Source: Acidobacteriota bacterium
GTDB lineage: Bacteria; Acidobacteriota; Vicinamibacteria; Vicinamibacterales; UBA2999
Length of the DNA stretch: 64,000 bases
Reading direction: 5' to 3'
NCBI GenBank assembly: GCA_030697165.1
Contig: JAUYQQ010000008.1
Span: 377,001-441,000 of the forward strand
Under the pieces are notes generated by a model. That model made no database searches and had not been told where the DNA came from. It worked only from the letters and a program-made list of their open reading frames with translations. The translations under genes were made by a program, and so were the position numbers. Below, one piece after another: positions 1-64,000 of the stretch; position 1 is the first letter of the stretch, and each line of letters opens with the position of its first letter.

Positions 1-381
1 CGAGTCCAGGGCGGCGCCCGTATGCCCGCTTCGCAGGCCCTCAGGCGGCCGGAACTCACCCTGAGGGGCCTGATGACCAGCGGGGAGGTTGCCGTGGAGA
101 CGACGACCATGGACGAGTTGCTCGATGTCTCGTCGGTCGAGACGACCGTGAAGTACGAGGGATACCTGCAGCGACAGGACCAGGCCGTGGCGCGGGCGCA
201 GCATGCCGAGCGCCGGCGCATTCCAGAAGCGTTCCCGTTCGAGCGCGTCCCCGGCCTCTCGCGCGAGATGGTCCAGCGCTTCTCAGAAGCCCGCCCCGAA
301 ACCCTCGGTCAGGCCCAGCGCATCCCCGGCGTCACACCAGCCGCCGTCGCCGTGGTTGGCGCCTACCTGCACCGCTTCTAA
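1..381 (+). CDS. mnmG: MnmG (GidA) C-terminal part, 5' end outside window
   Basis: MnmG is the FAD-dependent subunit of the MnmE-MnmG complex that makes the cmnm5 group on wobble uridine-34 of some tRNAs. The reading frame is open from base 1 and about 126 residues are visible, all from the C-terminal helical domain. The stretch VKYEGYLQRQDQAVARAQ, followed by IPEAF and a region rich in G-L-S-x-E, is typical of the MnmG C-terminus, which binds MnmE. The next gene is rsmG (GidB), the classic gid neighbour, which supports the call. The start lies upstream of the window. Confidence 0.93.
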   Translation, partial: RVQGGARMPASQALRRPELTLRGLMTSGEVAVETTTMDELLDVSSVETTVKYEGYLQRQDQAVARAQHAERRRIPEAFPFERVPGLSREMVQRFSEARPETLGQAQRIPGVTPAAVAVVGAYLHRF

Positions 382-438
382 CAGGAGGAAAAGAGGCCAG
401 GAGAAAAATTAGTACTCCTGATCTCCTGATCTCCTGTT
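382..438. repeat. AGGAG/CTCCT palindromic array between mnmG and rsmG
   Basis: Purine-rich CAGGAG units are followed by CTCCTGAT units in the reverse sense (ATCTCCTG twice). The gap can therefore fold into a hairpin. It fills the whole mnmG-rsmG gap and follows the same left-arm, centre, right-arm design as the other arrays in the window. Confidence 0.6.
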
Positions 439-447
439 CAATGTGTC

Positions 448-1107
448 GTGGCCAATCGTGAGTTTCGGGAAAGGCTGAAGCGGCGGGCCAGGGCGGCCGA
501 CATCACGCTCGAGCCGTCCCTCGCGGACGGCCTTGAAACCTACTACCAGCTCCTGACGAAGTGGAACGCCAAGATCAACCTCACGGCGTTTCGGCTCACA
601 CCTGGCGGGGAAGACGAAGCCATTGATCGCCTCCTGATCGAGCCGGTGGTCGCGGCGCGCTATGTCCCAGAGAACGCGCGGACGCTGCTCGATGCCGGCT
701 CCGGCGGCGGCTCCCCGGCCATTCCGCTCAAGCTGGCCAGTCCCATCCTCCACGTGAGGATGGTCGAAGTGAAGATGCGGAAAGCCGTGTTCCTCCGGGA
801 GGCCGTCCGCACCTTGGGTCTTCGCGAGACCGAAGTCGAAACCGCCCGCTTCGAGGAGTTGCTGCCGCGTGCGGAGCTTCACGAGGCGCTCGACCTGGTG
901 TCGGTGCGCGCCGTTCGGATTGAGACTCGGACCCTTCTGACCTTGCAGGCGTTCCTTCGTCCTGGCGGAAAGATCTTCCTGTTCCGCGGATCGGGCACGA
1001 GCACTGTTGAAACGGAACCGCCACCGCCTCTGGCGTGGATGGCCAGCTACCCACTTGTGGATGCCCTGCGCAGCAAGCTGGTGGTTCTCAGCAAAACCAG
1101 GGTTTAA
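448..1107 (+). CDS. rsmG: 16S rRNA (guanine-527-N7)-methyltransferase RsmG
   Basis: RsmG is a SAM-dependent enzyme that methylates N7 of G527 in 16S rRNA. The 219-residue length fits the family (about 205-240). The N-terminal WNAKINLTAF motif and the SAM-binding loop DAGSGGGSPAIPL at about residues 82-94 are clear, as is the later LVSVRAVR motif. A GTG start at 448 is used; the nearby ATG at 441 is in another frame. It follows mnmG and precedes parAB, the usual order near bacterial origins. Some stop-free antisense frames here are codon-usage shadows. Confidence 0.93.
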   Translation: MANREFRERLKRRARAADITLEPSLADGLETYYQLLTKWNAKINLTAFRLTPGGEDEAIDRLLIEPVVAARYVPENARTLLDAGSGGGSPAIPLKLASPILHVRMVEVKMRKAVFLREAVRTLGLRETEVETARFEELLPRAELHEALDLVSVRAVRIETRTLLTLQAFLRPGGKIFLFRGSGTSTVETEPPPPLAWMASYPLVDALRSKLVVLSKTRV

Positions 1108-1109
1108 CA

Positions 1110-1225
1110 CGGGTTTCAGAGGTTCACGGGTTCAAAGGTTCAGGGGTTCACAAGGTTCACAAGGTTCGAACCCCTGAACCCCTGAACCCCTGAATCCCTG
1201 AACCTGTGAACCCCTGAACCCGTGT
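1110..1225. repeat. GGTTCA-type palindromic tandem array (rsmG-parA gap)
   Basis: Left-arm units of the form GGTTCACAA or GGTTCAGGG repeat up to about 1166. After GGTTCGAACC the units invert to GAACCCCTG repeats. The array begins within 3 bases of the rsmG stop. It belongs to the same broad GGTTCA family as the arrays at 34.2, 37.1 and 52.5 kb. Confidence 0.8.
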
Positions 1226-1277
1226 TACTCTCTACTTCCAAACCCGACAAGGATCTGTTTAGGGCTAAAGACCAACA

Positions 1278-2063
1278 ATGGCTAAGATCATCGCCGTCAC
1301 CAACCAGAAAGGCGGCGTCGGCAAGACCACCACGGCAATCAACCTCGCGGCCGCGCTCGCCCTTGCCGGCCGCACCGTCCTGCTCGTTGACTGCGATCCG
1401 CAAGGTAATGCCACGAGCGGCATCGGCAAAAAAGGTGAACGCGCCGAGAGCGGCACCGTTTACGAAGCGCTCACGTCCACCAACGGCGAGACGCCGCAGA
1501 GCTTCATCGTGCCGACCGGCGTCGAGGGCCTGTCGTTGATCCCCGCGAATCGCGAACTGGCCGGCGCCGAGATCGAACTGATTGCTTTCGAGGATCGCGA
1601 GCGCCGATTGCAGCGCCTGCTCGAACCGCTGCGCGGCCAGTTCGACTTCATCATCATCGACTCGCCGCCGTCGCTCGGACTGCTGACGCTGAACGCGCTC
1701 GTCGCCGCCGATCGCGTGCTCATCCCGCTGCACTGCGAGTACTTCGCCCTCGAAGGCCTGGCCGATCTCGTCGGCACCATGCGCCGCGTGCGCGCCTCGC
1801 TCAACCCCGCGCTCGACATCGAAGGCGTGCTGCTCACCATGAACGACGAGCGCACTAACCTGGGCCAGCAAGTAGGCCGCGACGTCCGCGAGTTCTTCAA
1901 GGAAAAGGTCTACCGCACGGTGATCCCGCGCAACGTGCGCCTGGCCGAAGCCCCCAGCCACGGCTTGCCCGCCGTCACCTACGACGCCAAGTCGCGCGGC
2001 GCCGAAGCGTACTTCTCATTCACGACCGAACTGCTCGACAAGAACAACTCTGAACTCACATAG
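1278..2063 (+). CDS. parA: ParA/Soj chromosome-partitioning ATPase
   Basis: This is a Walker-type ATPase that acts with ParB to segregate the origin region. The deviant Walker A box KGGVGKTT is at residues 11-18, including the signature lysine at 11. It is followed by LVDCDPQGNATSG and the Walker B/switch region IIIDSPPSLGLLT. The 261-residue length is typical of chromosomal Soj. It lies 30 bp upstream of parB and is probably co-transcribed with it. I saw no canonical parS palindrome in the window. Confidence 0.95.
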   Translation: MAKIIAVTNQKGGVGKTTTAINLAAALALAGRTVLLVDCDPQGNATSGIGKKGERAESGTVYEALTSTNGETPQSFIVPTGVEGLSLIPANRELAGAEIELIAFEDRERRLQRLLEPLRGQFDFIIIDSPPSLGLLTLNALVAADRVLIPLHCEYFALEGLADLVGTMRRVRASLNPALDIEGVLLTMNDERTNLGQQVGRDVREFFKEKVYRTVIPRNVRLAEAPSHGLPAVTYDAKSRGAEAYFSFTTELLDKNNSELT

Positions 2064-2093
2064 AAGACCAAACTTGAAGAGCGAAAGCTAGCC

Positions 2094-2984
2094 ATGGACA
2101 AACGACCCGCCCTCGGCAAGGGACTGAGCGCGCTGATTCCCGACGCGACCGACGCCCTCACCACGCCCCGCGCGTCGCTCGACGTTGACATCGACCTGCT
2201 CGAGCCCAACCACTACCAGCCGCGCGGCCAGATGGACGACGAGCGGCTGAACGACCTGGCGCAGTCGATTCGCGCCAATGGCGTGATCCAGCCGATCGTC
2301 GTGCGCAAGCTGCCGAGCACCGGCACCGCGCGCGATCGCTACCAGATCATCGCCGGCGAACGCCGCTGGCGCGCCGCCCAACGCGCCCAGCTCACCAAGG
2401 TCCCGGTCGTGATCAAGGAGATCGCGGGCGGCGACAAGAAACGCCTGCTCGAGATGGCGCTGATTGAAAACATCCAGCGCGAGGATCTCAACCCCATGGA
2501 GGCCGCCGCCGGCTACCAGCGGCTGGTGGACGAGTTTCACCTGAAGCAGGAGGACATTGCGCAGCAGGTCGGCAAGGACCGCGCGACCGTCGCCAACTAC
2601 CTGCGCCTGCTGAAGCTGCCCGACGAGGTGCGCGCCAACGTCGCCTCGGGCGCGCTGTCGATGGGCCACGCGCGCGCGATTGTCGCGCTGCCAGCCGACG
2701 GGGCTCAACGCCGCCTGGCCCGCGACGTCGTCTCGCGCGGCCTGTCGGTGCGCGAAACCGAAGCGCTCGTGAAGCACGAACTCGCGCGCAAGCAACCGGA
2801 GCCCGACAAGAAGGCCGCGCCGAAGAAGGACGTGCACGTCCGCGCCGCGGAGGAGCAGCTGCGCCTGTCGCTCGGCACGCCGGTCGAGATTAAGCGGCGA
2901 GGCAAGGGCGGCACAATTGCGATCTCGTTTACCAACGAGACAGAGCTGCAGCGGATCTACGAGTACCTGACGGAGAAAAAATAA
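2094..2984 (+). CDS. parB: ParB/Spo0J CTPase and centromere-binding protein
   Basis: ParB binds parS, hydrolyses CTP to slide as a clamp and stimulates ParA. The N-terminus RPALGKGLSALIP is the ParA-contact peptide typical of chromosomal ParB. The nuclease-like N domain carries IAGERRWRAAQ (GERRxRA, CTP binding) and ENIQREDLNPMEAA. The helix-turn-helix region DIAQQVGKDRATVANYLRLLKLP follows, and a C-terminal dimerisation segment ends the protein. The length of 296 residues is normal. Confidence 0.95.
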   Translation: MDKRPALGKGLSALIPDATDALTTPRASLDVDIDLLEPNHYQPRGQMDDERLNDLAQSIRANGVIQPIVVRKLPSTGTARDRYQIIAGERRWRAAQRAQLTKVPVVIKEIAGGDKKRLLEMALIENIQREDLNPMEAAAGYQRLVDEFHLKQEDIAQQVGKDRATVANYLRLLKLPDEVRANVASGALSMGHARAIVALPADGAQRRLARDVVSRGLSVRETEALVKHELARKQPEPDKKAAPKKDVHVRAAEEQLRLSLGTPVEIKRRGKGGTIAISFTNETELQRIYEYLTEKK

Positions 2985-2985
2985 C

Positions 2986-3084
2986 CACGATGGACGCGAA
3001 GAGAAATCACGAAGAACACGAAACCGCTTCTTACCGGGAATTCTTCGTGTCCTTCGTGGTTTGACTTCGTGCCCTTCGTGGTTG
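2986..3084. repeat. CACGAAG palindromic array (parB-selD gap)
   Basis: Left-arm units (CACGAAGAA type) read into a centre near 3032-3040. The inverted units TTCGTGTCCTTCGTGGTT follow. The same unit makes the array between the two ABC-exporter genes at 11.5 kb. It starts at the parB stop. Confidence 0.75.
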
Positions 3085-3097
3085 CATTGGAGCACTG

Positions 3098-4144
3098 ATG
3101 ACTGAACAACAAAGGCGCCGGCTGACCGAGATGGTCAGCTGCGCTGGTTGAGCGAGCAAACTCGCCGCGGGCGAGCTCGCTCAGGTCCTGAGCGGCATAC
3201 CAGTTCAAACCGATCCACGCATCCTGGTTGACTACCGGACGGCGGACGATGCCGGTGTGTACGCGTGGGAGAGTGGTCCGGCGCTGGTGCAGACGGTCGA
3301 TTTCTTCACGCCGATCGTGGACGACCCGTATCTCTACGGCCAGATCGCCGCGGCCAATTCGCTGAGCGACGTCTATGCCATGGGTGGCCGCCCGCTCACC
3401 GCGCTGGCGATTGCGGCGTTTCCGCAAGACGGCCTGCACACCGACGACATCGCGCAGATCTTCCGTGGCGGCTTCGACAAGCTGCGCGAAGCGGGCGTGG
3501 CGCTGCTTGGCGGGCACACCGTGCAGGATCGCGAGATCAAGTTCGGCTATTCGGTCACCGGCGCGGTCGATGCGAAGCGCATTCTCACCAACGCCGGCGC
3601 CAGGGCGGGCGATCGCTTAATCCTCACCAAACCTCTCGGCACCGGCATCGTCGGCACCGCGACCAAGTTCGGCCGCGCGCCCGAGCAGGTTGTGGAGCAC
3701 GCCGTCGCGTCCATGCGTACGCTGAACAAGGCCGCCGCCGAAGCCATTGCCGGCCTGGACGGCGTGCATGCATGTACCGACATCACCGGCTTCGGCCTCG
3801 CCGGCCACGGGTCGGAGATGGCCGCCGCCAGCCACGTGACCCTCGAGTTGGATGCGGCCGCCTTGCCGCTGATCCCCGGGGTGCTCGAAATGGTGGCCGC
3901 CAACAAGTCGGGCGGTATGGCCACCAACCGCGAGCACTTCGCAGCTGGGGTCGAGTTCGGTCCGGGCGTTACCGATGAGCTCCGGGACCTGGTCTTCGAC
4001 CCCCAGACCTCCGGAGGCTTGTTCCTGTCGTTAGACCCCTCTCAGGCCGACCAGGCGCTGACCCTGTTGACGAAGGCGGGCGTTCCAGCTTGTTTCGTAG
4101 GATCGGTCGAGGTTGAAGGCGGTTGGCGGCTTAGAATCAGGTAA
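3098..4144 (+). CDS. selD: Selenide, water dikinase SelD with in-frame TGA (selenocysteine)
   Basis: SelD makes selenophosphate from selenide and ATP. Standard translation gives only an ORF starting near 3257. In the same frame an ATG at 3098, preceded by GGAG at 3089-3092, reads MTEQQRRRLTEMVSCAG, then TGA (3149-3151), then ASKLAAGELAQVL, and continues into the SelD body. The TGA is codon 18, three residues before Lys21, matching catalytic Cys17 and Lys20 of E. coli SelD. Many SelD proteins carry Sec at this position. Read through, the protein has 348 residues, the family length. GGHTVQDREIKFGYSVTG and ACTDITGFGLAGHG are SelD signatures. Sec insertion requires selA, selB and selC elsewhere in the genome. 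Confidence 0.92.
3149..3183 (+). promoter_or_regulatory. SECIS-like hairpin starting at the selD UGA
   Basis: An 8-bp outer stem (3149-3156 with 3176-3183) includes the UGA itself. A CAAA bulge (3157-3160) leads to a perfect 6-bp inner stem CTCGCC/GGCGAG with loop GCG at 3167-3169. Bacterial SECIS elements lie directly 3' of the UGA inside the coding region with the apical loop about 15-25 nt downstream, as seen here. The SelB contact bases cannot be assigned by eye. Confidence 0.7.
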
Positions 4145-4180
4145 TTTTGTCGTTTGCCCAAAAACAAGAGTCTGGCCCGC

Positions 4181-4273
4181 CTGGCACCTGGGCACTTTTG
4201 GCACCGTTAGGCACCGTTGGCCCCCTAGGCACCTCAGGCACCTCAGGCACCCAAGGCCCCCTAGGCACCCTAG
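4181..4273. repeat. GGCACCNTA tandem array upstream of the atp operon
   Basis: About nine imperfect units of the GGCACCTCA/GGCACCGTT/GGCCCCCTA type run in one orientation between selD and the first atp gene. The unit is shared with 23.34-23.39 kb and 62.50-62.56 kb. Confidence 0.7.
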
Positions 4274-4297
4274 TTTCCGCGTGATACGATTAACCGT

Positions 4298-4723
4298 TTG
4301 TTAACACCAGACATCACCACCCTTTGGGTCGTCGCGTTCCTGCTCCTGTGCACCTACCTGCTGAACAGCCTGGTGTTCAAGCCGATCCTGCAGGTCATTG
4401 ACCAGCGCAGCACCGCCGTGCGCAGCGCCCGCGAGCTCGCCGAGTCGGCCTCGCACAAGGCGACCGCCGCGGCCGCTGAATACGATTTGAAACTGAACGC
4501 GGCCCGCGCCGAGGTGTACGGCCAGATGGACGACATGCGCAAGGCCGCGCTCGACAAGCGCGCGTCGCTGCTGACGGCCACGCGCGCCACCGTCGAACAG
4601 GAATTGAAGACCGCGACCGCACGCGTGCAGCAGGAATCACAGGCCGCGCGCGAAACCCTCGACCGCGATGCCAACAACCTGGCCGGCGCAATCGTCACCC
4701 GCGTCCTCGGCCGCGCCTCCTAG
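4298..4723 (+). CDS. atpF: F-type ATP synthase subunit b' (first b-type subunit)
   Basis: This is a peripheral-stalk subunit of F1Fo ATP synthase. One N-terminal membrane helix (LWVVAFLLLCTYLLNSLVF) is followed by VFKPILQVIDQRS and a long charged, Ala-rich coiled coil of about 100 residues. The 141-residue length suits the shorter b/b' subunits. The start is a TTG at 4298; no ATG fits the frame near the helix. A second b-type gene follows, so this organism uses a b/b' pair rather than a b homodimer. Confidence 0.88.
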   Translation: MLTPDITTLWVVAFLLLCTYLLNSLVFKPILQVIDQRSTAVRSARELAESASHKATAAAAEYDLKLNAARAEVYGQMDDMRKAALDKRASLLTATRATVEQELKTATARVQQESQAARETLDRDANNLAGAIVTRVLGRAS

Positions 4724-4742
4724 TCACAAGCAGGGACCCGAA

Positions 4743-5396
4743 GTGCAGACCACACTCCTCGCCGCTTGTGAATTAAAGCGCAAACTCCCGCCTTCGCTCA
4801 GGACCATCGGCGAGCTTCGGCGCGGCAAGCGTGTGTCAGCAATGCTCTTCGCGATGGCGACCATGTTCGCCGCCCCCGCGTTGGCGGCAGAAGGCGGCGG
4901 CAATCAAAGCATCGGCGAGATGATCCTGCACATGGGTTGGCCGGTCGCCAACTTCATCATCTTCGTCGGCGTGATCTACTACTTCGGCAACGGCCCGATG
5001 AAAGAGTACCTGGCCACCCGCAGCGCCACCATCCGCAAGGACCTGGTGGAGGCCGCCGAGATCAAGGCCGCGGCCACAGCGCAGCTCGCGGCGGTCGAAC
5101 AGAAGCTGCAGGCGCTGCCCGGTGAGTTGGCGGCGCTGCGCGCGCGCGGCGCCGACGAGATCGTCTCCGAAGAGAAGCGCATTGCCGCGGCGGCCGACGC
5201 CGAACGCGAACGCCTGCTCGAGCAGACGCGCCGCGAGATCGACTTGCAGGTGCGTCTCGCCAAGAGAGACATTCTCGAGCACGCCGCCGACCTGTCGGTG
5301 CAGCTGGCGACCGAGCGGCTGAAGAAAGAAATCACGGCCGCCGATCAGGCGCGACTGGTGGATCAGTACCTGACCCAGGTGAAGGACCGCTCATGA
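4743..5396 (+). CDS. atpF: F-type ATP synthase subunit b with N-terminal hydrophobic leader
   Basis: This is the second peripheral-stalk b subunit. The membrane helix MGWPVANFIIFVGVIYYF is followed by the usual hinge (GPMKEYLATRSATIRKDL) and a long coiled coil ending LVDQYLTQVKDRS. A stretch resembling a signal peptide (MLFAMATMFAAPALA, then AEGGG) precedes the helix, which is unusual for E. coli b but suggests a processed N-terminus. I chose GTG 4743; ATG 4842 at the leader is an equally reasonable start. The frame is open back to 4668, but that part overlaps the previous gene. The stop overlaps the atpH start by 4 bases. Confidence 0.88.
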   Translation: MQTTLLAACELKRKLPPSLRTIGELRRGKRVSAMLFAMATMFAAPALAAEGGGNQSIGEMILHMGWPVANFIIFVGVIYYFGNGPMKEYLATRSATIRKDLVEAAEIKAAATAQLAAVEQKLQALPGELAALRARGADEIVSEEKRIAAAADAERERLLEQTRREIDLQVRLAKRDILEHAADLSVQLATERLKKEITAADQARLVDQYLTQVKDRS

Positions 5397-5938
5397 GCGC
5401 TTCCGCCAATCGCTACGCCAAGGCGCTGTTCGACGTCGCGCTGCAAGAGAAGACCGACCTCGAGAAGATCGATCGCGACTTGACCGTGCTGGCCGAGGTC
5501 ATGCACGAGCATCACGAACTGCTGCACCAGGCGACGCGCCACGGCGTGCCAGACGAGGCACGCCAGAGCGTGATCGGCGCCATCGCCGACAAGCTCGAGG
5601 CCGCGCCACCGCTCCGCAAGATGCTGATGGTGCTCGCGCTGTCACAGAAACTCAGCCTGGTGCCCGGGATGGTGGCGGCCTTCCGCGCGCGCCTGCACGC
5701 GCACCAGAACATTGTGCGCGCCGACGTTACCAGTGCCGCGCCGCTGTCGCCGGAGCAGACCGCCGCCCTGGTCAGCAGCCTCAGCAAGGTCACGGGCAAG
5801 AACGTGGACCTGTCGGTCAGCGTTGACCCCGCCCTCATGGGCGGCGTGGTCGCGACGATCGGCAGCACGGTGTACGACGGCAGCGTAAGAACACAGCTGG
5901 CTCGCCTGAGAGTACAGCTCGCTGAAGGGAAACAGTAG
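5393..5938 (+). CDS. atpH: F-type ATP synthase subunit delta
   Basis: The delta (OSCP) subunit joins the peripheral stalk to the top of the alpha3beta3 head. The 181-residue length and NRYAKALFDVALQE at the N-terminus are typical. The conserved C-terminal segment includes DPALMGGVVATIGSTVYDGSVRTQLARLR. The ATG overlaps the end of atpF by 4 bases, implying translational coupling. The TAG stop lies at the first unit of the CCAGTAG array. Confidence 0.95.
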   Translation: MSASANRYAKALFDVALQEKTDLEKIDRDLTVLAEVMHEHHELLHQATRHGVPDEARQSVIGAIADKLEAAPPLRKMLMVLALSQKLSLVPGMVAAFRARLHAHQNIVRADVTSAAPLSPEQTAALVSSLSKVTGKNVDLSVSVDPALMGGVVATIGSTVYDGSVRTQLARLRVQLAEGKQ

Positions 5939-6010
5939 TAGCCAGTAGCCAGTAGCCAGTAGCCAGAAGGACTGAGCCTTTCTGGCATCTGGATACTGGA
6001 ATCTGGCTAC
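5937..6010. repeat. CCAGTAG palindromic array, locus a (atpH-atpA)
   Basis: Four left-arm AGTAGCC units end in AGAAGG. After a short centre the right arm reads CTTTCTGGCATCTGGATACTGG in the inverse sense. The arms can pair over about 25 bp. It interrupts an otherwise tight atp operon. Confidence 0.85.
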
Positions 6011-6023
6011 GACAAGAAACGTT

Positions 6024-7556
6024 ATGAGCATAAAAGCCGACGAGATTTCCAAGATCATCCGCGAGCAGATTGGCAGTTTTGCCGTCGCGGTGGATGTGGC
6101 CGAGACCGGCACCGTGGTGTCAGTGGGTGACGGCATTGCCAAGGTGCATGGCTGCCAGCGCGCCATGGCCGGCGAGATGCTCGAATTCCCGCACGGGGTG
6201 TTCGGCATTGCCCTCAACCTTGAAGAAGACAGCGTCGGCACGGTGTTGCTGGGCGACTTCACGGTGATCAAGGAAGGCGATCCCGTCAAGCGCACCGGCC
6301 GCATCATCTCGGTGCCGGTCGGCGAAGAAATGCTCGGCCGCGTCGTCAACGCGCTCGGCCAGCCGATCGACGGCAAAGGTCCGATCCTCACCAAGAAGCT
6401 GTCGCCGATCGAGCGCATTGCGCCCGGCGTGGTTGACCGCCAGTCGGTGCGCGAGCCCATGCAGACCGGGCTCAAGTCGATCGACGGCATGGTGCCGATT
6501 GGCCGCGGCCAGCGCGAACTGATCATCGGCGACCGCCAGACCGGCAAGACCGCGGTCGCGCTCGACGCCATCCTGAACCAGAAGGACACCGGCGTCATCT
6601 GTATCTACAACGCCATCGGCCAGAAGCAGTCCACGGTGGCGCAGGTCGTGCGCACGCTCGAGGAAGCCGATGCCATGCGCTACACGATCGTGGTCGCCGC
6701 GACCGCGTCGGACCCGGCGCCCATGCTCTACATCAGCCCCTACTCGGCGACGGCCATGGGCGAGTACTTCCGCGACAACGGCCAGCACGCGCTGCTGATT
6801 TACGACGACCTCTCGAAGCACGCGCAGTCGTATCGCGAAATCTCGCTGCTGCTGCGCCGTCCGCCCGGCCGCGAGGCGTACCCCGGCGACGTCTTCTACC
6901 TGCACTCGCGCCTGCTGGAGAGAGCGGCGAAGCTGAACGACAAGCTGGGCGGCGGTTCGCTGACCTCCTTGCCGATCATCGAAACCCAGGCCGGCGACTT
7001 GTCGGCGTACATCCCGACCAACGTCATCTCGATTACCGACGGCCAGATCTTCCTGGAAGCCGACTTGTTCAACCAGGGCGTGCGGCCGGCCATCAACGTC
7101 GGCAACTCGGTGTCGCGCGTCGGCGGCGCGGCCCAGATCAAGGCCATGCGCCAGGTCGCCGGCACCCTGCGTCTCGACCTCGCGCAGTACCGCGAGCTGT
7201 CGGCCTTCGCGCAGTTCGGCAGCAGCGACCTCGACAAGGCGACCCAGAACCAGCTCAATCGCGGCGCCCGTCTCGTCGAAGTGCTGAAGCAGAAGCAGTA
7301 CGCGCCGCTGGCGGTTGAGCAGCAGGTCGTGATTCTCTATGCCGGCGTCAACGGCTTCCTCGACCCGATCGCCGTCGCCGATGTCGGCGCCGCACAGGAC
7401 GAGCTGGTCAAGTTCATGCAGACCCGCTTCGGCAACGTGCTGCAGGCGATCCGCGAGAAGAAGCAGCTGGACGATGCGCTCAAGGCCGACTTGAATGCGG
7501 CGCTGAAAGAGTTTGGAGAGCATTTCGCTTCCATGAAGGGAGCTCTCGCGAAGTAA
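6024..7556 (+). CDS. atpA: F-type ATP synthase subunit alpha
   Basis: The alpha subunit is the non-catalytic nucleotide-binding subunit of F1. Walker [12 protein letters not shown] lies at about residues 169-179, as in E. coli, and [14 protein letters not shown] is the ATPase alpha/beta signature region. At 510 residues it is full length. It starts [16 protein letters not shown], 14 bp after the array that separates it from atpH. Confidence 0.97.
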
Positions 7557-7630
7557 CCAGTAGCCAGTAGCCAGTTAGCCAGAAGGACGCTTGTCTTTTC
7601 TGGCATCTGGCATCTGGCATCTGGCTACTA
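7555..7630. repeat. CCAGTAG palindromic array, locus b (atpA-atpG)
   Basis: The left arm AACCAGTAGCCAGTAGCCAG runs to about 7583. The right arm TCTGGCATCTGGCATCTGG and CTGGCTACTA inverts it. It starts at the atpA stop codon. Confidence 0.85.
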
Positions 7631-7648
7631 TTGCGCGGCGCACACAAC

Positions 7649-8524
7649 ATGCCGTCATTGTTAGACATCCGCCGCCGGGTAAGGGCGGTCAAGTCGACGC
7701 AGCAGATCACGAAGGCCATGAAGATGGTTTCTTCGTCGAAGCTGCGCCGCGCGCAGGAGCGCATTCTCCGCGGCCGTCCGTACGCGCAGGAGATGCTCCG
7801 GGTGTTCAATAACCTGGCGACGCGCACCGACTCGACCAAGCACCCGCTGCTGAACGACGATCCACGGGCCGCGCGCACGTTGCTGATCGTGATCACCGCG
7901 GACCGCGGGTTGTGCGGCAGCTTCAACACCAACGTCGCCAAGGCGGCGCTGCAGTTCTCGATCGACACTCCGAAATCACCGGATGGTCGCGATGTCGCCA
8001 TGGCGCTCGTTGGCCGCAAGGGCCGCGACTTCTTCCTGCGTCGCGGCTTCGACGTGCTTTACGAGGAAGTCGGCCTGTTCCAGAACGTCCAGTGGTCGCA
8101 CGCGCAGGCAATTGCCGCGACCGCGATCAAGGAGTTCATGGGACCCGACATCAGCTCGGTCTACCTGGTCTACAACGAGTTCAAGTCGGTGATCTCGCAG
8201 CGCGTCGTGATCGAAAAGCTGCTGCCGATCCCGAAACTCCACGTGGCGTCCGCGGAGGTCCAGCAGTCGGTGGATTACCTGTTCGAGCCCGATCCCGAGC
8301 AGTTGCTCAACACGCTGCTGCCGATGCACGTGGCGGTGCAGGTGTCGCGCGCGTTGCTCGAATCGTCGGCCGCCGAACATGCGGCGCGCATGCAGTCCAT
8401 GGACAGCGCGACGCGCAACGCCAAGGAAATGGTCGATCGCCTGACCCTGTACATGAACAAGGTCCGTCAGGCCGCCATCACGCGCGAGATTATTGAAGTG
8501 GTTTCGGGAGCTCAAGCGACATAG
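7649..8524 (+). CDS. atpG: F-type ATP synthase subunit gamma
   Basis: The gamma subunit is the central rotor shaft. The N-terminus MPSLLDIRRRVRAVKSTQQ, then ITKAMKMVSSSKLRRAQ, is the conserved first coiled-coil helix. TADRGLCGSFNTN and the C-terminal helix with MDSATRNAKEM are also conserved. The frame is open back to 7631, but ATG 7649 matches the family start. The 291-residue length is normal. Confidence 0.95.
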   Translation: MPSLLDIRRRVRAVKSTQQITKAMKMVSSSKLRRAQERILRGRPYAQEMLRVFNNLATRTDSTKHPLLNDDPRAARTLLIVITADRGLCGSFNTNVAKAALQFSIDTPKSPDGRDVAMALVGRKGRDFFLRRGFDVLYEEVGLFQNVQWSHAQAIAATAIKEFMGPDISSVYLVYNEFKSVISQRVVIEKLLPIPKLHVASAEVQQSVDYLFEPDPEQLLNTLLPMHVAVQVSRALLESSAAEHAARMQSMDSATRNAKEMVDRLTLYMNKVRQAAITREIIEVVSGAQAT

Positions 8525-8531
8525 ACCTTCG

Positions 8532-10146
<1,615 letters not shown>

Positions 10147-10156
10147 AAAGGCGCAG

Positions 10157-10570
10157 ATGGCATTACCCAGCAAGCTAACCCTTCACATCGTCTCGCCCGA
10201 CCACTCGATGTCGTACGAGGTGGACGAGGTGTCGTTGCCTGGTGTCGAGGGCGACTTCGGCGTGCTGCCCGGGCACACGCCGTTCTTCACGGCGCTCCGC
10301 ACGGGCGCCATGTGGTACCGGCAAGGTGCCGAGAGGCACAGCCTGCTCGTCTCGATCGGGTTCGTGGAAGTGCTGCCCGACAAGGTGTCGATCCTGGCGC
10401 AGGTTGCCGAGCGTGCCGAAGACCTCGACCAGGCGCGGGCCGAGGCCGGCATGAAGCGCGCGGAAGAGCAGCTGGGCGCCGTGCCCCACGATATCGACTG
10501 GGAACGCTCCAGGCTCGCGCTACTCCAGACCCTGCAACAGCTGCAGGCGGAGAGCCGCCGGCGGGTGTAG
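10157..10570 (+). CDS. atpC: F-type ATP synthase subunit epsilon
   Basis: The epsilon subunit is at the foot of the rotor and can inhibit ATP hydrolysis. LTLHIVSPDHSMSYEVDEV, then GVEGDFGVLPGHTPFFTAL, is the conserved beta-sandwich, and a C-terminal two-helix part ends QQLQAESRRRV. The length is 137 residues. This closes the main atp cluster, which lacks atpB and atpE. Confidence 0.94.
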   Translation: MALPSKLTLHIVSPDHSMSYEVDEVSLPGVEGDFGVLPGHTPFFTALRTGAMWYRQGAERHSLLVSIGFVEVLPDKVSILAQVAERAEDLDQARAEAGMKRAEEQLGAVPHDIDWERSRLALLQTLQQLQAESRRRV

Positions 10571-10571
10571 T

Positions 10572-10660
10572 CGCCAGTAGCCAGTAGCCAGTAGCCAGAA
10601 GCCAGTAGCCAGAAGAGCTCTTGTCTCCTCTGGCATCTGGCTACTGGATACTGGATACTT
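10572..10660. repeat. CCAGTAG palindromic array, locus d (after atpC)
   Basis: Five left-arm units to about 10613 face a right arm CTGGCATCTGGCTACTGG with two GATACTG units. It separates the atp cluster from the ABC exporter genes and could act as a terminator. Confidence 0.85.
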
Positions 10661-10675
10661 CTGCTGTTCCCATTC

Positions 10676-11470
10676 ATGTTTTCAAACCTCCAGAAGCTCT
10701 TTAGGTTTCGCGGCCTGATCCAGACGCTGGTGGTCCGCGATCTGAAAGCGCGCTACCGGGGTTCGGTCCTCGGGTTCTTCTGGTCGTTCTTCAATCCATT
10801 GATGCTGTTGCTGATCTACACCTTCGTGTTCACGAAGGTGCTGGTCGGCATTCACCCGGCCGAGATGGAGCCGTACGCGCTGTTCATGTTCTGCGGCATC
10901 CTGCCGTGGACCTGGTTTTCGTCATCGCTGCTCGAGTCTTCGAACACGCTGATCGCCGGCGGCAACCTGATCAAGAAGGTGATGTTCCCGGCGGAGGTGC
11001 TGCCGATCGTCACCGTGCTGGCGAACATGGTGCACTTCTTCCTGGGTCTGCCGATTCTCGCGGCGTTCATCATCTACTACCAGCGCCCCGTGGATCCGGT
11101 GGAGTTGCTCTGGTTCCCCGTGATCGTGCTGGTGCAGCTGGTCCTCACCACCGGGCTGGCGTTGTTCCTGTCGGCGCTGACGGTCCACTTCCGCGACGTG
11201 AAGGACCTGCTGGGCAACCTGCTGACGCTGTGGTTCTTCTCGACGCCGATCATCTACCCGATGCTGACTGCGCCCGAAGACCTGCGGTGGTGGCTGAACC
11301 TCAATCCGATGACGCACCTGATGATCTCGTATCAGGAGGTGCTGTTCTTCCCGGGCCCGCACGGCCACTACAAATGGCTGCTGGCCCTGGGCGTCTTGTC
11401 GGTGATGGTGTTCTTTGCGGGATACTTCGTGTTCGATCGGTTGCGGGACAGCTTTGCCGAAGAGGTCTGA
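10676..11470 (+). CDS. wzm: Polysaccharide ABC exporter permease (Wzm type)
   Basis: This is an ABC-2 family membrane subunit that exports lipid-linked polysaccharide across the inner membrane. The 264-residue protein starts with an amphipathic stretch (LVVRDLKARYRGSVLGFFWSF is the family hallmark) and has about six membrane helices with conserved LWFFSTPIIYPM and a closing FDRLRDSFAEEV motif. The ATPase partner with its sugar-binding C-terminal domain follows, separated only by a repeat array. RfaE2 and NusG-type genes downstream support a role in O-antigen-like or capsular export. Confidence 0.9.
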   Translation: MFSNLQKLFRFRGLIQTLVVRDLKARYRGSVLGFFWSFFNPLMLLLIYTFVFTKVLVGIHPAEMEPYALFMFCGILPWTWFSSSLLESSNTLIAGGNLIKKVMFPAEVLPIVTVLANMVHFFLGLPILAAFIIYYQRPVDPVELLWFPVIVLVQLVLTTGLALFLSALTVHFRDVKDLLGNLLTLWFFSTPIIYPMLTAPEDLRWWLNLNPMTHLMISYQEVLFFPGPHGHYKWLLALGVLSVMVFFAGYFVFDRLRDSFAEEV

Positions 11471-11473
11471 ATG

Positions 11474-11588
11474 CAACCACGAAGAACGCGAAGTGAACCA
11501 CGAAGCTCACGAAGGAACCTCGTCTTGGGGTCTTCCAATAGTGACTTCGTGTCCTTCGTGGTTCTTCCCTTCGTGTCCTTCGTGGTTG
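11474..11588. repeat. CACGAAG palindromic array between wzm and wzt
   Basis: Left-arm units (CCACGAAGAACGCGAAG, CCACGAAGCTCACGAAGG) and right-arm inverted units (CTTCGTGTCCTTCGTGGTT twice) flank a centre near 11520-11545. It uses the same unit as the parB-selD gap. Confidence 0.78.
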
Positions 11589-11589
11589 T

Positions 11590-12960
11590 ATGAAGCCCGC
11601 CATTGACGTCATCAACGTCTCGAAGGTCTACCGGCGCTACGCGCGGCGGCGGCAGTTTGCCACCCTCAAGTCGGCGTTGCTCGACGGCAGCCTCCTCGGC
11701 GACCTGAAGCCGGACGAGACGTTTCAGGCGCTGAAGAACGTGTCGTTCTCGGTGCCGAAGGGCTGCACTTACGGCGTGATCGGCAGCAACGGCTCGGGCA
11801 AGAGCACGTTGCTCAAGTGCGTGGCCGGCATCACGCGGCCCACCGAGGGCGAGGTCAAGGTTGACGGCCGCATCTCGGCGCTGATCGAGCTTGGCGCCGG
11901 CTTCCACCCCGAGATTTCCGGCCGCGAGAACATCTTCATCAACGGCATCATGCTGGGCCTCAGCAAGAAAGAGGTGATGCGGCGCTTCGACGAAATCGTC
12001 GAGTTTGCCGAGATGCAGGACTTCATCGACGCCCCGGTCAAGACCTACTCGTCGGGCATGTATATGCGCCTGGGTTTTGCGGTCGCCATCCACGTGGATC
12101 CCGAAGTGCTGCTGGTGGACGAAGTGCTGGCGGTCGGCGATCAGGGCTTTACCCACAAGTGCCTCGACAAGTTCTCGGAGTTCCGCCGTCGCAACAAGTC
12201 GATCCTGCTCGTTACCCACTCGCTCGACCTGGTCGAGAAGTTCTGCGACGAAGCGCACTGGCTCGACAAGGGCGTATCGAAGGGCGAGGGCGACCCCAAG
12301 AAGGTGGTCGCCGCGTACGTCATGAACGTCGAGGACAGCGAAGAGAACTCGCTGGCCAAAGCAGAGTCCGCGCGCCTGGCCGCGACAGCTTCGGAACCGG
12401 CCGTAGGGTCGGACTTCAGTCCGACCGATACGTCCGAACCGGGAACCGGAGAGGCCCCGCAGAACCCGGTGGACGATGCGGAGACGAACCGCGATGGGTT
12501 CAAGGCGACCGAAGGTCGATGGGGTACGCGCGAGATCGAGATCACGGACGTCTCGATCAGCGGCCCCGACGGCGAGTCGGGTCACGTGTTCCAGAGTGGC
12601 GACGCCATCACGGTGCACATGACCGTGACGGCCAAGGAGCCGATCACCGACTTCGTGTTTGGCCTCGGCCTGTTCAATGCCGACGGCGTGTGCGTGTACG
12701 GCACCAACACCAACCTCGAGGAGTTTCAGCCGTCCGCGATCGACGGCGAGGGCGCGGTGACGTTCGAGATCGACAGCCTCGACCTGGTGGAGGGAACGTA
12801 TCGGCTCGACCTGGCGGCCCACAAGGCCGACGGCTACCCGTACGACTATCACCGCCTGCTCTACACCTTCCGCGTGAAGTCGAAGATCAGGGACGTCGGC
12901 ATCTACCGGCCGGCGCATCGCTGGACCTTCGGCGGCGGGATTACGTTCAGAGGCCAGTAG
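11590..12960 (+). CDS. wzt: Polysaccharide ABC exporter ATPase with C-terminal binding domain (Wzt type)
   Basis: This is the ATP-hydrolysing partner of the permease. The nucleotide-binding domain has Walker A GSNGSGKST (about residues 65-73), signature YSSGMYMRLGFA (about 153) and Walker B VLLVDEVLAVGD (about 174). After a disordered linker (residues about 255-310), a C-terminal beta-sandwich (WGTREIEITDVSI to RWTFGGGITF) matches the Wzt carbohydrate-binding domain that selects the polymer. The linker contains a small palindrome GTCGGACTTCAGTCCGAC (12411-12428) in frame. The stop lies at the first unit of the following array. Confidence 0.9.
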   Translation: MKPAIDVINVSKVYRRYARRRQFATLKSALLDGSLLGDLKPDETFQALKNVSFSVPKGCTYGVIGSNGSGKSTLLKCVAGITRPTEGEVKVDGRISALIELGAGFHPEISGRENIFINGIMLGLSKKEVMRRFDEIVEFAEMQDFIDAPVKTYSSGMYMRLGFAVAIHVDPEVLLVDEVLAVGDQGFTHKCLDKFSEFRRRNKSILLVTHSLDLVEKFCDEAHWLDKGVSKGEGDPKKVVAAYVMNVEDSEENSLAKAESARLAATASEPAVGSDFSPTDTSEPGTGEAPQNPVDDAETNRDGFKATEGRWGTREIEITDVSISGPDGESGHVFQSGDAITVHMTVTAKEPITDFVFGLGLFNADGVCVYGTNTNLEEFQPSAIDGEGAVTFEIDSLDLVEGTYRLDLAAHKADGYPYDYHRLLYTFRVKSKIRDVGIYRPAHRWTFGGGITFRGQ

Positions 12961-13060
12961 CCGGTAGCCAGTAGCCAGTAGCCAGTAGCCGGTAGCCAGT
13001 AGCCAGTAGCCAGAAAGACAAGAGTTCTTCTGGCATCTGGCATCTGGCATCTGGATACTA
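12952..13060. repeat. CCAGTAG palindromic array, locus e
   Basis: Nine left-arm units (some CCGGTAG) end AGAAAGACAAGAG. The right arm is CTTCTGGCATCTGGCATCTGG with CATCTGGATACTA. It also encodes the last codons of wzt. Confidence 0.85.
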
Positions 13061-13065
13061 GAGTC

Positions 13066-13524
13066 ATGACCCTGAGCGAGGCACAGGCTCTAGTAAGCCG
13101 TGCGCGAAGCGAGCGACAAACCGTCGTCTTCACCAACGGCGTCTTCGACCTCCTCCATCCCGGCCATGTCCGCTACCTTCGCGATGCGCGCGCCCTGGGC
13201 GAACTGCTGATCGTCGGCGTGAACAGCGACCGTTCGACCCGCGCGCTCGACAAGGCGCCCGGCCGGCCGATCAATCCTGAGAACGAGCGCGCCGAAGTCC
13301 TGGCCGCGCTGGCATCGGTGGACGCGGTGGTGGTATTCGACGAAGACACCCCGCACGCCATCATCAGCGCCCTGCAGCCCGACATCCTGGTGAAGGGCGC
13401 CGACTGGGGCGAGAACGCCATTGTCGGCAGGGATGTTGTCGAAGCTCGAGGCGGCAAAGTCGTCCGTATCGCCCTGGCACCCGGCTACTCCACGACCGCC
13501 ATCGTCGAGCGTATTCGCGGGTGA
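13066..13524 (+). CDS. rfaE2: D-glycero-beta-D-manno-heptose-1-phosphate adenylyltransferase (RfaE2/HldE C-domain type)
   Basis: This cytidylyltransferase-fold enzyme activates heptose-1-phosphate with ATP for LPS core synthesis. The nucleotide-binding motif FTNGVFDLLHPGHVRYL contains HxGH (HPGH) at about residues 27-30, and VKGADW is the RfaE2 signature. At 152 residues it is the stand-alone nucleotidyltransferase rather than the kinase-fused HldE. Other small cytidylyltransferases are possible, but the motifs favour RfaE2. Confidence 0.88.
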   Translation: MTLSEAQALVSRARSERQTVVFTNGVFDLLHPGHVRYLRDARALGELLIVGVNSDRSTRALDKAPGRPINPENERAEVLAALASVDAVVVFDEDTPHAIISALQPDILVKGADWGENAIVGRDVVEARGGKVVRIALAPGYSTTAIVERIRG

Positions 13525-13534
13525 GTCGCACCAC

Positions 13535-13629
13535 GCAGCGGAGGGCTGCCCCTGCAAAAAACTCGCTGGGTAGCGCTCAATTAAACGCACCGTCAGTACT
13601 CTTTTTTTGCAGGAGCACCCCACCGCCGC
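13535..13629. repeat. Dispersed hairpin element E1, copy A
   Basis: A stem of about 27 nt per side (GCAGCGGAGGGCTGCCCCTG with its A-run, against a T-run and GCAGGAGCACCCCACCGC) encloses a 40-nt core beginning CTCGCTGGGTAGCGCTCAAT. Copy B at 27.0 kb has nearly the same core (38 of 40 by eye), while its stem sequence differs and still pairs. It lies directly after rfaE2. Confidence 0.8.
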
Positions 13630-13631
13630 AT

Positions 13632-13692
13632 GACGCTCCCGACCAGGAGTGCCCTCCCGACGAGGAGTGCCCTCCCGTCATGTTCGGGAAGC
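13632..13692. repeat. GCCCTCCCGAC units upstream of mfd
   Basis: Units of GACCAGGAGTGCCCTCCC and GACGAGGAGTGCCCTCCC are repeated here. The reverse complement (GTCGGGAGGGCA) recurs three times inside the C-terminal codons of mfd at 17080-17140, so the same unit brackets the gene. Confidence 0.6.
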
Positions 13693-13725
13693 TATAATCA
13701 ATAGTTCGGCAAGGTTAGTTCGTGC

Positions 13726-16700
13726 ATGTCTAGCGCTCCGTCACTCGCGTTACGGTCGCTGCTGATTTCGGTTCTCGGGCAAAGTGGCCTCTCCACCCCC
13801 TCCCGGCGCATCAGTGGTGCGACGCCCCCTGTACGGGCCATGGCGGTGGCGGCGGCGGCGCGGGGTTTGCGCGACGGTGTCGTGCTGCACGTCGTGCCGA
13901 ACGACGCCGACATCGAGACCGCGGTCAGCGACATCCGCTTCTTCCTGGGCGCGCTCGAAGGCTCGGCGGATGCCATGGTCGAACAGCAGGTACTGCCGTT
14001 CCCTTCACCCCAGGTTGATCCCTATCGCGGCTTCCAGCCGCACCTCAAGGTTGCGTCCGCCCGCGCCAGGGCGCTGCATGCCCTTTCCACGTCGAAGGCC
14101 CGCGTCATCGTGGCGTCGGCGTCGGCCCTGCTGCCGCGGCTGACCGACCCGACGGTCCTACTGCTCGCATCGTACGAGATCACGCCGGGCATCGACATCG
14201 ATCCGCAGGCGCTGGCCAACACCCTGGTGGCCGGCGGCTACGAGCCGGCGGATCCAGTGGATGCGCACGGCGAGTTCGCGCGGCGCGGCGGCATTCTCGA
14301 CATTTACCCGGCCGGCGACGACCTGCCGGTTCGCATCGAGTTCATTGGCGACACGGTCGAGTCGATCCGCCGTTTCGACCCCAGCACGCAGCGGTCGGTC
14401 GAAACGCTCGACCGCTTCGGCCTGGTGCCGGTGCGCGAAGCAGACGGCCGCACCGCCACGGTGTTCGACTACGTCCGCGCCACGCGCGACCACAGCATCT
14501 TCGTGGCCGAACCCGCCGATGTGCAGAAGCAGATCGAGACGGCGTGGGAACAGCTGCAGACTTCGTACGCGGATGCGGTAGAGCGTTCGGCGAAGGGCGC
14601 CGCGGTGCTCAAGGCGCAGCCGTCGGAATTGATGGTCTCATGGCCGGAAGTCGAGTCCGCCCTTTCCGGTGCGAGCATCATCGAGGAGCTGGGCCTGGAC
14701 GACGACGCTGCGGCGGGGACTGAAGTCCCCGCCCTCCGAACGCAGCTATCGGTGCAGCCGGTGGCGTCGTTCCATGGACGCATTGCCGATTGGGTGGCGG
14801 ACGTCCGCGCGGCGCTCGAGCGCGGGGATCGCGTGGTGTTCGTGGCCGGCACGCACGGCCGCGCCGAGCGAACCGTGGAGCTGCTGCGCGACTACGACGT
14901 CCGCGCGGTGATGGCCACCGAGGCAGGGGACGTCGTTTCCGGCGCGGTGCTGGTCGCCGAAGGATGGCTGTCGCGCGGGTTCTCGATTCGGACGGGCACC
15001 GACGAGGCGACGGCTAAAGCCGTCGCCCTCCGGATGTATGTCGAGACCGACATTTTCGAAGAGGAGCGGCGCAAGGGTGCCCAGGGCCGCAAGCGCTCGC
15101 TGGCCGCGACGTTCCTTTCGGACCTGCGCGACCTCAAGGTCAAGGACCTGATCGTCCACGTCGACCACGGCATTGGCCAGTTCATCGGCCTCAAGCAAAT
15201 CTCCGTCGGCGGCGGCGACATCGTCCAGGAATTCCTGGAACTCCAGTATCACGGCGACGCCAAGCTGTTTGTGCCGGTCGAACGCCTCGACCTGATCCAG
15301 AAGTACACCGGCGCGGCGAGCCAGCCGCTGGATCGGCTGGGCGGCCAGACCTGGGAGAAGGCCAAGAGCAAGGTCAAGAAGGCCATGCGCGACATGGCCG
15401 AAGAGCTGCTCAAGCTCTATGCCGCGCGCAAGGCGGTGCCGGGCCACGCGTTCAGCGCCGACACGCACTGGCAGGAGGAGTTCGAAGGCGCCTTCGAGTT
15501 CGATCTCACTGTCGATCAGGCCACGGCGGTCGCCGACATCAAGCGCGACATGGAATCGCCCACGCCCATGGACCGCCTGCTGTGCGGCGACGTCGGCTAC
15601 GGCAAGACCGAAGTGGCCATGCGCGCGGCGTTCAAGGCGGTGATGGACGGCAAGCAGGTGGCGTTCCTGGCGCCGACGACGGTGCTCGCGGCGCAGCATT
15701 TGAAGACGCTGACCGAGCGATTCGCGGCGTTCCCGGCGAAGATCGACATGGTCAGCCGCTTCCGCACCAAGCTCGAGATCAAGGAAACCCTCGAGGCCCT
15801 GGCTGCCGGACGCCTCGACGTGATCGTCGGCACCCACCGTCTGCTGTCGAAAGACGTGCAGTTCAAGGATCTCGGCTTGCTCGTCGTGGACGAGGAGCAG
15901 CGGTTTGGCGTGGCGCACAAGGAGCGCATCAAGCAGATGCGCAAGAAGGTGGACGTCCTCACCATGACGGCGACACCTATCCCGCGAACCCTGAACATGT
16001 CGCTGGTCGGCATTCGCGACATGTCGGTGATCGAGACGCCGCCGAAGGATCGCCTGTCGATCCAGACCAACGTGGTGAAATTCGACTCCGCGGTGATCAC
16101 CCGCGCCATCCGCGCCGAGCTGGCGCGCGGCGGCCAGGTGTTCTTCGTTCACAACCGCGTCGAGTCGATCTACTCCATGGGCAACCTGATTCAGCGCCTG
16201 GTGCCCGAGGCGCGCGTGGTGGTGGGTCACGGCCAGATGGCCGAGGACACGCTCGAAAAGGCCATGCTCGACTTCATGACCCACAAGTGCGACGTCCTGC
16301 TCTCAACGACCATCGTCGAAAACGGCCTCGACATCCCCAACGCGAACACCATCGTGATCAACCGCGCGGATCGGTACGGCCTGTCGCAGCTCTATCAGTT
16401 GCGCGGACGCGTCGGCCGCAGCGATCGCGCCGCGTATGCCTACCTGCTGATCCCGCCTGAAGAGGCGCTGTCGCCGGTGGCCCGCAAGCGGCTGGCCGCC
16501 ATGAAGGAGTTCAGCGATTTGGGCAGCGGCTTCCGCGTGGCGGCGCTCGACCTCGAGATTCGCGGCGCCGGCAACCTGCTGGGCGGCGAGCAAAGCGGCA
16601 CCATCGACGCGGTCGGCTTCGAGATGTACATGAAGCTGCTCGAAGAGACCATCCGCGAGCTGAAGGGCGAGGATCTCGAAGACGATGTGCGGGCGACGGT

Positions 16701-17343
16701 CAACCTGAAGGTGGACTTCCGCCTGGACGACCAGTACGTGCCCGACATGAACCAGCGCCTGATGATTTACCGGCGCATGGCCGGCGCGCGCTCCGAAGAG
16801 GAGATTGCGAAGAACGTGGACGAGGTGCGCGACCGCTACGGCCCGCCGCCCACGGCCGTGCTGAACCTCGCCGACTTCGCGCGCATCCGGGTGCTGGCCG
16901 ACAACCTCGGCATCGAGACCGTGGACCGCGACGGTCCGCTCGTGGTGTTCAAGTTCCGCGAGAAGGCCAAGGTGGACCCGATGCGCCTGATCGGGATGGT
17001 GCAGGAACGTGCAAATCTGACGCTATTGCCGCCCAGCACTGTGAAACTTGACCTTCGGGCGGCACCGCTCCAGCCGGGAGGGCAAAGCTTGTCGGGAGGG
17101 AACCGCCCGTCGGGAGGGCAATCCTCGTCGGGAACCGGGCCCAAGGCCCAAGCCCCAGGCCCCAAGCCCATCTTGAAGCCCAAGCGTGCGCCGGCCTGGT
17201 GGACGGCCAGAGCTACTGCCGGGGAGGTGACCCCCGGCTTTACCAAGGCCGAGATCCTGAAGACGGCCCCCGAAGACCCCCGGGCGCCGGACGGAGTCTT
17301 AGCTAGGGTGACGGAGTTTCTTGAGGACTTACGCGAACCGTAA
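13726..17343 (+). CDS. mfd: Transcription-repair coupling factor Mfd
   Basis: Mfd removes RNA polymerase stalled at DNA lesions and recruits UvrA. It is full length at 1205 residues. The N-terminal UvrB-homology part is followed by the RNAP-interacting domain (LIVHVDHGIGQFIGL, about 475-490) and a RecG-like translocase with Walker A GDVGYGKTE (about 622), DEEQRFGV (about 721) and QLRGRVGRSDR. Two repeat elements are inserted in frame: 14710-14745 (residues about 329-340) and 15004-15034 (about 427-437). The C-terminus holds a Gly/Ser/Pro-rich stretch built from GTCGGGAGGGCA repeats. The ATG start at 13726 gives MSSAPSLALRSLL. Confidence 0.95.
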   Translation: MSSAPSLALRSLLISVLGQSGLSTPSRRISGATPPVRAMAVAAAARGLRDGVVLHVVPNDADIETAVSDIRFFLGALEGSADAMVEQQVLPFPSPQVDPYRGFQPHLKVASARARALHALSTSKARVIVASASALLPRLTDPTVLLLASYEITPGIDIDPQALANTLVAGGYEPADPVDAHGEFARRGGILDIYPAGDDLPVRIEFIGDTVESIRRFDPSTQRSVETLDRFGLVPVREADGRTATVFDYVRATRDHSIFVAEPADVQKQIETAWEQLQTSYADAVERSAKGAAVLKAQPSELMVSWPEVESALSGASIIEELGLDDDAAAGTEVPALRTQLSVQPVASFHGRIADWVADVRAALERGDRVVFVAGTHGRAERTVELLRDYDVRAVMATEAGDVVSGAVLVAEGWLSRGFSIRTGTDEATAKAVALRMYVETDIFEEERRKGAQGRKRSLAATFLSDLRDLKVKDLIVHVDHGIGQFIGLKQISVGGGDIVQEFLELQYHGDAKLFVPVERLDLIQKYTGAASQPLDRLGGQTWEKAKSKVKKAMRDMAEELLKLYAARKAVPGHAFSADTHWQEEFEGAFEFDLTVDQATAVADIKRDMESPTPMDRLLCGDVGYGKTEVAMRAAFKAVMDGKQVAFLAPTTVLAAQHLKTLTERFAAFPAKIDMVSRFRTKLEIKETLEALAAGRLDVIVGTHRLLSKDVQFKDLGLLVVDEEQRFGVAHKERIKQMRKKVDVLTMTATPIPRTLNMSLVGIRDMSVIETPPKDRLSIQTNVVKFDSAVITRAIRAELARGGQVFFVHNRVESIYSMGNLIQRLVPEARVVVGHGQMAEDTLEKAMLDFMTHKCDVLLSTTIVENGLDIPNANTIVINRADRYGLSQLYQLRGRVGRSDRAAYAYLLIPPEEALSPVARKRLAAMKEFSDLGSGFRVAALDLEIRGAGNLLGGEQSGTIDAVGFEMYMKLLEETIRELKGEDLEDDVRATVNLKVDFRLDDQYVPDMNQRLMIYRRMAGARSEEEIAKNVDEVRDRYGPPPTAVLNLADFARIRVLADNLGIETVDRDGPLVVFKFREKAKVDPMRLIGMVQERANLTLLPPSTVKLDLRAAPLQPGGQSLSGGNRPSGGQSSSGTGPKAQAPGPKPILKPKRAPAWWTARATAGEVTPGFTKAEILKTAPEDPRAPDGVLARVTEFLEDLREP

Positions 17344-17389
17344 AAGGGGAGCACCTCCCCTTTCCACGCTAGAATTGATGTTTAGTCAT

Positions 17390-18469
17390 ATGAAGAAAAC
17401 CACGACCGTGGCGGTGTTTCTGGCATTGGTGGGACCTGTCCTGAGCGAGCGGGTTGCCGGCCAGGCCGGCAGCCAGCGAGTCGAAGGAACCATCCTCGAA
17501 CAGGTGCTCGTCAAGGTGAACGGCGAAATCGTTACCAAGACCGAGCTCGAGCAGAGGCAGGTTGCCGCGCTGCGGCAGTTGAATCCGAACTTGCGCCCCG
17601 ACAGCGATGCGGCCTTGCAGAAGGCGCTGACCGAAGTGACGCCGCAGGTGATTGTCGATGCGGTTGACGAGCTGCTGGTCGTGCAGCGCGGCAAGGAACT
17701 CGGCTTCACGATGTCGACCGAGCAGTTCAACAGCATTCTCGAGAACATCAAGAAAGAGAACAAGATCGAGTCCGACGAGGCGCTGACCGCGGCGCTCAAG
17801 CAGGAAGGCATGACCATGGCCGACCTGCGCCGGCAGCTCGAACGCACCTCGCTCGTGCAGCGTGTGCAGCAGCAGGAAGTGATGTCGAAGCTGCAGGTCA
17901 CCGACACCGAGCTCAAGGCCTACTACGACGGCCACCAGAACGAGTTCGGCACCACCCCGCAGGTGACGCTGCGCGAAATCACCGTGGCGGTGCCCGTTGA
18001 TCCGCAGGGCATCAACGTCGGCAAGGACGATGACGCGAAGGCGAAGGCTGAAGAGGTGCGCGCGAAGATTATCGCCGGCGAGCCGTTCCCGCGCCTGGCC
18101 GCCGAGTACTCCGATTCGGGCTCCAAGGCCAACGGCGGCCTGGTCGGCCCGCTCAGCAGGACCGACCTCTCCGAAGACCTGCAGAACGCCATTGCCGGCC
18201 TCAAGGACGGCGGCGTGACGCCCGTGCTGCGCACCGCGCGCGGCTACCAGGTGGTGAAGATCGAGAAGCTCCAGGATTCCACCACCAAGCCGTTCGACGA
18301 CGCCAAGAACGAGATTGCCGACAAGATCGCGAACGACAAGCGCAAGGTCGAGTTCGACAAGTTTCTCGAACGGCTGCGCGGCGAGGCCATCATCGACTGG
18401 AAAAACGACGACCTGAAGAAGGCCTACGACATCGGCATCAAGACCCTTCGCGGTACCGTTACGCAATAA
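17390..18469 (+). CDS. Periplasmic parvulin-type peptidyl-prolyl isomerase (SurA/PpiC-like)
   Basis: This is a chaperone/isomerase for outer-membrane protein folding. A signal peptide (MKKTTTVAVFLALVGPVLS) is followed by a SurA-like N-terminal helical domain (VLVKVNGEIVTKTELEQRQ) and one parvulin domain (about 187-290; VTLREITVAVP, LVGPLSRTDLSEDLQNA, GYQVVKIEKL). At 360 residues it is shorter than E. coli SurA, with a single PPIase domain. ATG 17378 is an alternative start four codons upstream. It lies 1 bp before the NusG-like gene. Confidence 0.86.
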   Translation: MKKTTTVAVFLALVGPVLSERVAGQAGSQRVEGTILEQVLVKVNGEIVTKTELEQRQVAALRQLNPNLRPDSDAALQKALTEVTPQVIVDAVDELLVVQRGKELGFTMSTEQFNSILENIKKENKIESDEALTAALKQEGMTMADLRRQLERTSLVQRVQQQEVMSKLQVTDTELKAYYDGHQNEFGTTPQVTLREITVAVPVDPQGINVGKDDDAKAKAEEVRAKIIAGEPFPRLAAEYSDSGSKANGGLVGPLSRTDLSEDLQNAIAGLKDGGVTPVLRTARGYQVVKIEKLQDSTTKPFDDAKNEIADKIANDKRKVEFDKFLERLRGEAIIDWKNDDLKKAYDIGIKTLRGTVTQ

Positions 18470-18470
18470 C

Positions 18471-18962
18471 GTGGATCCCAGTTGGTTCGCGCTGTGGACG
18501 CGGTCGCGGCACGAGAAACAGGTCCGCGACCAGCTCCTCAAGAAATCCGTTGAGGTCTTCCTGCCGACCATCGGCAAGTGGAGCCACTGGAAAGATCGCA
18601 AGAAGAAGATCGACTGGCCGTTGTTCCCCGGCTACGTTTTCGCCCGCTTCGTCCCCGACGAACGCATCGGCGTCCTGAAGGTTGACGGCGTCGTCCAGAT
18701 CATCAGCAACAACGGGATGTTGTCGTCGATCCCGGATGAGGAAATCGAGAGCATCCGCACGCTGGTCGAAAGCGAGTTGGCGTACGATCCCGTTCCGCTG
18801 ATCAAGGAAGGGGACATGGTGAAGGTCACGCACGGCCCGCTGCGCGGCGTGGTCGGCCGCCTGGTCCGCAAGGGCGCCCACGCGCGGCTCGTGCTCTCGG
18901 TGGATTTGATTGGCCAGGCCGTGGCTGTCGAAGTCGACGCGTCGGATGTCAAACCGTACTGA
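18471..18962 (+). CDS. NusG/RfaH-family transcription elongation factor
   Basis: This is a NusG paralogue that binds RNA polymerase. The NGN domain (FALWTRSRHEKQVRDQL, FPGYVFARF) is followed by a KOW motif (IKEGDMVKVTHGPLRGVVGRL, split here between residues about 103-123). The 163-residue length and position in a polysaccharide gene region fit the operon-specific antiterminators of the RfaH/UpxY/LoaP kind rather than the housekeeping NusG, which normally sits near secE and rplK. The start is GTG 18471. The exact specialisation is inference. Confidence 0.82.
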   Translation: MDPSWFALWTRSRHEKQVRDQLLKKSVEVFLPTIGKWSHWKDRKKKIDWPLFPGYVFARFVPDERIGVLKVDGVVQIISNNGMLSSIPDEEIESIRTLVESELAYDPVPLIKEGDMVKVTHGPLRGVVGRLVRKGAHARLVLSVDLIGQAVAVEVDASDVKPY

Positions 18963-18970
18963 CTCTTGAA

Positions 18971-19053
18971 GTAGCCAGAGGCCAGTAGCCAGTAGCCAGA
19001 AAGGCATGAGTTCATCTGGCATCTGGCTACCGGCTACTGACTACTGGCTACTG
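18971..19053. repeat. CCAGTAG palindromic array, locus f
   Basis: The left arm is GTAGCCAGAGGCCAGTAGCC. The right arm CATCTGGCATCTGGCTACCG continues with GCTACTGACTACTGG. It lies between the NusG paralogue and dusB. Confidence 0.82.
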
Positions 19054-19055
19054 AC

Positions 19056-20090
19056 ATGAAGATCGGCAACATCGAACTCGACTCACCGTTTGTCGTCTCG
19101 CCCATGGCGGGCATGACCGACACGGCGTTTCGCCGCCTGGTCAAGCGCCAGGGCGGCTGCGGGCTCGTGGTGTCGGAAATGGTCAGCAGCGAGGGCCTGA
19201 TTCGCGGCATCGATCGCACGCTCGAGTACGCCGAGTACACCGAAGAAGAGCGTCCGGTCTCCATCCAGATTTTCGGCGGCGAGCCCGCGAAAATGGCCGA
19301 GGCCGCGCGCGTCGTAGAAGCCATGGGCGCGAACATCGTGGACGTGAACATGGGCTGCCCCGTCCCCAAAATCGCCAAGCACAACGCCGGCTGCAGCCTG
19401 ATGCGCGAACCGCAGCACGCCGCCGAGATCATTGCCGCCATGACGCGCGCGGTGAAGATCCCCGTCACCGTCAAGATGCGCAAGGGGTGGGACGATGGGG
19501 AGGTGAACGCGCCGGAGTTGGCAAAGCGCGTGGAAGCGGCGGGGGCGGCGGCGATTGCTGTGCACGGGCGCACCGCGAAGCAAAGCTACAGCGGTTCCGC
19601 CGACTGGGACGTCGTTGCCGGCATTGCCCGCTCGGTCAGTATTCCGGTGTTCGGGTCGGGTGATTGCGTCGAGCCCGAAGACATCGTGACCCGCATGCAG
19701 AGTGGCGTGAGCGGCGTCTTCGTGGGCCGCGGCGTGCTGCGCAACCCGTGGATTCTCGCCCAGGCGCGCGACCTGATGGCCGGGCGCCCGGCCCGCCAGA
19801 TCACGGACGAAGAGCGCGGCCAGTTCCTGCTCGACTACATGCAGTTGCTGCTGGCCGACGAGAAGGGCGAGCAGGAGGGGTTTCGCCACCTGGTGGTGCA
19901 ATCGACTCCGCCGCGGGCCGAGGCCAGCAAGGAACGGTGGGTGGTCAACAAACTGCGCGCGCTGTGCACGTGGTACACCAAGGGCTTCGAGGGCGGCGGG
20001 CAGTTCCGCATCGGCATCAACTCGGCGAAGTCGATCGCCGAAGTCGAAACGCTCATCGACAACTTCTTCAGATGTGGTGTCCGCCTTTAG
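19056..20090 (+). CDS. dusB: tRNA-dihydrouridine synthase DusB
   Basis: This FMN enzyme reduces uridine to dihydrouridine in tRNA. The TIM-barrel motifs SPMAGMTDTAFRRL, VDVNMGCPVPKIAKHNAGCS (catalytic Cys near residue 100) and AIAVHGRTAKQSYSG are those of DusB. The VKMRKGWDDG loop is also present. The length of 344 residues is normal. ATG 19056 lies just after the array. The final codons run into a small GTCCGCC/GGCGGAC palindrome. Confidence 0.93.
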   Translation: MKIGNIELDSPFVVSPMAGMTDTAFRRLVKRQGGCGLVVSEMVSSEGLIRGIDRTLEYAEYTEEERPVSIQIFGGEPAKMAEAARVVEAMGANIVDVNMGCPVPKIAKHNAGCSLMREPQHAAEIIAAMTRAVKIPVTVKMRKGWDDGEVNAPELAKRVEAAGAAAIAVHGRTAKQSYSGSADWDVVAGIARSVSIPVFGSGDCVEPEDIVTRMQSGVSGVFVGRGVLRNPWILAQARDLMAGRPARQITDEERGQFLLDYMQLLLADEKGEQEGFRHLVVQSTPPRAEASKERWVVNKLRALCTWYTKGFEGGGQFRIGINSAKSIAEVETLIDNFFRCGVRL

Positions 20091-20107
20091 GCGGACTGCG
20101 CCGCGCC

Positions 20108-20312
20108 GGCTGGTCGCTATTCGCCTCCGCACTCGCTCCAGACGGCTGACAACTCGCAGCTCAGGCCTGACTGACGCTCCTCGCCTTCGCCGCGAGGTTG
20201 TCTGTAACAAACCTGCCCGCCGGGGCGCCCTTGATACCCTCTGTCCAAACAAAAATCGATCGCCCCGGCTCCCGCCGACTTCCGCTCGTGCTCCAGCGAA
20301 CAGCGACCGGCC
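20108..20312. repeat. Dispersed structured element E2, copy 1
   Basis: Terminal inverted repeats (GGCTGGTCGCTATTCGCC against AGCGAACAGCGACCGGCC, about 15 of 18 pairing) bound an inner stem GACAACTCGC (20148-20157) with GCGAGGTTGTC (20192-20202). A conserved AACCTGCCCGCCGGG segment follows. A homologous copy lies in the opposite orientation at 27127-27298, with different but still complementary ends. No coding content was recognised. Confidence 0.72.
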
Positions 20313-20327
20313 GCCGATGGTTACGGC

Positions 20328-20515
20328 GTCGCGCGTGGGGGTGTGGCTCGCAGTGAGCGTTCGACTGAGCCGACGAAGCGCTTTTGACCGACAAATCGAC
20401 CAGAGGCTACGCAGGCGTCTGCTTTGCACTATATGCTTCGCTCTGCGCTTAATGCGCCGCGGGAGATTTGACCGGCGAGGGAGAGCGAACGGAGAGCCAT
20501 ACCCCCACGCGCGAC
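20328..20515. repeat. 188-bp element with 22-bp inverted ends (E3)
   Basis: The ends GTCGCGCGTGGGGGTGTGGC (plus TC) at 20328-20349 and the inverse at 20494-20515 match at 21 of 22 positions. The interior has no convincing ORF. It follows E2 directly and reaches to 26 bp before the NeuB-like gene. It could be a miniature mobile element or a structured RNA; a second copy was not seen. Confidence 0.55.
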
Positions 20516-20540
20516 GCCTCAGCGATAGAATCAATCAACC

Positions 20541-21578
20541 GTGACCCTAGAAATCACCATCGGCGGCCGCAAGGTCGGCCCCGCACATGTGCCGCTTGTC
20601 GTGGCCGAGATTGGCATCAACCACGAGGGCAGCCTCGAAGTGGCGCGCGAGATGGTGGATGCCGCAGCGCGCGCCGGGGTCGAAGTCGTCAAGCACCAGA
20701 CGCACGTCGTCGAAGACGAGATGAGCGGGGCGGCGAAGCAGGTGGTGCCGGGCAATGCCACCGTCTCGATCTACGAGATCATGCGGCGGTGCGCGCTGTC
20801 TGAAGACGATGAGCGGGCGCTGAAGGCGTATGTCGAGTCGAAGGGCATGGTCTTCATGAGCACGCCCTTCTCGCGCGCGGCGGCGGATCGCCTCGAACGC
20901 ATGAACGTGGCCGCGTACAAGATCGGATCGGGCGAGTGCAACAACTACCCGTTGCTCAAGCACATTGCCTCGTTCGGCAAGCCCACCATTCTCAGCACGG
21001 GCATGAACACCATCGCGAGCGTGGCCAAGGCCGTTGCTATCTTCGAGCAGGCCGGTACGCCGTGCGCGTTGCTCCACACCACCAACCTGTATCCCACGCC
21101 GCCGAGCTTGGTGCGCCTGGGCGCCATGGTGGAACTGGGTAAGGCGTTCCCCAACGTGGTGATCGGCCTGTCGGATCACACCACCGACAACATTGCCTGC
21201 ATTGGCGCCATGGCGCTCGGCGCCTCGATCGTCGAGCGCCACTTCACCGATCACATGTACCGCGTGGGTCCCGACATCGTCTGCTCGATGGACGAAGTGC
21301 ACTGCCGCGAGCTGATCGAGGCCGCGCACACGCTGCACGCAGAACTGGGCGGCACCAAGGGGCCGGTGAAGGAAGAGCAGGTGACCATGGACTTCGCGTT
21401 CGCGACGGTGGTCACCATTCAGCCGGTCAAGGCCGGCGAGGCGTTTACCACGCAGAACCTGTGGGTGAAGCGCCCCGGCACGGGCGCCATTCCGGCAGAG
21501 CGCTACGAAGAGCTGCTCGGCAAGACCGCCACCCGCGACATCCCAACGGACACCCATCTTTCGGAGAACGACTACTAA
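20541..21578 (+). CDS. neuB: NeuB-family sialic/pseudaminic/legionaminic acid synthase
   Basis: The enzyme condenses PEP with an amino sugar to a nonulosonic acid. VAEIGINHEGSLEVA, KHQTH, KIGSGECNNYPLL and LSDHTTDNIACIGAMALGA are NeuB barrel motifs. The C-terminal SAF domain (VKAGEAFTTQNLWVKRPGTG) completes the 345 residues. The start is a GTG at 20541 with no clear Shine-Dalgarno. The exact sugar cannot be decided. The other nonulosonate genes (neuA, neuC types) are absent, though a 2-epimerase remnant lies 3 kb downstream. Confidence 0.87.
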   Translation: MTLEITIGGRKVGPAHVPLVVAEIGINHEGSLEVAREMVDAAARAGVEVVKHQTHVVEDEMSGAAKQVVPGNATVSIYEIMRRCALSEDDERALKAYVESKGMVFMSTPFSRAAADRLERMNVAAYKIGSGECNNYPLLKHIASFGKPTILSTGMNTIASVAKAVAIFEQAGTPCALLHTTNLYPTPPSLVRLGAMVELGKAFPNVVIGLSDHTTDNIACIGAMALGASIVERHFTDHMYRVGPDIVCSMDEVHCRELIEAAHTLHAELGGTKGPVKEEQVTMDFAFATVVTIQPVKAGEAFTTQNLWVKRPGTGAIPAERYEELLGKTATRDIPTDTHLSENDY

Positions 21579-21817
21579 TCCATCTGCATCGCAATCGCGA
21601 ACATCCCCAGGATGACTCCGGCTCCGGCCGCGAGTTCCACCGCGATGGCCTTGCCGATAATGAACCGCTTCTGGGTCTCGCGCTCGATGCGCGCCAGGTC
21701 GGCGAACGACACCGTCACCGCCGGGCTCACCCTGACTTTATTGTCGTTAGGGCAAAGATGAAGGATCGTAGTAATGTAAGGAAGTAAGGCATCCTTACCG
21801 AGGCGGCATGTCAACAA
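21575..21817 (-). CDS. Small possible membrane protein, uncertain
   Basis: This is an 80-codon frame on the minus strand between the NeuB-like gene and the antitoxin gene. The C-terminal half (ERETQKRFIIGKAIAVELAA, then a hydrophobic run ending AIAMQMD) could form one membrane helix, and the first half looks like non-coding leader. A GTG start near 21736 would give about 54 residues. It overlaps the 3' end of neuB by 4 bases. I do not recognise a family, and it may not be translated. Confidence 0.3.
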   Translation of the reverse strand: MLTCRLGKDALLPYITTILHLCPNDNKVRVSPAVTVSFADLARIERETQKRFIIGKAIAVELAAGAGVILGMFAIAMQMD

Positions 21818-22038
21818 TTGCTAAAGTGACGGCGAAGGGCCAGACGACCATCCCGCAGGAGGTCCGCGTGGCGCTCGAGATCAAGCCAGGTGACCTGCTG
21901 CTTTGGGAGACCGACGACAAGGGCGGTGCCACGGTGCGCCGCGTCGAACCCCTCGATCTCGCCTATTTGCGGGGCGTCGAGGGCACGTTAGGCGAATGGT
22001 CGAGCCAGGAGGACGAGGCGGCCTACAGTGACCTTTGA
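21808..22038 (+). CDS. AbrB/MazE-type antitoxin
   Basis: This is a swapped-hairpin DNA-binding antitoxin. STIAKVTAKGQTTIPQEVR, followed by LEIKPGDLLLWE, is the SpoVT/AbrB domain that makes up the first half of the 76 residues. The acidic tail (WSSQEDEAAYSDL) is where MazE-type antitoxins bind the toxin. It overlaps the downstream toxin gene by 11 bases, as in many type II modules, and probably represses its own promoter. Confidence 0.88.
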   Translation: MSTIAKVTAKGQTTIPQEVRVALEIKPGDLLLWETDDKGGATVRRVEPLDLAYLRGVEGTLGEWSSQEDEAAYSDL

Positions 22039-22366
22039 ACCCCTGGACGTGGTCCGCGTCCCCTTTCCCTTCACCGATCGCCAGACCTCGAAAAACCGGC
22101 CGGCATTGGTCGTTTCAGCAACCGCAGCCTTCAACCAGCCTTCCGGTCACTCGGTGATGGCGATGATCACCTCCGCGACCCACGCCCCGTGGCCACTTGA
22201 TTGCCCGATCGGCGACCTGGACGCCGCCGGACTGCCCGCCGCCTCGGTTATTCGCTGGAAGCTGTTCACGCTAGATAATCAGTTGATACGCGGCGTGCTG
22301 GGCCGGCTGAGCCATGCAGATGCCGCAACCGCCAAGGCGGCACTTGTGCAAATGTTAGCGTGGTAG
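22028..22366 (+). CDS. PemK/MazF-type toxin (endoribonuclease)
   Basis: The 112-residue protein has the MazF/PemK fold signatures VVRVPFPFTDRQTSKNRPAL and VVSA near the N-terminus and a central S-x-x-x-x-M-I-T-S core. The family cleaves mRNA at short sequences when not bound by antitoxin. A GTG start at 22028 lies inside the antitoxin gene. The target sequence cannot be predicted. Confidence 0.87.
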   Translation: MTFEPLDVVRVPFPFTDRQTSKNRPALVVSATAAFNQPSGHSVMAMITSATHAPWPLDCPIGDLDAAGLPAASVIRWKLFTLDNQLIRGVLGRLSHADAATAKAALVQMLAW

Positions 22367-22377
22367 ACGGTTCCCCA

Positions 22378-23343
22378 ATGGCAGAGATGACACCCAATTC
22401 GCGAGTGTTCGTGGCAGGCCACCGCGGCCTGGTGGGATCGGCCGTCGTCCGCCGTCTCGAACACCTCGGCTACACCACCATCCTGACCGCGACGCGCGAC
22501 CAACTGGACCTGCGCGACCAGGCGGCGGTGAACTACTGGTTCCGCGCCAACCGCCCCGAGTTCATCTACCTGGTCGCCGGCACGGTGGGCGGGATCATGG
22601 CCAACCAGACGCGGCCCGCAGAGTTCATCTACGACAACATGATGATTCACGCCACGGTGGTGCACTCGGCACACCTGTTCGGCGCGAAGAAACTGCTGTA
22701 TCTCGGCAGCTCGTGCATCTACCCACGCAACGCTCCGCAGCCCATGCCCGAAGAAGCACTGCTGACCGGGGTGCTCGAGCCTACCAACGAGTCGTACGCG
22801 ATCGCGAAGATCGCCGGCATCAAGCTGTGCCAGGCGTACCGCACGCAGTACGGCAGCGACTTCATCTCGGCCATGCCGACGAACCTGTATGGGCCGAGGG
22901 ACAACTTCGACCTGACCAGCTCGCACGTGCTGCCGGCAATGATCCGAAAGTTCCACGGCGCAAAAGTGGAAGGGCGCAAGGACGTGACGATCTGGGGCAC
23001 CGGCTCGCCGCGTCGCGAGTTCCTGCACGTGGATGACCTGGCCGACGCCTGCGTGTTCCTGATGCAACGCTACAGCGACGCCATGCACCTGAACGTCGGC
23101 ACCGGCGAGGAAATCTCCATCGCCGACCTCGCCAGCCTCGTCTGCCGCATCGTCCACCCTACCGCCACCATCGTCTACGACACGACCAAGCCCGACGGGA
23201 CCCCGCGGAAGCTTTTGGACGTCTCACGGTTGCACGCGCTGGGGTGGCGCCATCGCACGTCGCTTGGCGAAGGCATTGAAGGCACTTACGATTGGTTTCT
23301 GCAACACCACGCACAGGCAAGGGGAGTAACGCAAAGTGCCTAA
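22378..23343 (+). CDS. fcl: GDP-L-fucose synthase-like NAD(P)-dependent epimerase/reductase
   Basis: This SDR enzyme converts GDP-4-keto-6-deoxymannose to GDP-L-fucose. Motifs are GHRGLVGSAVVRRLE for the Rossmann loop, AGTVGGIMANQTRPAEF, the catalytic Ser in LGSSCIYPR, and YxxxK (YAIAKIAG, Tyr near residue 140). It also has NLYGPRDNFD. At 321 residues it is full length. ATG 22378 is preferred over an upstream GTG that overlaps the toxin gene. No gmd partner is visible. The TAA stop comes from the first unit of the following repeat array. Confidence 0.9.
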   Translation: MAEMTPNSRVFVAGHRGLVGSAVVRRLEHLGYTTILTATRDQLDLRDQAAVNYWFRANRPEFIYLVAGTVGGIMANQTRPAEFIYDNMMIHATVVHSAHLFGAKKLLYLGSSCIYPRNAPQPMPEEALLTGVLEPTNESYAIAKIAGIKLCQAYRTQYGSDFISAMPTNLYGPRDNFDLTSSHVLPAMIRKFHGAKVEGRKDVTIWGTGSPRREFLHVDDLADACVFLMQRYSDAMHLNVGTGEEISIADLASLVCRIVHPTATIVYDTTKPDGTPRKLLDVSRLHALGWRHRTSLGEGIEGTYDWFLQHHAQARGVTQSA

Positions 23344-23385
23344 GGTGCCTAACGTGCCTAACGTGCCTAAGGTGCCTAAAGTGCT
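23336..23385. repeat. GTGCCTAAGG tandem array
   Basis: Five units of GTGCCTAAGG/GTGCCTAACG run in one orientation with a 10-bp period. It is the reverse complement of the GGCACCNTA unit seen at 4.2 and 62.5 kb. Confidence 0.75.
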
Positions 23386-23401
23386 TCTGGGGAAGATGTA
23401 G

Positions 23402-24136
23402 ATGCCGCTCAGAATTGGATTCGATCTCGACGGCACCGTTGCCGACATGTACTCCGCGCTCCACGTGGAGGCGCTGAAGCTGTTCGGCGAAGAAACGCTC
23501 GCCAAGTCGGCGTACAAACGGGCGCCGGCCAGCCCCGCGGGTGCCGATGGCGCCGTGGCCCCGGAGCCCGAAGACAGCACCGGCACGCTGGCCATGGACG
23601 AACTGCACCTGACGGCGCGCCAGCAGATGCAGCTATGGGATCACGTCAAAAAAATCGCGAACTTCTGGACGACGCTTCCCGAGCTCGAGCCCGGGGTTAT
23701 CGCCCGCATCGCCAAGCTCGCCTCGGAACGGCAGTGGGAGATCATCTTCCTGACGACGCGGCCGTCAACGGCCGGCGAGATGACGCAACTGCAGTCGCAA
23801 CGCTGGCTCGATGCGCACGGCTTTCGCTATCCCAGCGTGATGGTGGTACACCGCTCGCGCGGCAAGATCGCCGACGCGCTGCACCTCGACGCGTTCGTGG
23901 ACGATCGCCCCGAGAACTGCCTCGACATCGCGGTGGAATCAAAAGCCAAGGTGATCCTGGTGTGGCACGGCCACATGAAAGATGTGCCGGCCGGCGCCAA
24001 GCGCCTGGGCGTCCGCCCGGTCTCGACCATTTCGGAAGCACTGGCGCTGCTCGAGCAGTTGGACGATGTGCGCAAGAACCCGGGGATCCTGCGCACGATC
24101 AAGCGCGCCTTCGGCGGCGAGAACCCTGACGCGTGA
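23402..24136 (+). CDS. HAD-superfamily hydrolase (5'-nucleotidase-like)
   Basis: The nucleophile motif GFDLDGTVADM (Asp at about residues 8 and 10) starts the protein. Motif II is FLTTRPST and motif IV is AFVDDRPENCLD. The cap includes a helical QQMQLWDHVKKIANFW region. The layout resembles the NT5C-type deoxyribonucleotidase branch. A disordered insert (about residues 43-65, Pro/Ala/Asp-rich) is probably lineage-specific. The physiological substrate is unknown. It lies between the GDP-sugar reductase and the 2-epimerase remnant, so a sugar-phosphate substrate is also possible. Confidence 0.75.
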   Translation: MPLRIGFDLDGTVADMYSALHVEALKLFGEETLAKSAYKRAPASPAGADGAVAPEPEDSTGTLAMDELHLTARQQMQLWDHVKKIANFWTTLPELEPGVIARIAKLASERQWEIIFLTTRPSTAGEMTQLQSQRWLDAHGFRYPSVMVVHRSRGKIADALHLDAFVDDRPENCLDIAVESKAKVILVWHGHMKDVPAGAKRLGVRPVSTISEALALLEQLDDVRKNPGILRTIKRAFGGENPDA

Positions 24137-24149
24137 AGCCAACACCCGA

Positions 24150-24465
24150 ACCCGGTCGGGTTCGCCGCCTGATCTCCACATGAGCATCCCCGGCGTGGCG
24201 CAAGCGCTGGTCCACACCGGACAACACGACGACGAGGCCATGTCGGGCCGGTTGTTCACCCAACTGGAGTTGCCGGTGCCGGACGTCAACCTGAACGTGG
24301 GCTCCGGCACGCATGCGCAGCAGACGGCGGCCATCATGGTCGGCATGGAGGCGCAACTGCTCGAGCGCCGCGTGCCTGACGGTGCGTGACAACACCGAAC
24401 GGCCCGTCACGATCACCCATGGCTCGAACACGCTGATCGGGCGCGACCCGCAGAGGCTGCTCCAC
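24150..24465 (+). pseudogene. wecB: Remnant of UDP-N-acetylglucosamine 2-epimerase (wecB-like)
   Basis: Two separate pieces of a WecB-type epimerase are joined. From 24181 one frame reads ALVHTGQHDDEAMSGRLF, VPDVNLNVGSGTHAQQTA and MEAQLLERR, the N-terminal part. From about 24372 the next frame reads CLTVRDNTERPVTIT and SNTLIGRDP, which belongs near the C-terminus. Roughly 200 intervening residues, the first 30 and the end are missing. The junction is near 24370. It is not a functional enzyme. About 150 bp of rather AT-rich sequence without a recognisable gene follows to 24619. Confidence 0.8.
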
Positions 24466-24619
24466 ACCGCCAGCCAACAGCCGGATAGCTGTCGACCAGT
24501 TCCTTCAGGCGATGGCCCACGCGCCGGATTATCATCCTTGTAATTATGGATTTCAGTGCCATAAATACAAGGTCAATATAGCTCTACCACAACCGCCCGC
24601 GCCCCGTGAGGGCCGCTAT

Positions 24620-24961
24620 CTACACCAAGTCCCTGACGTGCTCCGCGTCGACCAGGGTGTAATCGTAGACGAGGGCGGCGTCGGCCGACTCGAAGAAGCG
24701 CCGGCCGAGCTCCTGATGCTGAGGGTGGTCCAGGTAGACGCGTAGCTCCGCTTCGGAATCGAACTCGATGATGGCCGCGTACTCAAAGTGCGCGGCCATT
24801 TGTGTTTCATAGCCCCGGCCTATCAGGATCCGCTTGCCGATGCGTACGCGCTTGATCTCGGGGATGCCGGTGAAGGCGACGCGCATGGCTTCGAGCAGCG
24901 CTTCGCGATCGTCCGAGCTCAAGGAGGTGTGGAGCTTCAGCAGCACTACATGAGCAATCAC
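24620..24961 (-). CDS. Dabb-domain (stress-responsive alpha/beta-barrel) protein
   Basis: The 113-residue protein matches the Dabb ferredoxin-like fold: IAHVVLLKLHTSLSSDDRE at the N-terminus, a central FEYAAIIEFDSEAELRVYLDHP, and a closing DYTLVD. Family members are small dimeric proteins of mostly unknown function, some acting as cyclases or stress proteins. The start is GTG 24961, overlapping the TAG of the upstream W/K/P-repeat gene by one base, so the two are likely co-translated. Confidence 0.85.
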   Translation of the reverse strand: MIAHVVLLKLHTSLSSDDREALLEAMRVAFTGIPEIKRVRIGKRILIGRGYETQMAAHFEYAAIIEFDSEAELRVYLDHPQHQELGRRFFESADAALVYDYTLVDAEHVRDLV

Positions 24962-26130
24962 TACTCGTCCTTGGGCTTACGCGGCTTGGTCGAGCGGGCG
25001 CGGATGTTGGCCTTGAACTTGGTCCACTTCGCCTTCTTCGCGTCCTTGTACTTCTGCTTCGGGTCCTTGTGCTCGCCGCCCGGACGCCACTTGTCGTCAC
25101 GCTTGGCCTCGATGCCGAGCGACTTCTTGTAGTCCGCTTTCGGCACCCATTTCCGTTTCGGCGCGTCGGGATCGCTCTTGGCGAAGCCAGAATTGGGACC
25201 GTCAGGGCGAGGGGCGGAACCCTTCGGTTGCCATTCGAGCTTGTCGTTGCGGCTCTGCACGCGCGAGGCTCGCGTGCGCCCATCATCGACCTTGGGCGTG
25301 AACGACTTGGGACGGAACGACGAACGCGCCTGATCGCGCGCGGACTTGCCCCCCGTAGCCTTGGCGTAGGGGGGAGGCCGGTGGCCTTCTTCCTTGGGCT
25401 TGAACGTGCCCTTAGGTTTCCATTCGGGTTTATCAGCCGACGACGTCTCTTCACGGCGGCCCGTAAAGGGCCGCCCTCCTGGTGTCTTCGGCTTCCACTC
25501 GGGCTTACCGCCCGCGTCGCCCTTCGGTTTCCAACCAGGCTTCTCGCCCCAGCCGGAGGCATGACCGGCCTCCTTGGGCTTGAACGCGCCCTTGGGCTTC
25601 CACTCGGGTTTGCGGTCGCTACGGGCCTGGCCGGCGGGCCTGTCTTCGCCCTCGCCCCAGCTTGAGGCTCGGGGCGCCGGCTTGTCGCCCGAACTCCGGC
25701 TTCCACCTTCGCCAAGGCTACGGCGGACAGGAAAGCCGGAGGCTACATCTTTCTTCGGTGCAGCGCTCTTCGGGACCCACGCGGGGCGCTCACCAGCGGG
25801 AGTGTCGCGATTCACGCGCGGCTTGTCGGATTTCGCTGAGAACGTCGAGCGGGTCTTCCACTCCGGCTTGGCGTTCCAGGGGCGTTCTTCAGCGGAGGCG
25901 GACTGCCGCGGATCCTTGGCGCGGCCGCGCTCGCCGCGCGCGCGCATGAAGTCCTGCGCGTCGTGGCGCGACGGCCAGAGCTGGCCATTCTGGAACCACT
26001 TGAGCTCGGCGTTCGGCTGCTTCTCCTTCAAGCGGTTGAAGGTCGGCATGATGTCTTCGAGGGAACCGGACCGGAAGGCGGTTGGCTGGCCGTCAACGAT
26101 GATGGTCCAGTAGACGTAGCGGGGGGGCAT
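24961..26130 (-). CDS. Unrecognised basic Trp/Lys/Pro-repeat protein
   Basis: The 389-residue protein begins with a compact domain of about 60 residues (YVYWTIIVDGQPTAFRSGSL, ELKWFQNGQLWPSR). A long, very basic low-complexity region follows, with about ten variants of KPEWKPKG, often followed by FKPKE. The tail (KYKDAKKAKWTKFKANIRAR) is also strongly basic. No signal peptide or membrane helix is seen. Two repeat elements lie in frame: 25695-25743 (giving VRRSLGEGGSR) and about 25345-25380 (giving PPYAKATGGKS). A nucleic-acid or polyanion-binding role would fit the charge, but this is speculation. It is the first gene of a two-gene unit with the Dabb protein. Confidence 0.7.
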   Translation of the reverse strand: MPPRYVYWTIIVDGQPTAFRSGSLEDIMPTFNRLKEKQPNAELKWFQNGQLWPSRHDAQDFMRARGERGRAKDPRQSASAEERPWNAKPEWKTRSTFSAKSDKPRVNRDTPAGERPAWVPKSAAPKKDVASGFPVRRSLGEGGSRSSGDKPAPRASSWGEGEDRPAGQARSDRKPEWKPKGAFKPKEAGHASGWGEKPGWKPKGDAGGKPEWKPKTPGGRPFTGRREETSSADKPEWKPKGTFKPKEEGHRPPPYAKATGGKSARDQARSSFRPKSFTPKVDDGRTRASRVQSRNDKLEWQPKGSAPRPDGPNSGFAKSDPDAPKRKWVPKADYKKSLGIEAKRDDKWRPGGEHKDPKQKYKDAKKAKWTKFKANIRARSTKPRKPKDE

Positions 26131-26232
26131 GGGGTGATCTCGCGATCTGGTGATTTGGTGATTTGGTGATTTGACGATCGAATCTTGCGATCTCGCGATC
26201 TGGTGAACGGGTGACCGATCGAATGATCTACG
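26131..26232. repeat. GATCTGGTGATTTG array between divergent genes
   Basis: Units of GATCTCGCGATCTGGTGA and GATTTGGTGA recur with a period near 9-10 bp, interrupted by GATCGAAT. It occupies the gap between the W/K/P-repeat gene (minus) and pgl (plus), where both promoters should lie. Confidence 0.6.
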
Positions 26233-26249
26233 AAGTATGCTAACTCGGA

Positions 26250-26996
26250 ATGGAGTTGGTGGTCGCCCGGATCGACGAGTTGCGCCCGCGTCTGACCGAG
26301 GCGTTCGAACGCTGGGCTGGTTCCACCTCCGCGCAGGGCGCTACGGCGGACAAGGAAGATGTGGGGGGTGCCACGCGCACGTGCGCTCTATCTGGTGGGA
26401 CCACCGCGCTGATCTTCCTGGGCGCCCTGAAAAACGCCAACGTGGACTGGTCGCGCATCTCGCTGTTCTGGGCGGACGAGCGCGCCGTGCCGCCCGAAGA
26501 CCCCGACAGTAACTACGGCGTCGCCCAGCGGATGCTGCTGGACCCGCTCGGCGACAAGGCCCCGAAAGCGTTTCGGATGGCCTTTGATGCCTCGCTCGAC
26601 CGCCCCGGCATGTCGAGCCTGGGCACCGCCGCCATGAAGTACGACGCCGTCCTCGCGCGCGAGCTGAAGAGCGGCGGCCTCGACCTGGCGCTGCTGGGCG
26701 TCGGCGAAGACGGCCACATCTGCTCGCTCTTCCCAGGCCATCGCGCCCTGATGGTCGACGACCTGCGCGTGGTCGCCGTCGAAGACGCGCCTAAGCCCCC
26801 ACCGCGCCGGCTCACCTTGTCGCTGCCGTTCGTGCTGCGCACCAAGAAGGTCTGGCTGATCGCCGTCGGTCCGCGCAAGCTGCCCGTGCTGCAAGCCGCG
26901 TTGTCGCGCACACAGCGCACGACGCCGGTGGATTTGTTGCTGCAGCAGGCGAAGGATGTGACGGTATTCACGGACCAGGTGATCCGACGCAGCTGA
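26250..26996 (+). CDS. pgl: 6-Phosphogluconolactonase
   Basis: This enzyme hydrolyses 6-phosphogluconolactone in the oxidative pentose-phosphate pathway. Signature motifs are LSGGTTALIF, FWADERAVPPEDPDSNYG and LGVGEDGHICSLFPGH. The length is 248 residues. Residues about 24-38 (STSAQGATADKEDVGG) are encoded by a degenerate copy of the CCTTCGCCAAGGCTACGGCGG repeat, placed before the SGGTT loop and absent from usual family members. No zwf or gnd is adjacent. Confidence 0.9.
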   Translation: MELVVARIDELRPRLTEAFERWAGSTSAQGATADKEDVGGATRTCALSGGTTALIFLGALKNANVDWSRISLFWADERAVPPEDPDSNYGVAQRMLLDPLGDKAPKAFRMAFDASLDRPGMSSLGTAAMKYDAVLARELKSGGLDLALLGVGEDGHICSLFPGHRALMVDDLRVVAVEDAPKPPPRRLTLSLPFVLRTKKVWLIAVGPRKLPVLQAALSRTQRTTPVDLLLQQAKDVTVFTDQVIRRS

Positions 26997-27010
26997 GCAT
27001 CAGTTCGCAC

Positions 27011-27106
27011 ACGCAGCGAGGGCATCGCTGCGAAAAAATTCGCTGGGTAGCGCTCAATAAAACGCACCGTCAGTACTCTTTTTTCGCAGCGACGCCCTCG
27101 CTGCGT
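27011..27106. repeat. Dispersed hairpin element E1, copy B
   Basis: A nearly perfect 26-28-bp stem (GCAGCGAGGGCATCGCTGCG plus six A, against six T and the inverse) encloses a core of about 40 nt at 27039-27078. The core TTCGCTGGGTAGCGCTCAAT and the following AAAACGCACCGTCAGTACTC match copy A at 13.5 kb. It lies 14 bp after the pgl stop and abuts E2 copy 2. Confidence 0.82.
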
Positions 27107-27126
27107 GATGCTCACCGCCTACCGGA

Positions 27127-27298
27127 GGCGGCCGCTCGTCGTTCGCTGGAGTGCGAACGTAGCCGGCGAGAGCCGGGCAGAGCCCGGCGGACAGGTTACT
27201 TACTGACAACTCGCTGCGAAGGGGAACGTAGCCCGCCCTGAGCTGCGAGTTGATAGCCGTCGCGAAGAGAGCACGGAAGCGAATGACGAGCGGCCGCC
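27127..27298 (-). repeat. Dispersed structured element E2, copy 2 (inverted relative to copy 1)
   Basis: The ends GGCGGCCGCTCGTCGTTCGC and its inverse (20 of 21 pairing) enclose CAACTCGC (27207-27214) pairing with GCGAGTTG (27245-27252). On the minus strand it reads CAACTCGCAGCTCAGG and later GTCAGTAAGTAACCTG, matching copy 1 at 20.1 kb. The outer stem sequence differs from copy 1 but remains complementary. Confidence 0.72.
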
Positions 27299-27329
27299 GC
27301 CGGCGATGCCCTCACTTTGTGTGCTCAAT

Positions 27330-27378
27330 GGTCCGGCTTCCGCCTTCGCCAAGGCTTCGGCGGACAAGAAAGCCGGAC
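27330..27378. repeat. TCCGGCTT...AAGCCGGA palindrome (R7), intergenic copy
   Basis: TCCGGCTTCCGCCTTCGCCA at the left and GGCGGACAAGAAAGCCGGA at the right flank an AGGCTTC centre. The copy lies between E2 and the end of the NtrC-type regulator. R7 also occurs inside several genes in the window. Confidence 0.8.
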
Positions 27379-27399
27379 GCCACATCTGAAGACCCGCCT

Positions 27400-28839
27400 C
27401 TACATGCGCTTGAGTTTTTCGACGAGGGTTGTTCGCTTGAGTCCGAGCAAACGGGCGGCGGCGCCGCGATTTTGCGCCGTGCGGGCCAGGGCGCGATCGA
27501 TCAGGCCCTTCTCGATCTGCGCGATCATCGCCGGCAGGTCGATGCCGCCCTCGGGCAGGTCGACCGACGGCGTGACGGTTTCCGGCTCCGCCAGTTGCAG
27601 GTCGGGCGGCAGGTCGGCCACCTCGATCTGCGTGCGGCCGCCCAGCATGGCCAGCGCCCGCTCGATGGCGTTTTCGAGTTGGCGCACGTTGCCGGGCCAG
27701 GGATGAGCCATTAGACGTCTCATGGCTTCTTGAGAGACGGTCGGGAGTCGGGAGTCGGGCCTGTCCGCCGAAGCTTTAGCGGAGGTGGGAGTCGGGAGTC
27801 GCGAACCGCCCGACTCCCGGTTCCCGGTTCCCGGTTCCCGATCAGAAAACTTCCGCAGGAAGTTTTGCACCAGAGGCGGGATGTCGTCAGGGCGTTCGCG
27901 TAGCGGCGTCAGTTGCACGGCGATCACGTTCAGGCGGTAGTACAGGTCCTCGCGGAACGTCCCGTCCTTCACCATCTTCAGCAGGTCCGCATTCGTCGCC
28001 GCGACAATGCGAACATCCACCTTGACGGTACGGTTGTCGCCAATGCGCTCGAACTCGCGCTCCTGCAGCACGCGCAGCATCTTCATCTGCAGCGCCATGG
28101 GCATGGTGCCCACTTCATCCAGGAACAGCGTGCCCTTGTCGGCCTGCTCGAGCCGGCCCTGCCGCATGGCCACGGCGCCCGTGAACGCGCCGCGCACGTG
28201 GCCGAACAACTCGGCGTCGAGCAGCGCCTCGGGAATCGCGCTGACGTTGATGGCGACGAACCGCTCGCGATGCCGCGGGCTGGTCTGGTGAATCGCCCGC
28301 GCGACCATCTCCTTACCGGTTCCCGTTTCGCCGTTGATCAAGATAGTGGCCGCGGTCGGCGCGACCGTCTCGATCAGCTGAAACAGCGCGCGCATGGCCG
28401 CGCTCCTGCCCACCATCGACCCCAGCCCGAACCGCTCGTCCAACTGCCGATGCAGGTACGCGTTCTCGCTCTTCAACCGCTTCTGTTCGAGCGCGTTGGT
28501 CAGCACGTGCAACAACTCATCGAACTGGAACGGCTTGGAGATGAAGTCAGCGGCGCCGCGCTTGATGACGTCCACCGCGTCCTTCACCGTCCCGTAACCG
28601 GTGACGACGATGGCGACGATGCCGGGGTAGCGGGTGAGGGCGGCGTCGATGACCTGGCGGCCGTCCACGCCCGGCAGGCGCATGTCCGACACGATGACGT
28701 CGAAGGCAAAGCCGTCGAGCGCCTTGAGGGCCGACTCGCCGTCGGCGGCCTGGACGACGTCGAAGCCGTGGTCCGTAAGTCGTTCTGCTACAACACTTCT
28801 CAGCGATTCTTCGTCATCGACGAGCAGCAGGTGCGCCAT
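27400..28839 (-). CDS. Sigma-54-dependent response regulator (NtrC family)
   Basis: The 479 residues hold a receiver domain (phospho-acceptor in VIVSDMRLPG, about residue 52), an AAA+ domain with Walker A GETGTGKEM, the sigma-54 contact loop GAFTGA and Walker B GTLFLDEV, and a Fis-type HTH (RNRGAAARLLGLKRTTLVEK). It should activate sigma-54 promoters when phosphorylated. An in-frame insert of about 40 residues (REPGTGNRES, SAKASADRPDSRLPTV) from two repeat families sits just before the conserved HPWPGNVRQLENA. No cognate kinase is adjacent; a PAS kinase lies 2 kb away. Confidence 0.93.
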   Translation of the reverse strand: MAHLLLVDDEESLRSVVAERLTDHGFDVVQAADGESALKALDGFAFDVIVSDMRLPGVDGRQVIDAALTRYPGIVAIVVTGYGTVKDAVDVIKRGAADFISKPFQFDELLHVLTNALEQKRLKSENAYLHRQLDERFGLGSMVGRSAAMRALFQLIETVAPTAATILINGETGTGKEMVARAIHQTSPRHRERFVAINVSAIPEALLDAELFGHVRGAFTGAVAMRQGRLEQADKGTLFLDEVGTMPMALQMKMLRVLQEREFERIGDNRTVKVDVRIVAATNADLLKMVKDGTFREDLYYRLNVIAVQLTPLRERPDDIPPLVQNFLRKFSDREPGTGNRESGGSRLPTPTSAKASADRPDSRLPTVSQEAMRRLMAHPWPGNVRQLENAIERALAMLGGRTQIEVADLPPDLQLAEPETVTPSVDLPEGGIDLPAMIAQIEKGLIDRALARTAQNRGAAARLLGLKRTTLVEKLKRM

Positions 28840-28939
28840 GGATTGTCAGAATATTGACGGGGTTGCACGCAGGTGTCAAGGGCTGCGCGCCTAATCTCAC
28901 GCTGGCAAGGTCCGATACAACCCTGTGGAGGCAACCCCA

Positions 28940-29137
28940 GTGGAACGGCAAACAGTCAGCATCATGAAGGCGTGCGAGATGGTCGGTGTCAGCCGGCGCA
29001 CGATCTACAACTGGATCGCGGCGAACAAGGTCGAGTACCTGCGAACCGCCGGCGGCAGCATCCGGATTTTCGTGGATACGTTGTGGCGCGAGCCGGATGG
29101 CACCAAGCATCCGAACAGCCCGAATGCCGTGGCGTAG
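28940..29137 (+). CDS. Small helix-turn-helix DNA-binding protein (BldC/excisionase type)
   Basis: This is a 65-residue MerR-like winged-helix protein: SIMKACEMVGVSRRTIYNWI, then NKVEYLRTAGGSIRIF. Such proteins are regulators (BldC) or recombination-directionality factors. GTG 28940 is chosen because GGAGG lies 8 bp upstream (28927-28931); the frame is open five codons further. It is divergent from the NtrC-type gene and precedes a stand-alone HisKA-like peptide. No integrase is nearby, so a regulatory role is more likely. Confidence 0.8.
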   Translation: MERQTVSIMKACEMVGVSRRTIYNWIAANKVEYLRTAGGSIRIFVDTLWREPDGTKHPNSPNAVA

Positions 29138-29190
29138 GGCGCACTGACGTGCGCCTCTACGAAACGCCCCTGATAGAGCAAAGGCAAGCA

Positions 29191-29388
29191 ATGGCAGGAG
29201 AAGATTCTCGTGAACTCCTCCACCGGCTGAACAATCAGCTCGGCGTGATACTCGCGCACGCCGAGTTGCTCGAGACCAAGGCGCAGGACGCGGCGCAGAA
29301 GGCGCGCGCGTCGCAGGTCGTGAGCGCCGCGCTCCAGGCCATGGCCGTCTCGCGCGAGCTGCGCCAGACGGTCGCCGATCCCAAATAG
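29191..29388 (+). CDS. Stand-alone HisKA-like dimerisation/phosphoacceptor peptide
   Basis: The 65 residues MAGEDSRELLHRLNNQLGVI, then LAHAELLE, resemble the H-box helix of histidine kinases (H-x-x-N-N-x-L), with a second helix ending SRELRQTVADPK. No HATPase domain follows. AAGGCAAGCA precedes the ATG. It might be a phosphotransfer or kinase-dimerising peptide, or a decayed kinase; it lies in a signalling gene cluster. The stop codon TAG is the first base group of a CCAGTAG arm. Confidence 0.6.
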   Translation: MAGEDSRELLHRLNNQLGVILAHAELLETKAQDAAQKARASQVVSAALQAMAVSRELRQTVADPK

Positions 29389-29789
29389 CCAGTAGCCAGT
29401 AGCCAGTAGCCTTCCGATGTAGCCTCCGGCTTTCTTGTCCCGCCGTAGCCTTTGGCGAAGGCGGAAGCCGGAGCTTCCCTCAGAGGTCCAGCCGCTGCTG
29501 GACCCAACTTCCCAAATTCGTCAAATCCACCAAAACCGTAAGTGCCTGTACCAAATAAATTTTGCCCGCCAATTCTATGACCGACTGCTCGGGTAAAACG
29601 CCATTATTTTGGCGCCGATCGCAGTGTAACCAGACGCAGTTTCGACAATGCCGGCTTGGGCAGATGCGTGTAAGTCACTGCAATTAAAGGTCTTTAGCAC
29701 GGTAGCGCTGGCAGCCTGCACGCTGCTGACCACCCTGACACAGCTCAGGCATCACCTTTGCCTTAGGGCAGGCAACGGAGATTCTTGAG
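29389..29789. other. 400-bp leader region before the sigma factor gene
   Basis: It holds a one-sided CCAGTAG arm (29387-29411) and an R7 palindrome (about 29418-29474). After these comes about 300 bp of less GC-rich sequence with no ORF I trust. An inverted repeat CGCCA-N6-TGGCG lies at 29599-29614. A GG-N10-GC pair at 29710-29723 (TGGCAGCCTGCACGCT) meets the minimal sigma-54 spacing but lacks most consensus bases. I looked for a c-di-GMP riboswitch here and did not find one. Confidence 0.4.
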
Positions 29790-30932
29790 ATGACCCCGAT
29801 GACTGACCCATCCGCCCTCGCAAATCCTACGGCGGGCCAAGCCAATCCGCGCGTCGAAGCCGGCATCCCCTTTGTGGAAGCCCTGGCCCGGCGCATGGCC
29901 GCCACCATGCCGCACTCGATCGACTTGAGCGACCTGGTCCAGGACGGCGTGATCGGCCTGATCGACGCGGCCCACCGGTTTGACGACTCGCGGGGCATCA
30001 AGTTCGAGACGTTCGCCGAACGGCGTATTCGTGGCGCCATGATCGACGCGCTACGCAAGGACGCCTGGCCACGCGGGGTGCGCCGGGTGCGGCGCGAGCT
30101 CGAGGCCGCGCGCGAGAAGCTGCGCAAGACGCTTGGTCACGAGCCCTCGCTGGCCGACCTGGCCAACGAGATCGGCTCCGACGAAAAGCGCCTGGGCAAG
30201 ACGATCGTGCGCATCAACACCATTGAATCGACCTCGCCCTTCTCGAGCGCCGAGAACGTGGACGAATCGCAACTGCCCGCGGTGATGGTGCCGGCCGAAC
30301 CCGAGCGCCCCGACCTGCAGTACGAGCGCGACGAAGTAAAGGGCCGCGTCCGCAACGCCATAGCCACGCTGCCGGCACGCGAGCAGCGCGTGATCGCGCT
30401 CTACTACTACAACGAAGCGACCATGAAGGACATTGGCGCCGAGCTCGGCGTCAACGAATCGCGGGTGTCGCAGTTGCACGCGCGCGCCATCAAGCGGTTG
30501 CGCGACGCCCTGGGCGCCGAGAGCACGCCGATCGCGGCCTCGGCGGCGCTCAAGGCGGCGTTTGCCGCGTTCGAGGCAGGGATCGGGGATCAGGGATCAG
30601 GGATCGGGGATCAGGGATCAAGGATCGGGGATCAGGGATCAGGGATCGGGGCTGCCGCGATCATGAAACCCAAAATGGCAAAAGCCTCTTTACCCGAATC
30701 CGATACGCGCGTGTCGCATGCGGCTCAGAAGCGAGCGGGATTGGTATTGGTCGTCGATCAGGACAACGTGTCGCGGGCGGCGCGCAGCAAGTCGCCCAAC
30801 CTGAAAGGCTTGGAGAGCCAGCGGCACGCGGTCTCTTCGAGAAAACGCTCCGCGTCGGTGCCGGCGACATCGCCGGTCACGAAAATGACGCGCCGCGCCA
30901 GCGCCGGCGTCGCCGCCGCCATCGCGCGATAG
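29790..30932 (+). CDS. FliA/WhiG-like alternative sigma factor with repeat-derived C-terminal extension
   Basis: Region 2 (IDLSDLVQDGVIGLIDAAHR, FETFAERRIRGAMIDALR), region 3 (LGHEPSLADLANEIG) and region 4 (LPAREQRVIALYYYNEATMK, then LGVNESRVSQLHARAIKRL) identify a sigma-70 family protein of the FliA type. The normal fold ends near residue 245. Beyond residue 264 the frame runs through a GGGATCA array, giving GIGDQGS repeats, then MKPKMAKAS. Its last 175 bases are antisense to the 3' end of the convergent kinase gene. The extension is probably non-functional and arose when the array removed a stop codon. Confidence 0.85.
   Translation: MTPMTDPSALANPTAGQANPRVEAGIPFVEALARRMAATMPHSIDLSDLVQDGVIGLIDAAHRFDDSRGIKFETFAERRIRGAMIDALRKDAWPRGVRRVRRELEAAREKLRKTLGHEPSLADLANEIGSDEKRLGKTIVRINTIESTSPFSSAENVDESQLPAVMVPAEPERPDLQYERDEVKGRVRNAIATLPAREQRVIALYYYNEATMKDIGAELGVNESRVSQLHARAIKRLRDALGAESTPIAASAALKAAFAAFEAGIGDQGSGIGDQGSRIGDQGSGIGAAAIMKPKMAKASLPESDTRVSHAAQKRAGLVLVVDQDNVSRAARSKSPNLKGLESQRHAVSSRKRSASVPATSPVTKMTRRASAGVAAAIAR
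30583..30655. repeat. GGGATCA tandem array inside the sigma factor gene
   Basis: About nine 7-bp units of GGGATCA/GGGATCG occur in one orientation. Because seven is not a multiple of three, the repeating peptide unit spans three copies (GIGDQGS). The same unit forms the 58.05 kb array. Confidence 0.88.
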
Positions 30933-32311
30933 AACTGCATGCCGTCGATGCGCGGCATCTTCAGGTCGCACACGATCAGGTCGTAACTGGCTTCGGTGAG
31001 GCGGGTCAGGCCCTCTTCGCCGTCGCCGGCGCGATCGACGGTGAACCCGGCATCCTCCAGCGCTTCAGACACGGCCACGGCCAGCGCCGGCTCGTCTTCC
31101 ACCACCAGCACGCGCAAGCCCTTGAACGCTTCGAGCGAGATCGGCTGCTGCGCCGCGCGCGCGGCCGGCGCGTTCAGGTGCTGGCCGCTCACCGGCAGCT
31201 CCACGAAGAACGAGGTACCCACGCCGCTTGAGCTGAGCCAGATGCGGCCGCTGTGTTCGTTGACAATCGCGTAGGCGACGGTCAACCCAAGGCCGGTGCC
31301 CTGTCCCACCTCCTTCGTCGTAAAAAACGGGTCGAACACCCGTCCCTGCCGCTCTTCCGCAATCCCCGGCCCATCGTCATTCACCTCGAGCACGGCGGAG
31401 CCGCGATCGGCATCGTGCGAGGTGCGCACGACGATGGTGCCGCGGCCGTGGGCGCCGAGGCAGGCCTGCTCGGCGTTGATGAGGAGGTTGAGCAGCACCT
31501 GCTTGATCTGGTGGCCGTCGGCAAACACGTCGGGCAAGCCGCTCGCCAGCGCTTCGACCACCTGGATGTTGTTGACCTTCTGTTCGTAGGCGCGCAGCGC
31601 CAGCGTTTCGCGCACCACCTGGTTCAGGTCCACCATGGCGCGCGTGGTCTGGCGCTTGCGCGCGAAGGTCAGCAGGTTGCGCACAATGCGGGCGGCGCGT
31701 TCCGACTCGGCGAGTATGACCTCCAGCCCCTGGCGCGTCTTGTCGTCCACGTTTCGTTCGGCGAGCCGTTCGGCCCACGAAAGAATGGTGGCCAACGGGT
31801 TGTTCAGCTCGTGGGCGACGCCGGAAATGGTCTGGCCGAGCGCGGCCATCTTCTCGGCCTGCAGCAACTGGTAGCGGCCGTCGCGCGACTGGTCGTCGAG
31901 CTTCTTGCGGTCGCTGACGTCGCGGATCAGCGCTTCGATGTGGAGAGCCGCGCCCTCAGCCGGGGCTTCCACCTTCGCGCTATGCGCTCCGGCGGACAAG
32001 GAAGCCCCGGCTCTCCTGGCGTAGGTGGCACTTGCCGTTACTTCTACCCAGATCGGGGCGCCGTCCACGCGGCGCAGGCGCAGCAGGTGGTCGGTGACGA
32101 CGCCGTCGCGGTCGAGGCGCTCGATGAACAAGGTGCGCGCCTCCGCATCCACGAAGCGGGAACTGTCGAACGGCTGAACGAGCGTCTCTGCCGTCTCGGG
32201 TGGGTAGCCGAAGATGACCTTCAGGTGGGGATTCGCGGCGAGCGTTGCGGTGCTGGCCGCTCGGAGCGTGCCGACGTAGACACCCTCGGGAACGGCCTGA
32301 AACACGTCCAC
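30758..32311 (-). CDS. PAS-domain histidine kinase with C-terminal receiver domain
   Basis: The 517 residues contain a PAS domain (VPEGVYVGTLRAAS to RDVSDRKKL), HisKA with the acceptor His in GVAHELNNPLATILSWAE (near residue 167), HATPase motifs (NLLINAEQA, DDGPGI, GTGLGLTVAYAIV) and a receiver with acceptor Asp in VCDLKMPRIDG. It is cytoplasmic, with no membrane helix. The PAS domain carries an in-frame repeat insert (31953-32013, giving GASLSAGAHSAKVEAPAEG). The GTG start is 3 bp after the PCYCGC gene stop, so the two form one unit. It may phosphorylate the NtrC-type regulator nearby; this is inference. Confidence 0.92.
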   Translation of the reverse strand: MDVFQAVPEGVYVGTLRAASTATLAANPHLKVIFGYPPETAETLVQPFDSSRFVDAEARTLFIERLDRDGVVTDHLLRLRRVDGAPIWVEVTASATYARRAGASLSAGAHSAKVEAPAEGAALHIEALIRDVSDRKKLDDQSRDGRYQLLQAEKMAALGQTISGVAHELNNPLATILSWAERLAERNVDDKTRQGLEVILAESERAARIVRNLLTFARKRQTTRAMVDLNQVVRETLALRAYEQKVNNIQVVEALASGLPDVFADGHQIKQVLLNLLINAEQACLGAHGRGTIVVRTSHDADRGSAVLEVNDDGPGIAEERQGRVFDPFFTTKEVGQGTGLGLTVAYAIVNEHSGRIWLSSSGVGTSFFVELPVSGQHLNAPAARAAQQPISLEAFKGLRVLVVEDEPALAVAVSEALEDAGFTVDRAGDGEEGLTRLTEASYDLIVCDLKMPRIDGMQFYRAMAAATPALARRVIFVTGDVAGTDAERFLEETACRWLSKPFRLGDLLRAARDTLS

Positions 32312-32314
32312 CCG

Positions 32315-32848
32315 TTACTTCTTCGGTGGAAACGGCGTGGGAGTCTTGCCGGCAGCGTTGCCCGGCGTCCACTTCTTCTCGATCGCGGCGCGGATGGAGA
32401 CCACGTCGGCGCCCGACGAGTACATCTGCATGGCCTCCTTGGCGACATCGATACAGATGGTGCAGCCGAAGCCGTGCGTGTCCCACTCGAGCACGTTGCC
32501 CTTGGCATCGCGACGGGCGATGAAGCACGACTCGTTGTGCTTGTGGCCGTCGGCGCCGCAGCCGCAGTAGCACGGCACGAACGACAGGATCTCGGGGTGC
32601 TGCGCGGCGAAGTCGTAGGTGGCGCGCACCACGTCCATGGGCCGCACGGGCGCAAAGCCCATGGCCGGCAAGGGCGGCGCGGTCTTGCGAACTACAGCGG
32701 GCTTGGGGGCTTGGGGGCTTGGGGGCTTGGACGAAGCCGCCGGCTTCGCAGCCGCAGCCTGACCGGCGGCGGCAATCGCCACGGTCGTGGCCAGAGCCAG
32801 CCCGGCAATTCCGAGCAGGATCGTGAAGGGTTTCGCGAGCGTCTTCAT
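32315..32848 (-). CDS. PCYCGC-motif exported protein
   Basis: An N-terminal signal or anchor sequence (TILLGIAGLALATTVAIAAA) is followed by a Lys/Pro-rich linker and a domain with VPCYCGCGADGHKHNESCF and HGFGCTICIDVA. The PCYCGC family has clustered cysteines that may bind metal or form disulphides; its function is unknown to me. The linker (SSKPPSPQAPKPAV) is encoded by a CTTGGGGG tandem repeat. ATG 32848 (MKTLAKPF) is preferred over the ATG three codons upstream. It is the first gene of a unit with the PAS kinase, so it may provide the signal. Confidence 0.78.
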   Translation of the reverse strand: MKTLAKPFTILLGIAGLALATTVAIAAAGQAAAAKPAASSKPPSPQAPKPAVVRKTAPPLPAMGFAPVRPMDVVRATYDFAAQHPEILSFVPCYCGCGADGHKHNESCFIARRDAKGNVLEWDTHGFGCTICIDVAKEAMQMYSSGADVVSIRAAIEKKWTPGNAAGKTPTPFPPKK

Positions 32849-32861
32849 GGGGAACATTTAT

Positions 32862-32965
32862 ACCAGTAGCCAGTAGCCAGTAGCCAGTAGCCAGTAGCCA
32901 GACAAGAGTTCTTCTGGATACTGGCATCTGGATACTGGCATCTGGCTACTGGATACTGGATACTG
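32862..32965. repeat. CCAGTAG palindromic array, locus h
   Basis: Five left-arm units end AGACAAGAG. The right arm has TTCTGGATACTGGCATCTGG and further CTGGATACTGG units. It separates the divergent PCYCGC and diguanylate cyclase genes. Confidence 0.85.
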
Positions 32966-32976
32966 ACCCTGTTCCA

Positions 32977-34203
32977 ATGAAGCTGTTTGGCCGCCAGGAT
33001 TTGTTGCTCATCGGCGCCCTCACAACGGCGCTGATCGTCATCTTCTCCTCGCCCATTTCGCGCATGCTCGACTACGCGCGCGAGATCGAGAAGCAGAGCG
33101 GCCTCACACTGATCCCGGCGCTCGCGCTGCTGATGGTCGCGTTCCTGTTCCACCAATACCGCCGCAACGCCCAGGAACACGCGAAGGCAGCGGCGGCCGA
33201 AGCGGCGACCCGGGCCGCGCAGCACCGCGCCGCGGAACTCGAGCGGCTGGTGTCGTTCGGCCAGTCGCTGGGCCGCTCGCTCGACTTCGATTCGATTCGG
33301 ATCGCGATTGGCTCGCACCTGCACGAACTGGCCGGCACCGACAAGCTCTGGGTGCTCGTGCGCGAGGGCAATGAATGGCAGGCGCTGTCGGGCGACACGC
33401 GCGGCGCCGAAGAGGTGCTGCAGTGGGACGACCTGGCCGAGCAGTTGCTGGCCGGCGCCGACAAGACCCCGACCGAACTGAGCGCACCCCGCACCATCGG
33501 CATCCCCCTCATCGTCGGCGGCACCGCCATGGGAGTGCTGGGCGTGAAGACCGAGGCGGGCCAGTTGCCGGCCGACAAGCGGCGGATTCTCGAAGCGGCG
33601 GCGGCGCTGCTGGCGGTGTCGGTGAAGAACGCGCAGTTGTTCCGCGAGGTGAAAGAGAACAGCGTGCGCGACGCGCTGACCGGCTGCTTCACGCGCGGCC
33701 ATTCCCTGGACGTGATCGATGCGGAACTGCGCCGCGCCCGTCGCAGCCAGACGCCGGTAACGCTGATCATGTTCGACCTGGATCACTTCAAGGACGTGAA
33801 CGATCGCCACGGCCACCTGTGCGGCGACGCGGTGCTCGGCGCGGTCGGCAAGCGCATGAAGGACGTGCTGCGCGGCTCGGACCTCAAGTGCCGGTACGGT
33901 GGCGAGGAGTTCCTGGTGCTGCTGCCGGAGACGCCGCTGCACGGCGCCCGTCGCGTGGCCGAAACCTTGCGCAAGGAGATCGCCGAACGGCCCGTACCGT
34001 GGGCCGGCGAAGCGCTGACGGTGACCGCAAGCTTCGGCCTGGCGCAGACGCTGCCGGGCGAGGTCAACGTGCAGGCGGTGATCGCCCGCGCCGACCAGGC
34101 GCTGTACCGGGCAAAAGACGATGGCCGCAACTGCGTGCGGATTGCGGCGGAAACGACTACGCTCGTTTCAGACGAAAGCAATCGAACGAACCGCGTTAGT
34201 TAA
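32977..34203 (+). CDS. Membrane-anchored GAF-GGDEF diguanylate cyclase
   Basis: It makes c-di-GMP from two GTP. Two N-terminal membrane helices (LLLIGALTTALIVIFSSPI; LIPALALLMVAFLFH) are followed by a short coiled coil, a GAF-like domain (LVSFGQSLGRSLDFDSI to SVKNAQLFREV) and a GGDEF domain with DALTGCFTRGHSLD, FDLDHFKDVNDRHGH and active-site YGGEEF near residue 306. An RxxD (RGSD) five residues before GGEEF is the autoinhibitory I-site. The length is 408 residues. Confidence 0.93.
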   Translation: MKLFGRQDLLLIGALTTALIVIFSSPISRMLDYAREIEKQSGLTLIPALALLMVAFLFHQYRRNAQEHAKAAAAEAATRAAQHRAAELERLVSFGQSLGRSLDFDSIRIAIGSHLHELAGTDKLWVLVREGNEWQALSGDTRGAEEVLQWDDLAEQLLAGADKTPTELSAPRTIGIPLIVGGTAMGVLGVKTEAGQLPADKRRILEAAAALLAVSVKNAQLFREVKENSVRDALTGCFTRGHSLDVIDAELRRARRSQTPVTLIMFDLDHFKDVNDRHGHLCGDAVLGAVGKRMKDVLRGSDLKCRYGGEEFLVLLPETPLHGARRVAETLRKEIAERPVPWAGEALTVTASFGLAQTLPGEVNVQAVIARADQALYRAKDDGRNCVRIAAETTTLVSDESNRTNRVS

Positions 34204-34375
34204 TCACGACGGTTCAATCACGACGGTTCAATCACGACGGTTCAATCACGACGGTTCAATCACGACGGTTCAATCACAAGGGTTCAATCACAAGGGTTCT
34301 TAGAACCATCGTGCTTGAACCACCGTGCTTGAACCCTCCTGTTTGAACCACCGTGCTTGAACCCTCGTGTTTGAA
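34204..34375. repeat. GGTTCAATCACGAC palindromic array
   Basis: About seven 14-bp left-arm units (GGTTCAATCACGAC, later GGTTCAATCACAAG) meet a GGTTCTTAGAACC centre at about 34296-34308. Five inverted units (GAACCACCGTGCTT type) follow, so the arms can pair over about 70 bp. It lies between the convergent GGDEF and MFS genes and would make a strong bidirectional terminator. Confidence 0.9.
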
Positions 34376-35677
34376 CTACACCATCCGCCGTCCCCTAGTC
34401 TCCGGAATGCCGAGCCACAGCACAGCGGCTGCCAGATAGGCGAGCGCTGTTATTGAAAAGGCGAGCCCGAATCCTTGTGACTGGGCGAGGCCGCCGATTA
34501 TGAAGGGGGCGGCTGCACTGAGGAGTCGCCCGCTGTTGTAGGTCACGCCGAGCGCGGTGGCGCGAATGGCGGTGGGGAAGATCTCCGAGGCCACTGCGCC
34601 AAATCCGCTGAAGTAACCCGTGCCGAAGAACGCGACGAACGGGCCGAGGGCGAGCAGGTACATGGGCTCGCGCGTTGAGCCGTACGCCCACACCAGCGCC
34701 GCCGCCAACACCAGGTAGGTCACATAGGTCGGCTTGCGGCCGAACTTGTCGCTGATGAAACCAAACGTGACGTAGCCGAGCCACATGCCCACCTGCATGG
34801 CAATGATGAACATCGACATGGTGGTCGTGGAGAGGCCGATGCCGCCCTGCTCGACCGGCAGCGAGAGGTAGGACGGCACCCAGAGGTTCAAGCCCCACCA
34901 CGCAAACATGGTGGCGGCGTTCATTAGCGTCAGGGTCACCACGATCGTCAGCGAGACGCCCGAAATCCGGCTTCCACCTTCGCCAAGGCTACGGCGGACA
35001 AGAAAGCCGGATGCTACAGGTCCCGAGGTCCGGCTTCCACCTTCGCCAAGGCTACGGCGGACAAGAAAGCCGGACGCCACATCCGCCTTGGACCGAAGCC
35101 ACATCTCGGGCTCTTCGAGGTTCTTGCGGATCCACAGCGTGAAGAGGGCCGGGATGATGCCCACGAAGAACACCGCGCGCCAGCCGTAGGTGGGGAGCAC
35201 CAGCGCGACGACGACGGCGGCGGCGCCGTAGCCGATGGCCCAGCAGCTTTGCATGATGCCGAGCGCCTTGCCGCGGTGCTTCTCGGGCCACGTTTCGCTG
35301 ACGAGCGTGGCGCCGCTCGCCCACTCGCCGCCCATGCCGAGGCCCAGCAGGAAGCGGAAGATGGCGAGCTGCCACACGTTCTGCGCCAGGCCACAGGCGA
35401 ACGTGAACACCGAATACAACAGGATGCTGAGCGACAACGCGCGGGTGCGGCCCAACTTGTCGGCGATGACGCCAAAGACCAACCCGCCAAGGGCCGACGC
35501 GGCCAGCGTGAGCGACGCCAGCTGCCCTCCCGTCGCCAGGGTCAAATTGAGGTCCTTCACCACGTGGGTGAGGACCAGGGCGTAAAGCATCACGTCAAAG
35601 GCGTCGAGCAGCCAGCCGAGCGAGGCGGCAATCAGGGCCTTCTTGGCGGCCGGCGAGGCTTCATTCCAGAAGCTCAT
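34376..35677 (-). CDS. MFS transporter, probable organic-acid/sugar proton symporter
   Basis: This is a twelve-helix major-facilitator protein (433 residues). ADKLGRTRALSLSILLYSVF is the loop 2-3 signature, GLGMGGEWASGATLVSETWP and HRGKALGIMQSCWAIG resemble the aromatic acid/sialate symporter group, and SDKFGRKPTYVTYL is the second-half repeat. Two tandem R7 repeat copies add about 42 residues (196-237; VASGFLVRRSLGEGGSR twice) in the central cytoplasmic loop between helices 6 and 7. It is divergent from an Lrp-type gene with only 38 bp between them. The substrate is unknown. Confidence 0.9.
   Translation of the reverse strand: MSFWNEASPAAKKALIAASLGWLLDAFDVMLYALVLTHVVKDLNLTLATGGQLASLTLAASALGGLVFGVIADKLGRTRALSLSILLYSVFTFACGLAQNVWQLAIFRFLLGLGMGGEWASGATLVSETWPEKHRGKALGIMQSCWAIGYGAAAVVVALVLPTYGWRAVFFVGIIPALFTLWIRKNLEEPEMWLRSKADVASGFLVRRSLGEGGSRTSGPVASGFLVRRSLGEGGSRISGVSLTIVVTLTLMNAATMFAWWGLNLWVPSYLSLPVEQGGIGLSTTTMSMFIIAMQVGMWLGYVTFGFISDKFGRKPTYVTYLVLAAALVWAYGSTREPMYLLALGPFVAFFGTGYFSGFGAVASEIFPTAIRATALGVTYNSGRLLSAAAPFIIGGLAQSQGFGLAFSITALAYLAAAVLWLGIPETRGRRMV
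34967..35079. repeat. Twin R7 palindromes in frame inside the MFS gene
   Basis: Two copies of TCCGGCTTCCACCTTCGCCA with AGGCTACGGCGGACAAGAAAG and CCGGA ends lie 12 bp apart in the same orientation. Both are read in the same frame on the minus strand. Confidence 0.85.
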
Positions 35678-35697
35678 GTATTGAATGAAATCCAGTA

Positions 35698-35707
35698 ATT
35701 AGCTAAT
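35698..35707. promoter_or_regulatory. ATTAGCTAAT palindrome between divergent MFS and lrp-like genes
   Basis: A perfect 10-bp dyad lies in the 38-bp AT-rich gap. Its position 8 bp before the regulator start and 20 bp before the transporter start suits autoregulation by the Lrp/AsnC protein. This is inference from position. Confidence 0.45.
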
Positions 35708-35715
35708 ATTTCAGA

Positions 35716-36222
35716 ATGATCGACGAAATTGACGGCTCAATACTGGATATTCTCCAGTACAACGCCAGAACATCCCAGGCCGAACTCGCCAAAGCCGTTG
35801 GCCTGGCGCCGTCGGCGGTGACCGAACGGCTCAAGAAGCTCGAGGCAAAGGGCATTATCAAGGATTACGTCGCGCTGATCGACCCCCATGTGGTCGATCG
35901 CGGTCTTTTGGCGTTTGTGTCGGTGCGGACGTCGGAGCATGGGCCTGACATGCCGTCGGCGATCGAGCTCAGCAAGATTCCTGAAGTGCTCGAGGTGCAT
36001 CACGTGGCCGGCGACGACTGTTACCTGTTGAAGGTGCGGGCGCGCGATGCCGAGCACCTGGGGCAGATCCTCCGCCAGCAGATCGCGTCGGCGCAGTCGG
36101 TCACGTCCACCAAGACCACGATCGTGCTCGAGACGGTGAAAGAGGATCCGCGCATCGCGATTCCTAAAGAGAAGACGCTCACAAGCTTGGCCCGCCGAAG
36201 CCAAGGCGAAGGCGGCGCGTGA
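35716..36222 (+). CDS. Lrp/AsnC-family transcriptional regulator
   Basis: The N-terminal HTH (IDGSILDILQYNARTSQAEL, AKAVGLAPSAVTERLKKLE) is followed by the RAM effector-binding domain (LLAFVSVRTSEHG, EVHHVAGDDCYLLKVRARD). The length is 168 residues. The last dozen residues (SLARRSQGEGGA) look like a partial R7 repeat added to the C-terminus. The stop overlaps the start of the DMT transporter by 4 bases. It probably controls that gene and the divergent MFS transporter. Confidence 0.92.
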   Translation: MIDEIDGSILDILQYNARTSQAELAKAVGLAPSAVTERLKKLEAKGIIKDYVALIDPHVVDRGLLAFVSVRTSEHGPDMPSAIELSKIPEVLEVHHVAGDDCYLLKVRARDAEHLGQILRQQIASAQSVTSTKTTIVLETVKEDPRIAIPKEKTLTSLARRSQGEGGA

Positions 36223-37088
36223 GCCTTGCGCATCTCTCGTTCGTCGCCGTCTGCATCATCTGGGGCACCACCTACCTGGGTATCACGGTCGCGCTCGAGA
36301 CCGTGCCGGTGCTGCTTGTGGCGGGCCTGCGCTGGATGTCGGCGGGGCTGCTGCTCTGCGGCCTCCTGCTGGCCACCGGCCGGCGCCTGCCGCCCATGCG
36401 CATGTGGGGCCCGTTGGTGCTGCTCGGGTTCCTGATGAATATTGTCGGCAACGGCTTCGTGGTGTTCGCGCAGCAGTACGTGGCCAGCGGCCTGACGGCG
36501 GTGTTGATTGCGACCACGCCGTTCTGGTCGGCGCTCGTCGAGCGCCTGCTGCCCAATGGCGACCGCTTTTCGGGCCGCGCCCTGGCTGGCCTCAGTATTG
36601 GCTTTTCGGGCATTGTCATCCTGGTGTGGCCCGAGCTGTCGCAGGGGGGCGCGAGCGGACGCGCGTTTGTCGGCGGCGTGATCGCTATCCAGCTGGCATG
36701 CGTGGGCTGGGTGATCGGGACCTCCTATGCCAAGCGGCACGAGCTTGGCGACGATCCGTTTCCGTCGGCGGCGCTGCAAATGGTGTTCAGCGGCGTGATG
36801 CTGCTCTCGGCCGCCACCGTGCGCGGCGATTGGGCCGAGTTGTCATTCACGCCGCGGACGTTCGGCGCGATGGCGTACTTATCGATTGCCGGATCGCTCG
36901 TGGCGTACTCCGCCTACATCTATGCCATCCAGCACCTGCGGCTGTCGCTGGTGTCGCTGTACGCCTACATCAACCCGATCATCGCGGTCGCGCTCGGCAC
37001 AGTGCTGCTCGGCGAACCGCTGTCGCCTCGCATTCTTCTCGCGGCGGGACTGGTGCTGACCGGGGCGTGGATCGTCGGAAAGAAGTAG
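36219..37088 (+). CDS. EamA/DMT-family transporter
   Basis: This ten-helix drug/metabolite transporter has 289 residues and two EamA repeats. The first has VCIIWGTTYLGITVALETVP and FVVFAQQYVASGLTAVLIAT. The second ends LVSLYAYINPIIAVALGTVLL, then LGEPLSPRILLAAGLVLTGAW. Members often export amino acids or related metabolites. A GTG start overlaps the Lrp gene, suggesting the regulator senses the exported compound; this is inference. Confidence 0.9.
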   Translation: MSLAHLSFVAVCIIWGTTYLGITVALETVPVLLVAGLRWMSAGLLLCGLLLATGRRLPPMRMWGPLVLLGFLMNIVGNGFVVFAQQYVASGLTAVLIATTPFWSALVERLLPNGDRFSGRALAGLSIGFSGIVILVWPELSQGGASGRAFVGGVIAIQLACVGWVIGTSYAKRHELGDDPFPSAALQMVFSGVMLLSAATVRGDWAELSFTPRTFGAMAYLSIAGSLVAYSAYIYAIQHLRLSLVSLYAYINPIIAVALGTVLLGEPLSPRILLAAGLVLTGAWIVGKK

Positions 37089-37226
37089 GTTCAAGCACGA
37101 GGGTTCAAACACGAAGGTTCTATCACGATGGTTCTACCACGATGGTTCTGAGAACCCCCGTGATTGAACCCCCGTGATTGAACCTACGTGATTGAACCTA
37201 CGTGATTGAACCCTAGTGTTTGAACC
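37088..37226. repeat. GGTTCAAGCACGAG palindromic array
   Basis: Four or five left-arm units reach GGTTCTGAGAACC (about 37143-37155). Five inverted units (CCCGTGATTGAA, CCTACGTGATTGAA) follow. It lies between convergent genes and ends at the YhaM-like stop codon. It shares the 34.2 kb design and unit. Confidence 0.88.
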
Positions 37227-38175
37227 CTTTGTATAACACCCGGCTCAGCCGTTTATGCCAGCCGGTAAATTCGTCTGACGAAGGGTCTTCGGCGATGGCG
37301 CGGCGGACCTGGTTGATCTTCGCGTCCAGTTCGTCCACCGAGTTCAGGATGAACGCCTCGATCGATTTGGGCTCGACCGGCGAGCCGTACTCGCGGGTGC
37401 CGTGGTGCGAGGCAATGAGGTGTTCGACCTGGGCGCGCAGCTCGAGCGGGAAGCCGCTGATGCCGTTGATGGCTTCGCGCACCATGATCAGGCCAAGCGC
37501 GATATGGCCCACCATGTTGCCGTCGCGCGTGTAGCTGCCGCTGCCGCCCTCGTAGGCCAGCTCCTGCAGCTTGCCGATGTCGTGCAACACCACTCCCGCC
37601 AGCACCAGGTCATCGTCTGCCCCATAGGCGCGCGATAGCAGCGCGCCGGCCTCGGCCATCTTGGTGATGTGTTCCAGGAAGCCGCCGCGATAGGCGTGGT
37701 GAATGGTCTGCGCCGCCGGCCAGGTCTTCAGCTGATCGGCGTGATCGGTGGTAATGCGGTTCAGCAGCACGCGCAGGTGATCGTTCTTCACGCCCCGCAG
37801 CCGCGCCTGCAGCTCCTCCCACATCTCGTCGATGGGACGCGGCGCGCTCAGGATGCATTCATCCTCGCGAAAGCCCTGCAAGCGGTCCTGCTCGGGATTG
37901 ACCCGGCGAATGGTCGAGAGCACCAGCTGGACCTGGCCGTTGTACAGGCTGCCGCGCCCTTCGACGCGCACGAACTCGCCGGCCTCGAACTCGCCCTTGA
38001 CCCGCTCGACGTCCTGCAGAATCTTGCCGGTGGTCTGCCCCGTGGCGTCTTGCAGGTTCAGGATCACGAACTCGCTGCCGCTGCGGCCGGCGCGCAGTTC
38101 CTTGTAGGTGCAAAGGAAGAAGCCCCATCCGGCGTCTTCAGTCGTGAGGCTGGCAATTCGAGGCAGTCGCTGCAT
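37213..38175 (-). CDS. YhaM-like OB-fold/HD-domain 3'-5' exoribonuclease
   Basis: The N-terminal OB-fold (FLCTYKELRAGRSGSEFVIL, GEFVRVEGRGSLYNGQVQL) is followed by an HD domain with HHAYRGGFLEHITKM, LAGVVLHDIGKLQEL and SHHGTREYGSPVEPKSIEAF. This order is that of YhaM/Cbf1, which trims RNA or single-stranded DNA from the 3' end. The length of 320 residues fits. A one-sided CCAGTAG arm lies just upstream of its ATG. Confidence 0.87.
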   Translation of the reverse strand: MQRLPRIASLTTEDAGWGFFLCTYKELRAGRSGSEFVILNLQDATGQTTGKILQDVERVKGEFEAGEFVRVEGRGSLYNGQVQLVLSTIRRVNPEQDRLQGFREDECILSAPRPIDEMWEELQARLRGVKNDHLRVLLNRITTDHADQLKTWPAAQTIHHAYRGGFLEHITKMAEAGALLSRAYGADDDLVLAGVVLHDIGKLQELAYEGGSGSYTRDGNMVGHIALGLIMVREAINGISGFPLELRAQVEHLIASHHGTREYGSPVEPKSIEAFILNSVDELDAKINQVRRAIAEDPSSDEFTGWHKRLSRVLYKGFKH

Positions 38176-38176
38176 T

Positions 38177-38206
38177 TTCTGGCTACTGGCTACTGGCTAC
38201 TGGCTA
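38177..38206. repeat. CCAGTAG arm, locus i (one orientation)
   Basis: CTGGCTACTGG units (four) occur with no inverted partner. They fill the gap between the YhaM-like and FabZ-like genes, both on the minus strand. Confidence 0.8.
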
Positions 38207-38650
38207 CTACTCAGCCCCGAGCGCGAACGTCATGGTGCCGTGAATCACGACCTTGTTGCCGACGCGCGCGCGGCCGTCGAGCACGCCCATGCGGCTCTTC
38301 AGGCGCTTGACGTTGGCCTCGATCACCACCTGGTCGCCGGCATGCACCGGCCCGCGAAAGCGCACGCGCTCCATGCCACGGAAGAAAATCAGCATGCCCT
38401 CGTTCTCGGGCTTGGCCAGAATCAGGATCGCGCCAACCTGAGCCACGGCCTCCATCAGCACCGTCGGCGGCAACGTCGGCGGCCCGCCGTTGTGGCGGCT
38501 GAGGTACGGCTCGTTAATCGACACGTTCTTGATGCCGACAATCCGCTGGTCGGGCGCAAACTCGGTAATGCGGTCCACGAGCAGGAACGGGAAGCGATGG
38601 GGAATGATCCGTGCGATCGCCGTGTAGTCCAGCGGAAGTGCAATCTCCAT
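38207..38650 (-). CDS. fabZ: FabZ-like 3-hydroxyacyl-ACP dehydratase
   Basis: This hotdog-fold dehydratase of 147 residues has IPHRFPFLLVDRI with the catalytic His and TVLMEAVAQVGAI with the catalytic Glu/helix. The usual GHFPGxPxMPGV loop is replaced by SRHNGGPPTLPPTV, which is unusual. It may act in fatty acid synthesis or a related acyl pathway. ATG 38650 is chosen over a longer frame that runs antisense into the next gene. It is divergent from the S9 peptidase. Confidence 0.83.
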   Translation of the reverse strand: MEIALPLDYTAIARIIPHRFPFLLVDRITEFAPDQRIVGIKNVSINEPYLSRHNGGPPTLPPTVLMEAVAQVGAILILAKPENEGMLIFFRGMERVRFRGPVHAGDQVVIEANVKRLKSRMGVLDGRARVGNKVVIHGTMTFALGAE

Positions 38651-38687
38651 GAAGATAAGAATTATACTTCGCCCCTTGGAGGACCTG

Positions 38688-40713
38688 ATGCGCAAGACCC
38701 TGGTGGCCGTGGCCCTGCTGGCCGTCTCGCTCACGAACCCGTTCGCCCAGTCAAAGCGGGCCGTCACCTTCGACGATGTGCTGAATGTGAAGGCGGTGGG
38801 CGGGGCGACCATTTCGCCGGATGGCGCCCAGGTGCTGTACACGGTTCGCCAGTGGGTCGCGGAGAAAGATCGGATGGAGGCCCGGACGCACATCTGGATC
38901 GTGCCGACGAGCGGCGCCACGCCGGCCCGCCAGCTCACCTCGGGCGAGAAGGGCGACACCCAGCCGCAATGGTCGCCCGACGGCCGCTACATCAGCTTCG
39001 TGTCGGCGCGCGGCGCCGGCGAAGAGGTCAAGGCGCAGGTCCACGTCATGCGCGCGGACGGCGGCGAGGCGTGGAAGCTGACCGACAGCAAAGAGAACGT
39101 CTCGAGCTACTCGTGGTCGCCCGACAGCACGCGCATTGCCTATGTCGCGATCGACCCGCGCAGCGCGGAAGAAGAAGCCAACATCAGGAAGCGCGATGAC
39201 GAGCGCGTGTTCGAAGGAGATTTTCGCTACGCCCACATCTGGGTCGTGGACGTCGACCAATCCCGCCACGCGCATCACCGAAGGCAAGACCTACACCGTG
39301 GCTGGCGCGCCGTCCTGGGCGCCCGACGGCAAGCGCTTCGTGTTCGGCGGCGGCGCCACGCCCATGCTGCGCGACAACCGCCGCGATATCTACCTGGCCA
39401 GTCTCGAGCCGAAGCAGGTCGAGAAGATCAGCACCAACTTCGGCAGCGACACCTCGCCGCGCTGGTCACCCGACGGCAAGTCGATTGCCTGGACGTCGGA
39501 ACCGTACACCGGCGCGCCGCTGCCTGACGGCACGGCGCCGGGCGTGACCATGCAGTCGAAGCTGATGCTGTACGACGTCGCCGCCAGGTCGATCAAGGAC
39601 GTGTCGTCGCCTGGCTTCGATACCGATGCGGGCAACCCGGTGTGGACGGCCGAAGGCAATCGCGTGGTGTTCGTCGCCGGCAAGCGCGCCTACAACGAGG
39701 CGTTCGCGTACGACCTCACCACCGGCCGCTACACGCAGTTGAGCTCCAGGAAGACGCTGCAGGGCATCTCGATCAGCACCGATGGCCGCACCATTGCCCT
39801 GACCATGGATACGCCCGACCAGGCGTCGGAGGTCTACGTCACCGACCCGGCGTACCAGAACTTCCGCAAGCTCACGAACACCAACCCACAGCTGGCCGAG
39901 CTCGCGCAGGGCGACACCGAAGTGGTCACCTGGAAGGGGGCGGACGGCCTCGAAGTGGAAGGCGTGCTGCTTAAGCCCGTGGGCTTCACGGCCGGCACGA
40001 AGTACCCGACGCTGGTCGTCGCGCACGGCGGCCCGGCGGGCGCCTTCGTCAACGGCTTCCGGCTGGGCGGGCTCGAGGGCGGCCAGGTGTGGGCCAACAA
40101 GGGGTGGGCGGTGTTCTATCCCAACCCGCGCGGCAGCACGAACTACGGCGAGAAGTTCCTGCAGCACAACATCAACGACTGGGGCGGCGGCGACTACAAG
40201 GACATCATGACCGGCGTCGATGCGCTGGTCGCCCGCGGCATTGCCGATCCCGACAAGCTGGCGCACATCGGCTGGAGCTACGGCGGCTACATGACGGCGT
40301 GGGTGATCACCCAGACCACCCGCTTCAAGGCGGCCATGGTCGGTGCCGGCCTGACCAACATGTGGAGCATGTACGGCACCAATGACATTCCGAGCGTGCT
40401 GATCAGCTACTTCGGCGGCATTCCGAACGAAAAGACACTGCCGCTGTACCTGGAGCGCTCGGCCATGTCACACATCGACAAGGTGACGACGCCCACGCTG
40501 ATCCTGCATGGGGCCAATGACGAGCGGGTGCCGGTGGGCCAGGCGCTGGAGCTGTACCGCGGGCTGAAAGACCGCGGCAAGCCCACCGAATTGGTGCTCT
40601 ACCCGCGAGCAGGTCACGGCATTACGGAGTACTATCATCAGAAGGACCGCATGCAGCGGATCCACGACTGGGTGACCAAGTACACGTTGCCTGCAGTAGC
40701 CAGTAGCCAGTAG
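38688..40713 (+). pseudogene. S9-family prolyl oligopeptidase/acylaminoacyl peptidase, frameshifted
   Basis: A signal peptide (MRKTLVAVALLAVSLTNPFA) and beta-propeller blades (PQWSPDGRYISF, SYSWSPDSTRIAY) run to WVVDVD at about 39257. The protein then continues in the next frame from TNPATRITEG. The C-terminal alpha/beta hydrolase has GWSYGGY (Ser), GANDERVP (Asp) and AGHG (His), so the triad is intact. The span of 2026 bases is one more than a multiple of three. It is either a one-base gain/two-base loss or a sequencing error. GGAGG precedes ATG 38688. The last residues (VASSQ) come from the CCAGTAG array. Confidence 0.88.
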
Positions 40714-40796
40714 CCAGCCAGTAGCCAGTAGCCAGTAGCCAGTAGCCAGAAAGACAAGGGCTCTTCTGGCATCTGGCATCTGGATACTGGATACTA
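40694..40796. repeat. CCAGTAG palindromic array, locus j
   Basis: Eight left-arm units end AGAAAGACAAGGG. The right arm is TTCTGGCATCTGGCATCTGG with GATACTGGATACTA. The first units encode the end of the peptidase. Confidence 0.86.
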
Positions 40797-40805
40797 ATCA
40801 GAACA

Positions 40806-42590
40806 ATGACTGAATCAGCGCCGCATGGCGCCGCCAGCAGCACGGCTTCGGACGCCGAGCTGCTGGCCATTCTCGCGGAGCTCGGGCGCGAGGTCAGCTC
40901 GGTGCTCGACCTCGACACCCTCCTCGAGCGCATCCCACAACTGATCTCCCGGCTCACCAAGTTCACCGTCTTCTCGGTCTACCTGCTCCACGAGAAGCGC
41001 GAGGAGCTGACCATTGCCTACGCCGAGGGCTACCCCGACGAAATCGTCCAGCACTTCACGCTGCAGGTCGGCCAGGGCATTGTCGGCACGGCCGTCGCCG
41101 AGCAGCGGCCGATCCTGCTGAACGACGTCGATTCCGACCCGCGCTACCTGGCGGTGGTGCCCGGGGCCAAGTCGCAGCTGGTCGTGCCGCTGCGCAACAA
41201 GGCCAAGGTGATTGGCGCCCTCAACCTGCTGAGCGATCAGCTGGGCGCGTTCACCGAACGCGACGAGTGGATCCTGCGGCAGTTCGGCGCCCACGTGGCG
41301 CAGGGCATTGCCACCGCCCGCCTGTTCGAGTCGGAGCGCGAGTACACCGAGACGCTGGAAACGCTGGCCGAGATCGGCCGAGAGATGACCGCGATTCTCG
41401 ACCCCGACGAGCTGCTGACGCGCCTGGCCCACCTGATCAAGCGGGTGATCGACTACCGCATCTTCGGGATCCTCCTGCTGGACGAAGATTCGGGCATGCT
41501 CGAGATGAAGGTGGCCATCAAGTACGGCGACGACCCGGCGGCCATGGAGCCGGTCAAGCTGGGCGAAGGCCTGGTCGGCTACGCCGCGCTGCACAAGGAA
41601 GTGGTGCTGGTACCCGACGTGCTGAAGGACCCGCGCTACATCCAGGCAGTGCCGGGCGTGCGATCGGAGCTGGTCGTGCCGCTGCTGCTGAAGGACCGCT
41701 GCATCGGCGTCTTCGACCTCGAAAGCCCGGAGCCCGACGCCTTCAACAAGAACCACGTCAAGCTGCTGACGCTGCTGGCCTCGGAAGCCGCGGTGGCCCT
41801 CGAGAACGCGCGGCTCTACGAATCGATCCGCGCCAACGAGGCCCGCTTCGAGAAGGAACTGCGCTTCGCCAAGCGCGTGCAGATGGCGCTCTTGCCGCAG
41901 GAGCTGCCCAAGCGGCTGCGCGGGGTGGACGTGGCCTGGCACTTCGACCCCGCCCGCGAGCTCGGCGGCGACCTGTGCGACTTCCTGTCGCCCGAGCCGA
42001 ACACCCTGGTGGTGGCGGTGGGCGACGTCTCAGGCAAGGGCGTCCCGGCGGCGCTGTACGGCGCCGCCATCGGCGAAATGGTGCGTGGCCGCACCTTCCG
42101 CCGCCGCCTCGAGAAAGAGCGCAGCACGCCGGCCGCCGTGCTGGCCGGCATGAACCGCATTCTCCACGAGCGCAACCTGGAGGAGTACTACTGCACCCTC
42201 TGCTACGCGATGTTCGAGTTCAAGAAGCAGATCGTGACGTTCGCCAACTCGGGGCTGCCGTACCCGGTGCGCTGCACCAACGGCAAGGCGACGGCGATCG
42301 ACATGCCCGGTGTGCCGCTCGGCTCATTTGGCAGCTCCGCCTACGACGAAGTGCAGGTGCCGCTCTTGCCCGGTGACGTGTTCGTGTTCTTCTCGGACGG
42401 CATTTCCGAGGCGTTCAACGAAGCCGGCGAGGATTTCGGCATGCCGCGGCTGCTCGAGGTGATCGAACGCACGCACGCGAAGCCGGCGAAGGAAATTGTC
42501 GGGGAGCTGTTCGGCGCGGTCCAGGCGTTTTGCGGCGACGCCGAGCAGAATGATGACCGAACTGTAGTGGTGGTGAAAATAAACCAGTAA
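40806..42590 (+). CDS. GAF-GAF-PP2C (RsbU/SpoIIE-type) serine phosphatase
   Basis: Two GAF domains (LAELGREVSSVLDLDTLLER and LAEIGREMTAILDPDELLTR) are followed by a linker helix (RFEKELRFAKRVQMALLPQE) and a PP2C phosphatase domain with ELGGDLCDFL, VAVGDVSGKGVPAALYGA and FFSDGISEAFNE. It is cytoplasmic, with 594 residues. Such proteins dephosphorylate anti-anti-sigma factors in partner-switching stress pathways. A related membrane phosphatase lies at 55.7 kb; no RsbV/RsbW genes are visible. Confidence 0.92.
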   Translation: MTESAPHGAASSTASDAELLAILAELGREVSSVLDLDTLLERIPQLISRLTKFTVFSVYLLHEKREELTIAYAEGYPDEIVQHFTLQVGQGIVGTAVAEQRPILLNDVDSDPRYLAVVPGAKSQLVVPLRNKAKVIGALNLLSDQLGAFTERDEWILRQFGAHVAQGIATARLFESEREYTETLETLAEIGREMTAILDPDELLTRLAHLIKRVIDYRIFGILLLDEDSGMLEMKVAIKYGDDPAAMEPVKLGEGLVGYAALHKEVVLVPDVLKDPRYIQAVPGVRSELVVPLLLKDRCIGVFDLESPEPDAFNKNHVKLLTLLASEAAVALENARLYESIRANEARFEKELRFAKRVQMALLPQELPKRLRGVDVAWHFDPARELGGDLCDFLSPEPNTLVVAVGDVSGKGVPAALYGAAIGEMVRGRTFRRRLEKERSTPAAVLAGMNRILHERNLEEYYCTLCYAMFEFKKQIVTFANSGLPYPVRCTNGKATAIDMPGVPLGSFGSSAYDEVQVPLLPGDVFVFFSDGISEAFNEAGEDFGMPRLLEVIERTHAKPAKEIVGELFGAVQAFCGDAEQNDDRTVVVVKINQ

Positions 42591-42662
42591 CCAGATGCCA
42601 GTATCCAGATGCCAGAAGAACTCTTGCCTTTCTGGCTACTGGCTACTGGCTACTGGCTACTA
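42583..42662. repeat. CCAGTAG palindromic array, locus k
   Basis: The left arm CCAGTAACCAGATGCCAGTA meets a centre near 42620. The right arm CTTTCTGGCTACTGGCTACT continues to the atpB stop codon, which it supplies. It lies between convergent genes. Confidence 0.84.
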
Positions 42663-43424
42663 GTGGGAATGTGCCGGCGCGTGGCCGTGTTCGCCGCCGT
42701 AATCATCCCCGTGGTCGTCCACGTGCGTGGCGGCGGTCAGGTAGATGGCCCCCAGCGTCAGGAAGATGAACGCCTGCAGCGGGCCGACGATCAAGCCCAG
42801 GAACTGAATCGGCAGCGGCGCAATGAAGGGCACGATGCTGGCGAGAATCAGCACCACGAGGTGCTCGCCGAAGATGTTGCCGAACAGGCGCAGCGTGAGC
42901 GACAGCACGCGCGACAGGTGGCTGATGATCTCGATCACGAAGATCATCGGCGCCAGCGCCAGGGGCACGCCCGGCATCACCGCGAAGTGCTTGATGTAGT
43001 TGACCGGCCCGTTCGCAATCACGCCCTGCGCGTGATAGTAGAGCCACAGCGTGAGCGCGCACGCGAACGGCACGTTGATGTTGCTGGTAGGCGAACCGAG
43101 GCCCGGGATCTGGCCCATCAGGTTGCCCAGCAGGATGAAGACGAACAGCGTGCCGAGCAGGGGCAGGTACTTCCGGCCCTTCCTGCCCATGTTGTCTTCG
43201 AGCACGCCGACCAGGAACGAAACGACGTCTTCCAGGACGATCTGGAGCTTGCCGGGGTTATCGACGCTCAACTGCGAGCGGATGGCCAGGCCGATGAAGA
43301 GGATGAACAGCGTGATCAACCCGACAAAGACCATGTGGTCGGGGATGGCGGCGTGAATGCCCAGCGAGGCGATGATCGCGTTGATGATCGCGACTAGTGG
43401 GGAGGGGTGTGCAATGGCGTCCAC
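42660..43424 (-). CDS. atpB: F-type ATP synthase subunit a
   Basis: This is the proton-channel subunit of Fo. SLTLRLFGNIFGEHLVVLIL contains the essential Arg (LRLFGN), and FIFLTLGAIYLTAA is the last helix. About six membrane helices occur in 254 residues. The His/Asp-rich tail (HVDDHGDDYGGEHGHAPAHS) is unusual. It stands alone, 32 kb from the other atp genes, with no atpE beside it. The TAG stop comes from a CCAGTAG array. Confidence 0.95.
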   Translation of the reverse strand: MDAIAHPSPLVAIINAIIASLGIHAAIPDHMVFVGLITLFILFIGLAIRSQLSVDNPGKLQIVLEDVVSFLVGVLEDNMGRKGRKYLPLLGTLFVFILLGNLMGQIPGLGSPTSNINVPFACALTLWLYYHAQGVIANGPVNYIKHFAVMPGVPLALAPMIFVIEIISHLSRVLSLTLRLFGNIFGEHLVVLILASIVPFIAPLPIQFLGLIVGPLQAFIFLTLGAIYLTAATHVDDHGDDYGGEHGHAPAHSH

Positions 43425-43460
43425 AGCCCGGACATTGTACTAGATTTCACAAGGCCGAAT

Positions 43461-43525
43461 CGTTCGGAGGGCGACGGCTTTAGCCGTCGCCAGGAGCCGG
43501 GGCTGAAGCCCCGGCTCTCCGAACG
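43461..43525. repeat. TAAAGCC/GGCTGAAGCC double palindrome upstream of atpB
   Basis: CGTTCGGAGGGCGACGGC with TTTAGCCGTCGCC is followed by GAGCCGGGGCTGAAGCCCCG and GCTCTCCGAACG. Each half is a hairpin and the outer ends pair. It lies between atpB and the lipoprotein gene, both on the minus strand. Confidence 0.82.
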
Positions 43526-43539
43526 TGGAAGTCGTTATC

Positions 43540-43890
43540 CTACAGGAACTTAATGCTCTTCTCCCTGATGTGCAGGCCGAACGAGCGGCCGCCGATCAGC
43601 GCCACTTCCTCAACCTGGCCACGCACGCGGACGCGGGCGTTCTTGCCGGGGGTGCGGCTGTTGTCCGAGATGACCAGCATCTCTTCCGTGCCGTCGCTGA
43701 TGCGGTAGACCTTGAACGGCACCAGCGGGATGCCAAACGAGGTGGTCACCACGCCTTCGACCGTCACCGTCTTATCGGCAAACTTGCCGGGGTTCGTCTT
43801 CACCTCGGAGATGGAGCGCGAGCCCATCGACGCGCACGAACCGGTGAAGACAGCTGCCGCAAGAGTGAGAGTGACAAGTAGCTTTTTCAT
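43540..43890 (-). CDS. Small lipoprotein, possible OB-fold
   Basis: A lipoprotein signal peptide (MKKLLVTLTLAAAVFTGSC) has its lipobox Cys at about residue 19. The 97-residue mature part (SEVKTNPGKFADKTVTVEGV, VRVRGQVEEVALIGGR) resembles small OB-fold periplasmic proteins. ATG 43890 is used; the frame is open upstream through repeats to 44109, but those codons are repeat sequence. Function unknown. Confidence 0.75.
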   Translation of the reverse strand: MKKLLVTLTLAAAVFTGSCASMGSRSISEVKTNPGKFADKTVTVEGVVTTSFGIPLVPFKVYRISDGTEEMLVISDNSRTPGKNARVRVRGQVEEVALIGGRSFGLHIREKSIKFL

Positions 43891-44265
43891 GGTCGGTCCC
43901 CTGCAGGCGACGGCTAAAGCCATCGCCCTCCGAACGACGGCTAAAGCCATCGCCCTCCGAACGACGGCTGAGGCCATCGCCCTGCGAAAAGTGGCTGCAG
44001 CGGAATCGTGAAAAGTGCCGCCGAGGGGCGGCGATGCCAGCGCCTGCCTGAAGTTCGCCCCCCGGTGATCCGCCGCAGCCAACCCCCTACATATCAAGGG
44101 TTGTGCCATCCGCCTTCGCCAAGGCTACGGCGAGACAAGTCGTGTTTCTGCCGGGAAACTCCGGCTAAAGCCGGATGCCACACCTGTAGCGTCCGCCTTT
44201 AGGCGGACCTGGTGTCACCCTTTAGGCCGACCTGGCGTCACCGGCGAGGGACGATCGTCCCCTGC
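43891..44265. repeat. Mosaic of R8, R7 and R9 palindromes between lipoprotein gene and glnA
   Basis: Three tandem GACGGCTAAAGCCATCGCCC, then TCCGAAC units occupy 43906-43990. A CCTTCGCCAAGGCTACGGCG element is at 44108-44132, CCGGCTAAAGCCGG at about 44162-44175, and GTCCGCCTTTAGGCGGAC at about 44191-44208 with a partial copy after it. No gene was recognised in these 375 bp. Confidence 0.75.
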
Positions 44266-45603
44266 CTAATACACGCCGAGGTAGCGATCCATCTCCCACG
44301 GCGAGACGTGGCGGATGTACTCGTCCCACTCCGCGCGCTTGGCGTCGAGGAAGTGCGTGAAGATGTGCTCGCCGAGCGTTTCCTTTACCAGCGCATCCTT
44401 TTCGAACTCGTCCAGCGCTTCGCTGAGGTTGGCGGGCAGATCGTCGATGCGCAGGTGGCGGCGCTCGCGATGGCTCATCTTGTAGATGTTCTTGTTCACC
44501 GGCGGGCCCGGGTCCACCTTGTGGTCAATGCCGTCGAGGCCGGCGCGCAACATCACCGCCAGCGCCAGGTAGGGATTGCACGAGGGATCGGGCATGCGCA
44601 GCTCGACGCGGGTGGAATTGTCGCGCGACGCCGGCACGCGCACGAGCGGACTGCGGTTCTTCTCGGACCAGGCAATCGCGGTCGGCGCCTCGTAGCCCGG
44701 CACCAGGCGCTTGTATGAGTTCACCAGCGGGTTGGTAATGGCGCAAAAGCCCTTGGCGTGCTGCAGCAGCCCGCCGATGTAGTTCATGCAGGTCTGGCTG
44801 AGCTGGATTTCGTTGGCGGGATCGAAGAAGGCATTCTTGCCGCCGGTGAACAACGACTGGTGCGTGTGCATGCCCGATCCGTTCACGCCGTAGATCGGCT
44901 TGGGCATGAAGGTCGCGTGCAAGTTATTCCTGAGCGCCACGTTCTTGACGATGAACCGGCAGGTACTCACGTTATCCGCCGTCGTCAACACGTCGTCATA
45001 GTGAAAGTCGATTTCGTGCTGGCCGGGCGCGACCTCGTGATGCGCGGCTTCCACGGCAATGCCCATCTGCTCGAGGGCGATCACGATCTCGCGGCGGACG
45101 TCTTCGCCGAGGTCGATGGGCGCCAGGTCGAAGTAGCTGGCGCGATCGTGGGTCTCGGTGGTGGCGCGGCCGTCGCGGCGCAGGAACAGGAAGAACTCGG
45201 TTTCGGGTCCCGCCATCATGGTGAAGCCGCGGTCGGCGGCCTGGCCGATGGCGTTCTTCAGCGTGGTGCGCGGGCAACCGGCGAACGGGCTGCCGTCGGG
45301 ATTGGCAATGTCGCAGATCAGGCGGCCGACGCGCGCGCCGTTGGCATCGGCCCAGGGAAACACCTGGAAGGTCGAGAGGTCCGGCCGGAGGTACATGTCC
45401 GACTCTTCAATGCGGACAAAGCCTTCGATCGACGAGCCGTCGAACATGATCTTGCCGTCGAGGGCGTGGGCGAACTGGCGGTCGGGCACCTCGACGTTCT
45501 TGATCACGCCCAGGATGTCGGTGAACTGCAGGCGCAGGAACTTGACCCGTTCCTTCTCGGCCCGTTTCAGGATCTCCTGCTTTTCGTCCCCGCTTTTTGC
45601 CAT
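44266..45603 (-). CDS. glnA: Glutamine synthetase (GSI-alpha type)
   Basis: It makes glutamine from glutamate, ammonia and ATP. KFLRLQFTDILGVIKNVEVP, FDGSSIEGFVRIEESDMYL, GSGMHTHQSLF and the ATP-site PGYEAPTAIAWSEKNRSPLV are clear. The 445-residue length and N-terminus resemble the Bacillus-like enzyme, which is not adenylylated, rather than the 469-residue E. coli form. The PII or GlnR-type regulators are not nearby. ATG 45603 is followed upstream by a one-sided CCAGTAG arm. Confidence 0.95.
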   Translation of the reverse strand: MAKSGDEKQEILKRAEKERVKFLRLQFTDILGVIKNVEVPDRQFAHALDGKIMFDGSSIEGFVRIEESDMYLRPDLSTFQVFPWADANGARVGRLICDIANPDGSPFAGCPRTTLKNAIGQAADRGFTMMAGPETEFFLFLRRDGRATTETHDRASYFDLAPIDLGEDVRREIVIALEQMGIAVEAAHHEVAPGQHEIDFHYDDVLTTADNVSTCRFIVKNVALRNNLHATFMPKPIYGVNGSGMHTHQSLFTGGKNAFFDPANEIQLSQTCMNYIGGLLQHAKGFCAITNPLVNSYKRLVPGYEAPTAIAWSEKNRSPLVRVPASRDNSTRVELRMPDPSCNPYLALAVMLRAGLDGIDHKVDPGPPVNKNIYKMSHRERRHLRIDDLPANLSEALDEFEKDALVKETLGEHIFTHFLDAKRAEWDEYIRHVSPWEMDRYLGVY

Positions 45604-45608
45604 AGGTG

Positions 45609-45711
45609 TCAGTATCCAGTATCCAGATGCCAGTAGCCAGATGCCAGTAGCCAGATGCCAGTGCCAGTGCCAGTAGCCAGTAGCCAGTAGCCAGTAGCCA
45701 GTAGCCAGTAG
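45609..45711. repeat. CCAGTAG arm, locus l (left orientation only)
   Basis: About 14 units (CCAGTAT, CCAGATG, CCAGTAG, CCAGTGC) run in the left-arm sense with no inverted arm before the next gene. The matching inverted arm lies beyond that gene at 46138-46245. Confidence 0.87.
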
Positions 45712-45781
45712 GCGCCACCTTTGCGTGCAGAGTTTGCGCCAGGGTCAGTAAGTGCCGCTCCCTAAGTCAGATACTCTGGCT

Positions 45782-46135
45782 ATGGACTATCGCGATTTGG
45801 TTGCCTGGCAACGTGCGATGACGCTGACTGAACTGGTCTACCATTCGACCTCCCAGTTCCCAGCTGAAGAGCGGTACGGGCTGACGTCCCAAATGAGAAG
45901 GGCGGCGGCAGCCATCCCATCGAACATCGCAGAGGGTCAAGGACGCAGGTCGTCAGACGCGGATTTCGCCAGGTTCCTGTCCATCGCCCTCGGCTCCCTG
46001 TGTGAGCTGGAGACTCAGATCGAGTTGACGATTCGCCTGGGTTTCGTTTCCCGGGAGGCTATGGCAACGGTAATCGGTGAGGCCGGGGAGGTCGGGCGAC
46101 TGTTAAACGGCTTGATTCGATCGAAGCAGCACTGA
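45782..46135 (+). CDS. Four-helix-bundle protein (23S rRNA intervening-sequence protein family)
   Basis: The 117-residue protein has the family pattern YRDLVAWQRAMTLTELVY, EERYGLTSQMRRAAAAIPSN, then IAEGQGRR and FLSIALGSLCELETQIELT. Relatives are encoded in intervening sequences of 23S rRNA, in diversity-generating retroelements (bAvd) and as free genes; their function is mostly unknown. ATG 45782 is used. The gene lies exactly between a left CCAGTAG arm (45609-45711) and a right arm (46138-46245), so it would sit in the loop of a long hairpin. Confidence 0.88.
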   Translation: MDYRDLVAWQRAMTLTELVYHSTSQFPAEERYGLTSQMRRAAAAIPSNIAEGQGRRSSDADFARFLSIALGSLCELETQIELTIRLGFVSREAMATVIGEAGEVGRLLNGLIRSKQH

Positions 46136-46137
46136 TC

Positions 46138-46245
46138 GTCTGGCGTCTGGCGTCTGGCTACTGTCTACTGGCTACTGGCTACCGGCTACTGGCTACTGGC
46201 TACTGGCTACTGGCTACTGGCTACTGGCTACCGGCTACTGGCTAC
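46138..46245. repeat. CCAGTAG arm, locus m (right orientation only)
   Basis: About 14 CTGGCTACTGG-type units (including TCTGGCGTCTGG and CTACCGG variants) run in the inverse sense of locus l. The array starts 3 bp after the four-helix-bundle stop and touches the end of the hybrid kinase gene. Confidence 0.87.
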
Positions 46246-48896
46246 TTCAACAGGCGGGTCACTTCTTCGGTGAGTGCCGCGGCCTCGATGGGCTTGGTGA
46301 GATACACGTTGGCCCCGAGCCGCAGCGACCGCAGTTCGCTCGAGGAGCGGTCGGCGCCCGACACTACCACCACCGGGATGCGCGCGTCTTTCGGGTTCGA
46401 CTTGAGTCGCGCCAGCACTTCGTAGCCGTCGATGTTCGGCATCACGAGGTCGAGCACCAGCAGGTCCACGGGCTCGCGTTCGATCGCCGCCAGCGCCTCG
46501 GCGCCGTCACGGGCCTGCAACACGCGATGGCCGTTGCGCGTCAGCGACGCCGTCAGCACCCCCCGCAGGTCGTCATCGTCTTCAGCCACGAGCACCGCGG
46601 CGCCCTTGCGGCTGCCCAGGGCCTGGCTGATCTCGCGCAGCAGCCGATCCAGTCCCTCGCCCTTGGTAACGACCGCGACGCCCTCGGGGCGGCGGCGCGA
46701 ATCGGTCGCCTCGGGCACGCCCGACACGACAATCACGGGGATGCGCGCCAGCGCTTCCTCGCTGCGCAGGCGCTCGATGAAGTCCCAGCCGTCGAGGCCC
46801 GGCATCAGCAGGTCCACGGTGATCGCGTCGGGCCGCATGGTGCGGGCAATGTGCATGGCCGAGGCGGCGTCGCGGGCGTCAAATACCTGGTACCCGGCAT
46901 TGTGCAGCTGCGCCCGGAGCAGCACCCTGAAGTCGTCATCGTCATCGACCACCAGCACGCGGCAGACGGCGAGGCGCGCCGAGCCGTCCTTGTTGGCAGC
47001 CACCGGCGCCAACGGCACGGCGTCGGCCTCTTCGGCCGTGGCCGCCGGCAGCGTGAACGAGAAGCGGGTGCCCTTGTTGACCTCGCTGTCGACAAAGATG
47101 CGCCCGCCGTGCTGTTCGACCAGGGCCTTGGTAATGGCAAGGCCCAGGCCGGTGCCGCCCTTGCGGCGAGACGACGAGCTGTCGACCTGCTGGAACTTCC
47201 TGAACAGGCGGTGCAGGTTCTCGGGAGCAATGCCCTCGCCCTGATCGGCCACCGTCAGCGTGACGGCGGTGTCGGAACCGGTGGCGGTGATCGTCACGGT
47301 GGACCCGTGCGGCGCGAACTTCACCGCGTTCGACAACAGGTTGACCAGCGCCTGGACCATGCGGTCGGGGTCGACCATCACCGGGCGGAGGCGGGCCGGC
47401 AACCTGGCGTCGAGCGTGACCTGCGCCAGGCGCGCCGGGCCCTCGACCACCTGGATCGACTGGCGCACGATGTCGACGACGTTGACCGGCTTGAGCTTCA
47501 GGGTGATGTTGCCCGACTCGATCTTCGCGACGTCGAGCATGTCGTTGATGATGCGGACCAGCCGCTCGCAGTTGTTCAGGGCAATCTGCAGCAACTGCTG
47601 GTGCTCGGGGTGGGGCACCGCATTCGGCTCGTCGAGCACCAGTTGCACCGAGCCGCGAATGGAGGTGAGCGGCGTGCGCAGCTCGTGGCTGACAATCGAC
47701 ACGAACTCGTCCTTCAGCCGATCGACTTCGCGCAGCCGCGAGATGTCCTGGAACGCCACGATCGCCCCGGCGACGTGACCGAGTTCGTTGCAGAGCGGCG
47801 CGCCGCTGGCGAGGATCGGGAAGACCCGGCCATCAGGGTGGTGAATCTCGAGTTCCTCGTTGATGACCGGCTCGCCCGCCAGCGCTCGTGCCGAGATCCA
47901 CTGGTCAGGCGGAATCAGCGTGCCGTCCTTGGCGACGCGCTTGAACCGGGCCCAGTAGCTCTTGCGCAACTCTGGGTTCTGCGGCTCGATGCCGAACACG
48001 TCGGTGGCGGCGCGGTTGCGCAGCCGCACGCTGCCATCGGCGTTGAAGATCATCAGCGCCGCGGGCACGGTTTCAAGGGTGGCCAGCAGGTCGGTGTGCG
48101 CGGCCTCGACGCGGCGCCGGGCTTCGGTCGTTACGCTGGCCAGCTCGCGGGTTTCGCTGAGCGCGGTGGCCAGTTCGCGCTCGCGCGCCTGGATCGAATT
48201 CGACATCCTCGCGAACGAATTGACCAGCACGCCAATCTCATCGTCGCGCAGGGTCTGGTGGGCGGCGCTGAAGTCCCCCTGCTCGATGCGCTCGGCCGAC
48301 ACGGTGAGCTCGCGCAGCGGATCGAGCAGGACGCGCTTGGCCGAGAGCATCAGGAGCGACAAGGTGAGGACGGCGAGGCCGGCCATTAGTCCGATCACCT
48401 GGAAGAAGATGGCGCGCCGCCTCTTCAGGAGATCGGCGCTCGCTTCCGTCAATCGAAACTGATTGGCCTCGAAGTCAGCGACCAACGGTTTGATGGCCTC
48501 GAAGGCCCTGAAACGTTCAAGGGCCGCCGTGTTGCCCGGATCGTTGGCAGTGGTCAGCCACTGTTCGAGCTCGGTGCGAATACGACGGTAGCGGTCCACC
48601 TGGCTCGGCTGGTGCAGCAACGGAGCAATGGCATCGAGCTTCGTCAGAATAACGTTGCGCAGCTCGGCGGCCTCGTCAGACTTCGTGCCGGTCAATGACT
48701 CTTCAAGCTGGAGCTGCGTGAACTCGAGCATGGCGCGCCACAGCTCGGCGTCGAGCTGCTGGATTCGGCCCAGCCGATCGCGCTCAGCGTCCATGGTGCT
48801 GGCAATATTGAGCGCCGCGACCACCAGGCCGATGGCGATGGTCGCCATGAGCACGACGAGCCACAGGGACACAAACGCCCGCGTGCGGATCGTCAC
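46242..48896 (-). CDS. Membrane hybrid histidine kinase (HAMP-PAS-HisKA-HATPase-REC-REC)
   Basis: The 884 residues comprise a first membrane helix (VSLWLVVLMATIAIGLVVAA), a periplasmic helical sensor and a second helix (VIGLMAGLAVLTLSLLML). These are followed by HAMP, PAS (LETVPAALMIFNADGSVRLR), HisKA (SIVSHELRTPLTSIRGSVQL), HATPase (GTGLGLAITKALVEQHGG) and two receiver domains with Asp in TVDLLMPGLDG and VLDLVMPNIDG. It overlaps the upstream receiver gene by 4 bases. Together with the membrane GAF protein it forms a three-gene signalling operon. Confidence 0.93.
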   Translation of the reverse strand: MTIRTRAFVSLWLVVLMATIAIGLVVAALNIASTMDAERDRLGRIQQLDAELWRAMLEFTQLQLEESLTGTKSDEAAELRNVILTKLDAIAPLLHQPSQVDRYRRIRTELEQWLTTANDPGNTAALERFRAFEAIKPLVADFEANQFRLTEASADLLKRRRAIFFQVIGLMAGLAVLTLSLLMLSAKRVLLDPLRELTVSAERIEQGDFSAAHQTLRDDEIGVLVNSFARMSNSIQARERELATALSETRELASVTTEARRRVEAAHTDLLATLETVPAALMIFNADGSVRLRNRAATDVFGIEPQNPELRKSYWARFKRVAKDGTLIPPDQWISARALAGEPVINEELEIHHPDGRVFPILASGAPLCNELGHVAGAIVAFQDISRLREVDRLKDEFVSIVSHELRTPLTSIRGSVQLVLDEPNAVPHPEHQQLLQIALNNCERLVRIINDMLDVAKIESGNITLKLKPVNVVDIVRQSIQVVEGPARLAQVTLDARLPARLRPVMVDPDRMVQALVNLLSNAVKFAPHGSTVTITATGSDTAVTLTVADQGEGIAPENLHRLFRKFQQVDSSSSRRKGGTGLGLAITKALVEQHGGRIFVDSEVNKGTRFSFTLPAATAEEADAVPLAPVAANKDGSARLAVCRVLVVDDDDDFRVLLRAQLHNAGYQVFDARDAASAMHIARTMRPDAITVDLLMPGLDGWDFIERLRSEEALARIPVIVVSGVPEATDSRRRPEGVAVVTKGEGLDRLLREISQALGSRKGAAVLVAEDDDDLRGVLTASLTRNGHRVLQARDGAEALAAIEREPVDLLVLDLVMPNIDGYEVLARLKSNPKDARIPVVVVSGADRSSSELRSLRLGANVYLTKPIEAAALTEEVTRLLK

Positions 48897-49270
48897 GGGG
48901 TCTTGGAGGCGACGATGTCCTTGACCTGCTGTCCGAGGGACAGGGCGTCGAATGGCTTGGTGACGTAGCCGCAGGCGCCCAGGCTCAACCCGCGTTGAAT
49001 CTCGGCCTCTTGCGACTTGGCGGTCAGGAAGATCACGGGGATCGCGGCGGTTGCGGGATCGGCCTTGAGCTGGCGACAGGTCTCGGGGCCGTCAAGCTCG
49101 GGCATCATCCAGTCGAGCAGCACCACGTCGGGCGGATCCAGGCGAATGGCGTCGAGGGCTTCCTGGCCGTTACCGACGACCCGCACCACGAAGCCCGCGC
49201 GCTTGAGGGACAGCCGGGCGACCAGTTGAATGTCGGGATCGTCTTCGGCCAGCACGACGGTCAGGCTCAT
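48893..49270 (-). CDS. Single-domain response regulator (CheY/PilH-like)
   Basis: The 125-residue receiver has the acidic pair LAEDDPDIQ, acceptor Asp in VVLLDWMMPELDGP (about residue 54), the conserved Thr in IFLTAKSQ and Lys in YVTKPFD. It has no output domain. It overlaps both neighbours by 4 bases and is translated with them. It probably acts as an intermediate or sink in the phosphorelay of the adjacent hybrid kinase. Confidence 0.93.
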   Translation of the reverse strand: MSLTVVLAEDDPDIQLVARLSLKRAGFVVRVVGNGQEALDAIRLDPPDVVLLDWMMPELDGPETCRQLKADPATAAIPVIFLTAKSQEAEIQRGLSLGACGYVTKPFDALSLGQQVKDIVASKTP

Positions 49271-50496
49271 GACGCGGCGCTTTCCACGCTTTGCTCGGCC
49301 TTGGCAGCGGCCGGCAGCGGGGCGGTCAACGTGGCGAGCTGGGCTGCGAAAATAGAGGCGATGGCTACCGACGCTTCATCGGCGGTCTTGCCCGCGTGCA
49401 GCTCGGCCGACAGCACCCCGACCGGTCCGGACGGCCCGCACATGGGCACCGCAATGGCGGCCCCGGCCGTGGCGGTGGCCGCGCTCACCCGGGGCGCGTT
49501 TTCGCGCAAGGCCTCGGCGGTGAGGTTGGCGCTCGCGCGGTCGATGGTGCCAATGCGATCGACGATACGGGCGTCGAAGCCGTGGGTGGACACCGGCGAG
49601 AGCGCGCTACCGTCGTTCGAGGTGACCCACACAATCAGGCCCTTGGCGCCAAGCGAGTCGCTGGCCCGCGCCAGCGCCCCCGACAACGCGCCGATGTCGG
49701 CGAGCGCCGAAAGGTCGGAGCAGATCTCGGCGACGGTCTTCAGGTCCGGGCCTGCAGGCGCCACCGCGGCCCCGACCGGGGCTAGTACCTCGTCGCGCTC
49801 GGCCTTCTTGATGTCGAGGTTGAGCACATCGGCTGGTGGGGTCACCTTCAGCGTGGTGGCCAGCTCCTGGCGCCACTCGGTTGGATCCTTGACGGCTTCG
49901 CGCTTGCTGCCGGGCAGCAGCATGAGCGAGACCAGGACCCAGAGGCCAATGCCGGCGGCGGCCAGCGCGGCTTGTTCCTGGCGGATGGCCGCCACCCGGG
50001 CGTCGGATTGGTTGCGCAACGCATAGCGGGCGGCGGTCACCTGTTCGGTCAACCCGTTCAGCAGGTCGCGGACTTCGGTGAACAGCACGTCGCCGGCAAG
50101 CAGCATCTCGCCGCGGTCGGCGTACTGCCGCGCGCGACGGTCGGCGGCCGCCAGCTGATCAATGCCGTCGAGCGATTCCGAGAGCGACCCGCCCGAACCC
50201 GCCACCTCGGCATCGAGCGTGACGACGCGTTGCCGCAAGGTGTCGAGCAGGGTGCCGGCGCGACCGCCCCAGAACGAGGTGCCCTGCCCGGGCGCGATGT
50301 AGGCGTACATGGAGCCCCGCGCGTCGAGCAGGGCGGTGAGGACCTCTTCGGCGGCCTGGTCGAGGGCGGCGCCGCGCTGGCGCGCCGCCACGAGGTCGCC
50401 CTCGTCGGTCATCGCGCGATACCCAAGGGCCGCGCTTGCAAGCAAGGCGAGGATGAAAAGAGAGATGCGGACGGATCGTCGATCCATTCGGGTCAC
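49267..50496 (-). CDS. Membrane-anchored GAF-like sensor protein
   Basis: The 409-residue protein has an N-terminal helix (ISLFILALLASAALGYRAM), a periplasmic helical region of about 150 residues, a second helix (AALAAAGIGLWVLVSLMLLP) and a cytoplasmic GAF-like domain (about 250-395; DLSALADIGALSGALARASD, GLIVWVTSNDGSALSPV, PVGVLSAELHAGK). It has no kinase or output domain. As first gene of the operon with the receiver and hybrid kinase, it is probably an accessory sensor. Confidence 0.75.
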   Translation of the reverse strand: MTRMDRRSVRISLFILALLASAALGYRAMTDEGDLVAARQRGAALDQAAEEVLTALLDARGSMYAYIAPGQGTSFWGGRAGTLLDTLRQRVVTLDAEVAGSGGSLSESLDGIDQLAAADRRARQYADRGEMLLAGDVLFTEVRDLLNGLTEQVTAARYALRNQSDARVAAIRQEQAALAAAGIGLWVLVSLMLLPGSKREAVKDPTEWRQELATTLKVTPPADVLNLDIKKAERDEVLAPVGAAVAPAGPDLKTVAEICSDLSALADIGALSGALARASDSLGAKGLIVWVTSNDGSALSPVSTHGFDARIVDRIGTIDRASANLTAEALRENAPRVSAATATAGAAIAVPMCGPSGPVGVLSAELHAGKTADEASVAIASIFAAQLATLTAPLPAAAKAEQSVESAAS

Positions 50497-50506
50497 AGGA
50501 TAGCAG

Positions 50507-50612
50507 ACAGTAGCCAGTATCCAGAGGCCAGTATCCAGAAGAGCTCTTGTCTTTCTGGCTACTGGCTACTGGCTACTGGCCACTGGCTACTGGCTACTGG
50601 CCCCTGGCTACT
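50507..50612. repeat. CCAGTAG palindromic array, locus n
   Basis: The left arm CAGTAGCCAGTATCCAGAGG and further units reach AGAAGAGCTCTTGTCTTTCT at the centre. Six right-arm units follow and include the nuoG stop codon. Confidence 0.85.
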
Positions 50613-52434
50613 CCGATGAGCGCGAGATCTCGTCGGTAACGAGGCGAAGCGGAATGACCGTGGCCGTGGCCATCTGTTCCATCTGCACGTTGTGCCCCTT
50701 CACGGGCGGCAGGTCCTGGAACATCGTGTCCCACTTCCAGCGTTCCATCGGGTTGCTGGCCTTCAGCCAGTGTTCCGCGCTCACGGGCCGGTTGAACACG
50801 GTCTCGGTCAGCGTCGCGTACTCCGGGCGTGCCGACATGAACGTGGCCACGTCGGCGCGCACCTGCTGCGAGGTGGTGTAGGTGTAGGGCAGGCCCAGCG
50901 CGGCCGCCACGCTCGTGAGAATCTGCCAGTCTTCCACGGCTTCACCTGGCGCGTTGATGGCCTTCGAGGCGGCCTGCACCATGCCCTGGTCGTTGGTGTA
51001 GGTGGCGTCTTTCTCGACCCACGCCGCGCCCGGCAGCACCACGTCGGCGACCTTCGACAGTTCCGACTGCAGCACGCCCTGATAGACGATCACCGGCACG
51101 CGGCCGGCCTTGCGGGCCTCGAGCAGCCACGTGAGGTCACCCATCGAGCCATCGGGTCCCGGATCGACGATGTAGAGGACCGCGACGCGGCCCTGGTCGA
51201 TGGCGGTGCGCAGCGCGGAAAGATCCGCATCGCCGTCGCCGACGACCGCGAGGCCGAGGTCGCGCGCGCCGTTGACGTTGGGCGCATCGACGGCCGGCAC
51301 GCGGAACTTGGTGGTGGCGGGCTGCTGCTTTTCGGTGCGCCGCCAGGCAACGTGCACGTGCGAGGCGCCGCCATCCCCCTTCAGATCCTCGGCCAGGCGC
51401 TTGAGCAGGTACAGCTCTTCGTGCGACGCGTGGGCCGAGGCCAGCATGCGCACCGACGCCGGATCCTTGCGGCCGGCGGCGTTCAGCAAGTCGCGCACGC
51501 GCATCAGCGCGTCCTTCCAGGTGGCCACCTGCTGCACGCCGTCCTTGGTCAGGATCATCGGCTTCCGCAGGCGCTCGTCGCCTTCGACCCACAGGTACTG
51601 GAACCGGCCGATGTCGCACATCCAGAAGTCGTTGACCGCGGGGTTGTAGCGCGGTGTCACGCGCGCGAGGCGCGCGCCCTTGGCCCACTCGGGCTTGGCC
51701 TTGAGCCACGCGGTGGTGCTGCAGCCCTTCGAGCACATCGTGCACGTCGTGTCCACGGCATGCGGGTTGTCCCACGGCCGGGAGCGGAAGCGGTACTGCT
51801 TGGTGGTGATGGCGCCGACCGGGCACACATCCATCAGGTTGCCCGAGAGCAGCGAGTGGACACCCTGTTCGTTGAAGGTCGCGATCTCGCTGCCGTTGCC
51901 GCGGTTGATGGTGCCGATCTGCGCGTCGCCGTCCACTTCGGCCATGAACCGGCTGCAGCGCGTGCACAGGATGCAGCGGTTGCGGTTGAGCATCAGCGTG
52001 GGGCCGAAGTCGATGTCGGCCTTCACGCCCTCGCCGTCGAACGTGCGGCGCGGGAAGTCCATGCGGCTGGCGTCGTTGCCGAACGCATACGAGAAATCCT
52101 GCAGCGGGCACTCGCCGCCCTTGTCGCACACCGGGCAATCGAGCGGATGGTTGATCAGCAGAAACTCGAACACGCCCTTGCGGCCTTCCACGGCCTCGGG
52201 GTCCTGCGTGTGCACCACCATGCCCTCAGCCACCGGCGTCGAGCACGAGGTCTGAAGCTTGCCCATCTTCTCGATCTTGACGAGGCAGACGCGGCAGGAG
52301 GCGTCGATGCCGAGACCGGGGTGATAGCAGTAATAGGGAACCTGGATGCCGGCCTCGATGGCGGCCTTGAGGACCGAGGTGCCTTTCGGCACGGACAGCT
52401 GGCGGCCATCAATGGTCAGCGTGACGTTTTCCAT
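50608..52434 (-). CDS. nuoG: NADH-quinone oxidoreductase subunit G
   Basis: This is the iron-sulphur subunit of complex I. An N-terminal [2Fe-2S] ferredoxin domain (YYCYHPGLGIDASCRVC) is followed by the HxxxCxxCxxxxxC cluster (HPLDCPVCDKGGECPLQD), the CILCTRCSRF/CPVGAIT cluster and CTMCSKGC. A molybdopterin-oxidoreductase-like domain follows (MILTKDGVQQ to VVLPGAAWVEKDATYTNDQG). At 608 residues it lacks the long C-terminal part of the E. coli protein. ATG 52434 (MENVTLTIDGRQL) is chosen over an in-frame start seven codons upstream. No other nuo gene is adjacent. Confidence 0.9.
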   Translation of the reverse strand: MENVTLTIDGRQLSVPKGTSVLKAAIEAGIQVPYYCYHPGLGIDASCRVCLVKIEKMGKLQTSCSTPVAEGMVVHTQDPEAVEGRKGVFEFLLINHPLDCPVCDKGGECPLQDFSYAFGNDASRMDFPRRTFDGEGVKADIDFGPTLMLNRNRCILCTRCSRFMAEVDGDAQIGTINRGNGSEIATFNEQGVHSLLSGNLMDVCPVGAITTKQYRFRSRPWDNPHAVDTTCTMCSKGCSTTAWLKAKPEWAKGARLARVTPRYNPAVNDFWMCDIGRFQYLWVEGDERLRKPMILTKDGVQQVATWKDALMRVRDLLNAAGRKDPASVRMLASAHASHEELYLLKRLAEDLKGDGGASHVHVAWRRTEKQQPATTKFRVPAVDAPNVNGARDLGLAVVGDGDADLSALRTAIDQGRVAVLYIVDPGPDGSMGDLTWLLEARKAGRVPVIVYQGVLQSELSKVADVVLPGAAWVEKDATYTNDQGMVQAASKAINAPGEAVEDWQILTSVAAALGLPYTYTTSQQVRADVATFMSARPEYATLTETVFNRPVSAEHWLKASNPMERWKWDTMFQDLPPVKGHNVQMEQMATATVIPLRLVTDEISRSSE

Positions 52435-52437
52435 GAC

Positions 52438-52676
52438 TTTAGGATGATATCCCAAGGGTTCAAACCCGGGGGTTCAAACCCGGGGTTCAAGCACGGAGGT
52501 TCAAGCACGGAGGTTCAAGCACGGGGGTTCAACCACGGCGGTTCAAGCACGGGGGTTCAAGCAGGGGGTTCAAGCACGGGGGTTCAAGCACGGGGGTTCA
52601 AGCACGGGGGTTCTCAGAACCTTCGTGTTAGAACCTGCGTGTTTGAACCGTCGGGTTTGAACCCTGTGATTGAACT
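52438..52676. repeat. GGTTCAAGCACGGG palindromic array
   Basis: This is the largest array in the window. About eleven left-arm units (GGTTCAAGCACGGG, GGTTCAAACCCGGG) reach GGTTCTCAGAACC (about 52609-52621). About four inverted units follow (TTCGTGTTAGAACC, GCGTGTTTGAACC). The arms are unequal. It fills the 245-bp gap between the nuoG and M1 peptidase genes. Confidence 0.9.
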
Positions 52677-52678
52677 TA

Positions 52679-55537
52679 CTAGCGCCGTTCAATTATCGCA
52701 ACGGCGCCGCCGTCTGGATTCACGTCCACCGACCGGAAGGTGCCCGCCAGGGGCAGGCGCTGTTCGGTAATGGCTTCGGTCAGGGTCACCAGGTGCCGCG
52801 AGGTCGTGCCGTCGGCATAGGTCACGGTCACGGTCACCGGCACGTCGAACACCTCTTCGGCCTGCTCGAACCGCACCACCAGCCCCTCCCCTTCCTGGAC
52901 CGAGCTGAACCGCAGGCGGGGGATGGCCGAGTCGTAAATCCAGCGCTCGAAGAACCGTTCGAGGTTGCGGCCGCTTTCGGCCTCCATGGCCTTCCGCAGG
53001 TCGTCGGTGCCCGCCTTCTTGAAACGATGGTCGGCATAGTAGCGGCGCACGCCGCGAAAGAAGGCTTCGTCGCCGACGAAGCGCCGCAGCATGTGCAGCA
53101 CCGAGGCGCCCTTGTTGTAGACCAGCGCGCGGAACACGCGGCTTTCGCCCTTGATGTGCCCCAGCCTGTACCCCAGGTAGACGGGCCCCTGATCCGAGTA
53201 ATCGACCGCCCATCGCCGGAACTGCCGAAGAATGTCGTGAAACGCGTCTTCACCGCGCCGCTCGCGCGCGAACAGCGCCGCGAAGTACTGCGCGAAGCCT
53301 TCGCTCAACCACTGCTCGTGGTAGTTCTTCCAGCCGACCGCCTGGCCGAACCACTGGTGCGCCAGCTCGTGCGCGATGAAGAACTCGGGAAACCCCGAAA
53401 ACGACGCCGGGTCGTTGCGCCAGTTGTGCTGGCTCACGGGCGGCGGGTTGTTGATCATGGCGAAATAGCCCGGCGCGTGTCCGCCGGGCAGTTCGTCCTC
53501 GACCATGGCAATGGTGAGCGCGTCGTACGGGACATCCCCGACGAGCGACGCATACAGCCGGACGATCTCGGCGCCAAGCGCAACCGTGTCACGCGACTTG
53601 TTTTCCTGGCGCCGGTTGGCATCCACCGTCAACTGCATGGTGTTGCGCGCGCCCACCGCCGGAATGACAAACGCCCGCGCCTGCAGCCTGGCGATCTGCT
53701 TGGCCAGCGTATCCCCCGGCACCGACACCAGCGCGCGTTCGGCCGGCGGTGTCGTGATGTCGAGCGCCACCGTGGCCGCGTCCACACGGTTCATCTTGCT
53801 GACGAGCACCGCCAGGTAGCGCAGCGGCTGCGGCGAACGAAACGAATACGACACCCGAGGCACGCTGCGGCCGGAGCTTCCGACCACGACCGGCTCGGCC
53901 GCCGCCGGCGAGCCCGGCTCCGCCACGCCCGAGGCGACCACCGCGTATTCGGCCGGCACCGTGAAGCGGATGTGCGCCGTCGCGAAGTCGGTGACCTGCG
54001 CCTGCGGGTACCAGTAGCTGCGATTGCTCAGCAGCCACTTCGGCTCCGCCGGCACAAACGGCAGATCGTCGGGTTGTGAGTTGCGTTGGCCTGGTAGGGC
54101 TGGTGGGGCTGGTGGGGCTGGTAGGGCTGGTCCACTGACTGCCACAGACTCGTCCTGGAAACTCGTGCGCATCAGGCGGCCGGAGTAGTTCACGGTGAGC
54201 GTGAGGTGAAAGTCGCGCGCGACAGGCGACGGCAGGTTGACCAGCACGCTGTTCTGGTTGCGGATGCGCAGGAACATCAGCCGGCCGAACTCGTCGCTCG
54301 TGATCGACGACACGTTGAGGCTGTCGGCGAAACGCAGCGTGAGCACGCCGAGCGCGTGCGCCTTGACGCGCAGCTTGATGCGCGTCGTGCCTTCCATCCA
54401 CTCGCGGTCGGGATAGTACTGCGCGTCGATGTCGTAGTCGATGACGTCGTAGTCGATCAGATCGTCTTCGTCGTAGAAGCGGCCGCGGCTCGCCAGCTTC
54501 TGTTCCGACGCATACACCGAGATGTTGCGGCGGCGGGCGCGCTGGAACAGCGAGACGTCTTCGGGCTCGCCGCTCGCGCGGGCGTAGGTGATCGCGTCAA
54601 ACCGGCGCGTGCGCACCTCGGCGACGAAGTCACCGGGCTGCGGCAGCAGCGACCACACATCGCGGCTCAAGTCGCTCAGGTCGAGATTGAACGACCGGGC
54701 GACGTCCTCGTCGAAAATTGCCTGGCCGCGCCTGAGCAGGCGCAGGTCGACCGGCACCGGTGTCAGCAGGTTCTCGGCGACGCGCTGCTCGAACTCGTAC
54801 GGGTTGATGCGCACGAACGCGGCGGTGAACGGCGTCTCGAGCGTCTCGGTGCCGGCAAACAGCCGCAGCTGGCCCTTCTCTTCCTTGGGCGCCGGCTCGA
54901 ACACCATGGTGCCGTCGCCGATCAACACGAGCGCCGTCACGCCCTCGGCGGTTTCGGCCACGAACACGTCGCCCGCGGGCAGGCGGAGCGTGAAGTCGAC
55001 CGCCTGCAGCACCAGGTTGCGCGCGGCGAACTGCTTCCCGGCCTGCAGCGTCAGGCGGTGCAGGCCTTCGATCGACGCGAGCCGATCCTCGGCCTGGATG
55101 CGCCACGGCTGGCGGCCAAATTCGTCGCCGCGCGGCCGCCGGACGTCGAGCCGCCACGTTGCGATGCGGCCGCGATTGCCGGACTCCTGGAACACCTCGA
55201 GCACCAGCCGGTACCCCTCGCCCGGCAGCGCCCCCGGCAGCGGCGCTCGGTCACGCTCCTTGACGACGACGCGGGTGATGCCTTGGAGGACCATGGCATC
55301 GAAGAACTCGAGCGATTGCTCGCGGTTGGCGTTGGGCGACAACAGCGCGAGCCAGCGGTTGCGATCCACGGTCGAGATGGCGGTTTCAACCGCCGCCCTG
55401 AAGTTCTGCAGAGACAGTTCTTCGGCGTCGGGTGCCCGGGTGGGTACCTGTCCCGCGAATGCGTCCACCTCCGCCGTGGCGACGGCGGACAAGGGCGCAG
55501 CGCAGAAGACGATCAAGACAAGAAGGCGTGCAAGCAT
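52679..55537 (-). CDS. Secreted M1-family zinc aminopeptidase
   Basis: After a signal peptide (MLARLLVLIVFCAAPLSAVA), a lineage-specific N-terminal region of about 350 residues precedes an M1 peptidase. The zinc site HELAHQWFGQ (near residue 722) is followed by the third ligand in EQWLSEGFAQYFA, and the peptidase ends with a helical region (MLRRFVGDEAFFRGVRRYY). At 952 residues it is longer than many M1 enzymes. A Pro/Ala insert (ALPAPPAPPALPG) near residue 475 is encoded by a GGGCTGGTG tandem repeat (about 54090-54135). It probably acts in the periplasm. Confidence 0.9.
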   Translation of the reverse strand: MLARLLVLIVFCAAPLSAVATAEVDAFAGQVPTRAPDAEELSLQNFRAAVETAISTVDRNRWLALLSPNANREQSLEFFDAMVLQGITRVVVKERDRAPLPGALPGEGYRLVLEVFQESGNRGRIATWRLDVRRPRGDEFGRQPWRIQAEDRLASIEGLHRLTLQAGKQFAARNLVLQAVDFTLRLPAGDVFVAETAEGVTALVLIGDGTMVFEPAPKEEKGQLRLFAGTETLETPFTAAFVRINPYEFEQRVAENLLTPVPVDLRLLRRGQAIFDEDVARSFNLDLSDLSRDVWSLLPQPGDFVAEVRTRRFDAITYARASGEPEDVSLFQRARRRNISVYASEQKLASRGRFYDEDDLIDYDVIDYDIDAQYYPDREWMEGTTRIKLRVKAHALGVLTLRFADSLNVSSITSDEFGRLMFLRIRNQNSVLVNLPSPVARDFHLTLTVNYSGRLMRTSFQDESVAVSGPALPAPPAPPALPGQRNSQPDDLPFVPAEPKWLLSNRSYWYPQAQVTDFATAHIRFTVPAEYAVVASGVAEPGSPAAAEPVVVGSSGRSVPRVSYSFRSPQPLRYLAVLVSKMNRVDAATVALDITTPPAERALVSVPGDTLAKQIARLQARAFVIPAVGARNTMQLTVDANRRQENKSRDTVALGAEIVRLYASLVGDVPYDALTIAMVEDELPGGHAPGYFAMINNPPPVSQHNWRNDPASFSGFPEFFIAHELAHQWFGQAVGWKNYHEQWLSEGFAQYFAALFARERRGEDAFHDILRQFRRWAVDYSDQGPVYLGYRLGHIKGESRVFRALVYNKGASVLHMLRRFVGDEAFFRGVRRYYADHRFKKAGTDDLRKAMEAESGRNLERFFERWIYDSAIPRLRFSSVQEGEGLVVRFEQAEEVFDVPVTVTVTYADGTTSRHLVTLTEAITEQRLPLAGTFRSVDVNPDGGAVAIIERR

Positions 55538-55547
55538 TCACGGATAC

Positions 55548-55632
55548 AGCCGGGAGTCGGGAGACGGGAGTCGGGAGTCGGAAAAGCACTGGTCTTTTCG
55601 ACTCCCGGTTCCCGACTCCCGACTCCCGGCAG
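55548..55632. repeat. GGGAGTC palindromic array upstream of the M1 gene
   Basis: The left arm CCGGGAGTCGGGAGACGGG and GAGTCGGGAGTCGG faces GACTCCCGGTTCCCGACTCC and CGACTCCCGG around an AAAAGCACTGGTCTTTT centre. The same unit is inserted inside the NtrC-type gene at about 27.74-27.84 kb. Confidence 0.85.
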
Positions 55633-55656
55633 ATTATTAGACGCCAGTGGGACGAA

Positions 55657-56832
55657 TCAGGCTATCGGAATCGCCAGCCTACTGAGGACCAGTACGGTCA
55701 AGTCGTCGGCGAGACGCTGGTCGCGGCGGTGACGCTCGACGGCGTCGAACACGGCACGGCCGAGGTCGCCGGCCGCCGACTGCTGGTAGGCGCCGGCGTA
55801 TAGCGCCAGCGTCCGCTCCAGCCCGGCCTCGTCGAACGGTGTGCCGTCAGGGCTCTCGGCTTCGGTCAGGCCGTCGCTATACATCAACAGCGCATCGCCA
55901 GGGTTCAGCTGTACTTCGCCGGCCTCGTACTCGCTCGCTTCGAACATGCCGAGCGCGATGCCGCCGCTCATCAGCCGTTCAATGGAGCCATTCTGCCGGC
56001 GCAGCAGCGGCGGTGTCTGGCCGGCGTTGACGAACTCGAGGCGGCCGGTCGCGGGCGTGTACGACGCGAGGAACAAGGTGATGAACCGCGAGGCCGGCGC
56101 GTGGCGCGCCACCTGCAGGTTGAGGCGCTTGACCAGGGCCGGCAGCGGCAGGCCTTCATCCACGAGCGTGCGAAGAATGGCGAGCAGCAGCGCCATGAGC
56201 AGCGCCGCCGGGCTGGCCTTGCCGGCGACATCGCCGAGCGCGACCAGGACGGTGCCGTCTGGTTGCGGCAGGATGTCGTAGAAGTCGCCGCCCACCGTGT
56301 TGGCCGGCTTGGTCAAGCCGAAGGCTTCGACACCCGGGCCCGACCACGTGCCGTCGGGCAGCATGGCCTGCTGAATCTCGCGGGCGACTTCCAGGTCGCG
56401 CTTGAGCGAGAGCCGGTCCGCGACCTCGAGCAGCACGAGCAGGTTCATCAGCAGAAAGCCCGCGAGCAGCCACATCGTGCCGTCGGCGAACAGCGGTCCC
56501 GGCACCCGGATGTGCACGAAGAACAACGCGACCGGCACCGGCACCGAGATCAGCCCGAACCCGCGGAACAACTGGAACAGGCCGATCACCGACAGCGCGA
56601 GCGACAGGCCGTACATCAGCCGGCGGGCCGGCGACAGGCGCATGGTAAACGCCAGGAAGAAGCCCTGCACGTACTTGATGGCCTTCTGGTACCAGGGCAG
56701 GCCTTCGAGTTCGGCCGTGTTGATGCCCTTGGCGAAGAAGCGATAAGCCTCGGGCGTCTCGCGCGTGAACAGCTTCCCCAGCTCGTCGGAGGTGAGGTCG
56801 TGCGTGTAGCGCTTGAAGAAGGCCTTCGGCAT
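55657..56832 (-). CDS. Membrane PP2C-type (SpoIIE/RsbU) serine phosphatase
   Basis: The 391-residue protein has N-terminal charged sequence, two or three membrane helices (GLSLALSVIGLFQLFRGFGL; MWLLAGFLLMNLLVLLEVA) and a PP2C domain: REIQQAMLPDG, ANTVGGDFYDILP, VALGDVAGKASPAALLMALL and MYSDGLTEAESP. ATG 56832 (MPKAFFKRYTHDL) is used; the frame is open upstream antisense to the kbl gene. It likely dephosphorylates an anti-anti-sigma factor in a stress pathway. Confidence 0.88.
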   Translation of the reverse strand: MPKAFFKRYTHDLTSDELGKLFTRETPEAYRFFAKGINTAELEGLPWYQKAIKYVQGFFLAFTMRLSPARRLMYGLSLALSVIGLFQLFRGFGLISVPVPVALFFVHIRVPGPLFADGTMWLLAGFLLMNLLVLLEVADRLSLKRDLEVAREIQQAMLPDGTWSGPGVEAFGLTKPANTVGGDFYDILPQPDGTVLVALGDVAGKASPAALLMALLLAILRTLVDEGLPLPALVKRLNLQVARHAPASRFITLFLASYTPATGRLEFVNAGQTPPLLRRQNGSIERLMSGGIALGMFEASEYEAGEVQLNPGDALLMYSDGLTEAESPDGTPFDEAGLERTLALYAGAYQQSAAGDLGRAVFDAVERHRRDQRLADDLTVLVLSRLAIPIA

Positions 56833-56863
56833 GGTTCTAGCTACGTAGCTCTTAACTCGGACG

Positions 56864-58049
56864 TTAGCCGATAACGCCGAGTTCCCTTCCCACCCTGGCA
56901 AACATGTCCAGGGCGTATTGCAGGTCCTCTTTGGTGTGGGTCGCGGCCACGATCGTGCGCAAACGGGCCTTGTCGCGGGCCACGGTCGGAAAGCCAATGC
57001 TCTGGGCGAAGACGCCCTGGGCAAAGAGCGCATCCGACATCTTCGCGGCGGTGGCGGCCTGGCCCACAATCACCGGCGTGATCGGGCTTTCACTGAGGCC
57101 GGTGTTGAAGCCGAGCGATTCGAGACCGGCCTTGAAGAAGCGCGTGTTGTCCCAGAGCTGCTCGATCCACTGCGGCTCGCTTTCGAGCACATCGATCGCG
57201 GCAATGCAGGCGGCGGTCACGGCCGGCGGATGCGAGGTGGAGAACAGGAACGGCCGCGCGCGGTGATACAGGAAATCGACGAGCGCGCCGGGTGCCCGCG
57301 ACGTAGCCGCCAAGCACGCCGACCGCCTTCGAGAGCGTGCCGACCTGGATGTCGACGCGGCCGTGGCACTTGAAGTGATCCACCGTGCCGCTGCCGTTCT
57401 TGCCGAACACGCCGCTGGCGTGCGCGTCATCCACCATCATGATGGCGCCGTACTCCTCGGCAATGGTGCACAACTCGGGCAGGGGCCCGAGGTCGCCCTC
57501 CATCGAAAACACGCCGTCGGTGATCAGGATCTTGCGCTGCGTCGTGGGCAGCTCCTGCAGGATCTTGCGCGCCGCGCCGACGTCCTTGTGCGGAAACACC
57601 TTGATCGCGGCGCGGCTCAGCCGGCAGCCATCGATGATGCTGGCGTGGTTCAGCTCATCCGAAATGACCACATCGTCTTTCGTGAGTACCGCCGAGACAG
57701 TGCCGGCGTTGGCGGCGAAGCCGCTCTGGAAGACGACCACCGACTCAACGTGCTTGAACTTGGCGAGCCGGCGCTCGAGTTCCATGTGCATTTCCATGGT
57801 GCCCGAGATGGTGCGGACGGCGCCGGAGCCGACGCCGAACTTCGCCACCGCGTCGAGCGCAGCCTGCTTGAGCCGCGGGTGCGTGGCCAGGCCCAGGTAG
57901 TTGTTCGACGAGAGGTTGACGACCGACTTGTGGTCGAAAGTGGCGTGGGCCGCCGGCTCGCCTTCGAGGATGCGGAGCTTGCGGTACAGCCCCTGTTCCT
58001 TGAGCGACGTCAGTTCAGCGTTCAGAAAGGCGAGAGGATCGGTGCGCAT
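56864..58049 (-). pseudogene. kbl: 2-Amino-3-ketobutyrate CoA ligase/AONS-family enzyme, frameshifted
   Basis: This PLP enzyme of the glycine C-acetyltransferase group acts in threonine breakdown. The first part runs from LNAELTSLKEQGLYRKLRI through NLSSNNYLGLATHP, DELNHASIIDGCRLS, DDAHASGVFGKNGSGT and the PLP-lysine site GTLSKAVGVLGGYVAG. The frame is lost at a GGG run (57290-57292 on the plus strand) and resumes as GALVDFLYHRARPFLFSTSH, ending VGRELGVIG. The span of 1186 bases is one over a multiple of three; repaired length is about 394, the family norm. A single-base insertion or a sequencing error would explain it. Confidence 0.88.
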
Positions 58050-58051
58050 AT

Positions 58052-58150
58052 TCAGGATCAGGGATCAGGGATCAGGGATCAGGGATCAGGGATCAGGGAT
58101 CAGGGATCAGGGATCAGGGATCAGGGATCAGGGATCAGGGGTTCAGGGGT
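58052..58150. repeat. GGGATCA tandem array
   Basis: About thirteen nearly perfect copies of the 7-bp unit GGGATCA occur in one orientation between kbl and the polytopic membrane protein gene, reaching the latter's stop. This is the most regular array in the window, suggesting recent expansion. Confidence 0.92.
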
Positions 58151-60218
58151 TTACCGGTAACGCAAACAGTGTATCGCCGTCTGGGAACTGCTCGAGCACT
58201 TGCGCGTTGTGGGCCACCAGCCACGCGCGGACGAGGCCGGCGCTATCCGGCGCTGCAAAAGCCTTCGGATGCACCACGACATGGGTGCTCCTGGAATCCA
58301 CTAACGACTGCCACGCCAGCTCGGGATTCACGGTGACGTCCCTCAAGCGCGCCACGCGGGCGCTGTAGTCCGGTGGAAAGCTGCCGCTGTAGCCGTTGGT
58401 GATTGGCTGCCAGTGGCTGGCGGCGTAAAAGACGTAGCGGATCTCCCACGCGGCGTCGCCGAACGGGAACTCGGTGATGACCGACCCGGCCGGAAGGGCA
58501 GCGACCCGCGCATAGACGGGCGGAACTTCCGACGCCGGATATACACGTGCCGGCGGCATGGCTTCGTTCTGCGCCCAGGCGCGATTCATCTCCATGGGGA
58601 TCGCCGCGCCTTCGACCAGAACCAAAGCTGCAATGATGGCCGTCGCAACGGTCCGGCTTCCACCTTCGCCAAGGCTACGGCGGACAGGAAAGCCGGACGC
58701 CACAGTTGGTGCCGATGTGGCGTCCGGCTTCAGGCGGACCAACACCGCCACGCCGTACCCAGCCAGCACCGCCAGGAACAACCCCGCGATCATCGCGTAG
58801 CGCGCGGGCACGCGGACGCCGTCGAAGCCCGGCACGTAGTGGTAAAGCGCCGAGTAGATGCCGAACCCGGAGACGCGAGCGTCGCCGGCGCTCGGCGCCG
58901 GACCAAGCGACAGCCACATGGCGAGCAGGGCCGCGACGGCAGCAAACGCGACGGGCGATCGCACGGCTCGAGCCGTCGCCGCGCGTGCGTGGGGCGACGC
59001 CAGCAAGAGCAAGCCCACCGCGACCGCCAGCTGCCAAAGCAAGCGGCCCGGCGAGCGCGCGCGAATGGCGACGCCCAACACATTGATGTCGAACCCGCCA
59101 AAGACCACGGCGCTGACGACGGCGACCAACTGGGTGAACACGACGACGGCGAGAAGCACGATCAGAACGCGGCGCCACAACCGCTGCGCCGGGGTCACGG
59201 CCAAGGTCCGGCTAAAGCCGGACGCCACACTCTTAGATGTAGGGTCCGGCTTTAGCCGGACCATTAGGGCGATCAGGGCGACGAGCGCCAGAAGCCACGG
59301 CACGATCCCAAGGAACGTCTCACCTTCCGGGCGCGGGTAAAAGCGGAGCACCTGCCCAAAGAACCGCAGGTTCTCAGACGCCGTCGCATACGACCAGACG
59401 TTGGCCGAGAACCCCACCACTTCCCCGAATGGCCGCGCGAAGCCAAAGACGCGCTGCGCCTCCAGGTAGGGCAGCAGGAACGGAACCGTCAGGATCAAGG
59501 TGCCAGTGGCAGCGGCGACCAAGCCAATCCAGGTCCGAACAGAGCGAAGCGTACCGAGCGCCCACATCCGATGCACAACAAACAAGGGCGCGAACGGCGC
59601 GAAGTAGAGCAGGTAGTAGCCGCACGACCAGTTCTGCATCACCAGGGCCGCCGTGCCGCCGGCGAGCGCCTTGTATGAGTTCGTCGTGACGAAGCGATTC
59701 AGTCCCCACAGTGCGAAGGGCATCCACTGCGAGCTGAGCACCTGCAGGTGCGGCACCGAGGCAATGCGATACGGAAGAAAGCCGTAGACCAATCCCGCGA
59801 TGAAGGCGGCGCGGCGATCGCCGGTGAGGTCGTACACGAGCGAGTACGCGCCGAACGCCGAGAGCACGAACGTGGCGAGGAACAGCAGGTTGTAGCAAAG
59901 GATGATGTTGCCGGTGAGCCAGTAGATCGGCAGGATCTGCAGCACCTGCCCCAAAAGGTGCTCTGACAGCGCCAGCGAAAGCGGCGCCGGATGAAAGATG
60001 TTCGCGTCCCAGAACTGCGACCAGCTCATGGCGCCGGTCACGAGCTGCGGCAGGTGCTCCGCGCCCCACGCCAGGATCCACATGTTGAGGAGCGAGTCGC
60101 CGAGGTCGCCGGGCACGTCGCTGCCGAGGCCTGCGGCCAGCGGCCAGGTGAGAAGGATGGAGAAAAGTGTGTATGCGAGGAAAACCAGGGAACCGGGTTG
60201 AATTTTCACGGAGCCCAC
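58143..60218 (-). CDS. Polytopic membrane protein, GT-C glycosyltransferase-like
   Basis: The 691 residues have about twelve membrane helices and a C-terminal soluble part. LTWPLAAGLGSDVPGDLGDSL near the N-terminus and the D-rich first loop resemble GT-C-fold membrane glycosyltransferases of the PMT/YfhO kind. No family can be named with confidence. Two repeat elements are inserted in frame: 59207-59263 (VRLKPDPTSKSVASGFSRT) and about 58649-58745 (VRLKPDATSAP, VRRSLGEGGSR), both in loops. The start overlaps none of its neighbours. Confidence 0.75.
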   Translation of the reverse strand: MGSVKIQPGSLVFLAYTLFSILLTWPLAAGLGSDVPGDLGDSLLNMWILAWGAEHLPQLVTGAMSWSQFWDANIFHPAPLSLALSEHLLGQVLQILPIYWLTGNIILCYNLLFLATFVLSAFGAYSLVYDLTGDRRAAFIAGLVYGFLPYRIASVPHLQVLSSQWMPFALWGLNRFVTTNSYKALAGGTAALVMQNWSCGYYLLYFAPFAPLFVVHRMWALGTLRSVRTWIGLVAAATGTLILTVPFLLPYLEAQRVFGFARPFGEVVGFSANVWSYATASENLRFFGQVLRFYPRPEGETFLGIVPWLLALVALIALMVRLKPDPTSKSVASGFSRTLAVTPAQRLWRRVLIVLLAVVVFTQLVAVVSAVVFGGFDINVLGVAIRARSPGRLLWQLAVAVGLLLLASPHARAATARAVRSPVAFAAVAALLAMWLSLGPAPSAGDARVSGFGIYSALYHYVPGFDGVRVPARYAMIAGLFLAVLAGYGVAVLVRLKPDATSAPTVASGFPVRRSLGEGGSRTVATAIIAALVLVEGAAIPMEMNRAWAQNEAMPPARVYPASEVPPVYARVAALPAGSVITEFPFGDAAWEIRYVFYAASHWQPITNGYSGSFPPDYSARVARLRDVTVNPELAWQSLVDSRSTHVVVHPKAFAAPDSAGLVRAWLVAHNAQVLEQFPDGDTLFALPVNP

Positions 60219-60225
60219 TGAAAAT

Positions 60226-61311
60226 TCAACCCGGTTCTTTTTCGTCTTCGTCAGCCAGCACCAGCTCTTCGAACAACACCTGGAGAATGGCGGCCGTCGG
60301 CACCGCGAGCAGCGCGCCGGCCAGGCCGAGCAGTGAACTGCCGATGATGAGCGCCACGATCACGGTGATGGCACTCAAGCCGACCTGCTGACTCATCACC
60401 TTCGGCACCAGGAAGTTGTTCTCGACAATCTGGATGGCCCAGCAGAACGCCGCCGTCGCCAGCCCCAGGGAGGGCGACACCGTAAAGGCGACGGCGATGG
60501 TAGGCACGGCGGCCAGCAGCGGGCCGACCATGGGAATCATCTCGCCGACGCCTGCGATCAGCGCCAGCACGAAGAAGTAGGGCACCCCGAGCAGCGCCAG
60601 GCCAACGGCCGACGTGATGCCGACAATGAAACCAAGAAGGATCTGGCCGCCCAGCCACGCGCTGACCTTGACCGACACCTCCGCCCCGACCTTCGAGACC
60701 CGCTCGCGCTGCGATTGCGGGAACAAGCGAACCAACAGGTTGAACAAACGCTCGGAATCCACCAGCAAGTAGAAGGTCAGCAGCAGGATAGTGACCAGTC
60801 CGAACACGCCGCCGATGAAGCCCCAGATGGTCAGCAGCACGGTGGTCACGACGTCGGTGCTGCCCGAGACCGGGGCCTGCTTCAGCACCTCGGCGAACGA
60901 CGTGCCCTCGGGCATGACGCCCCAGCCCACCAGTTTCTGCTGCAGCCAGTCGAGGCGCGTCGGCAGGTCGGTCCACAGTTGCCGCCCCTGAGCCATCAGG
61001 GGTCGCACGACCACTGCCGCCAACCCGGCCAGCAGGCCCAGCACGGTGGCGTAGATCAACAGGATGGCGGCGCCGCGCGGCAGGCGTCGCTTGCCGATCG
61101 GGGTCAGCCGCCGTCGTTCGATCATGCGAACGAGCGGCGCGAGCCCGATGGCAAAGAGCGCGCTGACGTAGATCAAGAGGATCTGCGAGCGCACCAGGTA
61201 CAGGGCCCACATCAACAGGATCGCGACCACCGTGCAGAGCACGGCGTAGCGGACCACGGCGCGCGGGTCAGTGGCCAAGCAACTCCTTCGTGAACGCCGC
61301 GACCTCGTCAT
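60226..61311 (-). CDS. AI-2E-family (PerM-like) membrane transporter
   Basis: This is a 361-residue protein with about eight membrane helices. YLVRSQILLIYVSALFAIGL, the paired helices around ILLIYATVLGLLAGL, and GEMIPMVGPLLAAVPTIAVA with NNFLVPKVMSQQVGLSAITV are typical of the family. Members include exporters and sodium/proton antiporters; the substrate cannot be inferred. The first ATG (61311) overlaps the upstream aminotransferase by 44 bases; a TTG at 61278 overlapping by 11 is the likely alternative. Confidence 0.88.
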   Translation of the reverse strand: MTRSRRSRRSCLATDPRAVVRYAVLCTVVAILLMWALYLVRSQILLIYVSALFAIGLAPLVRMIERRRLTPIGKRRLPRGAAILLIYATVLGLLAGLAAVVVRPLMAQGRQLWTDLPTRLDWLQQKLVGWGVMPEGTSFAEVLKQAPVSGSTDVVTTVLLTIWGFIGGVFGLVTILLLTFYLLVDSERLFNLLVRLFPQSQRERVSKVGAEVSVKVSAWLGGQILLGFIVGITSAVGLALLGVPYFFVLALIAGVGEMIPMVGPLLAAVPTIAVAFTVSPSLGLATAAFCWAIQIVENNFLVPKVMSQQVGLSAITVIVALIIGSSLLGLAGALLAVPTAAILQVLFEELVLADEDEKEPG

Positions 61312-62479
61312 AGATGGCGCTGAGCTCGGCCGGCGGCGCCAGGAACACGATGCGGAAGAAGCCGTCTTCCGGGGCCGTGCCGAAGCCCGAACCGTATACG
61401 CACAGGATGCCCTTGGCGCGAAGCAGCCCGAGCACGAAGTCGACGTCGGTCTTGCCCGGCGGCAGATCGACCTTCGGCATGGCGTAGAACGCGCCGCGCG
61501 GCGCCACGCACGACAGGCCGGGAATGGCGTTCATGCGCGCCGTCGTCAGTTCGGCACGCTCGCGCAACTGCTGGCGGAACGAGACCTGGTGGGAGCGATC
61601 GCCAGTGAGCGCGGCGGTGACGGCAAACTGCATGGGGCCGGGACTGCACAGCCGTCCGTCGGCGAGCTTCTTGATGGCGGCGAGCGCCGGGTCGAGACGC
61701 GGCGATGAACCCACGGCCATCCAGCCGGCGCGCCAGCCGGGCGCCAGGTACGCCTTCGACAGGCTCGAATAGGAAATGATCGCCGCGTCGTTGTCGAGCG
61801 CCGCCATGGCCGGCACCGGACCCGCATAGGCGAGGTCGCCGTACACCTCGTCGGCGAGAATGACCAGGCCGTGCTCTTCGGACAGATCGATCAGCGCGCG
61901 GCGCATGGCTTCGGGATAAATCGCCCCGGTCGGGTTGTTGGGATCGATCACGACGAGCGCGCGCGTCTTCGGGTTGATCAGGCTGCGAATGTGATCGAGA
62001 TCCGGCTGCCAGTCGCGCGTGTGGTCGGTGCGGTAGTACACCGGCTGCGCGCCAATCTTCGCGAGCACCGCGGTGTAGAGCGGATAGGTCGGCGACGGCA
62101 CCAGCACCTCTTCGCCTTCGTCCACGATGCCGGTCAGTGCCAGCTCAATGCCTTCGGACGTGCCCGACGTGATCAGCACGCGATCGGCATCGACGTTGAC
62201 GCCGCGCGCGACGAAGTCGGCGGCCGCGGCTTCACGCGCCGAAGCAATGCCGGGCGACGGCGTGTAGCCGTTGTGCCCGTCGCGCATGGCCTTGGCGACG
62301 GCCTCGATCAAATGCGGCGGCGTGAGAAAACCAAACTGGTTCGGATCACCAATGTTCAGGTACCGGACCGTCATGCCGGTTTGCTCGACCTTCTTCGCCT
62401 CGACCACGATGTTGCGAATGGCGTAGGTAAAACGATCGACGCGCTTTGCGGTCCTGATGGCCTCGGTAGCTACTGACAT
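61268..62479 (-). CDS. Class I/II aminotransferase (AlaA-like)
   Basis: This PLP-dependent aminotransferase has 403 residues. NIGDPNQFGFLTPPHLIEAV, NGYTPSPGIASAREA, VIDPNNPTGAIYP and the PLP-lysine site SYSSLSKAYLAPGWRAGW are clear. The layout is closest to the alanine-forming AlaA/AlaT group. An in-frame ATG near the listed start gives MSVATEAIRTAKRVDRF. It is divergent from the VWA gene and is likely co-transcribed with the downstream transporter. Confidence 0.9.
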   Translation of the reverse strand: MSVATEAIRTAKRVDRFTYAIRNIVVEAKKVEQTGMTVRYLNIGDPNQFGFLTPPHLIEAVAKAMRDGHNGYTPSPGIASAREAAAADFVARGVNVDADRVLITSGTSEGIELALTGIVDEGEEVLVPSPTYPLYTAVLAKIGAQPVYYRTDHTRDWQPDLDHIRSLINPKTRALVVIDPNNPTGAIYPEAMRRALIDLSEEHGLVILADEVYGDLAYAGPVPAMAALDNDAAIISYSSLSKAYLAPGWRAGWMAVGSSPRLDPALAAIKKLADGRLCSPGPMQFAVTAALTGDRSHQVSFRQQLRERAELTTARMNAIPGLSCVAPRGAFYAMPKVDLPPGKTDVDFVLGLLRAKGILCVYGSGFGTAPEDGFFRIVFLAPPAELSAIYDEVAAFTKELLGH

Positions 62480-62500
62480 GACCGCCCGATCTTATCAAGG

Positions 62501-62558
62501 GCCTAGGCACCCTAGGCACCTTAGGCACCTTAGGCACCCTAGGCACCCTAGGCACCTT
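62501..62558. repeat. CCTAGGCACC tandem array
   Basis: Six 10-bp units of CTAGGCACC/TTAGGCACC occur in one orientation in the divergent gap between the aminotransferase and the VWA gene. They are the same unit as at 4.2 kb and, inverted, at 23.3 kb. Confidence 0.8.
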
Positions 62559-62567
62559 ATTTCTGTA

Positions 62568-62590
62568 GTGTAAAAGCTACACGTTTACAC
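62568..62590. promoter_or_regulatory. GTGTAAA-N9-TTTACAC inverted repeat, candidate operator
   Basis: A perfect 7-bp dyad separated by 9 bases, with an inner GTGTA/TACAC pair, lies in a locally AT-rich part of the divergent promoter region. No regulator is adjacent, so the assignment rests on shape and position only. Confidence 0.35.
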
Positions 62591-62684
62591 CCATCCACAG
62601 CCTCGCCAAACTCATCTGTGTCAGGCAAACTGCTGCATCCAAATGATTTACCTGTTTGGCACCAAACTTGGAGATAGGTCTGAC

Positions 62685-63620
62685 ATGCGGCGGTTCCTCC
62701 TGGCCCTCGCGCTGATGACCCATCCGGTTGTCGGCTGGGCGCAGGAGGCTCCTCGGTCGCAGGCGACGTTTCGCTCAGGTGTGGACCTTGTCACGGTAAG
62801 CGCGACGGTGCGCAACAGCAAAGGACGACTGGTGACCAATCTCACCAAGCAGGACTTCGAAGTGATCGACCGTGGCGAGCGCCGCGCGATCAGCGAGTTC
62901 CGCTCCGAGCGTGCGCCCTTGAGCCTGGCGATTCTCTTCGACGTGAGCGGCAGCATGGATATTGCCGGCCGCTCGACCGCTGCGAGATTTGCGGCCTTTC
63001 ATCTGCTGAATTCGCTCGATGAAGGCCGCGACGAAGCCGGGCTGTTCGCGTTTGACAGCCGGCTACGCGAGGTGGCCCCGTTTACGGTCGATACGCGTGC
63101 CCTCAAGGGTGCGCTGGGGGAGGTCGATCCATTCGGGGCCACCTCGTTACATGACGCGATTTCGGCGGCGGCCGAACGGGTGGCGACTCGCCCGATGTCC
63201 CGCCGCGCAGTGGTGGTGTTGACCGACGGCATCGATACGTCGAGCCAGCTGACGCCGGCGCAGGTGTCGGCAACAGCAGCGGCCATCGACGTGCCCGTCT
63301 ACATCATCGCCGTGGTCTTGCCAATCGACGATCCGGGCTCCGATCGCGCCACCCCAGGCTCACAGCGGCAGGCCCCTGCGTCGGTTGGCACAATTGAGGA
63401 CCTCGCGCGCTGGACCGGCGGTGCGCTGCACTACAGCAGCACCTCGGCGTCGGCCTACAAGGCCGCGCGCTCGGTCATCGATGAACTGCGCCACCTGTAT
63501 TTGATTGCGTTCGAGCCTGGCGCGGCTCCGGGGTGGCACCCGCTCGAGATTCGGATGTCGCAGAAGGATTTGGTCGTGCGGACCCGCGGCGGCTACGTCG
63601 CCGGGCCGGGCAGTCGTTAA
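62685..63620 (+). CDS. Secreted VWFA-related-domain protein (acidobacterial type)
   Basis: A signal peptide (MRRFLLALALMTHPVVGWA) leads to a segment (VDLVTVSATVRNSKGRLVTN, LTKQDFEVIDRGERR) that opens the VWFA-related family common in Acidobacteriota. The VWA domain follows, with the MIDAS motif DVSGSM near residue 86 and VVVLTDGIDTSS. The C-terminal part (YLIAFEPGAAPGWHPLEIRM) is also conserved. The length is 311 residues. ATG 62685 is preceded by GGAGATAGG. The function is unknown; metal-dependent adhesion or assembly is typical of VWA domains. Confidence 0.88.
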   Translation: MRRFLLALALMTHPVVGWAQEAPRSQATFRSGVDLVTVSATVRNSKGRLVTNLTKQDFEVIDRGERRAISEFRSERAPLSLAILFDVSGSMDIAGRSTAARFAAFHLLNSLDEGRDEAGLFAFDSRLREVAPFTVDTRALKGALGEVDPFGATSLHDAISAAAERVATRPMSRRAVVVLTDGIDTSSQLTPAQVSATAAAIDVPVYIIAVVLPIDDPGSDRATPGSQRQAPASVGTIEDLARWTGGALHYSSTSASAYKAARSVIDELRHLYLIAFEPGAAPGWHPLEIRMSQKDLVVRTRGGYVAGPGSR

Positions 63621-63654
63621 GTTGAACCGTCGGAACTCTTTAGAGGAGATGCAT

Positions 63655-64000
63655 ATGCGTAAGTCCCTGTTCGTCGTCGGCATCATTACCATCCTTGGCG
63701 TTGCGCCGGCGTGCGCGACCAAGGGCTTCGTCCGCACCTCGGTCGGTGAAGTGAACGACAAGGTGGCCACCATGGGCACGTCGCTCGAAGAGACCCAGGA
63801 GCGCGTGCGCACGGCCGAAGGCAAGATCGTTGAAGTGGACGGCAAGGCCGTGGCCGCCAACGAAGCGGCCGCCAAGGCCAACGCCGCCGCCGCCGACGCG
63901 GCCAACAAGGCCGCGGAAGTCGGCACGACCGCCGAACGCCGCGCCGCCGGCATCGAAGCCGAGACGCGCAAGCTGATCTTCGAAACCGTGCTCAGCGAAG
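63655..64000 (+). CDS. Lipoprotein with coiled-coil N-terminus (OmpA-like?), 3' end outside window
   Basis: GAGGAG (63643-63648) precedes ATG 63655. A lipoprotein signal peptide MRKSLFVVGIITILGVAPAC ends at Cys20. The mature part (TKGFVRTSVGEVNDKVATMG, TSLEETQERVRTAEGKIVEV, then Ala/Asn/Lys-rich heptads) is a coiled coil. Lipoproteins of this form often carry a C-terminal OmpA peptidoglycan-binding domain, which would lie beyond the window. About 115 residues are visible. Confidence 0.78.
   Translation, partial: MRKSLFVVGIITILGVAPACATKGFVRTSVGEVNDKVATMGTSLEETQERVRTAEGKIVEVDGKAVAANEAAAKANAAAADAANKAAEVGTTAERRAAGIEAETRKLIFETVLSE

Follow-up and report, generated by a model that had tools for sequence, protein, structure and literature searches.

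Results

A four-helix-bundle gene is the only gene between two opposed CCAGTAG arrays

The window analysed here, a stretch of 64 kb, contains 71 copies of the heptamer CCAGTAG against 2.65 expected, a number reached in none of 100 shuffles. At one locus, these repeats form two arms around a gene. The left arm (45610 to 45711, plus strand) consists of inward-pointing AGTAGCC, AGATGCC and AGTATCC units, with 14 CCAG starts in our scan, and is followed by a 70-bp leader (45712 to 45781, plus strand) that extends to the start codon. The gene (45782 to 46135, plus strand; ATG at 45782, stop codon at 46133 to 46135) encodes 117 amino acids, and the right arm (46140 to 46245, minus strand) presents the left-arm unit in reverse complement (CTGGCTA...GGCTACT). 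On the left, the start of a glutamine synthetase gene (glnA; 44266 to 45603, minus strand; identified by its translated sequence rather than by a family search) adjoins the left arm. On the right lies a gene for a hybrid histidine kinase with receiver domains (46242 to 48896, minus strand; likewise identified by translation), whose TAG stop codon (46242 to 46244, minus strand) falls within the last unit of the right arm.

The first-pass annotation had described a single gene between opposite CCAGTAG arms and had taken its product for a four-helix-bundle protein; both statements were borne out. The open reading frame is the sole one between the arms, and its product matches PF05635 with 4e-36 (123.9 bits; curated cut-off 33.8) and TIGR02436, "four helix bundle protein," with 1.8e-35 (121.5 bits; cut-off 24). 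By sequence, the closest solved structures are PDB 2gsc (XCC0516; 1.2e-27) and 2rld. Searches with Pfam-type (PF05635) and TIGR/NCBIfam profiles revealed no catalytic domain in the protein. It is acidic (pI 6.1), the family having a median pI of 8.0 with 54% of members above 7.5.

To describe the arms, we used a flank score that compares the upstream 600 bp with the reverse complement of the downstream 600 bp. The window locus scores 60, and its two inverted arms are built from a single short unit. At this locus, the longest inverted pair that is nearly perfect measures 46 nt with 98% complementarity, its arms lying 468 nt apart. The RNA fold of positions 45600 to 46250 is far more stable than that of shuffled sequences on both strands (z of −8.6 and −9.6; none of 20 shuffles as stable in either case).

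CCAGTAG palindromes without the gene are more numerous and share a core of their own

In this genome, gene-less CCAGTAG palindromes are dispersed and outnumber gene-bearing ones. Within the window, such unstranded copies lie at 5942 to 6009 (a solo copy), 7557 to 7627, 10075 to 10143, 10574 to 10657, 12954 to 13057, 18975 to 19060, 32863 to 32962, 40700 to 40793, 42584 to 42659 and 50514 to 50610; arrays with one arm are found at 29389 to 29409 (plus strand) and 38179 to 38206 (minus strand). The closely spaced arms that had been noted for the copies elsewhere were confirmed, as the spacing is ∼12 to 17 bp in the other two-armed palindromes of the window, those at 29389 and 38179 being the one-armed arrays. 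The gene-less copies often have the termini AGTAGCC...GGCTACT in common, and a stop codon often adjoins them. They share a 24-bp core (CCAGAAAGACAAGAGNTCTTCTGG-like), present in either orientation and reversed in the copy at 12954 to 13057, and the gene-bearing copy lacks this core. Because the core differs, a derivation of the gene-less copies from the gene-bearing copy by internal deletion is unsupported.

The triplet (CCAGTAG)3 has 56 matches in this genome and two in 59 other genomes, with no match in eight relatives of the same genus and one match each in 2 of the 51 others. Of the 22 further exact (CCAGTAG)3 sites in this genome, 9 are within the window, at C8:382942-427579 (P ∼2e-12, calculated post hoc). 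Clustering near the gene is not a general rule: among the matches listed, GGGATCA and GGTTCAANCACGG are dispersed across many contigs of the same genome. For three arm units, CCAGTAG, GGGATCA (150 matches) and AGTAGGC, the genome carrying the armed gene ranks first of 60 in matches, a ranking that serves as a consistency check only, given that these very genomes supplied the units. Of the 257 AGTAGGC matches over the 60 genomes, 215 lie in G011, the genome whose locus L051 has this unit in its arms; G024 has six AGTAGGC matches and no PF05635 match at a completeness of 84%. GGGATCA arrays are present in 14 of 59 relatives, and this unit is therefore not specific to its carrier.

The window also holds arrays of these other units, i.e., GGGATCA at about 30587 and at 58055 to 58136, and GGTTCAANCACGG at 34309, 37158 and 52484 to 52607, which match the arms of two other four-helix-bundle genes (L002 and L004, respectively). 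Elsewhere in the genome, inward GGGATCA arms enclose ordinary genes, judged from their translations: a 123-amino-acid thioesterase-like open reading frame (L187; C4:25800-28400) and an FNR-like open reading frame (L188; C13:20200-22800).

Inverted arms flank members of the family in 17 phyla

A whole-genome profile search gave ten PF05635 matches in the genome of the window, nine of them above the cut-off. When this gene family was scanned for flanking arms, 8 of the 10 loci had inverted arms with a flank score of at least 20, and the units differ between loci: GGGATCA at L002, a unit of ∼18 bp at L003, GGTTCAANCACGGN at L004, AGGTTCGGAG at L005, AGGGTGCC at L007, a GATTTGGT-like unit at L008 and CAGTTT at L009. 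The two exceptions by score are L006, where the gene is truncated and an arm, likewise with a unit of ∼18 bp, lies on the right side alone, and L010, a fragment below the PF05635 cut-off.

Taking this genome and its relatives together (39 loci, four of them with a shorter flank, of which L042 has just 100 bp downstream), a score of at least 20 was reached by 29 of the 39 loci in inverted orientation, compared with 6 of 39 in the direct-orientation control and 30 of 1,482 cross-locus pairs. We also scanned a public genome collection with a 20-member alignment and took the best 80 of 578 loci, all sharing one conserved peptide; removal of seven loci with a flank below 300 bp left 73, which are not a random sample. 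At a threshold of 16, 56 of these 73 loci scored in inverted and 11 in direct orientation, against 20 of 1,095 cross-locus pairs and 12 of 706 mock positions taken from the same 73 loci. At a threshold of 20, the corresponding numbers were 39 and 8 of the 73 loci, 4 of 1,095 and 4 of 706. The excess of the direct orientation over the cross-locus level (8 of 73 against 4 of 1,095 at 20 or more) is due to loci whose arrays are nested, mixed or direct. At L096, L135, L137 and L207, both sides carry arrays, but their orientation is direct or mixed.

Copies lacking arms were few. Beyond the 56 loci armed by score, we inspected 13 of the 17 sub-threshold loci by eye and not blind, leaving out L089, L109, L140 and L149. 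Eight had degenerate inverted arrays on both sides, L096, L135 and L137 had the direct or mixed arrays mentioned above, L128 had an array on one side and L121 had none.

With 500-bp flanks and all sources combined, 105 of 135 loci reach a score of 16, i.e., 33 of 38 from this genome and its relatives, 57 of 75 from the genome collection and 15 of 22 from viral contigs, the last including several near-duplicates. A phage collection gave no match at 1e-5. Each of 17 named phyla has at least one locus with a score of at least 16; Bacteroidota have the lowest proportion (13 of 24). Among the 105 loci, the repeat period is 7 bp in 71 and 8 bp in 14, and 11 more have periods of 14 and 16.

The repeat unit follows the protein lineage, and the protein is under purifying selection

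Unit similarity increases with protein similarity (Mantel r 0.084; none of 999 permutations as high) in a test of 103 loci and 5,238 of 5,253 pairs, 15 pairs having been dropped for homologous flanks. Unit similarity is 0.019 at protein score ratios of 0.3 to 0.4 and 0.138 at ratios of 0.6 to 0.8; the effect is small and not monotonic, the value below a ratio of 0.2 (0.029) lying above the middle bins. The distinction between 7-bp and 8-bp periods requires 11 changes on a tree of 89 proteins, compared with a mean of 16.6 and a minimum of 12 in 300 shuffles, none of which was as low. This tree is based on few columns and has many unresolved forks, and near-duplicates as well as loci with other or unclear periods were dropped from it. 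It contains a clade of six proteins (SH-aLRT 98), all with 8-bp CA[AG]AGNNN-like units, that spans four phyla: Nitrospirota (L078), Balneolota (L088), Pseudomonadota (L113) and Bacteroidota (L119, L108 and L138). Similarly, AGGATTC/AGGATCA units are common to L077 of Bacteroidota and L133 of Betaproteobacteria. Because unit length tracks the protein tree, including the 8-bp clade of four phyla, we conclude that gene and arms travel together.

The four-helix-bundle protein is under purifying selection. Among nine pairs of protein genes, dN/dS is 0.04 to 0.16 in L108/L138, L043/L046, L051/L056, L163/L165 and L043/L044, with dS at ∼2 or more in the last two pairs. The ratio is 0.28 in L170/L171, on very few changes, and saturated in L164/L165; two near-identical pairs gave no usable value.

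Sites with and without the element

The element is absent from the junction of glnA and the kinase gene in all five genus relatives read. This junction is compact in G002, G005 and G007 and holds a gene for a PDZ protein in G008 and G001; G006, in which the kinase match lies at a contig edge, was left out of the comparison. Two of the compact junctions carry a different short hairpin, GGCAAACCTTCAGGTTTGCC-like in G002 (L205) and GTCCGGCTTCAGCCGGAC in G005 (L206), and the site therefore seems prone to hairpin repeats.

Homologues occur in twenty plasmid records, of which we read ten. The gene lies between cas6 and cas4 (two plasmids), between nrdB and nrdA, after a TraM gene or after an integrase gene. 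The arms are clearly inverted at six of the ten plasmid loci, degenerate at three and mixed at one (L207; direct score 62.5 against 29.5 inverted). The cas6/cas4 position, within a CRISPR locus, is occupied in plasmids of Pseudanabaena (L207) and Anabaena (L214); as the units differ, two independent insertions at this junction are possible.

Both states of a site, filled and empty, are found in cyanobacterial plasmids. Plasmid sites are filled at L211, L219, L209, L223 and L210 and empty at L217, L218, L220, L221, L222 and L224, with the gene and both arms jointly present or jointly absent. At the integrase site, two plasmids of one strain carry the element and three others, in which the genes are 3 bp apart, lack it; here, the left flank is identical and divergence begins at the right end of the element. 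At the TraM site, the element is present in two strains and missing from two plasmids of a third, and a fourth strain has a gene-less GGGAACA-armed stretch there. Between the two carriers, the copies of the element at this site agree in 475 of 478 aligned bases (99.4%), compared with 82.3% and 91.4% identity for the flanks. Identity is also higher in the final 60 to 100 bp of the left flank, and spread by homologous recombination through the flanks is therefore possible. At three plasmid sites, no target-site duplication is visible, and plasmids with and without the element do not have the same bases next to the site.

Discussion

Here, we describe a four-helix-bundle gene enclosed by inverted arrays of a short repeat. 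We consider it probable that positions 45610 to 46245 are one copy of a widespread mobile element, with the protein as cognate factor of the arms and the gene-less palindromes as non-autonomous derivatives. As judged from sequence, such an element would measure ∼0.5 to 0.65 kb and comprise one four-helix-bundle gene and two inverted arrays of a lineage-specific unit, usually of 7 or 8 bp. The first-pass annotation had left two possibilities side by side, namely that gene and arms form one mobile unit or that the gene inserted into the centre of an array. The former is now well supported by the arms in 17 phyla, the unit following the protein tree and the sites that lack the element. The latter has become less likely, with the 24-bp core missing from the gene-bearing copy and the GGGATCA arms around ordinary genes remaining in its favour.

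The foremost rival, though an unlikely one, is that a Y1 (REP-associated) transposase acts in trans to move the arms, with the four-helix-bundle gene as cargo or helper. We keep it as a rival because the counts of PF05635 and Y1 matches per genome correlate across the order (60 genomes; rho 0.58, or 0.48 once genome size is accounted for). The genome of the window has six Y1_Tnp matches, on contigs C2, C10, C13 and C23, the window itself being on C8, and CCAGTAG contains GTAG, a tag of known REPs (PMC3733652). However, 5 of 43 PF05635 carriers have no Y1 match, including G042 with 17 PF05635 matches at 94% completeness, so that a strict dependence on Y1 does not hold in these carriers. Moreover, the units GGGATCA and GGTTCAANCACGG do not contain GTAG, the PF05635 gene is alone between the arms at the window locus, and unit length tracks the four-helix-bundle protein. 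A third possibility, that the transcript hairpin is copied by a reverse transcriptase in trans with the protein acting like Avd, seems very improbable to us. The hairpin RNA is very stable, and the protein has a weak bAvd match (26 bits; cut-off 40) and a weak NCBIfam Avd match (23 bits; cut-off 80); against this, RVT_1 is absent from the genome of the window, which has ten PF05635 matches and a completeness estimate of 100, and from 26 other carriers, i.e., from 27 of 43, among them the single-contig genomes G038 and G050. Dependence on a reverse transcriptase of the RVT_1 family is ruled out by these genomes.

Ranking second among the rivals, and in our judgement also improbable, is the insertion of the gene at the centre of a pre-existing palindrome made by the host, in which case the arrays would be a host feature such as a terminator, a regulator or a slippage product. 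This would fit the excess of gene-less over gene-bearing CCAGTAG palindromes, the gene-less core that is unlike the interior of the gene copy, the arms that surround other genes and the mostly stable positions of Xanthomonas arrays in the excerpted text of PMC4692102. It fits less well with the near absence of (CCAGTAG)3 from 59 relatives and with plasmid sites where the gene and both arms are present or missing as one. Unit class tracks protein lineage across phyla, which is hard to explain by genes dropping into host-made arrays.

In the reading that we prefer, that of a mobile element with its own cognate protein, an oligomer of the protein would bind several repeat units of the folded arms, and the arm-bound protein would promote insertion at gene junctions, the DNA being cut or copied by host enzymes. 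Gene-less palindromes would spread wherever a cognate gene exists or once existed, and slippage would alter the length of the arms; a reverse transcriptase of the RVT_1 family is not needed. Several observations count against this reading. The pI of 6.1 of the window protein lends no support to the arm-binding steps, and the protein shows no clear sign of nucleic-acid binding. Furthermore, profile searches give no catalytic domain, plasmid sites show no target-site duplication, the Mantel correlation is weak, some loci have direct or mixed arms, and the gene-less core is absent from the gene copy. The same applies to the low proportion of armed loci in Bacteroidota, the GGGATCA arms around ordinary genes, the GGGATCA arrays of relatives, the AGTAGGC matches in G024, the possible recombination of the near-identical plasmid element and the correlation with Y1 counts. 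In Xanthomonas, the stable array positions in the available text of PMC4692102 argue against recent movement.

To our knowledge, the four-helix-bundle family is widespread and has no known function, and we know of no accepted origin for short tandem-repeat arrays, which are common intergenic features in many bacteria. A pairing of arrays with genes would explain both and predicts a partner gene for each array family. Any movement of DNA by the protein would take place without a recognised catalytic domain. Since units vary between lineages, recognition of the repeat by the protein is directly testable through unit swaps. More speculatively, these elements could be a pan-bacterial class of mobile DNA without a recognised transposase, recombinase or reverse transcriptase, in which a four-helix-bundle protein of 120 residues, assembled into a ring, reads the 7- or 8-base unit in the inverted arms as a changeable address and drives the copying of the element and its gene-less derivatives. 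On that view, the class would include as branches the heptamer arrays of cyanobacteria, Xanthomonas and other bacteria as well as the intervening sequences of 23S rRNA; we regard this wider proposal as possible but tentative. Among the top-ranked papers of the open-access PMC literature, the scope of our survey, we recognised none that links four-helix-bundle genes to tandem-repeat arms.

Avd works with a reverse transcriptase in diversity-generating retroelements. The window protein is distantly similar to Avd, below both curated cut-offs (26 against 40 and 23 against 80 bits), and, unlike in Avd systems, its genome has no RVT_1 reverse transcriptase. REP/REPIN sequences with their RAYT (Y1 transposase) genes, as portrayed in the portions of the literature drawn on here, resemble the element in that one gene is tied to dispersed palindromic intergenic repeats that act as non-autonomous derivatives. 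By contrast, the window protein, a four-helix bundle, is unrelated to RAYT and has no recognised catalytic domain, and the arms are arrays of mostly 7- to 8-bp units that differ from gene to gene in one genome. No Y1 transposase gene lies between or beside the palindromes of the window, and between the arms there is only PF05635.

In the available sections of PMC4990558, the 23S rRNA intervening sequences of Leptospira, Coxiella and other bacteria carry the S23p open reading frame, are located within helices of the rRNA and undergo excision by RNase III; their presence is sporadic and horizontal spread has been inferred, and the solved four-helix-bundle protein of Xanthomonas is a homopentamer. 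The window element resembles them in that complementary ends enclose a single open reading frame of the same protein family. It differs in being flanked by glnA and a histidine kinase gene outside an rRNA gene and in having lineage-specific tandem-repeat arms and gene-less relatives throughout the genome. Thus, of the link to these sequences drawn in the first-pass annotation, family membership and the design of a stem-loop with an open reading frame stand, but the window copy is not in an rRNA gene.

TAACTGA arrays in Beggiatoaceae are described without a mechanism, and with no partner from this protein family, in the text portions of PMC4679880. For the heptamer arrays with the unit GGGAATC in Xanthomonas and GGGGACT in Nostoc, the available parts of PMC4692102 report an intergenic location, two Xanthomonas genomes with 70 and 75 convergent inverted pairs, and no general association with mobile elements; 90% of the Xanthomonas campestris arrays lie between the same open reading frames in a related species, with less change than controls. 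Those parts name no protein partner for the arrays, and xcc0516 does not appear in the main text. The likeness to the window element lies in the intergenic heptamer units, in the convergent inverted pairs and in the solved protein 2gsc (XCC0516), which comes from Xanthomonas campestris.
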